Positions 1 through 39,052 of a DNA stretch of 39,052 bases are shown piece by piece (within the stretch, counting starts at the first letter, position 1; every line of letters starts with the position of its first letter). This DNA comes from Dehalococcoidia bacterium (GTDB lineage: Bacteria > Chloroflexota > Dehalococcoidia > Dehalococcoidales > Fen-1064), in contig DUFD01000034.1 in assembly GCA_011171075.1 (NCBI GenBank), positions 1 to 39,052 on the forward strand. The letters are read 5' to 3'. Both the position numbers and the translations under genes were made by a program. The notes under the pieces were generated by a model that did no database searches, had not been told where the DNA came from, and saw only the letters and a list, made by a program, of their open reading frames with translations.

Positions 1-1230
1 AAGCGGGGGCGCGCCCAGAAAATGGCGATGGAGTGGAAATTGCCCTATGTCCGCCTCCTTGACGCTACGGGGGGTAGTGTCCGCACCTTCGAGCAGATAG
101 GGCGCACCTACATACCCATCAATCCAGGCACGTACGGCGTCGAGCAGGTACTCTGCCAGGTACCGGTCGTTTCGGCTGTACTCGGCTCAGTAGCTGGCCT
201 ACCGGCTGTTGAGGCCTGCCTCTCTCACTTCAGCGTGATGGTAAAGGGCATCAGCCAGGTCTTCCCCGGTGGCCCGCCGGTAGTCAAGGCCGCCCTGGGC
301 TACGACATCACCAAAGAAGAGCTTGGTGACGAACGAACCCAGGCCACCAGCGGCGTAATTGATAATGTGGCTGAGACCGAAGAAGAGGCCTTCAGCATGG
401 TAAGGCAGTTTCTCAGCTATATGCCGCAGAATGTCTGGGAGGTTCCACCCCGTGCCGAACCGACTGATGACCCCAACCGCCGGGATGAGAAGTTGCTTTC
501 CATCATTCCCCGCAACCGGAGGCGGGGCTACGACGCCCGTGCCATCCTGAACCACGTCCTTGACCGCGATTCTTTCTTCGAGATTGGTCAGTTCTCAGGG
601 CGTTCCCGGCTCACCGGCCTGGCACGGGTCAACGGCTACCCGGTGGGTGCGATGATTAATAATCCCATGTTCCTCGGCGGTTCAATGGATGTCGCCGCCG
701 GTCTGAAGGTGATTCGACTCCTGCAGCTATGTAACACCTTTCACCTGCCGATGGTCTACTTCGCCGACGAGCCGGGATTCATGGTTGGACTCGAATCACA
801 GAAACAGGGCATCGTCCGTGCAGGGGCCAAGATGGTCTGCGCTACCTACCAGACCAGAATGCCCTGGATTACCTTCGTCATCCGCCAGCTATACGGCGTT
901 GCTGGCCAGTGCCATGACCGACCGGGTGGCATGTTCAAACGGGTCGCCTGGCCTTCGGCCAACTGGGGCTCGATGCACATCGAGGGCGGTGCCACCGCCG
1001 CCTACCGTCGCGAAATCGATAGCGCCCCCGACCCGGAGGCAAAGCGCCTGGAGATTGAACGTAAACTTCAGGCTCTGGCCTCACCGTTCCGCACCGCCGA
1101 GGCATTCAACATCGAGGATATTATCGACCCGCGTGACTCGCGCCCGATATTGTGCGATTTCATTGAAATGGCACAGGAGACACTAAAAACCCAGCTCGGG
1201 CCAACCTGTGGTCCGAGCTATATGCCCTAG
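1..1230 (+). CDS. Acyl-CoA carboxylase carboxyltransferase subunit, 5'-truncated
   Basis: C-terminal part of a biotin-dependent acyl-CoA carboxylase beta (carboxyltransferase) subunit of the propionyl/methylcrotonyl-CoA carboxylase family, which moves the carboxyl group from biotin to an acyl-CoA. The frame stays open from base 1 through an internal ATG at 22, so the gene begins outside the window; about 410 codons are present against roughly 510 for the family. The C-terminal crotonase-like half is clear: an FFEIGQFSG segment, a GGSMDVAAGLKVIRLLQLC helix, the PGFMVG loop and the typical end GPTCGPSYMP. An ATG in frame at 22 could be read as a start but would remove the N-terminal fold. Family assignment is firm; the acyl-CoA substrate cannot be told from the sequence. 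The biotin carboxylase partner is not in the window. Confidence 0.9.
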   Translation, partial: KRGRAQKMAMEWKLPYVRLLDATGGSVRTFEQIGRTYIPINPGTYGVEQVLCQVPVVSAVLGSVAGLPAVEACLSHFSVMVKGISQVFPGGPPVVKAALGYDITKEELGDERTQATSGVIDNVAETEEEAFSMVRQFLSYMPQNVWEVPPRAEPTDDPNRRDEKLLSIIPRNRRRGYDARAILNHVLDRDSFFEIGQFSGRSRLTGLARVNGYPVGAMINNPMFLGGSMDVAAGLKVIRLLQLCNTFHLPMVYFADEPGFMVGLESQKQGIVRAGAKMVCATYQTRMPWITFVIRQLYGVAGQCHDRPGGMFKRVAWPSANWGSMHIEGGATAAYRREIDSAPDPEAKRLEIERKLQALASPFRTAEAFNIEDIIDPRDSRPILCDFIEMAQETLKTQLGPTCGPSYMP

Positions 1231-1267
1231 TCTACTTATCACAAGTAAAAAAGGAGGAAGGTCAGCA

Positions 1268-1555
1268 ATGATAGTCTTGATAGCTAACCTGAAGGTTACC
1301 GAGGGCAAAGGTAATGACGTCATTGAAGCATTCAAGGAGGTTGTACCGAAAATCCGCCAGGACCCGGGAACGGTCGCCTATAACATTCTCCAGGCGGCGG
1401 ACGACCCAGACAAGATAACCGTCTACGAGAAGTATGAAAACCTTGAGGCACTCCAGTACCACGGCCAGACCGAGCATTTCAGAGAGTTCGGGCGGAGTAC
1501 ACGTGATTTGTTCGCAGGGCGTGCCGAGATTACCCGATATGAAGAGGTCGTCTGA
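1268..1555 (+). CDS. Antibiotic biosynthesis monooxygenase (ABM)-fold protein
   Basis: Small protein of 95 residues with the dimeric ferredoxin-like ABM fold: an initial strand MIVLIANLKV, a helix with EAFKEVVPKIRQDPGTVAYN, a strand ending in KITVYEKYENLEAL and a helix HGQTEHFREFGR. Members are quinol/heme monooxygenases or cofactor-free oxygenases, but many small ABM proteins have no known substrate. The start at 1268 is chosen because an AAGGAGGAAG ribosome site lies just before it; an upstream in-frame ATG at 1208 overlaps the preceding gene and has no such site. It lies 37 bp after the carboxyltransferase in the same direction and is probably cotranscribed. Fold assignment is good, function is open. 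Confidence 0.82.
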   Translation: MIVLIANLKVTEGKGNDVIEAFKEVVPKIRQDPGTVAYNILQAADDPDKITVYEKYENLEALQYHGQTEHFREFGRSTRDLFAGRAEITRYEEVV

Positions 1556-1619
1556 AAGAACCAAAACCAAAAAGTAGCCGCACAGTCCAAAATCTTAGCT
1601 CAGATAGAGAGACCAGGAG

Positions 1620-2354
1620 ATGCTGAAAGACAACCAGGATGCCTTCGGGCACGGGATGTTTGATTATTACCATGGCACCAGGACAGCCCTGGTTATCGAA
1701 AGGGATGACGGGTACTTTGAACCCGATGTCGGGCTTCAGCAATATTTCGCCGAATACCGGGACTGGCACCGCGACGAGAGAAAGGCGATGAGATACGCAC
1801 GTGGCCGGGTACTTGATATCGGTTGTGGCGCTGGCAGACATTCGCTCTATCTCCAGCAGAATGACTACGACGTTGTGGGCATAGATAATTCGCCTCTGGC
1901 CATTGAGGTCTGCAAGCTGAGAGGACTGAGGGACGCCCGGCCTGTTCCGGTCACCCGGGTTAGCCGAAAACTTGGCGTCTTCGATACCATTCTCATGCTG
2001 GGGAATAATTTCGGGCTCTTCGGCAATCCTGATAAGGCAGGACACCTGCTGAGAAGGCTCCATGGCATGACCAGCCGGCGTGGCCGGATTATCGCTCAGA
2101 GCAATGACCCATACCGAACAAGCAGTCCTGACCACCTCGAATACCATGAGAGGAACCGGCTACGAGGCAGAATGGCAGGACAGATAAGACTGAGAGTCCA
2201 CTACAGGAAGTATACAACTCCCTGGTGGGACCTCCTGCTTGTCTCAAAACAGGAGATGGCTGACATTCTTGACGGGACTAGCTGGAGAGCCAACATCTGC
2301 CTTGAGACAGAAAATGGCCCGTATATAGCCGTTCTTGAAAAGACGCGTCGATGA
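1620..2354 (+). CDS. Class I SAM-dependent methyltransferase
   Basis: A 244-residue Rossmann-fold methyltransferase. Motif I is visible as VLDIGCGAGRHSLYL near residue 62, followed by an acidic motif II strand VVGIDNSPLA, which bind S-adenosylmethionine; a YVV-type post-motif strand FDTILMLGNNFGLFG follows. The length is normal for a class I enzyme. The acceptor substrate is not indicated: the C-terminal half, usually the substrate cap, contains only generic features. It is preceded by an AGGAGATG site that overlaps the ATG and follows the ABM gene by 64 bp on the same strand, so it may belong to the same transcript. Confident for family, no basis for a specific substrate. Confidence 0.85.
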   Translation: MLKDNQDAFGHGMFDYYHGTRTALVIERDDGYFEPDVGLQQYFAEYRDWHRDERKAMRYARGRVLDIGCGAGRHSLYLQQNDYDVVGIDNSPLAIEVCKLRGLRDARPVPVTRVSRKLGVFDTILMLGNNFGLFGNPDKAGHLLRRLHGMTSRRGRIIAQSNDPYRTSSPDHLEYHERNRLRGRMAGQIRLRVHYRKYTTPWWDLLLVSKQEMADILDGTSWRANICLETENGPYIAVLEKTRR

Positions 2355-2401
2355 TATCCGTCTTCTGGTCCAGTGATTTCCCGCTTCACACTAAAGCTTC
2401 A

Positions 2402-2430
2402 TAGTAATCTATTGTCTAGCCCTGTATAAT
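2402..2430 (+). promoter_or_regulatory. Candidate promoter of the MoxR operon
   Basis: A perfect TATAAT at 2425-2430 is preceded, with a 17-base spacer, by a weak TAGTAA. It lies about 30 bases before the TTG start of the MoxR gene in the 105-bp gap after the methyltransferase. The -10 match is good, the -35 poor. Confidence 0.35.
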
Positions 2431-2459
2431 TATGTGGAAAAATCACAGGAGTTCGTAAC

Positions 2460-3425
2460 TTGAAAGATAAGGATATCAGCCGGGTTCAGGAGATTGGCGC
2501 CAGGGTCAAGGAAAACGTCGAGCAGGTAATCGTCGGTAAGGGAGACGTTGTTGAGCTGGCGATAGTAACCTTGCTCTGTGAGGGGCACCTTCTCCTCGAG
2601 GATGTGCCGGGCATCGGCAAGACGATGCTGGCCAAGTCGGTAGCGCGGTCGCTCGGGTGCAGCTTCCGACGTATCCAGTGCACCCCTGACCTGCTTCCCT
2701 CGGACATCACCGGCACGTATATCTACAACCAGAAAACGGCGGACTTCGAGTACCGGCCGGGTCCGATTATGTCACAGGTGGTCCTTGCCGACGAGATAAA
2801 CCGGGCGACGCCACGCACCCAGTCCGCCCTGCTCGAGGCGATGCAGGAACTCCAGGTAACTGCTGAGGGCGAGACCAAGCCATTGCCACGGCCTTTCATG
2901 CTACTGGCCACCCAGAACCCGATAGAACTCGAGGGCACCTTTCCTTTGCCCGAAGCCCAGCTCGACCGTTTCTTGCTAAAGGTCAGCCTCGGATACCCTT
3001 CCGCAGAAGATGACCGACTTATTCTGTCCCGCTTCCGCCAGGCCGACCCGCTGGAAGAGTTGATGCCCGTAGTCTCTTCGGAGGAACTTATCCAGATACA
3101 GGCAGACTGCCGCCAGGTCCATATCGCTGCGGATGTCGAGGACTATATCATTCGCCTGATTCATGCCACCAGGAAGCATGAGTCACTCCAACTGGGGGCA
3201 AGCCCGCGGGCGATGCTGGCACTATACCGGGCGTCGCAGGCCTTTGCAGCGTTAAGAGGCAGGGCGTTTGTCGTCCCTGACGATGTCAAATATCTCGTCT
3301 ACTGCGTTCTTGTCCACCGGATTATTCCCCGGGCCGAAAGCCACCTGCGCGGCAAGACTGCCGAGGAGGCGCTGAGAGAGGTAGTTGACTCAGTCCCGGT
3401 ACCTGTCGAAGAAGAGGTCAGCTAA
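2460..3425 (+). CDS. MoxR-family AAA+ ATPase
   Basis: A 321-residue AAA+ ATPase of the MoxR family. These proteins act as chaperones that help assemble or activate partner proteins, often encoded together with DUF58 and transglutaminase-like genes. Walker A is DVPGIGKTMLAKS (around residues 49-60), Walker B VVLADEINRATPRTQSALLEAMQE, sensor 1 LLATQNPIELEGTFPLPEAQLDRF and the C-terminal AAA_lid LGASPRAMLALYRASQAFA. The start is a TTG at 2460, supported by a CAGGAG ribosome site and the promoter-like TATAAT upstream; the reading frame and length match the family. It is the first gene of an operon with the DUF58 gene (13-bp gap). The client protein is unknown. Confidence 0.93.
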   Translation: MKDKDISRVQEIGARVKENVEQVIVGKGDVVELAIVTLLCEGHLLLEDVPGIGKTMLAKSVARSLGCSFRRIQCTPDLLPSDITGTYIYNQKTADFEYRPGPIMSQVVLADEINRATPRTQSALLEAMQELQVTAEGETKPLPRPFMLLATQNPIELEGTFPLPEAQLDRFLLKVSLGYPSAEDDRLILSRFRQADPLEELMPVVSSEELIQIQADCRQVHIAADVEDYIIRLIHATRKHESLQLGASPRAMLALYRASQAFAALRGRAFVVPDDVKYLVYCVLVHRIIPRAESHLRGKTAEEALREVVDSVPVPVEEEVS

Positions 3426-3438
3426 GGGAAGGTGAGGC

Positions 3439-4668
3439 ATGCGAGGCGGTTACCTCCCGACAATCGTGGTGGTGCTCTTCCTTATCGGGGTGATTCTGGG
3501 CCAGGTACCCCTGATTCTGGTAGCATTTCTTCTCCTGCTTGTCTGGGGTACCACCCGCCTGTGGGAACGTTATGCACTGACACGGATTGAGTACCGCCGC
3601 CGGCTCAGCGCCAAGCGCGCTTTCTTCGGGGAAGAACTGCTTCTTGAGCTGGAGATAGCCAACCGTAAACCCCTGCCGCTACCCTGGGTGGAAATCGACG
3701 ACGAAATGCCGGAGGACATCACCTTCCTCAAGGGCAAGACAACCCAGTCACACAAAGTTGACCGCGTACACCTGACGAGTCTCCTTTCGCTTGGCTGGTA
3801 CCACCGGGTAACACGACTCTACCCGATACGCTGCGACCAGCGGGGCTACTTTAACTTCGGTCCAACACGTATCCGCTCCGGCGACCTGTTCGGATTCTCA
3901 CGACAGGAGATTGAAGTCAGCGATGTCAACCAGCTCATCGTCTACCCGCGGATTGTACCGGTTGAACAACGGGGCATCCCCTCAAAACAGCCCGTTGGGG
4001 ATATTCGTACCAAGAGGCATATCTTCCAGGACCCCATTCTCACCATGGGTGTCCGTGACTACCATTTCGGCGACAGTCTGAAAAGAATTCACTGGAAGAC
4101 CACTGCCCGTCTCGGTAAGCTACAGACCAAGGTCTTTGAGCCGACTACATCTGTGGACATGGGGATTTTCCTTGATGTCCGCACCGTACAACCACCGGGC
4201 TGGGGAGCGGTTACACAGAGCCTGGAACTGGGTGTCATGGCAGCGGCATCGATTGCCAGTCACGCCATGTCTAACGGTTACCGGGTAGGCCTTTACGCCA
4301 ATCAGCGCCGTAAACCCGTTGGTGAACTGGTGAGAATACCACCCAGTCAGCACACTGACCAGTTGGTGTACATCCTCGAAGCCCTGGCACAGATTCACTC
4401 GTCTGAGTCTATGCCGATAGGACGGTTCGTCTCCCTGGAAAGCCGCAACCTGCCCTGGGGAAGCACCTTAGTATTGATAACCGCTGTACCGACGGAATCT
4501 CTGCTGGCCACCCTGCTCAGGATGAAGAGGGTCGGACGACAGGTAGCACTGGTAATTATCGGTAGCTCCAAGATACCTCGTATGGATGGTCTGCCAGTAT
4601 ATCACATCTCCGATAACACACCGTGGCGTGAGGTAGAGACACTCAACCTGCAGGGGACAGCGCAATGA
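3439..4668 (+). CDS. DUF58 domain protein, membrane-anchored
   Basis: A 409-residue DUF58 protein, the usual partner of MoxR ATPases. Two hydrophobic segments in the first ~35 residues (LPTIVVVLFLIGVILG and VPLILVAFLLLLVWG) anchor it; the remainder is soluble, with a beta-rich region around 60-150 and the DUF58 signature DSLKRIHWKTTARLGKLQTKVFEP near residues 213-236. This part is related to von Willebrand A-type folds in other members. ATG start with a GGAAGGTGAGG ribosome site. The stop codon overlaps the next start by 4 bp (ATGA), indicating translational coupling with the DUF4129 membrane protein. Family is certain; the biochemical role of DUF58 in these systems is not established. Confidence 0.9.
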   Translation: MRGGYLPTIVVVLFLIGVILGQVPLILVAFLLLLVWGTTRLWERYALTRIEYRRRLSAKRAFFGEELLLELEIANRKPLPLPWVEIDDEMPEDITFLKGKTTQSHKVDRVHLTSLLSLGWYHRVTRLYPIRCDQRGYFNFGPTRIRSGDLFGFSRQEIEVSDVNQLIVYPRIVPVEQRGIPSKQPVGDIRTKRHIFQDPILTMGVRDYHFGDSLKRIHWKTTARLGKLQTKVFEPTTSVDMGIFLDVRTVQPPGWGAVTQSLELGVMAAASIASHAMSNGYRVGLYANQRRKPVGELVRIPPSQHTDQLVYILEALAQIHSSESMPIGRFVSLESRNLPWGSTLVLITAVPTESLLATLLRMKRVGRQVALVIIGSSKIPRMDGLPVYHISDNTPWREVETLNLQGTAQ

Positions 4669-6200
4669 ATGTCGTAGGTCGTCAGATGTCAAGGGTAAAC
4701 TGGATATCCACCATTTTTATCCCCGTGGCAGTTGTGCTCATGGAGGTGTACTGGCTGTATCCCTGGTTCCTCTGGGTGGGAAAAGCAGAGTTTTTCTCGG
4801 AACCACGTGCTCCGTTGAGTATTGGGGGAGTTATTTTCCTGCTCGGTGGCGGTTTCGTTGCTACGCGGTACCTGCTCAGTCGGGATTGGCCACTTAACTG
4901 GATCCGCTGGGGCATCATCCTCTGCGGCCTGTTAGTAGTCTTTACCGTAATCCGCAGCGAGTACCACGCCGGGTACGGACTCTTTGATATGCAGTGGTTT
5001 GCCCATACCGTGAGGATACTGCTTGACTTCAGCCAAGCCCATACGTTAATGGTGGCTTTACCGGCCGGTGCCTACCTCTGGTGGCGAGGCATCAGCCGCG
5101 GTCGGGCGCCTCTTTACACCGCCGATATTTACCGCACGTTCATAATCGGCATCATCTCCTTCGTCATTCTGGTCATCGCCTGGCGTATCAGCCAGGGGGC
5201 CGGCTCTCTGGAAGACCTTGCCTCTACCGTCGCTCCCCACGTAGCTACCTTTTTCTTCTTCGCTCTGGTGTCCCTGGCCCTCATCAACCTGCAATCCATC
5301 CGTCAGAGAATGATGCCGGAGGACGTGGGGCTATCTTTCAACCGACGCTTGTTGCCCATCCTGCTACTGGTTGTCGGTAGTATTGTCCTTATTGGAATAG
5401 GCGTCGCCAGTGTCTTCTCACCTGAGTTTATGAGTTTCCTGTCAGGTCTGCTCGGTGCCATTGGTAATTTTATCGGCACGATTATTGGCTACATACTCAT
5501 CCCGTTAGGTTTCATTGCGACTGCCATGTACCATGTGGGCTTATTTATAATAAACCTCTTTATACGGCGTCAACCGATCCAGGAATCCGAGGAGGACGAT
5601 TTAGAATTCTTAGAAGAAGCCGCAGAAGCTACCGAGGGTACGCCAATCTCCGAGGTTGTCATCCTGGGAATCAAGTGGGCACTCTTCGTTATCATTATCA
5701 TCGTCATCATCTACCTGCTTGCCAGGGCAATAAGACGTTTCCGCCTTTCGCGGACGAGAGCGGACGTCACCGAGGTCAATGAGTCGCTGTGGAGCTGGGG
5801 TGGCTTCGTGGCAGACGTTCGACTCTTCCTGAGTTCAATCTGGCAGCGCATCTGGCGCAGGCGAAAAGAAACCACCCCGGTACACGCAGTCCCGCACCGC
5901 TATCTGGAGGAGGTAGAGGAAGGCTCCATGGGTATCCGGGAAATATACCGTCGTCTGTTGTGGCAGGCCTCCCGCTTCGGGATGGGGCGCCGCGGTTATG
6001 AGACGCCCTACGAATACCGGGGGCGACTAGAACAGCTCGTACCGGATGGACAGGCGCCACTAACCGAGATAACCGACTTGTATGTCAACGTCCGCTACGG
6101 TGAGATTGAGACCCACAAGAGGCAGGTAGACCGCGCCAACAGCCTGTGGCAGACCCTAAAGAGTATACTGAGACCATCACCAAGACGGACCACCTCATAG
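4665..6200 (+). CDS. Polytopic membrane protein with C-terminal DUF4129 domain (TgpA-like without transglutaminase core)
   Basis: A 511-residue membrane protein with about nine or ten hydrophobic segments: roughly residues 10-37, 45-66, 75-93, 108-135, 152-172, 187-205, 223-247, 250-290 (two) and 340-363. An acidic linker rich in E and D lies between the last segments. The C-terminal region EIYRRLLWQASRFGMGRRGYETPYEYRGRLEQ (given here as its flanks: EIYRRLLWQ and TPYEYRGRLEQ) is the DUF4129 signature that ends TgpA-type transglutaminase proteins. The Cys/His/Asp transglutaminase core that usually sits before DUF4129 is missing, and the protein is shorter than typical TgpA (about 650-750). A transglutaminase-like protein is encoded 24 bp downstream, suggesting the two activities are split between separate genes. 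Confidence 0.82.
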   Translation: MNVVGRQMSRVNWISTIFIPVAVVLMEVYWLYPWFLWVGKAEFFSEPRAPLSIGGVIFLLGGGFVATRYLLSRDWPLNWIRWGIILCGLLVVFTVIRSEYHAGYGLFDMQWFAHTVRILLDFSQAHTLMVALPAGAYLWWRGISRGRAPLYTADIYRTFIIGIISFVILVIAWRISQGAGSLEDLASTVAPHVATFFFFALVSLALINLQSIRQRMMPEDVGLSFNRRLLPILLLVVGSIVLIGIGVASVFSPEFMSFLSGLLGAIGNFIGTIIGYILIPLGFIATAMYHVGLFIINLFIRRQPIQESEEDDLEFLEEAAEATEGTPISEVVILGIKWALFVIIIIVIIYLLARAIRRFRLSRTRADVTEVNESLWSWGGFVADVRLFLSSIWQRIWRRRKETTPVHAVPHRYLEEVEEGSMGIREIYRRLLWQASRFGMGRRGYETPYEYRGRLEQLVPDGQAPLTEITDLYVNVRYGEIETHKRQVDRANSLWQTLKSILRPSPRRTTS

Positions 6201-6224
6201 AATAATCCGGTAGAGACAGGTAAG

Positions 6225-6824
6225 TTGTCGACAATCACGGACGCACTGTTAGAAGAGACATTCCGGCAATGGACGGCAGGGAAGGACGCCATTCAGGCAA
6301 GAATCAGTATCTACGAGAAGGTCAGGGACATCCCATACGCCGTGATCCCTGAGTTGATTAATCCTGACAGGTTCGCGGACGTCCTTACACTGGGCCAGGG
6401 CTCCTGCACACCGAAACATCTCCTGCTCTGCAACTTGTTCCAGAGACTGGGACTTATGGTCCTGTTTGCCGTCTACCCGTTCTACTGGGGTGATAGCTCC
6501 GAAGTGATGGTCGGTAATCTTGAGCCAGTCAGGGAAATGGCCCAGGAACTGCCCATGAGCCACCACCTTGCCTGCCGGGTGGATATAGACGGCAAACTCG
6601 TCCTGGTGGACGCCACCCTTGACCCGCCCCTGGGCAAGGCAGACCTTGTAATCAACCACGAGTGGGACGGCTTCAGCGACACGCTGCTGCCGATGACACC
6701 ATGCGGGGAGGAGCAGCTATACCACCCGTCCGAGGCACATCTCATGGAAGCCCGCTCCGGTCAGCAGTGGCTGGAGTTCTATACTGTGCTAAATGCCTGT
6801 CTGGAACGGGTAAGGCAGTCCTGA
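6225..6824 (+). CDS. Stand-alone transglutaminase-like protein
   Basis: A 199-residue protein resembling a transglutaminase/cysteine-protease core. The catalytic triad can be read as Cys in LGQGSCTPKHLLLCNLFQRLG (Cys near residue 60), His in SHHLACRVDIDG (near residue 109) and Asp in LVLVDATLDPPLG (near residue 124), in the order and spacing of the superfamily. No signal peptide or membrane segment is seen, so a cytoplasmic location is likely. The start is TTG at 6225, with a GAGACAGG site before it; no better ATG exists. It is the last gene of the MoxR/DUF58/DUF4129 operon and probably supplies the core missing from the preceding gene. Whether it cross-links, deamidates or hydrolyses peptides is unknown. 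Confidence 0.72.
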   Translation: MSTITDALLEETFRQWTAGKDAIQARISIYEKVRDIPYAVIPELINPDRFADVLTLGQGSCTPKHLLLCNLFQRLGLMVLFAVYPFYWGDSSEVMVGNLEPVREMAQELPMSHHLACRVDIDGKLVLVDATLDPPLGKADLVINHEWDGFSDTLLPMTPCGEEQLYHPSEAHLMEARSGQQWLEFYTVLNACLERVRQS

Positions 6825-6867
6825 TACCTTATGTAAACAAGAATTCCTGGCAGTGGTACCAGGCCCA

Positions 6868-7065
6868 CTACCATTCCTCCCTGGGGACTTTCTTCATACC
6901 GCGTGAATCAGTAAAAGCATAGGCAAACACTGTACTATGCGGGGCTTCATTGAGGATACTCGTCTTTACGTCTTCGTAACGGCCATAGTATCTGGGCATC
7001 CGCTTGCCGCGGTTGTCAAATACCATTACCATATCATCCTCGAAACGTATGGCGATTTTAATCAT
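6868..7065 (-). CDS. Small hypothetical protein downstream of a response regulator
   Basis: A 65-residue protein beginning MIKIAIRFEDDMVMVFDNRG and containing RMPRYYGRYEDVKTSILNEAP. I recognise no named family; the strand-rich N-terminus suggests a small alpha/beta fold. The ATG at 7065 is chosen because a GGAAGG ribosome site lies eight bases before it; an in-frame TTG at 7080 would put that site inside the gene. It follows the receiver protein by 28 bp on the same strand, so the two are probably cotranscribed, and converges on the transglutaminase-like gene 44 bp away. Codon composition resembles the neighbours, which supports a real gene. Confidence 0.6.
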   Translation of the reverse strand: MIKIAIRFEDDMVMVFDNRGKRMPRYYGRYEDVKTSILNEAPHSTVFAYAFTDSRGMKKVPREEW

Positions 7066-7093
7066 GCTGCTGCCTTCCAATTAAAAAACCGAT

Positions 7094-7498
7094 TCATGCC
7101 GCCTTGTACTGGCCGGACGCAGTCTGCTGCTCCGCACGTCTCAGCTTTGCTTTTATCCGGGCAACAAGCTCAACCGCACTGAAAGGCTTGGTCACGTAGT
7201 CATCGGCACCAAGATTCAGCGCCTTCCGCAGGGTGGGACTTTCGCACCGTCCCGTGACCATGACAACCGGGACATTGCTGCGCTCCCGAATCAGGTCGAG
7301 GACCTGAAATCCGTCGAGCTCGTTCATGACAACATCCAGCAGCACCAGGTCCGGGTGCCACTCGTCCAGTAATGCTATCGCCTCGCGGCTGTCACGTGTG
7401 CCATGAACCTCGAACCCTTCCAGCCAGAGCAGGTCTTTGAGCAGGTTGAGCATATCCGGGTCATCATCTACCACCATGATGAGCGGTCTATCTTTCAT
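7094..7498 (-). CDS. Receiver-only response regulator
   Basis: A 134-residue CheY-like receiver domain without output domain. Acidic pocket DDD in MVVDDDPDML, phosphoacceptor Asp in DLVLLDVVMNELDGFQ (near residue 55), switch Thr in VVMVTGR and the conserved Lys in DDYVTKPFSAVEL are all present, so it should be phosphorylatable. A short basic tail KAKLRRAEQQTASGQYKAA follows. ATG start with AAGGAGGG ten bases upstream. It reads in the same direction as the histidine kinase cluster 950 bp upstream but is separated from it by an unassigned stretch. It may receive phosphate from the nearby kinase or another sensor; this is inference from proximity. Confidence 0.9.
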   Translation of the reverse strand: MKDRPLIMVVDDDPDMLNLLKDLLWLEGFEVHGTRDSREAIALLDEWHPDLVLLDVVMNELDGFQVLDLIRERSNVPVVMVTGRCESPTLRKALNLGADDYVTKPFSAVELVARIKAKLRRAEQQTASGQYKAA

Positions 7499-7539
7499 AT
7501 TGCAGTACCCTCCTTCCGCCGTGCATGATAGACATATTC

Positions 7540-7818
7540 TTAATTCCTGGGGAAAAGAGACAGGGGTGGTATCCTCATAGGGACAAGCCTGGGTAGCTCT
7601 ACCGTTCTCAGAAAACCGGTTGACCCCCCGTAGTCCTTGAGAGACGGCATTACGTAGAGTCGCATCCCCATCATAAAAATCATCCCCACCCCGGTAGTAT
7701 CTCCATGATTCCGCCGGAAGCGTCTCATCTGCTCATCGTGTGCTGGAAAGGCATCGCACCCTCCCGGGTGAGCCAAGCCAGACCACCCACAAATTTCTGC
7801 CTTTCTGGGCATTGTCAT
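7540..7818 (-). CDS. Possible small protein of unknown function
   Basis: A 92-codon open frame starting MTMPRKAEICGW, with a very good ribosome site (GGGAAGGAGAT, seven bases before ATG). The content is unremarkable: a region GVGMIFMMGMRLYVMPSL that is hydrophobic and Met-rich, and a Pro-rich end. I recognise no family. It lies between two minus-strand regulators and has the same orientation. The good ribosome site argues for translation, but the protein composition is atypical and no homology can be claimed. It could instead be a decayed gene fragment. Treat as a candidate only. Confidence 0.3.
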   Translation of the reverse strand: MTMPRKAEICGWSGLAHPGGCDAFPAHDEQMRRFRRNHGDTTGVGMIFMMGMRLYVMPSLKDYGGSTGFLRTVELPRLVPMRIPPLSLFPRN

Positions 7819-7862
7819 CGATAATATCTCCTTCCCGACGAACAAATCGCGGGCACCTCGCG

Positions 7863-8255
7863 CTAGAAATCTGGAGCCGGCCGGGCACCGGCTCCAGACA
7901 GTTTTTGCCACCGGCCGTCAGCCGGGGTATACGACCCAAGTTCGTGATACGGGTCGCGGTAGTGATAGGCGAGTTTCCTGGCAATAGTGATATGTGAAAG
8001 GAATGAGACGGCGGCTGCGTCACCTGTGGCATCAATATATCGAGCATCGAGGAGCGAAACTCCTGCGAAAACCCGGGCGAAGGCACACTGGCTGGACCGC
8101 GATGCAGGCCCGGCAACCCGAACCAATGGAGGGTAGGGTCCGGGCATACCGTAACCCGCACCGCGAAAGCCAACCAGCCATGAGGTAGGTAGCCAAGTCA
8201 TCAGCAACGGTAATTTCCACCTGCTCCCTTTGCCGTGCTTACCGCTCCCACTCAT
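7863..8255 (-). CDS. Possible protein of unknown function, perhaps decayed
   Basis: A 130-codon open frame starting MSGSGKHGKGSRW, with a strong GGAGGG ribosome site six bases before the ATG. No family is recognised. The middle has many Pro, Gly and Arg residues; the segment SFLSHITIARKLAYHYRDPYHELGSY looks the most protein-like. Its last codons coincide with a 10-bp hairpin (7871-7897). Two other frames on the same strand are also open for long stretches here, a pattern expected of GC-rich noncoding or frameshifted DNA. Either a lineage-specific small gene or the remnant of a longer one. Confidence 0.25.
   Translation of the reverse strand: MSGSGKHGKGSRWKLPLLMTWLPTSWLVGFRGAGYGMPGPYPPLVRVAGPASRSSQCAFARVFAGVSLLDARYIDATGDAAAVSFLSHITIARKLAYHYRDPYHELGSYTPADGRWQKLSGAGARPAPDF
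7871..7897 (+). terminator. Hairpin with downstream T run on the plus strand
   Basis: Perfect 10-bp stem CTGGAGCCGG / CCGGCTCCAG with a 7-base loop, followed after four bases by TTTTT on the plus strand. It has the shape of an intrinsic terminator, but no plus-strand gene ends here, so an antisense or small RNA would have to be its source. It may be incidental. Confidence 0.35.
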
Positions 8256-8390
8256 GAAACACCCTCCAGACTTCAATCGACAATATCAGCTTAGCCTGCG
8301 GGTGTCACGCCAGTGTCACAACAGCCTGTGGTAGTGAAACATCGACATCACAATGTGGATAATCACAGGGTAACGGACGGTTGAGATTGA

Positions 8391-8424
8391 CAAAATAAAA
8401 GGGCACTCCCGAACGGAAGGCCCT
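8391..8424 (-). terminator. Intrinsic terminator of the kinase/regulator operon
   Basis: On the minus strand the stem GGGC-CTTCC, tetraloop GTTC, GGAG(T)-GCCC is followed at once by TTTTATTTT. It begins 24 bases after the stop of the OmpR-family regulator at 8448 and closes the three-gene minus-strand operon. Confidence 0.75.
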
Positions 8425-8447
8425 GTACTGCGGTGACTGACTGGCTA

Positions 8448-9146
8448 TCAATCAGGTTTAATAAACATATAGCCGAGTCCGATTTTGGTGGCAATAAAGC
8501 GTGGTTTCTTAGAATCGTCTTCCAGTTTATGTCGCAGGCGGGCCATGTTGACCCGCAGAAGGTGGTGCTCACCGACATAGTCCTCACCCCATACTTCCCT
8601 TAGTATCTGGTCAGGGGTAAGCACCCGCCCGGCATTTCTCACCAGATAGGAAAGCAGCCTGTATTCTGTAGCGGTCAGGTCCAGCACCCGTTCACCGAGA
8701 ACGACACGATGCCAGGTGAAGTCAATTGTCAGGTCATGGGACGAGAATACTGGCTGGTAATGCTCAGTCCGAAAGACAGAGCGACGTAATACAGACCTTA
8801 CGCGTGCTGCCAGTTCCCCGGAGGAGAAGGGTTTGGTCAGGTAGTCATCGGCACCGGCATCCAGCCCCTTTATCTTCTCCTCTTCATTACCCTTGGCGGT
8901 TACGATGATTATCGGCACCTGAGAGAACTCGCGGATACGCTCGCATACGGTGTACCCGTCCATGTTTGGCATCATGATATCAAGCAGCATCAGGTCCGGG
9001 CTTTCTTCGATAAACATGTCAATTGCTGCCTCACCCGTGCCGACCTTGAGCACGCGGTAACCCTCCAGGTCTAAAATACGCTGCATCATACGCACAACGT
9101 AGATGTCATCGTCAACCACGAGAACGGATGTCTTCTTTGATGGCAT
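8448..9146 (-). CDS. OmpR/PhoB-family response regulator
   Basis: A 232-residue response regulator. The receiver (residues ~6-120) has the acidic pair in LVVDDDIY, phosphoacceptor Asp in PDLMLLDIMMPNMDGY, Thr in IIIVTAKG and Lys in DDYLTKPFSSGEL. A C-terminal winged helix (~135-230) shows the PhoB-type core LTATEYRLLSYLVRNAGRVLTPDQIL, WGEDYVGEHHLLRVNMARLRHKLE and the wing FIATKIGLGYMF. It should bind direct repeats in target promoters when phosphorylated. ATG at 9146 is chosen over an in-frame upstream start at 9176 because GGAAG precedes it; this puts it one base after the stop of the preceding receiver gene. Cotranscribed with the histidine kinase, so it is the likely output of that kinase. 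Confidence 0.93.
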   Translation of the reverse strand: MPSKKTSVLVVDDDIYVVRMMQRILDLEGYRVLKVGTGEAAIDMFIEESPDLMLLDIMMPNMDGYTVCERIREFSQVPIIIVTAKGNEEEKIKGLDAGADDYLTKPFSSGELAARVRSVLRRSVFRTEHYQPVFSSHDLTIDFTWHRVVLGERVLDLTATEYRLLSYLVRNAGRVLTPDQILREVWGEDYVGEHHLLRVNMARLRHKLEDDSKKPRFIATKIGLGYMFIKPD

Positions 9147-9147
9147 T

Positions 9148-9528
9148 TCAGAGCTTCCTTTCCCGAGTGAGCACATTATGGACGGTTTCTTTTAACCGGG
9201 CAGCACTTAAGGGCTTGACGAGGTAATCAATGGCACCGATAGCCAGCGCCTGGCTTCGCCGAGATTCCGCAGCCGAGGCAGTAAACATGACCACCGGCAC
9301 CCTGGATAGGTGCGGGTCACCCTTCAACTCGGTCAGTAATGCCCAGCCATCACAGTCAGGAAGCCTCAGGTCCAGCAGAACAAGAGATACCGGATACTGT
9401 CTCAGCATTCTCAGACCTTCACTACCATTAACCGCCTGAAGGACCCGGTAGCCTTCAAGCTCAAGTACACGGGCAGCAAAGTCACGGATATCTTCTTCGT
9501 CTTCAATTATGAGGATTTCCGTCGCCAC
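9148..9528 (-). CDS. Receiver-only response regulator
   Basis: A 126-residue single receiver domain: acidic cluster in ILIIEDEEDIRDF, phosphoacceptor Asp in VSLVLLDLRLPDCDGW, Thr in VVMFTASA and Lys in IDYLVKPLSAARL. No output domain. The start is taken as GTG at 9528, which has a strong GGGGAGGAAG site before it; the ATG pair at 9549/9546 lies upstream of that site. The chosen start overlaps the end of the kinase gene by 26 bp, indicating translational coupling. It probably acts as a phosphate shuttle or diffusible receiver between the kinase and the downstream OmpR-type regulator. Confidence 0.87.
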   Translation of the reverse strand: MATEILIIEDEEDIRDFAARVLELEGYRVLQAVNGSEGLRMLRQYPVSLVLLDLRLPDCDGWALLTELKGDPHLSRVPVVMFTASAAESRRSQALAIGAIDYLVKPLSAARLKETVHNVLTRERKL

Positions 9529-11044
9529 GGCTTTCTTCCTCCCCATCATTGACCAACGGTAGAGTGAAGTAGAAGGTACTCCCCACACCTACCTGACTCT
9601 CAGCCCAGATACGGCCACCGTGGGCTTCAACCATCCCCCGGCAGACAGACAGCCCCAGTCCCAGGCCTTTGCTACCCTGTGTCAGCCTTTGTTCGGCACG
9701 ATACATGCGGTCGAACACCTTCTCGATATCCTCCGAGGGGATACCTATCCCCTCATCGGAAACGCTGATGCAAATTTCCGTATCGGTATACTCAGCGTCA
9801 ATCACTACATTGCTTTCTTTATCAGAGTATTTAATGGCATTGTCGATAAGGTTATCAAGCACCTGCCTGATTCGCCTGGAGTCAACAGTTGCCACAGGTA
9901 ACCCGTTTCTCACATGCGATATCACTTTGCCAGCTGGTGCGGTAAGACGGGCGTCCGATACGGCCTCCTCGATAATCCTGGAAATATTGGTGGGCAATTT
10001 CTCCAGCTTCATCAGCCCGGCGTCCATCCGTGACATATCAAGAAGATGGTCAACCAGTTCCGTCAGACGGTCAGTGGCACGGTCTATCGACTTTAGGTGC
10101 TGCTGTTTTTCACTCTCTGGCAACCGTCGGTCGTAGTCGAGGAGCATAGTGGAGTAGCCCTTGATAACAGCCAGCGGCGTCCGCAGTTCGTGGGAAACAG
10201 TAGAGAGAAGATTGGTCTTGAGTTTGTCCAGCTCCTCGTACTCGACCATCTTGGTCTCAAGCTGTTTGTGCTCGGTGATGTCAATGTTGTTGCCCAGGGT
10301 GGCCGGTCTTCCCTGATATTGAATGGTCGTGACTGTTTCCATCACCCAGCCGACCTCTCCGGCCTTATTAACAATTCTGTACTCGTACGGCTGGGCCAGC
10401 TCTGCCGACAGCATCCTGGCGACATTTTCCCGAAAGGTTTCCCGGTCATCCAGATGAACATATCGCAGAGGGTCTGTGCCCAGCAGTTCTTCCTCACTAT
10501 AACCAAGGAGACTCTGCAACTGGGGATTGGCATACAGATACCTGCCATCCTGTACAATGTAGACACCCATCGGGGAGCGGTGGGACAGGTCTTCGAACCG
10601 TTCCTCGGCATTCCTGCGTTCAGCCAGTTCTCGTCGGGCCTGCTGATATAGCCGCCTGTTTTCCATGACGAGGCGCTGCTTCTCTATCGCTTCGCCGACG
10701 GTGAGTAACACCTCGTCTATATTCAACGGTTTAATCAGATATGCTGAGGCCCCCTGAATCAAAGCGGATACAGCCGACTCCAGGGAAGCATAAGCGGTCA
10801 TCATGATGACCACCATATCGGGACATACCTGCTTCATCGACATCAGGACATCGATGCCCTGCATGTCTGGCAACTCGACATTCAACAAGGCTACGTTGTA
10901 GAACCGACGCACGACCTGCTCAATCGCCTCGCGTCCTGTCCCTACTGCCTCTACCTCGTAGCCTTTCCGACGGAATACCCTGGTCAGGTTGTCGCGGGTA
11001 TTACTGTCGCCATCGATTATCAGGATGCTCGTCTTCTCATCCAT
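9503..11044 (-). CDS. Hybrid histidine kinase: N-terminal pseudo-receiver, PAS, HisKA, HATPase
   Basis: A 513-residue soluble kinase. Domain order: receiver (~5-120), coiled linker (~125-150), PAS (~150-260), HisKA dimerisation/phosphoacceptor (~270-335) with His285 in STVSHELRTPLAVI, and HATPase_c (~375-500) with the N box DNLIDNAIKYS, G1 DEGIGIP and G2 GLGLGLSV. No transmembrane segment, so it senses a cytoplasmic signal, possibly through PAS. In the receiver, the position that normally holds the phosphoacceptor Asp reads Asn55 (ALLNVELPDMQG), while Asp11/Asp13, Thr83 and Lys105 are kept; the domain is therefore probably not phosphorylated. First gene of a three-gene operon with two downstream receivers. 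Confidence 0.93.
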   Translation of the reverse strand: MDEKTSILIIDGDSNTRDNLTRVFRRKGYEVEAVGTGREAIEQVVRRFYNVALLNVELPDMQGIDVLMSMKQVCPDMVVIMMTAYASLESAVSALIQGASAYLIKPLNIDEVLLTVGEAIEKQRLVMENRRLYQQARRELAERRNAEERFEDLSHRSPMGVYIVQDGRYLYANPQLQSLLGYSEEELLGTDPLRYVHLDDRETFRENVARMLSAELAQPYEYRIVNKAGEVGWVMETVTTIQYQGRPATLGNNIDITEHKQLETKMVEYEELDKLKTNLLSTVSHELRTPLAVIKGYSTMLLDYDRRLPESEKQQHLKSIDRATDRLTELVDHLLDMSRMDAGLMKLEKLPTNISRIIEEAVSDARLTAPAGKVISHVRNGLPVATVDSRRIRQVLDNLIDNAIKYSDKESNVVIDAEYTDTEICISVSDEGIGIPSEDIEKVFDRMYRAEQRLTQGSKGLGLGLSVCRGMVEAHGGRIWAESQVGVGSTFYFTLPLVNDGEEESRGDGNPHN

Positions 11045-11343
11045 CTCTTCCTCTGCCCCACCGAGACCCTGATGAAAAAAATAACAAGAAATACCCCTTT
11101 ATGTCTGCACACACGCTTTAGAGTGCAGACAATTCCAGGGGAATCTCCTGTCGATTACGCCCTCCATTACTCCCCGCCGGAGACCGACTGGCTCCGACCA
11201 GTCCTATCCCCATATATCACTAAAATACCTCAGTCTGAAAAATTGTACTATTGGTAGGTCTACCTAGTTAGCTTCGAGATAGTCCCCTAGTTCCGATACT
11301 AAGGCGTACTATCCAGATTGGTCTGCTACAGTTGAGCAAGTCA

Positions 11344-11397
11344 AAGAGGGGCTAAGCCCCTCTTAATAAATTTTCCCCTTCCCCAGAGGGGAAGGGG
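11344..11397. repeat. Tandem GC-rich hairpins, repeat-like element
   Basis: Two perfect inverted repeats 10 bases apart: AAGAGGGG / CCCCTCTT (11344-11364, 5-base loop) and CCCCTTCCCC / GGGGAAGGGG (11375-11397, 3-base loop). The simple purine/pyrimidine composition resembles dispersed intergenic hairpin repeats, but only one copy occurs in this window, so the repeat status is unproven. Confidence 0.4.
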
Positions 11398-11455
11398 ATA
11401 CAGGTGATGGGGCCAACACCAGGAAAGACGACCACTACCTCAGATACATCAACAG

Positions 11456-11486
11456 AGAGGGAGTGCGTCTCTTACGCACTCCCTCT
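11456..11486. terminator. Strong 13-bp hairpin, probable bidirectional terminator
   Basis: A perfect stem AGAGGGAGTGCGT / ACGCACTCCCTCT with a 5-base loop, 31 bases after the stop of the CoA-transferase at 11518 (minus strand). T content after the stem is modest on both strands (TATATAAT on plus), so termination efficiency is uncertain. Confidence 0.55.
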
Positions 11487-11517
11487 ATATAATAGTTCAG
11501 TCTATAAACAGCCTGCC

Positions 11518-12825
11518 TCAGCGTACCTCAGGTAAAAAGTCCATGCCGATATGGCCTTCTTCCTCAAGCTGCCGGTACTCTTCGTCGGATACTCCCAAGA
11601 GTTCTTTGTAAACGTATTCGTTGTGCTCACCGAGGCGGACCGGCGGTCGGCGGATGCTGTTCGGCACACGCGAAATCTTAAAGCTTAAACCAGGGTAGAT
11701 ATGAGTGCCGCACTCCTCGTGAGTAAGTTCCTGGAAGAATCCCCGCTCCTTGAGATGAGGGTCAGTATAGGCGTCATCCTCAAAGATAATCGGTCCGGCG
11801 GGGACACCCTCGTTTTGAAGCAGGTACATCAGGTCGTAGTGGTTGTGCTTCATTGTCCACTCTTCGATATGCCTGTCTAGCTCATCTTGATTGTTCTCAC
11901 GACTCAGCCTACTGGCAAACTTCTCATCGCGTGCCCATTCCGGGTCGCCCATGGCGCGGCAGAGTCCCTGCCACTCCTCATCTGTAGTGACGGTGATGTT
12001 CACCCAGCGGTCTTCCCTCGGGCAACGGTAGCAGCCACAGGGGGCCGCGCCGGGCATGCGGTTTGCCATACTCTCCTGGACACGATTATTCATGGTGTAG
12101 TCCATGATAGCCTCACCGAGATGGGGCATCGTGGCCTCAGCCTGGGCCATGTCAATGTGCTGTCCCTTGCCGGTACGGTTACGATAGTACAAGGCCATCA
12201 GAACTGCCAGGGCGGCGGTCGCTCCGGCGGCCTCGTCGGCATGATAAACGGTCGATGTCGTCGACGGGTCACTGTCGGGGTATCCTCTGAGAGCGGTATG
12301 GCCAATGAACCCCTCCTGATGGACACCAAGCGCCCGGTAATACTTATAGGGTCCAGTGCCACCGAAACCGGGCATGGAGAGCATTATCAGCTTCGGGTTG
12401 ATCTCTTTCAAGACATCGTAGGTCAAGCCAAGGTTCTCCTTAACATGCGGGGCATTGCTCTCCAGGAAAACATCGCTTATTGAGATAAGCTTTTTAAACA
12501 TCTCTATGCCCTTGGGCTGCGTCAGGTCCATGGTGCATCCAAGCTTATTCCGGGCGTGAGCATTGAAAAGGGTCCAGCGATTCCACGGCCGGAAACTAAC
12601 GTCACGACCGCAGTAGGTGGCTATCCCTCCAGTCCTAATGGGGTCGGACACTATCGCCTGGTTTGGATGCGCGGTACCTCCCCTGGTGAGTACCTGGAAA
12701 TGCTTGATTGATTCAACACGTATAACCTCGGCCCCCCAGTCGGCCAGGTTCATAGTAGCGAACGGGCCGGCGTAGATAACCGTGATATCAACAACCCTTA
12801 TGCCTTCCAAAGGTAATTTAGCCAT
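11518..12825 (-). CDS. CaiB/BaiF (class III) CoA-transferase
   Basis: A 435-residue class III CoA-transferase, a family that moves CoA between carboxylic acids through an aspartyl-CoA thioester. The N-terminal fold VVDITVIYAGPFATMNLADWG and AEVIRVE is characteristic, as are LDLTQP-type (MDLTQPKGIEMF), the SMPGFGGTGPY loop and the C-terminal PAGPI and RLGEHNEYVYKEL. The catalytic Asp (Asp169 in formyl-CoA transferase) corresponds to Asp197 in HADEAAG and is present. An insertion around residues 45-85 is longer than in formyl-CoA transferase. The ATG at 12825 is preferred to one at 12831 because the AGGGA site is too close to the latter. Follows the second CoA-transferase gene by 44 bp; acids used are unknown. 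Confidence 0.9.
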   Translation of the reverse strand: MAKLPLEGIRVVDITVIYAGPFATMNLADWGAEVIRVESIKHFQVLTRGGTAHPNQAIVSDPIRTGGIATYCGRDVSFRPWNRWTLFNAHARNKLGCTMDLTQPKGIEMFKKLISISDVFLESNAPHVKENLGLTYDVLKEINPKLIMLSMPGFGGTGPYKYYRALGVHQEGFIGHTALRGYPDSDPSTTSTVYHADEAAGATAALAVLMALYYRNRTGKGQHIDMAQAEATMPHLGEAIMDYTMNNRVQESMANRMPGAAPCGCYRCPREDRWVNITVTTDEEWQGLCRAMGDPEWARDEKFASRLSRENNQDELDRHIEEWTMKHNHYDLMYLLQNEGVPAGPIIFEDDAYTDPHLKERGFFQELTHEECGTHIYPGLSFKISRVPNSIRRPPVRLGEHNEYVYKELLGVSDEEYRQLEEEGHIGMDFLPEVR

Positions 12826-12869
12826 AATCATTCCCTTTCTTTCACAACTACTGTGCCTTTAGAAACAGC

Positions 12870-14084
12870 TCAAATTACGCCCTGCTCTTTTAGCCGCGTC
12901 AGGTCTTCCTCGGAGTACCCCAACTCACCGTAGACCTCGGCATTATGCTCACCCAGCCGGGGGGCTGGCCGACTTACCCGCCAGGGGGTCTCATCCATCT
13001 TAAAAGGCGCTCCGGGGTAGGTGAGTTTTCCGGCAACGGGATGCTCTATTTCCTCCCAGAACCCTCTCGCTTTCCAGTGAGGGTCGTTCACCAAATCACC
13101 GGGTGTGTTTATCGGCCCGCAGAGTACCCCGGCAGCCTGTCCGGCAGTAATAATCTCCAGCTTGGTACGCTCGGAAATCCAGGGGTACCAGATTACACTG
13201 AACCGCTCCAGGTTCTCTGGCTCACGCTGCCCTTCCTGGGTGCAGAATCCAAGGTCGTCCAGCAGGTCAGGCCTGTCCATCATCTGGCATATCCGGTCCC
13301 AGAAGACGAAACCCCCGGTAAGCTGGAAAAAGCCGTCCTTACAGGCATAGATGCCGTAGGGAAATCCGGGGGGGTCCAGCTCCGGGTCAGGCCTGTAGCT
13401 GGTCTCATTGTTATATTGATAGGTAATCAGTTGGCTCATACGGCGGTCGATGGTGCCCATCTGACTTTCAAACATGCTCATGTCAATGTGTTGACCGACA
13501 CCCTGAACCTCGCTGGCGAAGAGGGCAACCATGGTGGCCACCGCCGACATTGTCCCCACCTGGTACTGGATAACATTACCTGCCTTCTTCAGGGGATAGC
13601 GGTCGAACATGCCGGTCTCGTTCATGGCGCCGCCCATGCCATACATAATCAGCTCCGAGGCCTTGAAGTCGCGGTAAGGGCCAGTCTGACCGAAGTTTGA
13701 TATCGAGGTCATCACCAGCTTCGGATTTATCTTCTCTAATTCCTCGAAGGCCATCCCCAGCGATGGCATCACCCCTGGGCTGAAGTTCTCCACGAGGATG
13801 TCGACATCTTTGACAAGCCACCGGAAGATTTCCTGTCCGTCCTGCGATTTCAGGTTGAGAGTGATGCCCCTCTTGCTGGTATTCAGATGTAGAAAGAGGC
13901 CGCTCTTATCAGGATGAGGGTCATCCCCGAGGAAAGGCCCCATCTTTCTGGCCGGGTCTCCTCCGTCGGGCTTCTCAACCTTGATGACATCAGCACCATA
14001 GTCGGCCAGAAGCTTGGTGCAGTAAGGACCGGCTATGTAATGTGTGAGGTCCAGCACCTTGATATCAGATAACGCCTGCTCCAT
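12870..14084 (-). CDS. CaiB/BaiF (class III) CoA-transferase with altered active site
   Basis: A 404-residue class III CoA-transferase homologue: VLDLTHYIAGPYCTKLLADYGADVIKVE, LNLKSQDGQEIF, DILVENFSPGV, SISNFGQTGPY, CGPINTPGDL and RLGEHNAEVYGELG are all family hallmarks and the length is typical. The position of the catalytic Asp, which precedes the conserved Gly by four residues (DxxxG), reads Gln173 (QYQVG), so the normal aspartyl-CoA intermediate could not form in the same way. ATG at 14084 is selected on its GAAGGAAGAG site; an in-frame start at 14126 is upstream of it. First gene of a two-gene minus-strand operon with the other CoA-transferase; together they may form a heteromeric enzyme with one active chain. 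That is inference. Confidence 0.9.
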   Translation of the reverse strand: MEQALSDIKVLDLTHYIAGPYCTKLLADYGADVIKVEKPDGGDPARKMGPFLGDDPHPDKSGLFLHLNTSKRGITLNLKSQDGQEIFRWLVKDVDILVENFSPGVMPSLGMAFEELEKINPKLVMTSISNFGQTGPYRDFKASELIMYGMGGAMNETGMFDRYPLKKAGNVIQYQVGTMSAVATMVALFASEVQGVGQHIDMSMFESQMGTIDRRMSQLITYQYNNETSYRPDPELDPPGFPYGIYACKDGFFQLTGGFVFWDRICQMMDRPDLLDDLGFCTQEGQREPENLERFSVIWYPWISERTKLEIITAGQAAGVLCGPINTPGDLVNDPHWKARGFWEEIEHPVAGKLTYPGAPFKMDETPWRVSRPAPRLGEHNAEVYGELGYSEEDLTRLKEQGVI

Positions 14085-14248
14085 ACTCTTCCTTCTTTCA
14101 AGCTCAGGTACACCCTGGTGAGGCATGTGGTACTACTGAGCCCTAGTCATATAATGGGTGATTTTAAGTCCTCTGCTGAACGGTGTCAAGGAAGTGTGCC
14201 TGTTCAAAGAGGATTCTGTGGGGGTAATGCCCTTTTGCACGTTCCCGC

Positions 14249-14284
14249 TTGCCTGCCCTCGCCACACGTGATAATATCCACGTG
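14249..14284 (+). promoter_or_regulatory. Promoter flanked by paired CACGTG sites
   Basis: TTGCCT (14249-14254), a 17-base spacer and TAATAT (14272-14277) form a good sigma-70-type promoter 32 bases before the kinase start at 14309. Two CACGTG palindromes (14265-14270 and 14279-14284) flank the -10 element with 14-base periodicity, so a dimeric regulator could occlude RNA polymerase there. Confidence 0.5.
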
Positions 14285-14308
14285 AAATACTGTTAATAAA
14301 GGTGGGCA

Positions 14309-14971
14309 GTGAAGGGAGATAAGCTCTTTATACATGAGTGGCATATCAGGGCGGCGAACCAGTCACTGGCACTGCTCCTACCCGAAATAAAGAGCAGTCA
14401 GGGGCGATACATCATTACCGTCGCCGGTGAGTCCGGCAGCGGAAAATCGGAAATCGCCGCCGCTTTATCGGAGGCATTGTCCAAGCATGATATAAAGAGT
14501 GTCATCCTCCAGCAGGACGATTACTTCGTTTACCCACCGAAAACAAACGAGAATATGCGACGTAAGGACATCCGACACGTCGGCATGTCCGAGGTACACC
14601 TCGACCTGATTGACCGTAACCTCGAAGACGCTATCGCCGGAAAGAGTTCCATAAGCAAGCCCCTGGTAATCTTCGATGAAGACCGTATCACCGAGGAAAC
14701 CGTCGACCTCGAAGGAATCAAGGTAATTATCGTTGAAGGAACCTACACCACCACCCTGAAGAATGCCCACCAGCATATCTTCATCGACCGCAACTATATT
14801 GACACCCTGGAGGCACGCCGACAGCGGGCCAGGGAAACCCAGGACGAGTTCCTTGAAAGGGTGCTAAAAATCGAGCACGACATCATCAAGCCACATGGGA
14901 CGAGAGCGGATATCATCATAACCAGAGACTACGAGGCGAAACGGAATGAACCGGAAAACAAGCAGCCTTAA
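14309..14971 (+). CDS. Uridine-kinase/phosphoribulokinase-like P-loop kinase
   Basis: A 220-residue P-loop NTPase of the uridine kinase/phosphoribulokinase superfamily. Walker A is VAGESGSGKSEIA near residue 38; LQQDDYFVYPPKTN matches the family's acidic DDYY-type substrate loop, and VIIVEGTYTT is the Walker B-like strand of this family. The lid region HIFIDRNYIDTLEARRQRARE follows. It should phosphorylate a small hydroxylated substrate such as a nucleoside or sugar; the exact one cannot be inferred. GTG start with a ribosome-like AAAGGTGG. It overlaps the glycosyltransferase gene by 26 bp and heads the five-gene operon, so the substrate is probably a precursor in that sugar pathway. Confidence 0.8.
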   Translation: MKGDKLFIHEWHIRAANQSLALLLPEIKSSQGRYIITVAGESGSGKSEIAAALSEALSKHDIKSVILQQDDYFVYPPKTNENMRRKDIRHVGMSEVHLDLIDRNLEDAIAGKSSISKPLVIFDEDRITEETVDLEGIKVIIVEGTYTTTLKNAHQHIFIDRNYIDTLEARRQRARETQDEFLERVLKIEHDIIKPHGTRADIIITRDYEAKRNEPENKQP

Positions 14972-16220
14972 GAAAATCTGCATGCTGAGTACCCACGGAT
15001 ACTTCGACCCCGTCCCGCAGCTCGGCAGGACCGATACCGGCGGGCAGGTTGTCTACGTGCTGCAACTGGCCAAGGCCTTAACCACATACGATATAAAGGT
15101 TGATATCTACACCCGGTGGTTCGACCGTACCAAGCCCCAGATTGACCCCGTTCCCGATAATGCCGATGTAAGAGTTATCCGGATACCGGCCGGGCCGTGG
15201 GAGTTTATACCCAAGGAAGAAATCTACGATGTTCTGCCGGAACTGGCCGCGAACATGACAGCCTTCATCCGTCAGCACAGTCTGGACTATGACCTCTTTC
15301 ACGGCCACTATGTGGATGCCGGAATTATCACCCTCGATGTCGCCAGAGCATTTGACCGGCCGGCCTTTTTTACAGCCCACTCGCTGGGAGCCTGGAAAAG
15401 GGAGCAGATGGGCGGCGACCCCGCAGAGATGGAAAGGAAATTCAGGTTCAGCCACCGTATAGCCGAAGAGCTCCGCATCTTCAGGTCGGTAAGAGCGCAG
15501 ACAGTCACCACCGGGGTGCAGAAGGAAAAGCTTGAGGAGCTTTACGGATTCACCTCCGGGGATGTTGCCGTTATTTCACCGGGGGTAGATATTCACACCT
15601 TCCGTCCGCTGGAAAGCGGTGAGAGCAGAATGGACATCGGGCTGCCGGAGAGATATATCCTCTGTCTGAGCCGGATAGACTCGAACAAAGGCCACGACCT
15701 TCTGCTCAATGCCTTTAGCCTGGTGTGTAAATCGGTCCCGGATATCCACCTTGTTATCGGCGGCGGTTCAACGAGCAAGGCCGGACCGACCGAGCTTGAA
15801 GTCCTAGCAAACATGAAACGAATCATCGCCGAGAAAAAGATGGAGAAACAAGTCCATATCACGGGCTATATCCCGGACGAGCACCTGGTGGCGGCCTATC
15901 GCCAGGCGGAGATGTTCGTCCTGCCGTCTATCTTCGAGCCATTCGGTATGACCGCCCTAGAGTCGATGGCCTGTGGCAGACCGGTGGTAGCCTCCCGACT
16001 GGGCGGCATACGGGAGGTCGTTACCTCGGAAGAAAGCGGGCTGCTGGTTGACCCCGCCGACCCCGCGGAGTTCTCCACCGCTATCATAAGGCTCCTTAAC
16101 GACAAACCACTTGCCGGGCGTATCAGTGAGCAGGGACGTGAAATTGTCCGCGAGAGATATAGCTGGGAGGCCATCGCAGTACGGCATATCGAGTTTTACG
16201 AGAAATACCTGAACAGGTAA
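14946..16220 (+). CDS. GT4 glycosyltransferase, sucrose-phosphate-synthase-like
   Basis: A 424-residue retaining GT-B glycosyltransferase of family 4. The N-terminus MLSTHGYFDP and LGRTDTGGQVVYVLQLAKAL is the pattern of sucrose-phosphate and mannosylfructose-phosphate synthases; FHGHYVDAG and TAHSLGAWKREQMGGD also fit that subgroup. The C-terminal donor domain has LSRIDSNKGHDLLLNA and the E-x7-E nucleotide-sugar motif in FEPFGMTALESMACGRPVV. It likely joins an NDP-activated sugar to a phosphorylated or plain polyol/sugar acceptor, giving an osmolyte-like glycoside or a lipid/protein glycan precursor. The gene overlaps the upstream kinase by 26 bp (translational coupling). Specific donor and acceptor are not determined. 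Confidence 0.85.
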   Translation: MNRKTSSLKKICMLSTHGYFDPVPQLGRTDTGGQVVYVLQLAKALTTYDIKVDIYTRWFDRTKPQIDPVPDNADVRVIRIPAGPWEFIPKEEIYDVLPELAANMTAFIRQHSLDYDLFHGHYVDAGIITLDVARAFDRPAFFTAHSLGAWKREQMGGDPAEMERKFRFSHRIAEELRIFRSVRAQTVTTGVQKEKLEELYGFTSGDVAVISPGVDIHTFRPLESGESRMDIGLPERYILCLSRIDSNKGHDLLLNAFSLVCKSVPDIHLVIGGGSTSKAGPTELEVLANMKRIIAEKKMEKQVHITGYIPDEHLVAAYRQAEMFVLPSIFEPFGMTALESMACGRPVVASRLGGIREVVTSEESGLLVDPADPAEFSTAIIRLLNDKPLAGRISEQGREIVRERYSWEAIAVRHIEFYEKYLNR

Positions 16221-16263
16221 CTGCAGCCTGCTTCCTCCCGGAGATATTCTCGAACCGTCACAT

Positions 16264-16293
16264 TTGCACGGGGCAATCATCTGCGTGTAACAT
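16264..16293 (+). promoter_or_regulatory. Weak internal promoter candidate
   Basis: TTGCAC and TAACAT separated by 18 bases in the 102-bp gap before the DegT aminotransferase gene. This is the only sizeable gap in the operon, so an internal promoter is plausible; the -10 match is mediocre. Confidence 0.3.
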
Positions 16294-16322
16294 TTATTCA
16301 GTGGGCGAATACTGGAGGTGTT

Positions 16323-17471
16323 ATGGAAGAGATACCCTTTACGAGAACCCTGATAGGTAAAGAAGAGGAGGAGGAGGTTTTAGATACACTTCGTTCCACT
16401 CTCATAGGTACCGGGGTGAAGACCGAACAGCTGGAGCGGGAGTTTGCCGCCTACCAGGGTACCACACACGCCGTTGGCACCAACTCCTGCACGGCGGCAA
16501 TGCATCTCAGCCTGCACGCCCTCGGCATCGGACCGGGCGACGAGGTAATAACCACTCCGATTACTTTCGTATCGACGGCAAGCTCGATAGTCTACACGGG
16601 GGCAACGCCCGTATTCGCCGATATTGAGCCGGATACGCTGTGCATCGACCCGGCCTGTATCGAGGCCGCTATAACGGAGCGTACCAAAGCCATTCTACCC
16701 GTGCACCTCTACGGGCAGCCCTGCGACATGGACAGGATACTCGATATTGCCCGCCGCCATAATCTGAAGGTGGTCAGCGACTGTGCCCATGCCATCGAGG
16801 CCGAGTACCGAGGCAGGAAGGTCGGTAGCCTCGGCGACACCGCCTGTTATTCCTTCTATGCCACCAAGAACATGACAACCGGCAACGGCGGCATGCTGGT
16901 GACCGATGACGACAACCTGACGCAGCTTATCCAGTCACAACGCGACCACGGGATGGCCCTGGGAGCCTGGACACGCTATCAGACCGGTGAGTTCCAGGAG
17001 TACCCGATGGTCCAGCTCGGCTTCAAGTACATCATGTGGGACATCCCCGCTTCCATAGGGCTACACCAGCTACGGAGGATTGAGCAGAGACACCGGAAGC
17101 GACTCGAAGTGGCCGCCAGGTACGACGAGGCACTGAAGTCTCTGGCCGACCACGTGGAACTAATAAAGACCCACGAAAACATTCGGCATGCCCACCACCT
17201 CTATGTCATAAAACTCAGAGGTGTTAGCAGAAACAGGGTCGCTGCCGGGATGGAGAAAAGGGGAATCGGTGTCGGTATTCACTTCCGACCTGTTCACCTT
17301 GAGCCTTACTATCGCGAGAAACACGGGCATACGCCGGGTGAGTGCCCGGTCGCCGAGGACGCCGGAGCCAGAGTACTATCACTACCATTCTGGCCTGAGA
17401 TAACTGAAGCGGAGATTCTCAGGGTGGTCGAAACGCTTGGGGATGTCATTATAGAGTGCCGGGATAGCTGA
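16323..17471 (+). CDS. DegT/DnrJ/EryC1/StrS-family aminotransferase
   Basis: A 382-residue PLP-dependent sugar aminotransferase. Key residues are visible: Lys182 in SFYATKNMTTGNGGML for the Schiff base, Asp153 in VVSDCAHAIEAEYRG for the pyridine nitrogen and the GTNSCTAAMHL phosphate-binding loop at about 52-62. The family transfers an amino group, usually from glutamate, to a keto-sugar or keto-cyclitol, mostly nucleotide-linked or phosphorylated. ATG start with GGAGGTGTT. The Gfo/Idh dehydrogenase gene 10 bp downstream is its natural partner: dehydrogenases of that family make the keto group that the aminotransferase replaces, as in the NtdC/NtdA (kanosamine) and WbpB/WbpE pathways. Which sugar is aminated here is unknown. 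Confidence 0.92.
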   Translation: MEEIPFTRTLIGKEEEEEVLDTLRSTLIGTGVKTEQLEREFAAYQGTTHAVGTNSCTAAMHLSLHALGIGPGDEVITTPITFVSTASSIVYTGATPVFADIEPDTLCIDPACIEAAITERTKAILPVHLYGQPCDMDRILDIARRHNLKVVSDCAHAIEAEYRGRKVGSLGDTACYSFYATKNMTTGNGGMLVTDDDNLTQLIQSQRDHGMALGAWTRYQTGEFQEYPMVQLGFKYIMWDIPASIGLHQLRRIEQRHRKRLEVAARYDEALKSLADHVELIKTHENIRHAHHLYVIKLRGVSRNRVAAGMEKRGIGVGIHFRPVHLEPYYREKHGHTPGECPVAEDAGARVLSLPFWPEITEAEILRVVETLGDVIIECRDS

Positions 17472-17481
17472 GAGGTAAGAA

Positions 17482-18486
17482 TTGGTGGATTCAGATAATA
17501 CCCTGAGGGTGGCCGTCATCGGCTTCGGCACGATGGGCCGTAAACACACGGAGAACTGCTCTCGGATTGAGTGGGTGGAGGTCGTGGCGGTGGTCGGAGT
17601 TGATGAGGCCGAGGCAGAGGTAATAAGGACGGAGGCAAGGGTCCCCGCTTATACTGACGTGGCCAGGATGCTTGATGAAGTACTGGTGGACGCAGTTATC
17701 CTGGCCACGCCGCCAGGGACACGCCGCGAGACCGTGATGAAGGCTGCCACTATGGGTAAGGCACTCTTTCTGGAAAAGCCGATTGCCCTGGACCTGTCGA
17801 CCGCCAGAGAGTACTGCGATATTACAGAGAAGCAGTCGCTGGTTAACGCCGTCGGCTTTCAGTTGCGGTACTCCCCCCTGACCGAGCGTGCTAAAGAGCT
17901 TATCAGGGGGCGGCGGGTAACGCACGTCCGTACCGCCTGCACAACCTCGTACTACCTGAAACGCGACGTGCCCGACTGGTTCCTGCAGCGCCGGTACAGT
18001 GGTGGTCCGCTGCTGGAGCAGGCCATCCATCCCTTCGATATAGCCCGCTTATTGGTCGGTGACATTACGCACGTCTTTGCCCGCGCCGAGCGGTTGCTCT
18101 TCCCCGATACCGGTGAGCTCGACTCGGAGGACACGATTGTGCTGGCCTACCGGTTTGCCAGCGGCGCCCTCGGCACGCACACCGATAGCTGCGCCATGAC
18201 GGTGTTCAACTGGGAGGTCGAGCTTTTCGGGTCAGACTGGCGGCTGCTGGTCGACTACGCCCGAAAAAGGCTCCGCGGACATACCGGTAATGAGACCATT
18301 GAACAGGACTTCCCGGATATCGACCTGCACCTTCTGGAGATGCAGGCCTTCATGGAAGCAGTGCGTTACAACAAGCCTGACTTTGTCCGTTCGGACTTCG
18401 CCGATGCTACGAAAACGCTGGCCACCGTCCTCGCGGGAGACCGCTCCATCAAGACCGGCGCCTGGGAAGCCGTCGAGGAGGTGTGA
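17482..18486 (+). CDS. Gfo/Idh/MocA-family oxidoreductase
   Basis: A 334-residue NAD(P)-dependent sugar dehydrogenase. The Rossmann motif VAVIGFGTMGRKH lies at about 10-22, DAVILATPPGTRRETVMKA follows, and the catalytic EKPIALDLSTAREYCD segment (Lys in EKP) is near residue 94. The C-terminal beta-sheet domain has GGPLLEQAIHPFDIARLL, where the His-containing motif QAIHPFD is the usual substrate-binding site. Start is a TTG at 17482 (a GTG three bases later is equally possible) after an AGAGGTAAG site. Probably oxidises a hydroxyl to the ketone used by the adjacent aminotransferase, or reduces it afterwards. Last codons overlap a GAGGAGG site serving the next gene. Confidence 0.92.
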   Translation: MVDSDNTLRVAVIGFGTMGRKHTENCSRIEWVEVVAVVGVDEAEAEVIRTEARVPAYTDVARMLDEVLVDAVILATPPGTRRETVMKAATMGKALFLEKPIALDLSTAREYCDITEKQSLVNAVGFQLRYSPLTERAKELIRGRRVTHVRTACTTSYYLKRDVPDWFLQRRYSGGPLLEQAIHPFDIARLLVGDITHVFARAERLLFPDTGELDSEDTIVLAYRFASGALGTHTDSCAMTVFNWEVELFGSDWRLLVDYARKRLRGHTGNETIEQDFPDIDLHLLEMQAFMEAVRYNKPDFVRSDFADATKTLATVLAGDRSIKTGAWEAVEEV

Positions 18487-18491
18487 AAACG

Positions 18492-19505
18492 ATGTCTGAT
18501 TGGAAATCCGTACTGAATGCCGACCCGACCGACTGGCTCCTGGGGCGGGACAACCCCTCGGTACGCTACTTCACACTGGTTGACATTCTGGGAATGCCCG
18601 AAGGCAACCCCGACGTATGCCAGACAAAACGGGCCATCATGCAAGAAGGCGTGGTGCCCAGGATACTGGCGAAACAATGGGAAGAGGGTACCTGGGAAAA
18701 GCCAGAGCGTTTCTACACAGGTAAGTACCGCAGCACCGTCTGGCAGCTTATCATCCTGGCAGAGCTTGGCGCCGATGGACACGATGAGAGGATACAAAGG
18801 GCGTGCGGCTTTATGCTGGAGACCAGCCAGGACAGAAGCACAGGTGGCTTCTCCATGAGGGGGAGTCTCCGGAACGGTGGCGGGCCGGCCGCTGTTATAC
18901 CCTGCCTTACCGGGAACATGGTCTGGAGTCTGCTGAGATTTGGTTATCAGGACCCGCGTGTGGAACGCGCTATCGAATGGATTACCACCTACCAGAGGTT
19001 TGATGATGGTGAAAGCAAACCGCCGGCAGGCTGGATTTACGAGAAATGGGAGATGTGCTGGGGACGCCATGTTTGCTCCATGGGGGTAATTAAGGTACTT
19101 AAGGCCCTTGCCGAAATCCCACCGGACAAACGAAGCCCGGAGGTCACCGCCACCATTGAGAACGGCGCCGAGTATTTTCTGCGTCACCACGTGCACAAGC
19201 GAAGCCACGCATTGGACAAGGTCAGCAAGCCGGGCTGGCGCAGGTTCGGCTTTCCCCGTATGTACCAGACGGACGTCGTGGAGATTCTGCGGGTCCTTAC
19301 TCAGCTTGGCTATTACGACCCCCATATGCAGGAGGCCATCGACCTGGTTATCTCCAAGCAGGACGAGCAAGGGAGATGGATTATGAACGATACCTTCAAT
19401 GGTAGCTTCCAGGTGGACATTGAGGCGAAGGGGCAGCCGAGTAAATGGGTCACGCTCAATGCCCTGAGGGTGCTGAAGCGGGTAGATGAGCTGGGTGGGG
19501 GTTAA
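18492..19505 (+). CDS. Alpha/alpha-toroid (prenyltransferase/squalene-oxidase-repeat-like) protein
   Basis: A 337-residue protein of helical repeats resembling the terpene cyclase/prenyltransferase or six-hairpin glycosidase toroid. Repeat-like segments: QLIILAELGADGHDERIQRACGF, MVWSLLRFGYQDPRVERAIEWI, VIKVLKALAEIP...ATIENGAEYFL and EILRVLTQLGYYDPHMQEAIDLV, each followed by a Gly/Trp turn (TGGFSMRG, QDEQGRWIMN). The DxDD acid of squalene-hopene cyclases is not seen, so cyclase activity is unlikely. ATG at 18492 has GAGGAGG nine bases upstream; a GTG at 18483 overlapping the previous stop is the alternative. No signal peptide, so cytoplasmic. Final gene of the sugar operon; could act on the glycoside product. 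Function not assigned. Confidence 0.72.
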   Translation: MSDWKSVLNADPTDWLLGRDNPSVRYFTLVDILGMPEGNPDVCQTKRAIMQEGVVPRILAKQWEEGTWEKPERFYTGKYRSTVWQLIILAELGADGHDERIQRACGFMLETSQDRSTGGFSMRGSLRNGGGPAAVIPCLTGNMVWSLLRFGYQDPRVERAIEWITTYQRFDDGESKPPAGWIYEKWEMCWGRHVCSMGVIKVLKALAEIPPDKRSPEVTATIENGAEYFLRHHVHKRSHALDKVSKPGWRRFGFPRMYQTDVVEILRVLTQLGYYDPHMQEAIDLVISKQDEQGRWIMNDTFNGSFQVDIEAKGQPSKWVTLNALRVLKRVDELGGG

Positions 19506-19526
19506 GCAGATTAAAATAGTCGCTGG

Positions 19527-19883
19527 CTATTTCGCCACACTCCGCTTTAACCCTATAATAGAAATCAATTTATGCTCTATTTCATTCAAGTCATAATTAG
19601 ATAATGTGCCTAATTTCCGTATTATCATATCCCGTTTCACAGTTCTAATAATACCTGTGGCAACCGATGGACTTACAAGTTTTGCTTGCTTCCAATCACG
19701 TATTAAATAGTCACCAGTGAGTATTCTATCAGTCCTACTAGTCACAGCTTGAATTATTACTTCTTGACGTTGCCTATGATATGCGTCAGTACTGATAATA
19801 ACAGCAGGACGTTGCTTGACCCCCGATTCGTCAGAGAAAACGAAACTAACTATGACTATGTCACCTCGCTTATAGTTGGTCAT
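19527..19883 (-). CDS. MazF/PemK-family mRNA interferase toxin
   Basis: A 118-residue MazF-like protein. The family core is visible: YKRGDIVIVSFVFSDESGVKQRPAVIIS (conserved GDIV, KxRPAVII), then EVIIQAVTSR and a C-terminal helical part. These toxins cleave mRNA at short sequences; the RPAVIIS Arg and the VTSR Ser/Thr region match the catalytic positions. ATG at 19883 with an AGGAG site nine bases upstream; it begins inside the last codons of the upstream partner (14-bp overlap), the classic antitoxin-toxin coupling. Base composition is visibly more AT-rich than the flanking operons, consistent with horizontal gain. The target sequence is unknown. Confidence 0.85.
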   Translation of the reverse strand: MTNYKRGDIVIVSFVFSDESGVKQRPAVIISTDAYHRQRQEVIIQAVTSRTDRILTGDYLIRDWKQAKLVSPSVATGIIRTVKRDMIIRKLGTLSNYDLNEIEHKLISIIGLKRSVAK

Positions 19884-20433
19884 AAGCTTCGTCTCCTGCG
19901 TTGTCCCATAACTCAGCAAGGACAGGGTCACTGACACCGGATATAGCGAGTATAATATCAAGACTCTCTGTGAGTTCAGACTCGTCAGAAATCTTGTCAA
20001 ATTCTATGCGTGTAAGAATAGCCCACATTTGCCCTCTGAGATGTTCCATTATTTCCCTAGCTTCAGCGAGGGCGGTTTTCCATTTCCTATTCGCCTCTAT
20101 TACATCTAAGCTATAAGTCTCTTTTGCTGTTTCTAATTTTTTACTATATTCTTCCCTTAATTTTTCCTCGTCTATCTGCAAGGTCTTTATAGCATCGCGA
20201 ATTGCCTTCTGATAATCATCGTTTACTTTTTTTTCGGCCTCTTTGTAGGCTCTTATTATTTGCTGTTCCTGCCTCTTGTATCCCTTTATTACTTCCTTCT
20301 GAGCCTGCCGGTACATCATAAAGGCGTTTTCCGCTTGGCTCAGAAGTTCTGCTAAGTAATCTCGGGTTTCTTTTGCATTCTCAGATAAATACTTGTCTTG
20401 GTTTTCTGTTTGTCTTTTTATACTTTCAGGCAT
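19870..20433 (-). CDS. Coiled-coil putative antitoxin with MazE-type tail
   Basis: A 187-residue protein, the first gene of the toxin-antitoxin pair. Residues ~1-140 are almost entirely charged amphipathic helix (for example KEVIKGYKRQEQQIIRAYKEA), predicted as a long coiled coil with several YxxA/YxxE-type heptads. The C-terminus VLAELWDNAGDEAYDQL is the acidic/aromatic tail typical of antitoxins that cap the MazF active site (LAE.WDN...D..YD.L). No AbrB, ribbon-helix-helix or HTH domain that could bind DNA is recognised, so autoregulation must work differently or be absent. Much longer than usual MazE antitoxins (about 80). Assignment as antitoxin is inference from tail and coupling. Confidence 0.65.
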   Translation of the reverse strand: MPESIKRQTENQDKYLSENAKETRDYLAELLSQAENAFMMYRQAQKEVIKGYKRQEQQIIRAYKEAEKKVNDDYQKAIRDAIKTLQIDEEKLREEYSKKLETAKETYSLDVIEANRKWKTALAEAREIMEHLRGQMWAILTRIEFDKISDESELTESLDIILAISGVSDPVLAELWDNAGDEAYDQL

Positions 20434-20486
20434 CTTTGTTCAATCCGTATTTTAATTATCTAGGAGATATAATACACCCGTATCCT

Positions 20487-20897
20487 CTAATCACTAGTCC
20501 CATCTCCCACAATCTTAATCAGTAACGAGCGGTTACGCGGGCCGTCAAACTCGCAGAAGAAGACTCCCTGCCATGTCCCCAGTACCGGCCTGCCGTCCTC
20601 TATGAAGATTGTCTGGGAGCTGCCCATCAGGCTGGCCTTGATGTGCGCCGGTGAGTTCCCCTCCAGGTGGCGGTAGTGGTTATGCTGCGGGACCATCTTG
20701 TCCAGCTGGGCAGCAATATCCTGGACAACCGAGGGATCGGCATGCTCGTTGATGGTGATTCCAGCAGTGGTGTGCGGCACAAAAACGTGGCAGACACCGC
20801 TCTTGACACCGCTGGACGAAATCGTATCACGGACCGTCCCGGTGATGTCCTGGAACTCCACCTTGCCGCCGGTACGGACGCTTAACCGGTATAACAC
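20487..20897 (-). CDS. YjbQ/UPF0047 family protein
   Basis: A 136-residue protein of the UPF0047 (YjbQ) family. The signature VFVPHTTAGITINEHADPSV, then HNHYRHLEGNSPAHIKASLMG and GTWQGVFFCEFDGPRNR are nearly consensus; conserved His and Glu residues probably bind metal. Family members have weak thiamine-phosphate synthase activity in E. coli (a secondary activity), and their main role is unsettled. Normal length. ATG at 20897, with a GGAGTGC site before it; the gene follows the META lipoprotein by 12 bp, so they are probably cotranscribed although functionally unrelated as far as can be seen. Confidence 0.93.
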   Translation of the reverse strand: MLYRLSVRTGGKVEFQDITGTVRDTISSSGVKSGVCHVFVPHTTAGITINEHADPSVVQDIAAQLDKMVPQHNHYRHLEGNSPAHIKASLMGSSQTIFIEDGRPVLGTWQGVFFCEFDGPRNRSLLIKIVGDGTSD

Positions 20898-20909
20898 GAT
20901 GCACTCCTT

Positions 20910-21338
20910 CTAATCACCTGTAAAGACCATCACGGTACCATCGGAACAGGTAATCCGCAGTTTGCCGTCCTTAACTTCATAGCTCTCGGCCAATCTGAGC
21001 GACTGCAAATATTGTTCTTCCTGGTCCATGACGCCCTCCGGCTCCATGCAGTACATCTCCGTGTTGCCAATGAGAGGAATCGAAAGACTGCTACCATCGA
21101 CTTCGTAATCGCCGAAATAGCTGTTACAGCCGGCAGAGCCACTGACTTCGTGCTCCGCACTATCGAAAGTGGCGGTGATTTCGGTATCATCTATCACGGA
21201 CTGCGCGTTCCCCGGTTCACCGTAGGACTCAAGCACCCACTCCATGTCCTCGAAGGCAACCGTCTCGCCCTCACAAGCCACCAACCCGATGGCCAGTAGC
21301 ACCAGAAACACGACTGATAGCTTCACCCAATAATTCAT
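20910..21338 (-). CDS. META/HslJ-like domain lipoprotein
   Basis: A 142-residue exported lipoprotein. A signal peptide (NYWVKLSVVFLVLLAIGLVAC) ends in the lipobox LVAC, with the lipidated Cys near residue 22. The mature part is a META/DUF306 domain: MEWVLESYG, a beta-rich middle, ATFDSAEHEVSGSAGCNSYFGDYEVDG (given as its start ATFDSAEHEV and end GCNSYFGDYEVDG) and LRLAESYEVKDGKLRIT. The GCNSYFGDY motif is the hallmark of the domain. ATG at 21338 with AGGAGATT is chosen over an upstream ATG at 21377 because it gives a proper signal peptide. Found in stress-related outer-layer proteins such as HslJ; role here unknown. Confidence 0.88.
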   Translation of the reverse strand: MNYWVKLSVVFLVLLAIGLVACEGETVAFEDMEWVLESYGEPGNAQSVIDDTEITATFDSAEHEVSGSAGCNSYFGDYEVDGSSLSIPLIGNTEMYCMEPEGVMDQEEQYLQSLRLAESYEVKDGKLRITCSDGTVMVFTGD

Positions 21339-21406
21339 GACAATCTCCTTGCAGGTAGCATTGACCGGTAGATTCACAGTCTAGTTGTTGGCCGTCCGGT
21401 TGTCAA

Positions 21407-21440
21407 CGTTAAAAGGCCTGGCAGATTGCTGCCAGGCCTT
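21407..21440 (-). terminator. Intrinsic terminator after the acidic coiled-coil gene
   Basis: Perfect 12-bp stem AAGGCCTGGCAG / CTGCCAGGCCTT with a 4-base loop; on the minus strand it is followed by TTTTAAC. It lies 28 bases after the stop at 21469 and separates that gene from the lipoprotein gene. Confidence 0.78.
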
Positions 21441-21468
21441 GACTATTTACCAGTTTGTACTACGGCAC

Positions 21469-22764
21469 TCAACTTGCCGCCATCGGGTCATCCTCTGCTT
21501 CCGTCAGGGCAGACTGGGTGCGTCCATTTGTGTGAAGCTCTACCGTAATGGTATTCTTTGCTGAGTTCTTGTGAGACTTCGGCCACAACCTTAATTTCCC
21601 ATCTTTACCGCCGTTTAACCGGCCCGGTACTACCCTGCTGACCTTGGGTAATGACAGCAATATCGGGAATAGCCTGACAGGTTCGCCCAGCGTAAGACTC
21701 ACCATAGTTGTCTTCTCATCCACACCCGACTCCGCCCGGATACGCGCACCGGGCAGGTTCAGCATTCGTTTCCTTAGTTCCTGCATCCATGATTCTTCGG
21801 CACCACCGACAATTTGTACGGTCACATTACCGCTATACTCACGAACAGTATCAGGCGAGCCCTCATCATGACTCTCCATAACAGCCGACTGTTCCTCTTC
21901 TTCTACTTCACCTTCTACTTCCTCTGCCTCGTCCTCTTCCTCTTCTTCCTCTACCTCCTCTGTTTCCTCTTCCTCTTCTCTCTCCAAGACGTTTACCTGT
22001 GTCTCAAGGGTTGGCTTAAGCACACTCTTACTCTCGTGCAGATTTGACAGGCTCATCTCAAGACTCATCAGGCTCTCCTGCAAATTTGCCAGGTCAAAGA
22101 CGGGCTCCTTGTCAGCTTCCTCTTCCTCCACATCGTCAAAAGTGATAACATCAGTAGATTCTACTGACAGTTCCGGCACATCCTCAATAACCTCAGTGAC
22201 CTCGGTAACCTCGGTCTCTGGTTCCATACGAGGGTATTGGCCATCCATAATGGTCTGTATATTCTGCTGGATTTCGGCCATACTGGTAGCCACCATTTCC
22301 CTGGTCTTCATGAAGGCCGTCTGCAGGGTTTTCTCGGTACTAGCAACAGCCTCCAAGATGACGGAGTGAACACCTTCGACAGAGGTAATACAACTTCTCA
22401 TCGTCTGGTCGAGAATTGCCGAGCTTTGCTGCTGCACCTCAGCGGTCGCCTCGGCCCTTACACGGTCGGCCTCAAGCTTGGCCTTCGCCTTGGCTTGCTC
22501 CGCCATCTGCTTTGCCTCTTCTATCGATTTCTCCATCGCTCTGGCAACAGACTGGAAGGCAGAGAATTGCTCCAGGTGCTTAAAAGCGGCCTCGCTGGAA
22601 CCGGTACTCGCCTCGAGAAACTCCACAACCTCCTTAGGGTCAAGACCATCCTTGACGATGCTGAATTCCCGGCCAAGCATCTCGATATGCTTACGCCGCA
22701 CCTCTTTTGACGACTCTTCAGGGGGGGATGAATTTGTTTTATCTTTTGAACCCAATATACCCAT
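21469..22764 (-). CDS. Acidic coiled-coil protein of unknown function
   Basis: A 431-residue cytoplasmic protein. Residues ~20-180 form a long coiled coil (AMEKSIEEAKQMAEQAKAKAK and similar heptads), residues ~195-330 an extremely acidic linker with Glu runs (EEEEETEEVEEEEEEDEAEE), and residues ~335-410 a compact C-terminal domain beginning NVTVQIVGGAEESWMQELRKRM and ending VVPGRLNGG, with strand-helix-strand pattern. The whole resembles DivIVA-like or scaffold proteins but I cannot assign a family. A start at ATG 22764 with no strong ribosome site. It is divergent from hpf (195-bp gap) and ends at a clear terminator. Its own regulation cannot be read. Confidence 0.75.
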   Translation of the reverse strand: MGILGSKDKTNSSPPEESSKEVRRKHIEMLGREFSIVKDGLDPKEVVEFLEASTGSSEAAFKHLEQFSAFQSVARAMEKSIEEAKQMAEQAKAKAKLEADRVRAEATAEVQQQSSAILDQTMRSCITSVEGVHSVILEAVASTEKTLQTAFMKTREMVATSMAEIQQNIQTIMDGQYPRMEPETEVTEVTEVIEDVPELSVESTDVITFDDVEEEEADKEPVFDLANLQESLMSLEMSLSNLHESKSVLKPTLETQVNVLEREEEEETEEVEEEEEEDEAEEVEGEVEEEEQSAVMESHDEGSPDTVREYSGNVTVQIVGGAEESWMQELRKRMLNLPGARIRAESGVDEKTTMVSLTLGEPVRLFPILLSLPKVSRVVPGRLNGGKDGKLRLWPKSHKNSAKNTITVELHTNGRTQSALTEAEDDPMAAS

Positions 22765-22898
22765 ACTTGTATTCTAGGACTGAGCATGTCGAATTTGAAT
22801 AGTACTTTCGACCAGACACATGCATTCAAAGGTACCACTCACTACCCAAAACAGGCCGAAAATCACCCGTGACAAACCAATACGTGGTCAGTCCTCCA

Positions 22899-22922
22899 TG
22901 GTATAATGGTCGTTATAACGAC
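22899..22922 (+). promoter_or_regulatory. Extended -10 promoter and palindrome before hpf
   Basis: TGGTATAAT (22899-22907) is a textbook extended -10; transcription should begin near 22914. There lies the perfect palindrome GTCGTTATAACGAC (22909-22922), well placed for a repressor over the start site. The -35 region is poor. Confidence 0.45.
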
Positions 22923-22964
22923 TCAAAGTACAAGTATTCCACCAACTACAAGGAGGTAATGGTC

Positions 22965-23501
22965 GTGGAGGTGCTCGTAGAAGGCAGGAACTGTGAGATA
23001 TCAGATACGGATTCAGATTATATCCAGAAGAAGGTCGGGAAACTGTCCCGACGCCTACGGAACATTGACAAAGTGAAAGTTGAAATAACCTCCGAGCCGA
23101 CAAAAGAGGCCAATAATCGGTTCGTTGCTCAGGTGACGGCCAGTGTGCGTGACACCCTTCTCAGGGCTGAGCAACGAGCGGCCGACCTGTATACGGCCAT
23201 TAATTCCACCGTGGACGCGATGGAGGGCCAGGTCGAAAGATACAAAGGCAGGCGATACGAGACAAAGAGGCGGGGGAATCGTTCCAAGAAGGAATCTCTA
23301 GTCTCCGACGTTACTCAAACCAGACTGGTCAGGACAAAACGCTTTACGGTGCAGTCCATGTCCCCGAACGAAGCAGCTCACCAGATGGAACTGCTTGGAC
23401 ACCAGTTTTTCCTGTTCACCAATGCGGACAGTGGTGAGCTCAATGTTGTTTACCTTCGTAAAGACAACAACTACGGTCTAATACAGCCCGTACTGGAATG
23501 A
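22965..23501 (+). CDS. hpf: Long-form ribosome hibernation promoting factor
   Basis: A 178-residue long HPF, which binds the 30S decoding region and pairs ribosomes into inactive 100S dimers. The N-terminal S30AE domain (~1-100) begins EVLVEGRNCEISDTDSDYI and contains KVKVEITSEP; the C-terminal dimerisation domain shows RTKRFTVQSMSPNEAAHQMELLGHQFFLF (start and end only: RTKRFTVQSMSPNEAA, GHQFFLF) and the end VVYLRKDNNYGLIQPVLE. GTG at 22965 is chosen, eight bases after AGGAGG; an ATG at 22959 is only two bases after that site. The promoter and palindrome just upstream suggest stationary-phase or stress control. A decayed copy of this C-terminus lies at 25807-25854. Confidence 0.93.
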   Translation: MEVLVEGRNCEISDTDSDYIQKKVGKLSRRLRNIDKVKVEITSEPTKEANNRFVAQVTASVRDTLLRAEQRAADLYTAINSTVDAMEGQVERYKGRRYETKRRGNRSKKESLVSDVTQTRLVRTKRFTVQSMSPNEAAHQMELLGHQFFLFTNADSGELNVVYLRKDNNYGLIQPVLE

Positions 23502-23617
23502 TGCAGGCAGAATTGTTAACCGGATTAAAGCCAGTCTAAGATAAGCGCTACTGATAACCTGAAACGTCAGAGTGCTTCCCCAAGACTCAAATGCGGAGGT
23601 AAGTCCAGAAGCAAGCC

Positions 23618-25795
23618 ATGGAGCGTTGGGAATTTAAAAACAGGCTCATTGGTTACGTGGCCATGGGGCTTCTGGTTCTGGCAACCAGCTTGTGGATGTT
23701 CTGGGGGGTAGAGGGAGTATACGGCGAAGGTTGGTGGGATGACTGGTATTTCCGGGCCCTCTATCTGCTACCGGGAATTATATGTCTGGTATTGACCCTG
23801 CTGGCATTATTGTGGTCGCGGATAGGAGGCTGGCTGCTAATCGCTATCGGTGGCGGTTTTGCCGGCTGGTGGTGGTGGCAAATCTCGACCACTGTCGGCC
23901 TGACTCTAGAGCGACTACTAATCACGCTGCCTGTCAGCGGCATGCTGGTCATTACTGGGATGCTTTTTCTTATTGAACACTACCGCCTAAAATCGCACTC
24001 CGAGACACCCTCAACACCCAAGAAGTGGCTGTATCGCCATACACGCTACGTGATTGGTATCGGCCTCCCGGTGCTGGTGGCCGCCGTTTCTGCCATCGTA
24101 ATTCCTCTCACCGAACCCCAACAGGCCGATGTCACGACGGCAGAGCCTGAGGTCTACAGTGAAAACGACCAGTTCAGGAACCTGACCGTTCAGTTCGTGA
24201 GAACGGTAGCCGAAGACTATTTCGCCCAGCGTCAGACGCAGCACCCGGAAGAACTGAGCACCAGAGGTAACTGGGACCTTGAGATAGTAATATATCATGG
24301 TGGCGAAAGAAAGGGGAGCGGTGAGTATCAGGCGAGGCACGAAACATTGTCCCTGGCACTGGAGACAGCAACCCGAAGTGCGCTTGACGCAAGACGTCAA
24401 GCCCTGGATGAGGAAGACCTCGAAGACGTGAGGTTTCTGGTCAATTTCTCACACAGCGGTTCCTTCTACAGTCAGCTCGACACGTTACTATCACTGTTAC
24501 CTTTCTATAATTACGACCGCAACCAATCACTCTCCGAATATGGCCAATTGTTCTCCTTCATCGAGTATAACAGCGAGGGCAAAGAGCTAATCGAGGACCT
24601 GGTGATAGTCCGCAGTCTGGACAAGGAACTGATTCTCGAGAGGATTGATGAGGGAAAGGAGTTTCTTTTCGGCTCTGAACACCCGGAAGAACATGGGTTC
24701 TATAAGAAGTATGACACCCTGGCTGATGACTTCGGGAACAGCCTGCATACCGTGTATTCCGCCTCGATAATATACACGTTTCTAAGGCTCTACGATTATG
24801 ACCAGGACGAAAGAATCATGGAACGCGTGCCGGACTGGGCCGATTTTCTCCTTTCCATGCAGAGTAAAGACGAAAATACATACGGTGCGTTCCACTATTC
24901 GTACTATTATGAAAACGACGAAAAAGAACAGAGGTTTGTGGTCGGAACGGCTGCCCTGAGTATTTTTACCCTGCTGGACTTATACGAGAGGACCGGCGAC
25001 TCCCGATATCTGGAATCGGCCAAGCTGGGTGGTGACTGGCTCACCACGATGCAAAAACCGGACGGAATTATGAAACCCTATAAGAGATACGAATCCGGTA
25101 GATGGCTTTACGGCACACAGGAATCGCTTCTCTATAACGGTCAGGTGCTGGCCTCTCTTTCCCGACTCTACATAGCTACCGGAGAGCAGAGATACTATGA
25201 TACCGCCAGGGCAATCGCCGACCATTTTTGTGAGAGGGTGGAAAATGAGGGTTGCTATCTGGGGGACGACTACCGCACTCCCAATCCTATCTCAAGTGCT
25301 TGGGTAATTATGTCCCTCCTCGATTTCTACAAGATAAACCAGGAGGACGTCTATAAAGACATTATCCTTAAATGCGGCGGCGACCTCGTAGAAAGACAGG
25401 AAACGGATGTAAGCAGCCCCCTGTACTACGGGAGCTGGCACCAGGCGTATTCGACAAGCGGGAACGGCTGGTTGGCTGAAGTGATGATGGAGATGTACTA
25501 TTTTTGCCGTGAGCACGGTGCGGAGGGATGTGAGAAGTATAAAGAAGCCTTGACCAGAGTGATATTATGGATAATCCAGAATACTTACTCGGCAGAAAAC
25601 ACATTCTTCCTTGAAGAACCCGAGAACGCAATAGGCGGTATCTTCTGGAACTACAAAAATAGATACGTCAGGACCGATTCGCTATGCCACGGCCTCAATG
25701 CCTACATTGGCATTCTAGATGATTTAGATGACGGCGTATTGCTCACGCTGCCGGAGGAACCCTTTGAGGTAATACTGAAAAGGCTACGAAATTGA
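23618..25795 (+). CDS. Membrane-anchored alpha/alpha-toroid protein, unknown function
   Basis: A 725-residue protein. Five hydrophobic segments occupy residues ~8-30, 48-68, 70-90, 100-122 and 140-165. A central mixed domain (~185-285, WDLEIVIYHGGERKGSG) is followed by a large helical toroid (~330-690) with repeats such as YTFLRLYDYDQDERIMERVPDWADFLL, SIFTLLDLYERTGDSRYLESAKLGGDWL and ASLSRLYIATGEQRYYDTARAIADHF (each quoted by core only). This resembles six-hairpin glycosidases or glucuronyl C5-epimerases, so it may act on an extracellular glycan, but no catalytic pair can be named. ATG with GGAGGTAAG further upstream, a weak site. Its stop overlaps the decayed hpf-like tail, so the gene sits between a real hpf and a fragment of one. 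Confidence 0.8.
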   Translation: MERWEFKNRLIGYVAMGLLVLATSLWMFWGVEGVYGEGWWDDWYFRALYLLPGIICLVLTLLALLWSRIGGWLLIAIGGGFAGWWWWQISTTVGLTLERLLITLPVSGMLVITGMLFLIEHYRLKSHSETPSTPKKWLYRHTRYVIGIGLPVLVAAVSAIVIPLTEPQQADVTTAEPEVYSENDQFRNLTVQFVRTVAEDYFAQRQTQHPEELSTRGNWDLEIVIYHGGERKGSGEYQARHETLSLALETATRSALDARRQALDEEDLEDVRFLVNFSHSGSFYSQLDTLLSLLPFYNYDRNQSLSEYGQLFSFIEYNSEGKELIEDLVIVRSLDKELILERIDEGKEFLFGSEHPEEHGFYKKYDTLADDFGNSLHTVYSASIIYTFLRLYDYDQDERIMERVPDWADFLLSMQSKDENTYGAFHYSYYYENDEKEQRFVVGTAALSIFTLLDLYERTGDSRYLESAKLGGDWLTTMQKPDGIMKPYKRYESGRWLYGTQESLLYNGQVLASLSRLYIATGEQRYYDTARAIADHFCERVENEGCYLGDDYRTPNPISSAWVIMSLLDFYKINQEDVYKDIILKCGGDLVERQETDVSSPLYYGSWHQAYSTSGNGWLAEVMMEMYYFCREHGAEGCEKYKEALTRVILWIIQNTYSAENTFFLEEPENAIGGIFWNYKNRYVRTDSLCHGLNAYIGILDDLDDGVLLTLPEEPFEVILKRLRN

Positions 25796-25806
25796 ACCCC
25801 GCCGAC

Positions 25807-25854
25807 TTGCGAAATGACGGTAACTGTGGTCTAATTCAGCCTGTACCGGACTGA
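25807..25854 (+). pseudogene. Decayed C-terminal fragment of an hpf gene
   Basis: Read in frame this stretch gives [15 protein letters not shown] and a stop, matching LRKDNNYGLIQPVLE and a stop at the end of the intact hpf (23457-23501 region). About 35 of 48 bases agree. The homology may start slightly earlier (LN at 25792, as in ELNVVYLR). No upstream continuation of the frame exists, since the preceding gene's stop lies there. It is a vestige of a second hpf copy. Confidence 0.6.
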
Positions 25855-25873
25855 CAGTTGGGGAGGTGAGAAT

Positions 25874-26557
25874 ATGGACCTGAAAGCTCTGCACAAGATA
25901 GGCTACGGCCTCTACGTGGTTACCTCAGTAAAGGGCGATAAACTTAATGGGCAGATAGCCAATACCGTTTTCCAGATAACCTCCGAGCCACCGACGGTCG
26001 CCGTGAGCATCAACAAGAGCAACCTGACCTGGGAGTTTATCAAGGAAAGCCGGGTTTTTACCGCGTCCGTCCTCTGCCAGGACACGCCACTCGACTTCAT
26101 CGGGCGTTTCGGGTTCAAGTCGGGCAGGGATACCGACAAGCTCGAAGGGCTCAACTATAAAATAGGCCAGACAAAAGCACCTATCGTTATCGATAACGCG
26201 GTATCTTATCTTGAGGTCGAGGTAACCAACGAGATGGACATGGGCACCCACACCGTCTTTGCCGGTCGGGTTGTAGATGCCGAAGTCCTCACCGAAGAGC
26301 CCTGCATGACCTACGAGTATTACCATCAAATCAAGCGAGGGGTAACACCGAAGACAGCCCCCAGCTATATTGAGGAGAAAAAGGCAGAGGCACCGGGCTC
26401 GGGGAAATACCGCTGTACCGTTTGCGGGTGGATTTACGACCCCGAGATTGGCGACCCGGATGGCGGTATCGCCGCGGGCACCCCGTTTGAGCAGGTGCCG
26501 GACGACTGGGTATGTCCTGTCTGCGGGGCCGCCAAGAGCGCTTTCGAGAAGATTTAG
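25874..26557 (+). CDS. Flavin reductase-rubredoxin fusion (high-molecular-weight rubredoxin type)
   Basis: A 227-residue two-domain redox protein. Residues ~1-160 are a flavin reductase-like FMN domain ([42 protein letters not shown]); residues ~175-227 are a rubredoxin with two CxxC sites, [20 protein letters not shown] and [15 protein letters not shown], binding one Fe(Cys)4. The arrangement matches Hrb of Moorella and related anaerobes, in which electrons pass from NADH-linked partners through FMN and the rubredoxin to a flavodiiron oxidase that removes oxygen or NO. ATG start with a GGGGAGGTGAG site. Supports an anaerobic or oxygen-sensitive lifestyle. The partner reductase is not in the window. 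Confidence 0.92.
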
Positions 26558-26619
26558 GTTGTTCGAATTTCAGGCACAGAAGCCCGTAGTGAGATTAAAA
26601 TCCGGGAGGCAAATACAAA

Positions 26620-27738
26620 TTGTCACTTAGTTCAGACATAAAAGAATACGCCCTGAGCCTCGGGTACGACCGGGTAGGCTTTACCACCGCCGACAGCTTT
26701 CCCGTTCTACAAAAAGAATTAAACGACCGTTCCGATATGTATGACTGGGTAGGACCGTGGTTACTGCGGAACGCTGACCCAAGGAATGTACTACCTGAGG
26801 CCCGGTCGGTAATAGCACTGGTCTACGACTACTTCCGGCACTCATATCCCGAGGGGATGACAGGTAAGGTCGGGCGATATTACCTGTCCTTGGGCAGTGG
26901 TGAGCCACCTCATCCTATTTATCGGGCACGCAATGTCTTACTGATTGAGTTTCTAACGAATCAGGGTTGCCGTGTGGGGTGGGGACTACCAGCCCGATCC
27001 TCGGCTGCCCGTGCCGGGGCAACCAGCTACGGTACGAACTGCTTCGCCTTTGCCGAAGGCATTGGCTCTTTTATCAGCATCGTTCCACTTGTGATAGACA
27101 AGGAACTTGAGTACGATACACCGACATTCGACGTAAATTGTCCTGAAGAATGCACTCTCTGCATTGATTCTTGCCCAACAGGGGCTCTTTACGAGCCACT
27201 GAGGATGAATCCTCGCCTTTGTATAACGTACAATACCTATTCCACACCAGGGTCAATCATTGGCAAAGGACAGGAAGTATTGCCTCTCGAGCTACGGGAG
27301 GGCATGGGTACCTGGGTTTTCGGCTGTGATGTCTGCCAGCAGGTCTGCCCACGCAATCAGGCCAAGCTCAAAGCAAAGCTACCGCCGAATGCTTTTCTTG
27401 AATACATTGCCGATGATTTCCAGCTCGAAAAGATACTGAACATTACCGACGAGCACTATCGTAGAATGTATGACTTGCTAGCGATGAAATACATCGTTAA
27501 TAAACGCTACTTTCGTAGAAATGCGGCGGTGGCTCTCGGCAACCAGGGTAGCCAGGAAGCTGTACCAGCACTGACCCGGGCAATGCAGGACCCGGATGAG
27601 TTGATTCGTGGACATGCTGCCTGGGCGCTGGGCAGGATTGGTGGCAAGCAGGCCAAACAAGCTCTGGAATCGAGCCTGCTACACGAAACATCCGAATACG
27701 CTACCGGGGAGATTAAGGCTGCCCTGACGATGTTTTAA
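26620..27738 (+). CDS. QueG-like 4Fe-4S protein with HEAT repeats
   Basis: A 372-residue relative of epoxyqueuosine reductase (QueG) and of the corrinoid/iron-sulfur reductive dehalogenase fold. The ferredoxin part has two clusters: CPEECTLCIDSCPTG plus later Cys, and CDVCQQVCPRNQ, around residues 165-250. HEAT-like repeats RRNAAVALGNQGSQEAVPALTRAM and IRGHAAWALGRIGGKQAKQAL end the protein, as in QueG. The QueG cobalamin-site motif (RYxxGRDYH) is not seen; the equivalent region reads VGRYYLSLGSGE, and the usual AGLGWIGKN loop reads ARAGATSYGTN. So tRNA epoxyqueuosine reduction is doubtful. TTG start at 26620, ten bases after GGGAGG. Substrate unknown. Confidence 0.83.
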   Translation: MSLSSDIKEYALSLGYDRVGFTTADSFPVLQKELNDRSDMYDWVGPWLLRNADPRNVLPEARSVIALVYDYFRHSYPEGMTGKVGRYYLSLGSGEPPHPIYRARNVLLIEFLTNQGCRVGWGLPARSSAARAGATSYGTNCFAFAEGIGSFISIVPLVIDKELEYDTPTFDVNCPEECTLCIDSCPTGALYEPLRMNPRLCITYNTYSTPGSIIGKGQEVLPLELREGMGTWVFGCDVCQQVCPRNQAKLKAKLPPNAFLEYIADDFQLEKILNITDEHYRRMYDLLAMKYIVNKRYFRRNAAVALGNQGSQEAVPALTRAMQDPDELIRGHAAWALGRIGGKQAKQALESSLLHETSEYATGEIKAALTMF

Positions 27739-27763
27739 CAAGAACGGAGCGGCGGACACTGAG

Positions 27764-28762
27764 GTGGCAAAAGAATCACAAAATCTTCCCCTAATCGCTG
27801 AGATAATTAAGCGTTCGCGGCTGCCGTGGCGCTGGGCTACCGTAATCGTTGCCGCTGTCTTGCTCCTGTTTTTCGCCCTGGCGGCACTCCTAGACGGGTC
27901 TTTCTCCGACCTTTCCGACTGGAACCTCTGGCGAGCGTTTCTGGGGCCGCCGTGTATAATAGTCTACATCCTGTCGATTTATCCGTTCATGCAGCGAATG
28001 TGGGAGCGGGCCCTCCAGGCTTTCGAGCCACTATTACCCTCTGAAGAGAATGAGACGGTGGTGACAGCCCTCGTGCCGAACCGCCGCTGGGAATGGGTGG
28101 CCGTATTGCTGGGAGCAGCCCTCTGGTTCGGTATAGAACGTCCCTGGCTCTGGGTTGACCAGTGGCTGGACGTTTATGCATCGGTCACAATCCTGCTTAT
28201 GTTTGCCATCTTAAGCTGGCTAATCTACAACGGACTAATCTGTGCCAGACGTCTTAATATACTGAGTCGAAAGCCCCTGAACATCGATATTTTCAACACC
28301 GAACTGGTACCCGTCGCCCGCTACAGCATGGGCATGGCGCTTGCCTTCACTGGCGGCATCAGCCTGAGCCTTGTATTCCAGTCCATTGAGAGCCTGTTAG
28401 CCTGGCAGAGCATCACCATTTATTCGATACTGGTCTGCGCGACGATTCTGCTGTTTTTCCTCTCCATGTGGAGCACGCACAATGTCATGGCCAGAGCCAA
28501 GAGGCGCGAGCACGACCTGGCACGGAATAATCTGGAAAAGGTCACACGCGAACTGAGGGAGGCAGCAGTACAGGATAGCCCGGAGGAAATGGACAGGCTT
28601 TATACCGCCGTGGCTGCCTGGGGTATCTACGAGAGGCATGTCCGCGAAACCCCGGAGTGGCCTTACAACGCTACTATATTACGCAGGTTGTCTGTGTCAG
28701 TCCTCATACCGGCTGTTGTCTACCTGATAAAGGTAATGTTCAACCTGACGATTGGCCTGTAG
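27764..28762 (+). CDS. Polytopic membrane protein of unknown function
   Basis: A 332-residue integral membrane protein with about seven hydrophobic segments: residues ~23-46, 63-82, 109-133, 139-165, 190-212, 218-240 and 302-330. Between the sixth and seventh is a charged, probably cytoplasmic helical region (~243-295, with LEKVTRELREAAVQ). No catalytic motif or named family is recognised. A GTG at 27764 is the best start, though its ribosome site is weak. It follows the QueG-like gene by 25 bp and is likely the last gene of that transcript; it converges on the two-CW regulator, with only nine bases between stops. Confidence 0.75.
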   Translation: MAKESQNLPLIAEIIKRSRLPWRWATVIVAAVLLLFFALAALLDGSFSDLSDWNLWRAFLGPPCIIVYILSIYPFMQRMWERALQAFEPLLPSEENETVVTALVPNRRWEWVAVLLGAALWFGIERPWLWVDQWLDVYASVTILLMFAILSWLIYNGLICARRLNILSRKPLNIDIFNTELVPVARYSMGMALAFTGGISLSLVFQSIESLLAWQSITIYSILVCATILLFFLSMWSTHNVMARAKRREHDLARNNLEKVTRELREAAVQDSPEEMDRLYTAVAAWGIYERHVRETPEWPYNATILRRLSVSVLIPAVVYLIKVMFNLTIGL

Positions 28763-28771
28763 TTCATACTT

Positions 28772-29161
28772 TCAAACGACAATATTGTGGAAAATCGAGT
28801 GATATACCTCACACTGTCGGCATAGCTTTATCTTGCTATCCCAGCTTGCCTGCAGCTCTCCATGACACAGGGTCCCGTTGATAAACCAGCAAAAATGCCC
28901 TGCCTTGAACTCCCACGCCGGACAATTCTCCCTCCGTTCAACAGGACAGTTCTTTATCTCCCAGCACCGAGGTACATCCCCGTTTGCGGACATCTTCAAG
29001 GCCAGGAGAAAGAGCAGTTGTCGCTCGACACTCACCGGTACGTTCCGCCACCCCTGCTCAAAACTCTGTATCGCTTTGCCCGAGACACACAGGAGGCGCG
29101 CCAGTTCACTCTGAGTCTTGCCCAGAGCACGGCGGACCATAGAAAATTCACTACCATTCAT
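28772..29161 (-). CDS. XRE-type HTH regulator with C-terminal two-CW domain
   Basis: A 129-residue regulator. The N-terminal HTH (residues ~5-55) is an XRE/Cro-type fold: MVRRALGKTQSELARLLCVSGKAIQSFEQGWRNVPVSVER (start and end only: MVRRALGKTQSELARLL, SGKAIQSFEQGWRNVP). The C-terminus (~63-120) is a cysteine-rich two-CW domain with CWEIKNCPVERRENCPAWEF, HFCWFINGTLCHG and KLCRQCEVY, which probably binds a metal or cluster and could serve as a redox or metal sensor. ATG at 29161 chosen for the HTH start; an in-frame ATG at 29209 is upstream of the probable promoter. Divergent from the small membrane protein gene; the palindromic operator there and similar half-sites in its own promoter suggest that it controls both. 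Confidence 0.88.
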   Translation of the reverse strand: MNGSEFSMVRRALGKTQSELARLLCVSGKAIQSFEQGWRNVPVSVERQLLFLLALKMSANGDVPRCWEIKNCPVERRENCPAWEFKAGHFCWFINGTLCHGELQASWDSKIKLCRQCEVYHSIFHNIVV

Positions 29162-29185
29162 CAGAGACCTGCACTCTCCTCCACA

Positions 29186-29220
29186 ATAATACCACAACGT
29201 AGGATACATTAACAGACCAC
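29186..29220 (-). promoter_or_regulatory. Regulator promoter with ACCACA half-sites
   Basis: On the minus strand TGGTATTAT is an extended -10 for the two-CW regulator. Plus-strand ACCACA half-sites at 29192 and 29216 match the arm of the operator at 29290-29306, and one overlaps the -10. This fits autoregulation. Confidence 0.4.
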
Positions 29221-29280
29221 ATTACTGCACTGCCCCCATATAAATAATCATGGTAAATACACGATATAAAAGACTGGTTG

Positions 29281-29309
29281 TTGACAGAAGTACCACATTG
29301 TGGTACACT
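29281..29309 (+). promoter_or_regulatory. Strong promoter with a palindromic operator in its spacer
   Basis: TTGACA (29281-29286), exactly 17 bases, then TACACT (29304-29309). The spacer is occupied by the perfect 17-bp palindrome GTACCACATTGTGGTAC (29290-29306). A repressor bound here would block RNA polymerase. The transcript should begin near 29316, 45 bases before the membrane protein start. Confidence 0.65.
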
Positions 29310-29360
29310 ATTTTTGGACCTGAAAAGATAAGGACAGGTAAGGAGGCGAGAGGAACGACG

Positions 29361-29813
29361 ATGAGGCGATTTCTGGCAATCGGTGTAGTGATTGTGGGTG
29401 TGGTGAGCCTGGTTCTTGGCACAGTATTTATTGTGCAGGCCAACACCACAAGTACCGAAATTAGAGCAGGGTTACAAGATGAAAAGGTAACCCTAGGCCT
29501 GCCAGCTGAGGATGAGGACGGTTACACAAATGGGAACGTGGTAGACACAACCGCAGAACTACAGGCCGCGCAGGACATCCTTCTTGAGCACATGCGCGAC
29601 AGCTATGGAACATATGGAGACACGGGCAGGGGTTCGCCCGAACGGACCTCATACCTTGATGGTCTTACCCTGATGAACTCGATGTACATAGCAACTATGG
29701 GTTATGGTGTCACCACGGTTATCACCGGTATTGGCGCCTTCATGATTATCGTGGGGATTGCCCTGGGCGCTACTGGAGTCCTGCTACTGCGGGCACAAAC
29801 AAGAGTATCGTAA
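29361..29813 (+). CDS. Small membrane protein, unknown function
   Basis: A 150-residue protein with an N-terminal hydrophobic segment (~3-25, FLAIGVVIVGVVSLVLGTVFIV) and a C-terminal one (~112-140, VTTVITGIGAFMIIVGIALGATGVLLL). Between them is an extracytoplasmic loop of about 85 residues rich in Asp, Glu and Tyr (AEDEDGYTNGNVVDTTAELQAAQ). No family recognised. ATG at 29361, after AGAGGAAC; a longer frame from 29250 would begin before the promoter. Preceded by the palindrome-controlled promoter and so probably the regulated target of the divergent two-CW regulator. Its stop lies 39 bases before a convergent terminator hairpin. Confidence 0.72.
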   Translation: MRRFLAIGVVIVGVVSLVLGTVFIVQANTTSTEIRAGLQDEKVTLGLPAEDEDGYTNGNVVDTTAELQAAQDILLEHMRDSYGTYGDTGRGSPERTSYLDGLTLMNSMYIATMGYGVTTVITGIGAFMIIVGIALGATGVLLLRAQTRVS

Positions 29814-29851
29814 TAGCATAAGATTTAGAGAAAGCTAGCAGCGCTTCGAGA

Positions 29852-29887
29852 GTCATTTGAACCCTCCCTCGAGGGGGTTCAAATGAC
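29852..29887. terminator. Bidirectional terminator hairpin between convergent genes
   Basis: Perfect 13-bp stem GTCATTTGAACCC / GGGTTCAAATGAC, with a 10-base loop that itself contains CCTCGAGG. It abuts the stop of the flavodoxin gene (29888) and lies 38 bases after the membrane protein stop. T tracts are short, so efficiency is uncertain. Confidence 0.6.
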
Positions 29888-30310
29888 CTACTCGGAGATT
29901 TCCTTAATATAATCGAGAATAGGTTGCAGGTTCTCTTTCTTAACGGCATCCCGGTTCCTGGACCCCCACCTCCCCGGCACCTTGAAGTACCGGATTTCCT
30001 GCCTGATGTTCTCCGGGATTTTCTCATAGGCAGCCGTACTCTCGGCATCCTCCGGGGGCACCAGCCCCACCACGAGCAAGATGACCTTTTTCCCTTGCAA
30101 AACAGGCCACTTTTTCTTCAGGTAACCCCGAAGGCTTATCCATCCGGCATACGTACCTGCGCAAATTATCACCAGGTCGTATTCCGTCAGTTTCCTGTTT
30201 TTTGCCTGGCCTGGTTTATAAAGGTCTGAGGAATCAATAGATTCATGCAGCCACTCTGCGTATTTCCGTGTCGAGCCGAGAAATGACCGGTATATAATCG
30301 CCGTTTTCAT
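29888..30310 (-). CDS. Flavodoxin-domain protein
   Basis: A 140-residue flavodoxin-like protein related to the menaquinone-dependent protoporphyrinogen oxidase (HemG) subgroup. The FMN-phosphate loop is in IIYRSFLGSTRKYAEWL, strand two VIICAGTYAGWISLRGYL resembles the flavin-contact loop, and KKVILLVVGL is the third strand. It is short and ends after a KEISE helix. Members shuttle electrons or oxidise protoporphyrinogen IX in heme biosynthesis; no heme gene is near, so a specific role cannot be given. ATG at 30310 with GGGAGGCCAGC upstream. Single-gene unit convergent with the membrane protein gene. Confidence 0.85.
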   Translation of the reverse strand: MKTAIIYRSFLGSTRKYAEWLHESIDSSDLYKPGQAKNRKLTEYDLVIICAGTYAGWISLRGYLKKKWPVLQGKKVILLVVGLVPPEDAESTAAYEKIPENIRQEIRYFKVPGRWGSRNRDAVKKENLQPILDYIKEISE

Positions 30311-30639
30311 AAAGCTGGCCTCCCGTTATTAGAGCTTGCCCCAGTATAACCTCATGTTGCAGAGATAAACAACCGGTAAATAACCACCAGGTCTTATTAA
30401 AATAGCCCCCTGGGCCAGTAAATTGGCACCTCTGGTACTTTTTCGTTTCTTACATTCGCATCACAATTGGTCAGTACAAAAAGAATACAGGCGTGAGCAA
30501 AGGTGGTGGGCAACTGGCCACGGCGGACGGGTATTGCATTATTATGTTATAATAAGCCCACGTGCTGAAGAAAAGCACGATACAACGCCGGCAGGGGAGC
30601 AATCCCTGGCCAGTTAGGGGGGGCGTCAGGAGGTGTTTG
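30311..30639. other. Intergenic leader with an extended -10 promoter
   Basis: About 330 bases between divergent genes. A plus-strand extended -10 TGTTATAAT (30545-30553) should start a transcript near 30560, giving an 80-base leader for the zinc-ribbon gene; its -35 is weak. I see no coding frame with a ribosome site in the rest. Confidence 0.5.
30545..30553 (+). promoter_or_regulatory. Extended -10 promoter before the zinc-ribbon gene
   Basis: TGTTATAAT is a perfect extended -10 element. No convincing -35 sits 17 bases upstream (GGACGG), but extended -10 promoters do not need one. It is the only promoter-like site in this gap on the plus strand. Confidence 0.45.
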
Positions 30640-31563
30640 ATGGCAAACTGTCCAAACTGTGGTCTGTCTACGATGCGGACCAAGGACTGGGCTTGCCAGT
30701 GGTGCGGTTACCCGCTGGTCTCGGGGATTTACGGTAAAACATCCAAGACATTTGCGGAACTCAAGCAGGAGAGAGAAGGCAACGCGGTAAGCACAGCCCT
30801 GCTGGTTGAAACCGAACCAACTGTAGAGCCTGAGCCCGAGATAAACGAGGTAGTCGAGACCGAGGTAGAACCGGAGCCTGAACCCGAGACAAGCCAACTC
30901 GTCGAGGCCGAGGTAGAGCCAGAACTCGAACCCGAGGCAAGTCAGCTCGTCGAGGCCGAGGCTGAGCCGGAACCTGAACCCGAGACAAGCCAGCTCGTCG
31001 AAGCCGAGGCTGAACCAGAACCAGAACCCGAGACAGGCCAAATTGTCGAGGCCGAGGCTGAGCCAGAACCCGAACCCGAGACAAGCCAGGTAGTCGAAGC
31101 CGAGGCTGAACCAGAACCCGAGCCAGAGACAAGCCAGGTCGTCGAGGCTGAAGCAGAACCGGAACCCGAACCAGAAACAAGCCAAGTGGCTGAGGCTGAG
31201 GTAGAGCCAAAACCCGAAACAAGCCCGGAAAAAGTAGTACAGCAAATACAGGAAGTAACTGTGTCGGAGCTGTGCACCTCATATCAAGGCTACGGGATGG
31301 CAGGCCACGATGAATTCAAGAACAGCGTCTTCCGGGTGAGGGGTATTGTCGATAGCATCGTAACCAAGGAAGTCGTCGACCAGTACCGTATCGCTCTGAC
31401 GGATGAACAACCGCATCCACTGGGAGACATCTACTGCAAGTTTGAGAAAAAGGATGCTCCAGAGCTCCATAAACTCACGGTAGGCCAGGAGCTTACAGTC
31501 CAGGGCAGATATGACGGCTTCGTGACGAATATTGTGCTGGCGGACTGTGTCCTGATTAAATAG
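30640..31563 (+). CDS. Zinc-ribbon, EPEP-repeat and OB-fold protein
   Basis: A 307-residue protein of three parts. Residues 1-27 form a zinc ribbon (CPNCGLSTMRTKDWACQWCG). Residues ~62-195 are an acidic Pro/Glu repeat: about nine units of roughly 16 residues, EPEPEPETSQVVEAEA and variants, encoded by 48-bp tandem repeats. Residues ~208-307 match a tRNA_anti-like OB-fold (ELCTSYQGYGMAGHDEFKNSVFRVRG, start and end only: ELCTSYQGYGM, FRVRG), then LTVGQELTVQGRYDGF. The repeat is a stiff acidic spacer between the ends. ATG at 30640 with AGGAGGTG. The zinc ribbon and OB-fold suggest nucleic-acid or protein binding, but the function is unknown. Confidence 0.8.
   Translation: MANCPNCGLSTMRTKDWACQWCGYPLVSGIYGKTSKTFAELKQEREGNAVSTALLVETEPTVEPEPEINEVVETEVEPEPEPETSQLVEAEVEPELEPEASQLVEAEAEPEPEPETSQLVEAEAEPEPEPETGQIVEAEAEPEPEPETSQVVEAEAEPEPEPETSQVVEAEAEPEPEPETSQVAEAEVEPKPETSPEKVVQQIQEVTVSELCTSYQGYGMAGHDEFKNSVFRVRGIVDSIVTKEVVDQYRIALTDEQPHPLGDIYCKFEKKDAPELHKLTVGQELTVQGRYDGFVTNIVLADCVLIK
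30826..31224 (+). repeat. 48-bp coding tandem repeat (EPEPEPETSQVVEAEA)
   Basis: About eight to nine imperfect units encoding 16 residues each. Units keep EPEP and SQ[VL]VEAE[AV] with scattered substitutions (for example EPELEPEASQLVEAEA, EPEPEPETGQIVEAEA). Synonymous differences between units show they are not a recent amplification, though the copy number could vary between strains. Confidence 0.85.
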
Positions 31564-31614
31564 GAATTTCGTCGGACCCGTCCTCATACAGGCTTCAAAT
31601 CGCGCTGTAAACAT

Positions 31615-31643
31615 TTGACAGTCCTCAAAACAGCGTTTAAACT
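31615..31643 (+). promoter_or_regulatory. Promoter of the GH1-galK operon
   Basis: A perfect TTGACA (31615-31620), a 17-base spacer and TAAACT (31638-31643). Transcription should begin near 31650. The -35 overlaps an 11-bp inverted repeat whose other arm covers the ribosome binding site of the GH1 gene. Confidence 0.55.
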
Positions 31644-31714
31644 CAATGGCCAGAGGCAGGTAAACCCGCTTCTGGCCATTATCTTTCACTAAATCTTAAC
31701 AGGGAGGACTGTCA
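31616..31714 (+). repeat. Long-range inverted repeat spanning promoter and ribosome site
   Basis: TGACAGTCCTC (31616-31626) and GAGGACTGTCA (31704-31714) are perfect reverse complements. The second arm contains the GGGAGG ribosome site and the A of the ATG. Between them a further stem AATGGCCAGA / TCTGGCCATT (31645-31680) can form. Confidence 0.75.
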
Positions 31715-33087
31715 TGAGTTTCCCGGAGGATTTTGTCTGGGGCGCCGCCACCGCGAGTTACCAGATTGAGGGTGGCACCTATGAAGACGGTAAAGGCCTA
31801 TCGGTCTGGGATGTGTTTTGTCGACAACCGGGCAAAATCTGGGGAGGTAACAACGGCGACATAGCCTGTGACCACTATCACCTTTATCAGGAAGATGCCC
31901 GGCTGATGGGTGAGCTGGGGTTAAAAGCCTACCGTTATTCAATCTCCTGGCCGCGGGTTTTACCTGAGGGCACCGGGGCAGTCAATGAGAAGGGGTTGGA
32001 CTTCTACGACCGACTGGTTGACGTGCTGCTGGAGAACGGAGTCCAGCCCTGGGTAACACTTTTTCACTGGGACTACCCCCAATCACTTTTACAACGCGGC
32101 GGCTGGCTTAACCGTGAAAGTTCAGACTGGTTTACCGAATATACCAGCGTGGTCGTAGATAGGCTCTCAGACCGCGTCTCCCACTGGATGACACTGAACG
32201 AACCCCAGGTCTTTATTACCTTCGGACACCAGGGTGACTATCACGCACCAGGACTTAACCTCGAATTTTCAGACGCCCTGGTAGCCGCCCACAATTCACT
32301 TCTGGCGCATGGTAAGGCAGTACAGGTAATCCGTGCCCACGCCAAGACTAGGCCAAATATCGGCGCCGTACACGCAGCCAGTATATACTTCCCAGGTACG
32401 GAAAAACAGGAGGACATAGAGGCTGCACATAGCCGGATGTTTTCTATAACAGGAAAGAACTGCTGGAATAACACCTGGTTCGCCGACCCCATGATACTGG
32501 GCAGATACCCGGAGGACGGCCTGCGGCTCTTTGAGAGTGAACTACCTGATATTCCCGACGGCGACATGGGAACCATCTGCCAGCCGCTTGACTTCTACGG
32601 ACTGAATAATTATGAAGGGCGGGGTGTTCGTGCCACCGATGATGGCGGCTCCGAGATTATCCAGAGTCCCGACGGCCCACCACTGACGACCATGGAGTGG
32701 CAGGTAACTCCGGCAGGCTATTACTGGGGCCCCCGGTTCCTCTTCGAACGGTACAAGCTACCCATAGTTGTCACCGAGAACGGGATGGCAAATTGCGACT
32801 GGATTCATCGTGACGGCAGGGTCCATGACCCCCAGCGTATCGACTATATGGCCCGGTACCTTAGTGAACTGAAGCGCGCCATCGACGAAGGGATAACCGT
32901 TAATGGCTATTTCGTATGGTCCCTGATGGATAATTTCGAGTGGGCATACGGGTACAGGCAGCGGTTTGGAATAGTACACGTAGACTATGCCACACAGAAG
33001 CGTACCCCAAAAGACTCGGCGTACTGGTATAAAGACGTGATAGCTTCTAACGGGTCTACCCTGACGAATTTACCGGGGACAGGATGA
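31714..33087 (+). CDS. GH1 beta-glycosidase (beta-glucosidase/galactosidase)
   Basis: A 457-residue glycoside hydrolase family 1 enzyme, which removes terminal beta-linked sugars by a retaining mechanism. Catalytic acid/base is the Glu of MTLNEPQ (near residue 157) and nucleophile the Glu of IVVTENGMAN (near residue 350). Other hallmarks are WGAATASYQIEG at the start, YRYSISWPRVLPEG, LFHWDYPQSL and WSLMDNFEWAYGY. Length is normal and there is no signal peptide, so it is cytoplasmic and acts on imported oligosaccharides. ATG with GGGAGG. The 4-bp overlap with galK suggests that its product contains galactose, for example from beta-galactosides, although GH1 enzymes are often broad. Confidence 0.95.
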   Translation: MSFPEDFVWGAATASYQIEGGTYEDGKGLSVWDVFCRQPGKIWGGNNGDIACDHYHLYQEDARLMGELGLKAYRYSISWPRVLPEGTGAVNEKGLDFYDRLVDVLLENGVQPWVTLFHWDYPQSLLQRGGWLNRESSDWFTEYTSVVVDRLSDRVSHWMTLNEPQVFITFGHQGDYHAPGLNLEFSDALVAAHNSLLAHGKAVQVIRAHAKTRPNIGAVHAASIYFPGTEKQEDIEAAHSRMFSITGKNCWNNTWFADPMILGRYPEDGLRLFESELPDIPDGDMGTICQPLDFYGLNNYEGRGVRATDDGGSEIIQSPDGPPLTTMEWQVTPAGYYWGPRFLFERYKLPIVVTENGMANCDWIHRDGRVHDPQRIDYMARYLSELKRAIDEGITVNGYFVWSLMDNFEWAYGYRQRFGIVHVDYATQKRTPKDSAYWYKDVIASNGSTLTNLPGTG

Positions 33088-34241
33088 TAGAGCTGGCCGC
33101 CCGGGTATCCAATTCGTTCAGGAAAACTTGGTCGACAACTCCCGATGTGGTCAGCATTGCCCCGGGTAGAGTAAACCTCATCGGCGAGCACACCGATTAC
33201 ACTGGCGGATTCGTGCTTCCTGCAGCGATTGACCGGCACATTGTGGTCGCTGCGAAGAGAACAAACGGTTCCAAAGTCACCGGCTACTCTGTTGACTTTG
33301 ATAATATAGCGAATTGCCCTGTCGGTGAGTATGACCCGGAGCATCCGGTGGAATGGTTCCACTATGTTGCCGGTGTGCTGTCCGAACTGGAGCGCACCGG
33401 TCACTTCGTGCCTGGTTTCTGCTTCTCGGTGGGTGGTGATATCCCCATTGGTGCCGGACTTTCCTCCTCCGCGGCACTAGAGATGGCAGTACTCACCGCG
33501 CTAGAAGGGCTGCTGGGAATCAGGATGGATGACAGGGAGGCAGCCCTCCTTTGCCAGAGGGCGGAAAACGATTTCGTGGGCATGAACTGCGGAATCATGG
33601 ACCAGTTAATTTCGAGAATGGGGCAACGTGACCACGCCCTGCTGATTGACTGCACCAGCCTGTCAGTAGAACCGGTAGATGCGAACCTGCCGGGATACTC
33701 GTGGCTGGTGATTGACTCAGGTAAGAGGCGGGGACTGGTAGACTCAGAATACAACCAGAGACGCAGTGAATGCGAACAAGCACTTGCTGTTGCCCGTACT
33801 CTATTCCCCAACAGAGAAATCAGAAACCTGAGAGATGTTTCCAGCGATGCCCTCCCTGCATTGAGACAGGTATGTGACGACAAGGTGTACCGTAGATTAC
33901 GACACGTTATCACCGAAAATGAACGTGTCCTCAAAACGGTGGATGCCCTTCGCCGTCGGGATGCAGAAACGGTCGGCCGTCTCCTCTACCAGTCACACGA
34001 AAGCCTGCGGGACGATTTCGAGGTATCCTGTAAAGAGCTTGATAGCACCGTCGAGACGCTGTCGCAAACGCCAGGAGTTAGTGGAGCCCGGCTCACCGGC
34101 GCGGGATTCGGTGGGGCCGTTGTTGCTCTCGCCCGGACTAACACCATACCGGTGATAGCGAAAGCCATTAAGGAAACCGGGGCACAGGTTTTCTCGATTA
34201 AGATAGATGACGGGGTCCGGCTTCTGGAGGTACACCGGTAA
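33084..34241 (+). CDS. galK: Galactokinase
   Basis: A 385-residue GHMP kinase that phosphorylates alpha-D-galactose at C1, the first Leloir step. The galactokinase signature GRVNLIGEHTDYTGGFVLPAA is at the N-terminus; the phosphate loop PIGAGLSSSAALEMAVL, the catalytic-Asp region NCGIMDQLISRMG and the C-terminal LTGAGFGGAVVAL follow. Length is typical. ATG at 33084 overlaps the GH1 stop by 4 bp, so the two are translationally coupled. No galactose-1-phosphate uridylyltransferase or epimerase is in the window, so the remaining Leloir steps are encoded elsewhere. Confident assignment; activity on related sugars such as arabinose cannot be excluded. Confidence 0.93.
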   Translation: MIELAARVSNSFRKTWSTTPDVVSIAPGRVNLIGEHTDYTGGFVLPAAIDRHIVVAAKRTNGSKVTGYSVDFDNIANCPVGEYDPEHPVEWFHYVAGVLSELERTGHFVPGFCFSVGGDIPIGAGLSSSAALEMAVLTALEGLLGIRMDDREAALLCQRAENDFVGMNCGIMDQLISRMGQRDHALLIDCTSLSVEPVDANLPGYSWLVIDSGKRRGLVDSEYNQRRSECEQALAVARTLFPNREIRNLRDVSSDALPALRQVCDDKVYRRLRHVITENERVLKTVDALRRRDAETVGRLLYQSHESLRDDFEVSCKELDSTVETLSQTPGVSGARLTGAGFGGAVVALARTNTIPVIAKAIKETGAQVFSIKIDDGVRLLEVHR

Positions 34242-34252
34242 ACCACCTGATT

Positions 34253-34283
34253 AAATAAAATACCAGCCTTCGTGGGGCTGGTA
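34253..34283 (-). terminator. Terminator between galK and rpsU
   Basis: Stem TACCAGCC / GGCTGGTA (34261-34283). On the minus strand it is followed by TATTTTATTT, so it ends the bS21 transcript; it may also stop galK transcription on the plus strand. Confidence 0.65.
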
Positions 34284-34339
34284 CTTCAAAGAATCGCTAT
34301 TCAGCAAGCACAGACTATTAAATGATAGTCCTAATGTCC

Positions 34340-34531
34340 CTAGCCGCTACTTTGCCGTCGTCTCCGTCTGGCGTTACTCTTGGCCTTTATGCGGGCAGCC
34401 TCTCTCTTGGACACAAAATGCCGATGAGCCTTTGCCTCGCGCAAAATACCCTCCATCTGCACCATTCTCTGAAAGCGACGTAACAACGCCTCCTGGGACT
34501 CACCTTCACGTATCCAAACTTCTAACGCCAT
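34340..34531 (-). CDS. rpsU: Small ribosomal subunit protein bS21
   Basis: A 63-residue bS21. The conserved helix pattern is MALEVWIREGESQEALLRRFQRMVQ, then REAKAHRHFVSKREAARIKAKSNARRRRR (start and end: REAKAHRHF, KSNARRRRR), a highly basic C-terminus. It sits near the 3' end of 16S rRNA in the 30S subunit and influences initiation. Normal length. ATG with GGAG site. Downstream of the CxxC-x17-CxxC gene on the minus strand but separated from it by a hairpin, so the two may be only partly cotranscribed. Confidence 0.92.
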   Translation of the reverse strand: MALEVWIREGESQEALLRRFQRMVQMEGILREAKAHRHFVSKREAARIKAKSNARRRRRQSSG

Positions 34532-34556
34532 ATCACTCCATTACTTCTAGAGACAT

Positions 34557-34585
34557 GCACAGGCCAGATATTCTCCAGCCTGTGC
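34557..34585 (-). terminator. Hairpin between CxxC protein gene and rpsU
   Basis: Stem GCACAGGC / GCCTGTGC with a 13-base loop, 22 bases after the stop at 34608. There is no good T run, so it may only attenuate transcription into rpsU or act as an mRNA 3' stabiliser. Confidence 0.45.
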
Positions 34586-34607
34586 AAGTCCGATGTCTTA
34601 AATCAGT

Positions 34608-34904
34608 TTATCTTACCGGTCTGACCTTGCGGTAACAATCGCTGCAGTAAACCGGTCTGTCACCGCGGGGCTCAAAGGGTACCTCGGTGTCCTTGCCACA
34701 CTCGGCACAGACTACCCGAAACATCTGGCGTGGAGCCCGGTAACCACCACTGAAGCGGTCTGCCTTCCTTGCCTGGCGGCATGCCGGACAGCGCTTGGGC
34801 TCATTGGTGTATCCTCTGGACTGAAAAAGCTCTTGCTCTTCTGCACTGTGGATAAAGCTCTCGCCGCAATCGGCACACTGGATCGACTTGTCCTCGAAAC
34901 TCAC
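34608..34904 (-). CDS. CxxC-x17-CxxC zinc-ribbon protein
   Basis: A 98-residue protein with two zinc-binding modules. The first is CADCGESFIHSAEEQELFQ followed by CPACRQARKADR; the second is CAECGK...CSDC with exactly 17 residues between the Cys pairs, which defines the CxxC-x17-CxxC domain. Proteins of this type are small cytoplasmic, often abundant, and of unproved function; some are grouped with cold-shock or stress proteins. GTG at 34904 is chosen for a strong GAGAGGAGG site; an in-frame ATG at 34949 is 45 bases further and lacks one. A strong promoter lies 115 bases upstream, leaving a leader of about 105 bases. Confidence 0.82.
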   Translation of the reverse strand: MSFEDKSIQCADCGESFIHSAEEQELFQSRGYTNEPKRCPACRQARKADRFSGGYRAPRQMFRVVCAECGKDTEVPFEPRGDRPVYCSDCYRKVRPVR

Positions 34905-35018
34905 TGGACGACCTCCTCTCTTTGGTATTTTAGTTAGAGTCCGGGTCATCCAATGCTTACGTGGGCTGAAAAAGCTCTAGAAGCTTGTAATAACCTAAAC
35001 CGACACTAATCAAATTTT

Positions 35019-35047
35019 ATTATACAATAAAACGGATATATCTTCAA
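35019..35047 (-). promoter_or_regulatory. Promoter of the CxxC-x17-CxxC gene
   Basis: On the minus strand TTGAAG (35042-35047), 17 bases, TATAAT (35019-35024). Transcription should start near 35011, giving a leader of about 105 bases, unusually long here. An AT-rich inverted repeat TTTTATT / AATAAAA (35015-35032) spans the -10. Confidence 0.6.
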
Positions 35048-35182
35048 GCAATATGTATGAGGTCTGGGAGAGCAGGCAGGGATTGGGGACACAACTCCCA
35101 TTTGAGAAGAGTGAATTTATACCAGCGGTGCAAGAGTTGCTTTTTTCAAATCATACTTAATGAACATTGCCAGGGGAGTCAT

Positions 35183-35971
35183 CTATTTCTTTTCCTGAAA
35201 TTCCTGCCGTGTCGATGAAAAAGCGGCTCCCATCCCGAATATACCCATTTTCCAACCGTAGCCAAGCTCCATAACCTTGTCAATATCCTCGGGTTGGGCG
35301 ATACCTTCCTGCACCATTTTACGCGCTTCAGTAGCGGCCACACGATACAGCCGGTTGCCTATGAATCCAGGATCACCCGGGACATCCTTCACCCGCACCC
35401 CTTCTTTACCAATGCTCTTACAGAAAGCTTCCATGAGCTGCAGAGTATCTTCAGAAGTATCGGGCGTGTAAGCCAGTTCAATAACCGGCAACACGACAGG
35501 CGGACGAAACCAGTGCATACCGAGAAAACAGCTTTTCCGTTTTACTGCTTCTGCCAGACTGGTGATAGTAAGAAATGAGGTATTGGAAGTAAAAATAGAG
35601 TTCTCTTTCACAATAGAATCAAGCATAGTGAACAGCTTCAGCTTGGCATCTCTATCTTCCAGAACCTCCACTGTGCCTCCACCAATAGACTCAATGATAA
35701 TCTCGCAGTCCTTGAGGTCTTCCAGTCTGGTTGATAGTACCAAATTGGCGAGCGCATTTTCCATTTGCTCCGCCGTGATTTTACCGCGTTCAACGCCGGT
35801 TTTCAGTCCATAACGCCCATCTACGATGGCACTTCGAGTTTTAACCAGTATTTCATCTGTCAGGTCACAGCAGATGACCCTATACCCTGCAGTTACGATT
35901 ACCTGGCTTATGCCACTCCCCATGACACCTCCACCAATTACCCCGACCGTATGTACACTCTCGATATTCAT
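35183..35971 (-). CDS. 3-hydroxyacyl-CoA dehydrogenase, C-terminally short
   Basis: A 262-residue NAD-dependent 3-hydroxyacyl-CoA (or 3-hydroxybutyryl-CoA) dehydrogenase. The Rossmann motif VGVIGGGVMGSGISQVI is at residues 8-24, the active-site region LGMHWFRPPVVLPVIEL contains the catalytic His, and the Ser/Asn of TSNTSFL are present. The C-terminal helical domain starts at PGFIGNRLYRVAATEA but stops shortly after GYGWKMGIFGMG, where family members (about 282-310 residues) continue with a further helix pair. The last 17 residues do not match the family, as if a frameshift or deletion had changed the end. Acts in beta-oxidation or butyryl-CoA metabolism; it may be inactive here. Confidence 0.82.
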   Translation of the reverse strand: MNIESVHTVGVIGGGVMGSGISQVIVTAGYRVICCDLTDEILVKTRSAIVDGRYGLKTGVERGKITAEQMENALANLVLSTRLEDLKDCEIIIESIGGGTVEVLEDRDAKLKLFTMLDSIVKENSIFTSNTSFLTITSLAEAVKRKSCFLGMHWFRPPVVLPVIELAYTPDTSEDTLQLMEAFCKSIGKEGVRVKDVPGDPGFIGNRLYRVAATEARKMVQEGIAQPEDIDKVMELGYGWKMGIFGMGAAFSSTRQEFQEKK

Positions 35972-36541
35972 GCAAATCTCCTTTTACAATGTCTGCTTGA
36001 TATTAACAATTGTGATTATGACTATAATCGCATGTTATGAACAGATATGCACCACTATCTCGATAAGTAGTATATCCTATCTTAGCGTACTCATGCGCAT
36101 CGGTCTATATAGGATTTCCATTGTTGCCTATCCAAAGAATTAATCTCCTGTTTCGTAGGGGCCAAAGAGTACAGTAGCCTTTTTACGATGCTTATTCTTG
36201 TCTAAAAACACTAAAAAGCCCGTATAAAAGACTTTCAACTGAATTCCAGAGTAGTGATTTGGTGGAGCCGAGGTATCAATAGGTAGTACTGGTAAAGACT
36301 TCGATTTAGTTTTTAGTTTCATCATTTAAAATTGAGTCTTCTTCAAGAAACCCAATCTACTAGATTGTGACATCGGACAAACATCCCGGATATTTATTCA
36401 GCCATGCGTACGAGTGGATAATACCGTTTGCATTTTCTGTACGTTAACAAAACAGTCTTGCGTTCTGATCAGAAGAAGGCTAGCAGACCATTGAAGACCT
36501 GCTAGCCGTATATACTCATCCATCTCATAGCATCTATACAA
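35972..36541. other. AT-rich intergenic stretch with one weak small frame
   Basis: About 570 bases lower in GC than the main operons. A 61-codon minus-strand frame (36140-36325, MMKLKTKSKSLPVLPIDTSAPP...) has only a weak ribosome site and no recognised family; it is a candidate at most. One copy of the diverged direct repeat lies at 36377-36429. I see no clear promoter or terminator. Confidence 0.45.
36377..36429. repeat. Diverged direct repeat, copy 1
   Basis: Matches 37087-37138 at roughly three bases in four, starting with ACAAACATC, a shared core CCATGCGTA and ending TACCGTTT. It lies just downstream of the GNAT gene. On the minus strand both copies encode similar peptides (NGIIHSYAWLNKYPG here). 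Confidence 0.5.
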
Positions 36542-36976
36542 TCACAGAGATAACCTTTTTATAACCTCACCACCAACAATTTCTCCAGTATTTTTGAAAC
36601 CTAGTTTGCGATATAGAGTATCAGCATATATGTTATCTGGCTTATGGCTGAGGTAAATATCGGTGCAGTCTTCCTCTTGTTTCAATAAAGCTATAACTTT
36701 GTACATTGCCTGTTTACCGTAACCGTTGCCCTGATACCGCTCATCGATCATTAATCTCACTATCCAGTACCTACCATCCTCTGGGTCTCTGCCATACATG
36801 GTGAATCCAACCATCACTTCACTATTGTAGATAGCCATTGGTATCAATGACTGGTCTGCTTTTGATTGTGCAATTGAGTAGAGATTCGTTGCTACAAAAT
36901 CCTGTTGTTCTGGTCTTACCTTCAGCCCGATACACTCAATCCAATTGTCTTTAACTAAAGGGCTCAGCGTAATCAT
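36542..36976 (-). CDS. GNAT-family N-acetyltransferase
   Basis: A 144-residue acetyltransferase. The fold is clear: MVGFTMYGRDPEDGRYWIVRLMIDERYQGNGYGKQAMYKV (start and end: MVGFTMYGRDPEDG, RYQGNGYGKQAM) contains the acetyl-CoA loop QGNGYGK, and LYRKLGFKNTGE is motif B. It is closest in style to spermidine/polyamine or PaiA-type acetyltransferases, but the acceptor cannot be read. The gene is visibly more AT-rich than the average and flanked on both sides by diverged direct repeats, consistent with recent mobility or an acquired cassette. ATG start, no strong ribosome site visible. Confidence 0.88.
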   Translation of the reverse strand: MITLSPLVKDNWIECIGLKVRPEQQDFVATNLYSIAQSKADQSLIPMAIYNSEVMVGFTMYGRDPEDGRYWIVRLMIDERYQGNGYGKQAMYKVIALLKQEEDCTDIYLSHKPDNIYADTLYRKLGFKNTGEIVGGEVIKRLSL

Positions 36977-37086
36977 AATTATTTATCTCGCCAATACATA
37001 ACCGATTTCATTCTTTGAATTAGATAGAGTGCACAAACAATACCACCATAAACTTAGTAAGTCAAAGGGGTGAAATGAGCTTTTAA

Positions 37087-37138
37087 ACAAACATCGGGAT
37101 GTTTGTCCAACCATGCGTATAGCTATTTGATACCGTTT
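37087..37138. repeat. Diverged direct repeat, copy 2, with perfect palindrome
   Basis: Second copy of the repeat at 36377-36429. Here the first 20 bases form a perfect inverted repeat ACAAACATC-GG-GATGTTTGT (37087-37106), partly lost in the other copy. The minus-strand peptide reads LYAWLDKHPDVCLK in this copy, preceded by a stop. Confidence 0.5.
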
Positions 37139-37179
37139 AGTTTTTATCAAATTATGATTAGCAATGCATATATGTAGGG

Positions 37180-37944
37180 CTATTTACCCTTCCAGACAGG
37201 CTTTCTCTTTTCTACGAATGCCCTGGCTCCTTCAACGGCATCGTCTGACCCCCATACTGAACTGATAAGTCCCTGGCCGAGACGGCGTGCATAATCTATC
37301 GGTACCTCTAGGCCGAGTGTCGTCAACTGTCTGGTGGTACGTATTGCAAGTGGTGCATTGTCACAGATAGTCTCGGCCATCTGTGTAGCGGTCGGCAATA
37401 ACTCAGGAAGAGAGACAACTCTAGTGACCAAGCCAATTCGGTACGCTTCCTCGGCGTTGATGGGCTCCCCGCTCAGTAACAACCACATAGCATTGGATAG
37501 ACCGACGAGACGCGGTAGGGTAAACATGGCAGTCGGTGGGCAGAGCCCTACTTTAACCTCAGCGAGAGCAAATGTAGCATTGTCCGAGCATATACGGATG
37601 TCACAACCAAGAGCACGCTCAAATCCTCCACCGTACGCTAGACCGTTTACAGCCGCAATAGTCGGTTTGTTGTGCTCGATGGCAGCCCTACGCGCGAATG
37701 GTACAGTACTGCCACTCTGCGAGTCCTGTCCAGCAACCTCCTTCAGGTCCCGTCCTGCGGAGAAAGCACGTTCACCCGCACCGGTATAGATTGCAACCCA
37801 CGCATCTTCATCTTCAGCGAAATTATTCTCTGCCTCGCGTAGTTGCTGACCAAGTTCTGTACCGAGGGCATTAAGACGTTCTGGTCTGTTCAAGGTGATA
37901 TAGGCAACGTGCCCCTTCTTCTCATAGAGTACGTATTCTGGCAT
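37180..37944 (-). CDS. Enoyl-CoA hydratase/isomerase
   Basis: A 254-residue crotonase-fold enzyme that hydrates or isomerises enoyl-CoA in beta-oxidation or related acyl-CoA routes. Oxyanion-hole regions are AFSAGRDLKEV and AVNGLAYGGGFERALGCDI. Both catalytic acids are kept: Glu109 in GGFERAL and Glu129 in FALAEVKVGL, 20 residues apart as in rat crotonase (Glu144/Glu164), so true hydration is likely. ATG with an AGGAGGG site. It stands alone between an AT-rich gap and the GNAT gene; the 3-hydroxyacyl-CoA dehydrogenase 1.2 kb away on the same strand could supply the next step, although that protein is short. Confidence 0.93.
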   Translation of the reverse strand: MPEYVLYEKKGHVAYITLNRPERLNALGTELGQQLREAENNFAEDEDAWVAIYTGAGERAFSAGRDLKEVAGQDSQSGSTVPFARRAAIEHNKPTIAAVNGLAYGGGFERALGCDIRICSDNATFALAEVKVGLCPPTAMFTLPRLVGLSNAMWLLLSGEPINAEEAYRIGLVTRVVSLPELLPTATQMAETICDNAPLAIRTTRQLTTLGLEVPIDYARRLGQGLISSVWGSDDAVEGARAFVEKRKPVWKGK

Positions 37945-38272
37945 TTCTGTTCCCTCCTTAGCGGATAGACCGCCTTCCTTTCATTGTACCTCTAATTTCA
38001 CAGTCTATCTCAGCTTACTCTGCGCCGATGCTGCTAGTTAATATTCGTTTCCAACTAGAATTGACATACACTTCACGTAACTCAGCGGGTAACGTAGATG
38101 CCAATACTTCTGAATCTACTATTTATATGCCTTGGAAGACATTATTGCATTTCGTCGATTTAAATAACCCTGGGGTCATTACGAAGATGATACAGACCCT
38201 CGATGCGAAAAGGTCCTATGCCCTTGTAATATCTACTTGTGCCTCAATGACCTCTCAAACGACGAAGGAGGC
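37945..38272. other. Intergenic region, no gene recognised
   Basis: About 330 bases between the enoyl-CoA hydratase start and the stop of the ferredoxin-like gene. It should contain the hydratase promoter on the minus strand, but I find only a weak TACAAT without a good -35. A plus-strand frame crossing this region continues into the ferredoxin-like gene and is a shadow. Confidence 0.5.
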
Positions 38273-39052
38273 TTATGAAGAACCTCCTTGGGTAAAACTC
38301 CTAATCATTTCTTCCCTCAGGGCATATCGGTCAACAGGTGGGACTGAGGCTCCGGGCCTTTCCACCAAGATGATTGCGCCCTCCGGACAACCAGAGGCAC
38401 AGGCGCCACAACCAATACACCGGTCTACGTTCCGGTCTGGCACGTCCCCATCTCCCAAAACCAAAGCGTTTGCCGGGCAACGATCAATACAGATTGCACA
38501 AAACGTGCATAGTCCTGAGTCAAAGGACGGCTCAAATCCGTGGGGAACAACCTCAGCAGGTTTAGGCTGCATGAGGATTGGTTTAAGCCTCGCACAGTGG
38601 CAACCACAGCAATTGCAGAGGGCATCAAGTCTTTGACTATTGCCGGTGGCATGCATCAGACCGGCTTCCTCTGCCTGGCGCATTATGTCTATGGCCTCCT
38701 CTTTGGTCACCTTTCGACTTAGCCCTCTTTCACTAAGGTATTCGGCAGTGGCAAAGAATGTGAAACATACCTCGTTAGGCATTCCGCAGTCATCATCTTC
38801 ATCGAGTAACAGTGCCTGGTGACGACAGTAACATGTACCTACGGCAATGGGTTCAGACTTCTCAATATAGGCTACGACCTGGTCATAGGTTTGGATTATT
38901 GTCTCAGCCTTAATCACTTTATCTACCGGAATAACACGTGTGGGAGGATACGAAATTATGGGTGGACCGCTACGCAAAGCCTCTGCCGCAGTCCTATAGT
39001 TGTGTATGGCCCTCGCTATCTCCCGGTCTCTGTCTGTTTTCGTTCCCCGCAT
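38273..39052 (-). CDS. Two-cluster 4Fe-4S ferredoxin-like protein, probably 5'-truncated
   Basis: C-terminal 259 residues of an iron-sulfur protein. Two typical 4Fe-4S motifs are CTFCAICIDRCPANA and CIGCGACASGCPEGA (residues ~180-230). Further Cys in VGTCYCRHQ (near residue 73) and LCNCCGCHC (near 148) suggest an additional, less usual metal site. An ATG lies on the last three bases of the window, so the true start may be upstream; the N-terminal part looks like the end of a longer helical domain. Likely an electron-transfer or reductase subunit in an anaerobic pathway. No partner can be named from the window. Confidence 0.85.
   Translation of the reverse strand: MRGTKTDRDREIARAIHNYRTAAEALRSGPPIISYPPTRVIPVDKVIKAETIIQTYDQVVAYIEKSEPIAVGTCYCRHQALLLDEDDDCGMPNEVCFTFFATAEYLSERGLSRKVTKEEAIDIMRQAEEAGLMHATGNSQRLDALCNCCGCHCARLKPILMQPKPAEVVPHGFEPSFDSGLCTFCAICIDRCPANALVLGDGDVPDRNVDRCIGCGACASGCPEGAIILVERPGASVPPVDRYALREEMIRSFTQGGSS

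What the first reader, a model, noticed from the sequence alone, without database searches (positions are those of the whole stretch)
19527..20433. MazF-type toxin paired with a long coiled-coil antitoxin lacking a visible DNA-binding domain
The upstream protein has about 140 residues of coiled coil and then the tail VLAELWDNAGDEAYDQL, which looks like the toxin-neutralising tail of MazE-type antitoxins. It overlaps the toxin by 14 bp. Known MazF antitoxins usually carry AbrB, RHH or HTH domains; none is seen. The coiled coil could anchor, sense or oligomerise, so this may be a distinct toxin-antitoxin subtype.
Basis: partly seen in the sequence, partly recalled or inferred. Interest (0 to 1): 0.62.

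Follow-up and report, generated by a model that had tools for sequence, protein, structure and literature searches.

The report
MazF antitoxin built on cytoskeleton-linked helix
A bacterial toxin-antitoxin pair in which the antitoxin has lost the usual DNA-binding part and instead carries a long helix that elsewhere is encoded beside a tubulin-like (CetZ) gene, suggesting that this toxin may be wired to the cell's cytoskeleton rather than to its own promoter.

Summary
On the minus strand, an active-looking MazF/PemK toxin (19527-19883) overlaps by 14 bp an antitoxin (19870-20433) made of a ~140-residue helix plus a 45-residue tail. The tail is the standard one of this toxin subfamily: in relatives it follows HTH_17, ribbon-helix-helix or SWIM-like N-termini with the same overlap. 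The new result is the helix's origin. It is homologous (98 bits; at most 11 in shuffles) to a small protein normally encoded beside a CetZ-type tubulin in Dehalococcoidales, and sits inside that clade (100/99). Residues 26-58 are 91% identical to the native copy in the same genome, although 16 of 30 identical residues use different codons; residues 59-141 are about 30% identical. The segment is therefore under protein-level selection, which suggests a retained docking motif. The helix has 11-residue, not 7-residue, periodicity. The pair lies on a low-GC insert at an inversion breakpoint, is absent from both congeners, and no second fusion was found in 156 order, 393 class or 400 phylum genomes. 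I read it as a single-lineage domain swap in a modular antitoxin family: a new variant of a known kind. The cytoskeletal link is inferred, not shown.

The parts
19527..19883 (-). MazF/PemK-type toxin, 118 aa (MTNYKRGDIVIVSF...)
   Evidence: Pfam PF02452 E 2.2e-14 over cut-off; profile matches solved MazF/EndoA/MazF6/MazF7; R25 and T48 invariant among close relatives; the only PemK/MazF in this genome
19870..20433 (-). Antitoxin, 187 aa: hendecad helix plus MazF-neutralising tail
   Evidence: Translation; overlaps toxin start by 14 bp, as in most close relatives
20011..20427 (-). Long helix, residues 3-141, homologous to the small helical protein encoded beside CetZ genes
   Evidence: 46% id, E 2e-28 to G000:C36:41650-42024; shuffle control 98 vs at most 11 bits; clade support 100/99; AF2 helix 3-141; period 3.65-3.67
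20260..20358 (-). Conserved segment, residues 26-58 (YLAELLSQAENAFMMYRQAQKEVIKGYKRQEQQ), proposed docking motif
   Evidence: 30/33 identical to native coil of same genome versus 25/83 in residues 59-141 (p 1e-9); 16 of 30 identical residues use a different codon
19873..20010 (-). Tail, residues 142-187 (...SDPVLAELWDNAGDEAYDQL), predicted toxin-neutralising segment
   Evidence: Shared with HTH_17-, SWIM-like-, RHH-type and other antitoxins of the same toxin subfamily
19506..20486 (.). Low-GC insert holding the pair, at the breakpoint of an inversion relative to congeners
   Evidence: GC 38-43% versus 55-60% in flanks; syntenic flanks at 19498 and 20508 in G013/G012 without the pair

Best explanation
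This is a type II toxin-antitoxin pair. SHOWN BY SEQUENCE: the toxin is a MazF/PemK-family protein with the conserved R25/T48 positions. The antitoxin keeps the ~45-residue tail of this subfamily, but its N-terminal DNA-binding domain (HTH_17 in the nearest relatives) has been replaced by a copy of the small 11-residue-repeat helical protein that Dehalococcoidales encode beside a CetZ-type tubulin. A 33-residue segment of that helix has been kept by selection. INFERRED: (1) the tail wraps the MazF dimer and blocks its active site as in MazE; (2) the helix forms a parallel dimer that presents two tails, taking over the dimerising role of the lost domain; (3) the pair cannot repress its own promoter through this antitoxin; (4) the conserved segment docks the complex on the partner of the native helix protein (CetZ, the neighbouring Ala-rich coiled coil, or the native helix itself), so that location or stability of the antitoxin depends on that assembly.
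For: Tail-toxin unit conserved with the same 14-bp overlap across varied N-termini. The window toxin sits among HTH_17-partnered toxins (98/80 and 95/81 with L051 and L055). Helix homology 98 bits versus at most 11 in heptad, full or reversed controls, and placed inside the family-f1 CetZ-linked clade (100/99). Segment 26-58 is 91% identical against 30% for residues 59-141, with synonymous divergence like that between native copies of different species. CetZ adjacency in 35 of 41 order loci. All 65 helix-bearing genomes carry CetZ versus 64 of 91 others (p 7e-8). The own genome holds the native helix beside CetZ.
Against: One MAG only; no second coil-tail fusion in 156 order, 393 class or 400 phylum genomes. 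No expression, toxicity or binding data. AlphaFold2 did not resolve the toxin (no usable toxin alignment could be supplied), so docking is untested. The native helix's partner is unknown; adjacency and co-occurrence are indirect, genomes are related so the p-value overstates independence, and in family f62 most copies lie beside a different gene.
Confidence: 0.62

Rival explanations
1. The captured helix is only a dimeriser. It replaces the dimer interface lost with the HTH domain, and the pair works as a plain MazEF-like module without autoregulation; the CetZ link is historical.
For: Long 11-residue-repeat helix; the native homologue weakly resembles ATP synthase subunit b, a dimeric stalk (E 7e-4, below cut-off). 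Antitoxins of this toxin subfamily tolerate many N-termini.
Against: A pure dimeriser does not explain why residues 26-58 stay 91% identical while the rest of the same helix drops to about 30% despite synonymous divergence.
Confidence: 0.25
2. Gene conversion, not selection: the 33-residue segment was copied from the native gene by recombination, and the helix has no docking role.
For: The orphan helix L004 in G013 has nearly the same DNA as the native copy L010 over this stretch (97 of 99 bases by eye from the sequences printed), so local duplication or exchange does occur.
Against: In the window 16 of 30 identical residues use a different codon from the own native gene, more than 12 of 31 between native genes of different species, so any conversion was old and the protein was preserved afterwards.
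Confidence: 0.08
3. The pair is decayed or inactive: a relic in which a chance fusion destroyed regulation.
For: Single occurrence, long branch of the helix (1.6), low-GC insert at a rearrangement breakpoint.
Against: Both frames are intact, the toxin keeps all residues invariant in close relatives, the tail keeps its conserved positions, and segment 26-58 is under constraint.
Confidence: 0.07
4. Assembly or binning chimera in the MAG joins unrelated pieces.
For: MAG; the insert differs in GC from its flanks and lies at an inversion breakpoint relative to congeners.
Against: GC is uniform across the coil-tail junction (39% and 40%), one open frame, and the usual 14-bp overlap; the helix groups with its own family's copies.
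Confidence: 0.05

Closest known systems
HTH_17 (excisionase-type) antitoxin-PemK/MazF pairs of Dehalococcoidia (e.g. L043, L044, L051)
   Same: Toxin 52-65% identical, the same ~45-residue tail, the same 14-bp overlap
   Different: N-terminus is HTH_17 instead of the CetZ-linked helix
MazEF / PemIK (type II)
   Same: MazF-family toxin; antitoxin with N-terminal domain plus acidic C-terminal neutralising tail (architecture reviewed in PMC4803016)
   Different: No AbrB, RHH or HTH domain; autoregulation by the antitoxin not expected
Small helical protein encoded beside CetZ-type tubulin in Dehalococcoidales
   Same: Homologous over residues ~20-141 with segment 26-58 91% identical. CetZ-like proteins in Chloroflexota-Dehalococcoidia are described in PMC9871819; I found no description of this partner
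   Different: The native protein ends at about residue 141 with no tail and no toxin gene beside it
XF1863-type MazF partner (PMC2701414)
   Same: A MazF partner without a recognised DNA-binding family
   Different: Predicted strand-helix-helix there, not a long helix; not compared by sequence here
CbtA/CbeA (type IV)
   Same: A TA system linked to the bacterial cytoskeleton (PMC5624674)
   Different: There the toxin acts on FtsZ and MreB; here the toxin is an RNase-family protein and the antitoxin carries the putative cytoskeletal link
PanAT (Panacea) systems (PMC8832971)
   Same: Modular antitoxin with variable N-termini, many of them HTH
   Different: A promiscuous neutralising domain with many toxins; here a fixed tail and toxin with exchanged N-termini

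Membership tests
MazF/PemK toxin family (PF02452) | Profile match above the curated cut-off | tested here: met
   54 bits versus 23.1
MazF/PemK toxin family (PF02452) | Catalytic Arg and Thr positions kept | tested here: met
   R25 and T48 invariant in A3 and aligned within the rP and aaiT(s/g)r blocks of solved MazF; catalytic role from general knowledge
MazF/PemK toxin family (PF02452) | Sequence-specific RNA cleavage, toxicity | not testable with these tools
   No wet-lab assay available
Type II TA pair | Antitoxin gene upstream of and overlapping or adjacent to the toxin gene | tested here: met
   14-bp overlap, same as relatives
Type II TA pair | Neutralising segment homologous to that of known or predicted cognate antitoxins | tested here: met
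   Tail shared with many predicted antitoxins of the same toxin subfamily
Type II TA pair | Direct protein-protein neutralisation | not testable with these tools
   AlphaFold2 on the read-through chain did not fold the toxin; no multimer tool
MazE/PemI-type autoregulating antitoxin | Recognisable AbrB, RHH, HTH or Phd DNA-binding domain | tested here: not met
   No Pfam or NCBIfam hit above cut-off
CetZ-linked small helical protein | Homology over the helix with conserved segment LLSQAENA..MYRQAQKEV..GYK | tested here: met
CetZ-linked small helical protein | Gene beside a CetZ-type tubulin | tested here: not met
   No tubulin match in the 3.6 kb locus around the antitoxin; the native copy on contig C36 is beside one
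Canonical (heptad) coiled coil | Hydrophobic period of 3.5 | tested here: not met
   Power 1.8 at 3.5 versus 13.6 at 3.667; shuffle 95% 6.6

The most novel reading that the evidence does not exclude
A MazF system wired to a tubulin-like cytoskeleton. The antitoxin docks on the CetZ assembly through residues 26-58, and disturbance of that assembly (stress, phage, failed division) exposes or destabilises the antitoxin and frees the RNase, so the pair guards cytoskeletal integrity.
Probability: 0.22. Interest if true: 0.85.

Novelty: new variant of a known kind. Interest (0 to 1): 0.62.

Why it matters
It shows that a MazF antitoxin can trade its DNA-binding domain for a helix drawn from a cytoskeleton-linked family while keeping its toxin-neutralising tail, and that a 33-residue piece of that helix is still under selection. 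That makes testable whether a toxin-antitoxin system can be controlled by cell architecture instead of its own promoter. The same segment is a lead to the unknown partner of bacterial CetZ in Dehalococcoidales.

Tried and rejected
(1) Weak Pfam/NCBIfam/PADLOC/PHROGs hits of the helix (PIN_8, DUF4168, ZorA, SsuA and others): all far below cut-offs, typical of helical composition. (2) The idea that the window ORF 21469-22764 is the same family as the gene beside the helix in f62 genomes: no similarity, dropped. (3) Relatives in viral contigs, phages and plasmids: none for the antitoxin or for the insert DNA; plasmid MazF hits at most 43% identical. (4) Docking by AlphaFold2 on the antitoxin-toxin read-through chain: helix resolved, toxin not, uninformative on docking. 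(5) Regulatory sites and RNAs: promoter and terminator matches at shuffle level, no inverted repeats, no Rfam hit. (6) The first genome-collection scan with P0001 alone found nothing; with close relatives it found only copies without the MazF tail. (7) Laying the whole genome in the Python box was not available.

Full report
OBSERVATION. Both genes lie on the minus strand: a 187-aa ORF (19870-20433) and a 118-aa ORF (19527-19883), overlapping by 14 bp. The second passes Pfam's PemK_toxin cut-off, and a profile of its relatives matches solved MazF, EndoA, MazF6 and MazF7, with R25 and T48 invariant among close relatives. It is the only PemK/MazF in its genome. The first ORF has no hit above a curated cut-off in Pfam or NCBIfam, no convincing PADLOC hit and no PDB relative.

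THE TAIL IS ORDINARY. The nearest toxins in the class (52-65% identical) are preceded by 93-131 aa ORFs that end in the same ~45 residues (...ADPVLAE[LI]WDNE.DAAYDRL), nearly all with the same 14-bp overlap. Their N-termini vary: HTH_17/excisionase type in most (Pfam E 2.8e-16; NCBIfam excise), a CxC...CxH SWIM-like motif in L049 and L052 (Pfam SWIM E 0.048, below cut-off), a ParD-like ribbon-helix-helix in L060 (E 4e-4, below cut-off), and a 207-aa unknown in L058. On the toxin tree the window toxin lies among HTH_17-partnered toxins (sister L051 98/80, then L055 95/81). The simplest history is that an HTH_17 domain was replaced here.

THE HELIX IS NOT ANONYMOUS. A search of the window's own family found a protein in the same genome (G000:C36, L009) 46% identical at E 2e-28, and others in sister genomes, matching residues ~20-141 only. 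These native proteins (mostly 140-190 aa) have no tail and no toxin gene; in this family they lie between a large Ala-rich coiled-coil gene and a tubulin-superfamily gene, which Pfam assigns to Tubulin (E 7e-30) and CetZ_C (E 3.5e-15). CetZ-like proteins in Chloroflexota-Dehalococcoidia are already reported (PMC9871819). Within the order the helix gene sits beside a tubulin-type gene in 35 of 41 loci, and all 65 helix-bearing genomes have a CetZ_C protein versus 64 of 91 others (genomes are related, so p = 7e-8 is only indicative). In family f62 most copies lie beside another gene.

HOMOLOGY, NOT COMPOSITION. The antitoxin helix scores 98.3 bits against native copies; 60 heptad-preserving shuffles reach 10.2, 60 full shuffles 11.1, the reversed sequence 8.4. 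On a tree of 53 helices it lies inside the f1 clade with 100/99 support, on a long branch. The periodicity is 3.65-3.67, i.e. 11-residue repeats, not 3.5, with aromatics at 41, 52, 63, 74, 96, 107 and 118. AlphaFold2 gives one helix, 3-141.

A SELECTED SEGMENT. Residues 26-58 are 30/33 identical to the own native copy, whereas 1-25 are 1/25, 59-99 14/41 and 100-141 11/42. Between native copies of different genera (L009, L006) residues 26-58, 59-99 and 100-141 give 91%, 59% and 33%. Of the 30 identical residues, 16 use a different codon; native pairs give 12/31 and 13/30; against L006 and L010 the window differs at 10 of 28. Hence the protein sequence, not the DNA, has been preserved, while the rest of the helix diverged. 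I read this as a retained binding site for whatever the native protein binds; which protein that is remains unknown.

SETTING. The pair lies on a 38-43% GC stretch between flanks of 55-60%. In congeners G013 and G012 the left flank is collinear up to 19498 and the region right of 20508 is inverted, with no TA at either joint; neither congener has any PemK/MazF. GC is uniform across the coil-tail junction (39% and 40%). The fusion was found nowhere else: order (156 genomes), class (393), phylum (400), viral contigs, phages.

MECHANISM. Shown by sequence: MazF family, shared tail, replaced N-terminus, conserved helix segment. Inferred: neutralisation by the tail as in MazE; dimerisation by the helix; no promoter binding by this antitoxin; docking on the CetZ-linked assembly. 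Docking could not be modelled because structure prediction accepts only window and certain collection-derived sequences, which left the toxin without an alignment.

VERDICT. A real, intact MazF pair whose antitoxin exchanged its DNA-binding domain for a CetZ-linked helix: a new variant of a known kind, so far in one MAG. The organism group (Dehalococcoidales) is inferred from record titles of close relatives. Literature searches of the held library turned up no MazF antitoxin with a cytoskeleton-linked domain; that library lacks most subscription papers.

Noticed in passing
L049:1143-1514 and L052:1173-1514: MazF antitoxins of the same subfamily whose N-terminus is a SWIM-like zinc motif (CxC...CxH) instead of HTH_17: a second, independent domain replacement (toxins form a 100/99 pair).
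   Followed up: partly
L116:3998-4564 (same gene as L004:1432-1998, G013): An orphan copy of the CetZ-linked helix, not beside a tubulin gene, keeping the conserved segment but with a different C-terminal extension (...SLLTRLSWRIGKKFGERAVEAFRTTKVYW) and no toxin beside it; perhaps another captured use of the same segment.
   Followed up: partly
L009:3-3108 and about 34 similar loci: A recurring neighbourhood in Dehalococcoidales: large Ala-rich coiled coil, small 11-residue-repeat helix, and CetZ-type tubulin (often convergent). CetZ_C proteins occur in 129 of 156 genomes of the order.
   Followed up: partly
L058:1829-2452: A 207-aa MazF partner with the same tail and an N-terminus of no known family.
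   Followed up: no
L017:1429-3092 and similar f62 loci: In family f62 the helix gene is followed by a ~350-383 aa protein (GGREFKRVKNGLDEAQV...) and often preceded by a small ORF (MPVKINGRIYYRTAEVCQ...), without a tubulin gene in the locus; none of the functions is known.
   Followed up: no
window 19498-31553: About 11 kb (20508-31553) is inverted relative to both congeners, with the TA insert at one breakpoint.
   Followed up: partly
window 30562-31563: ORF with a zinc-ribbon-like start and a run of EPEPEPETSQ(L/V)VEAEAE-type repeats.
   Followed up: no
L105, L108, L109, L113 (family f1): More distant MazF toxins of the same family are preceded by small, highly charged ORFs (e.g. ...QELANQRLQAELEEGYRAMA) that do not share the tail: another MazF partner type.
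   Followed up: no
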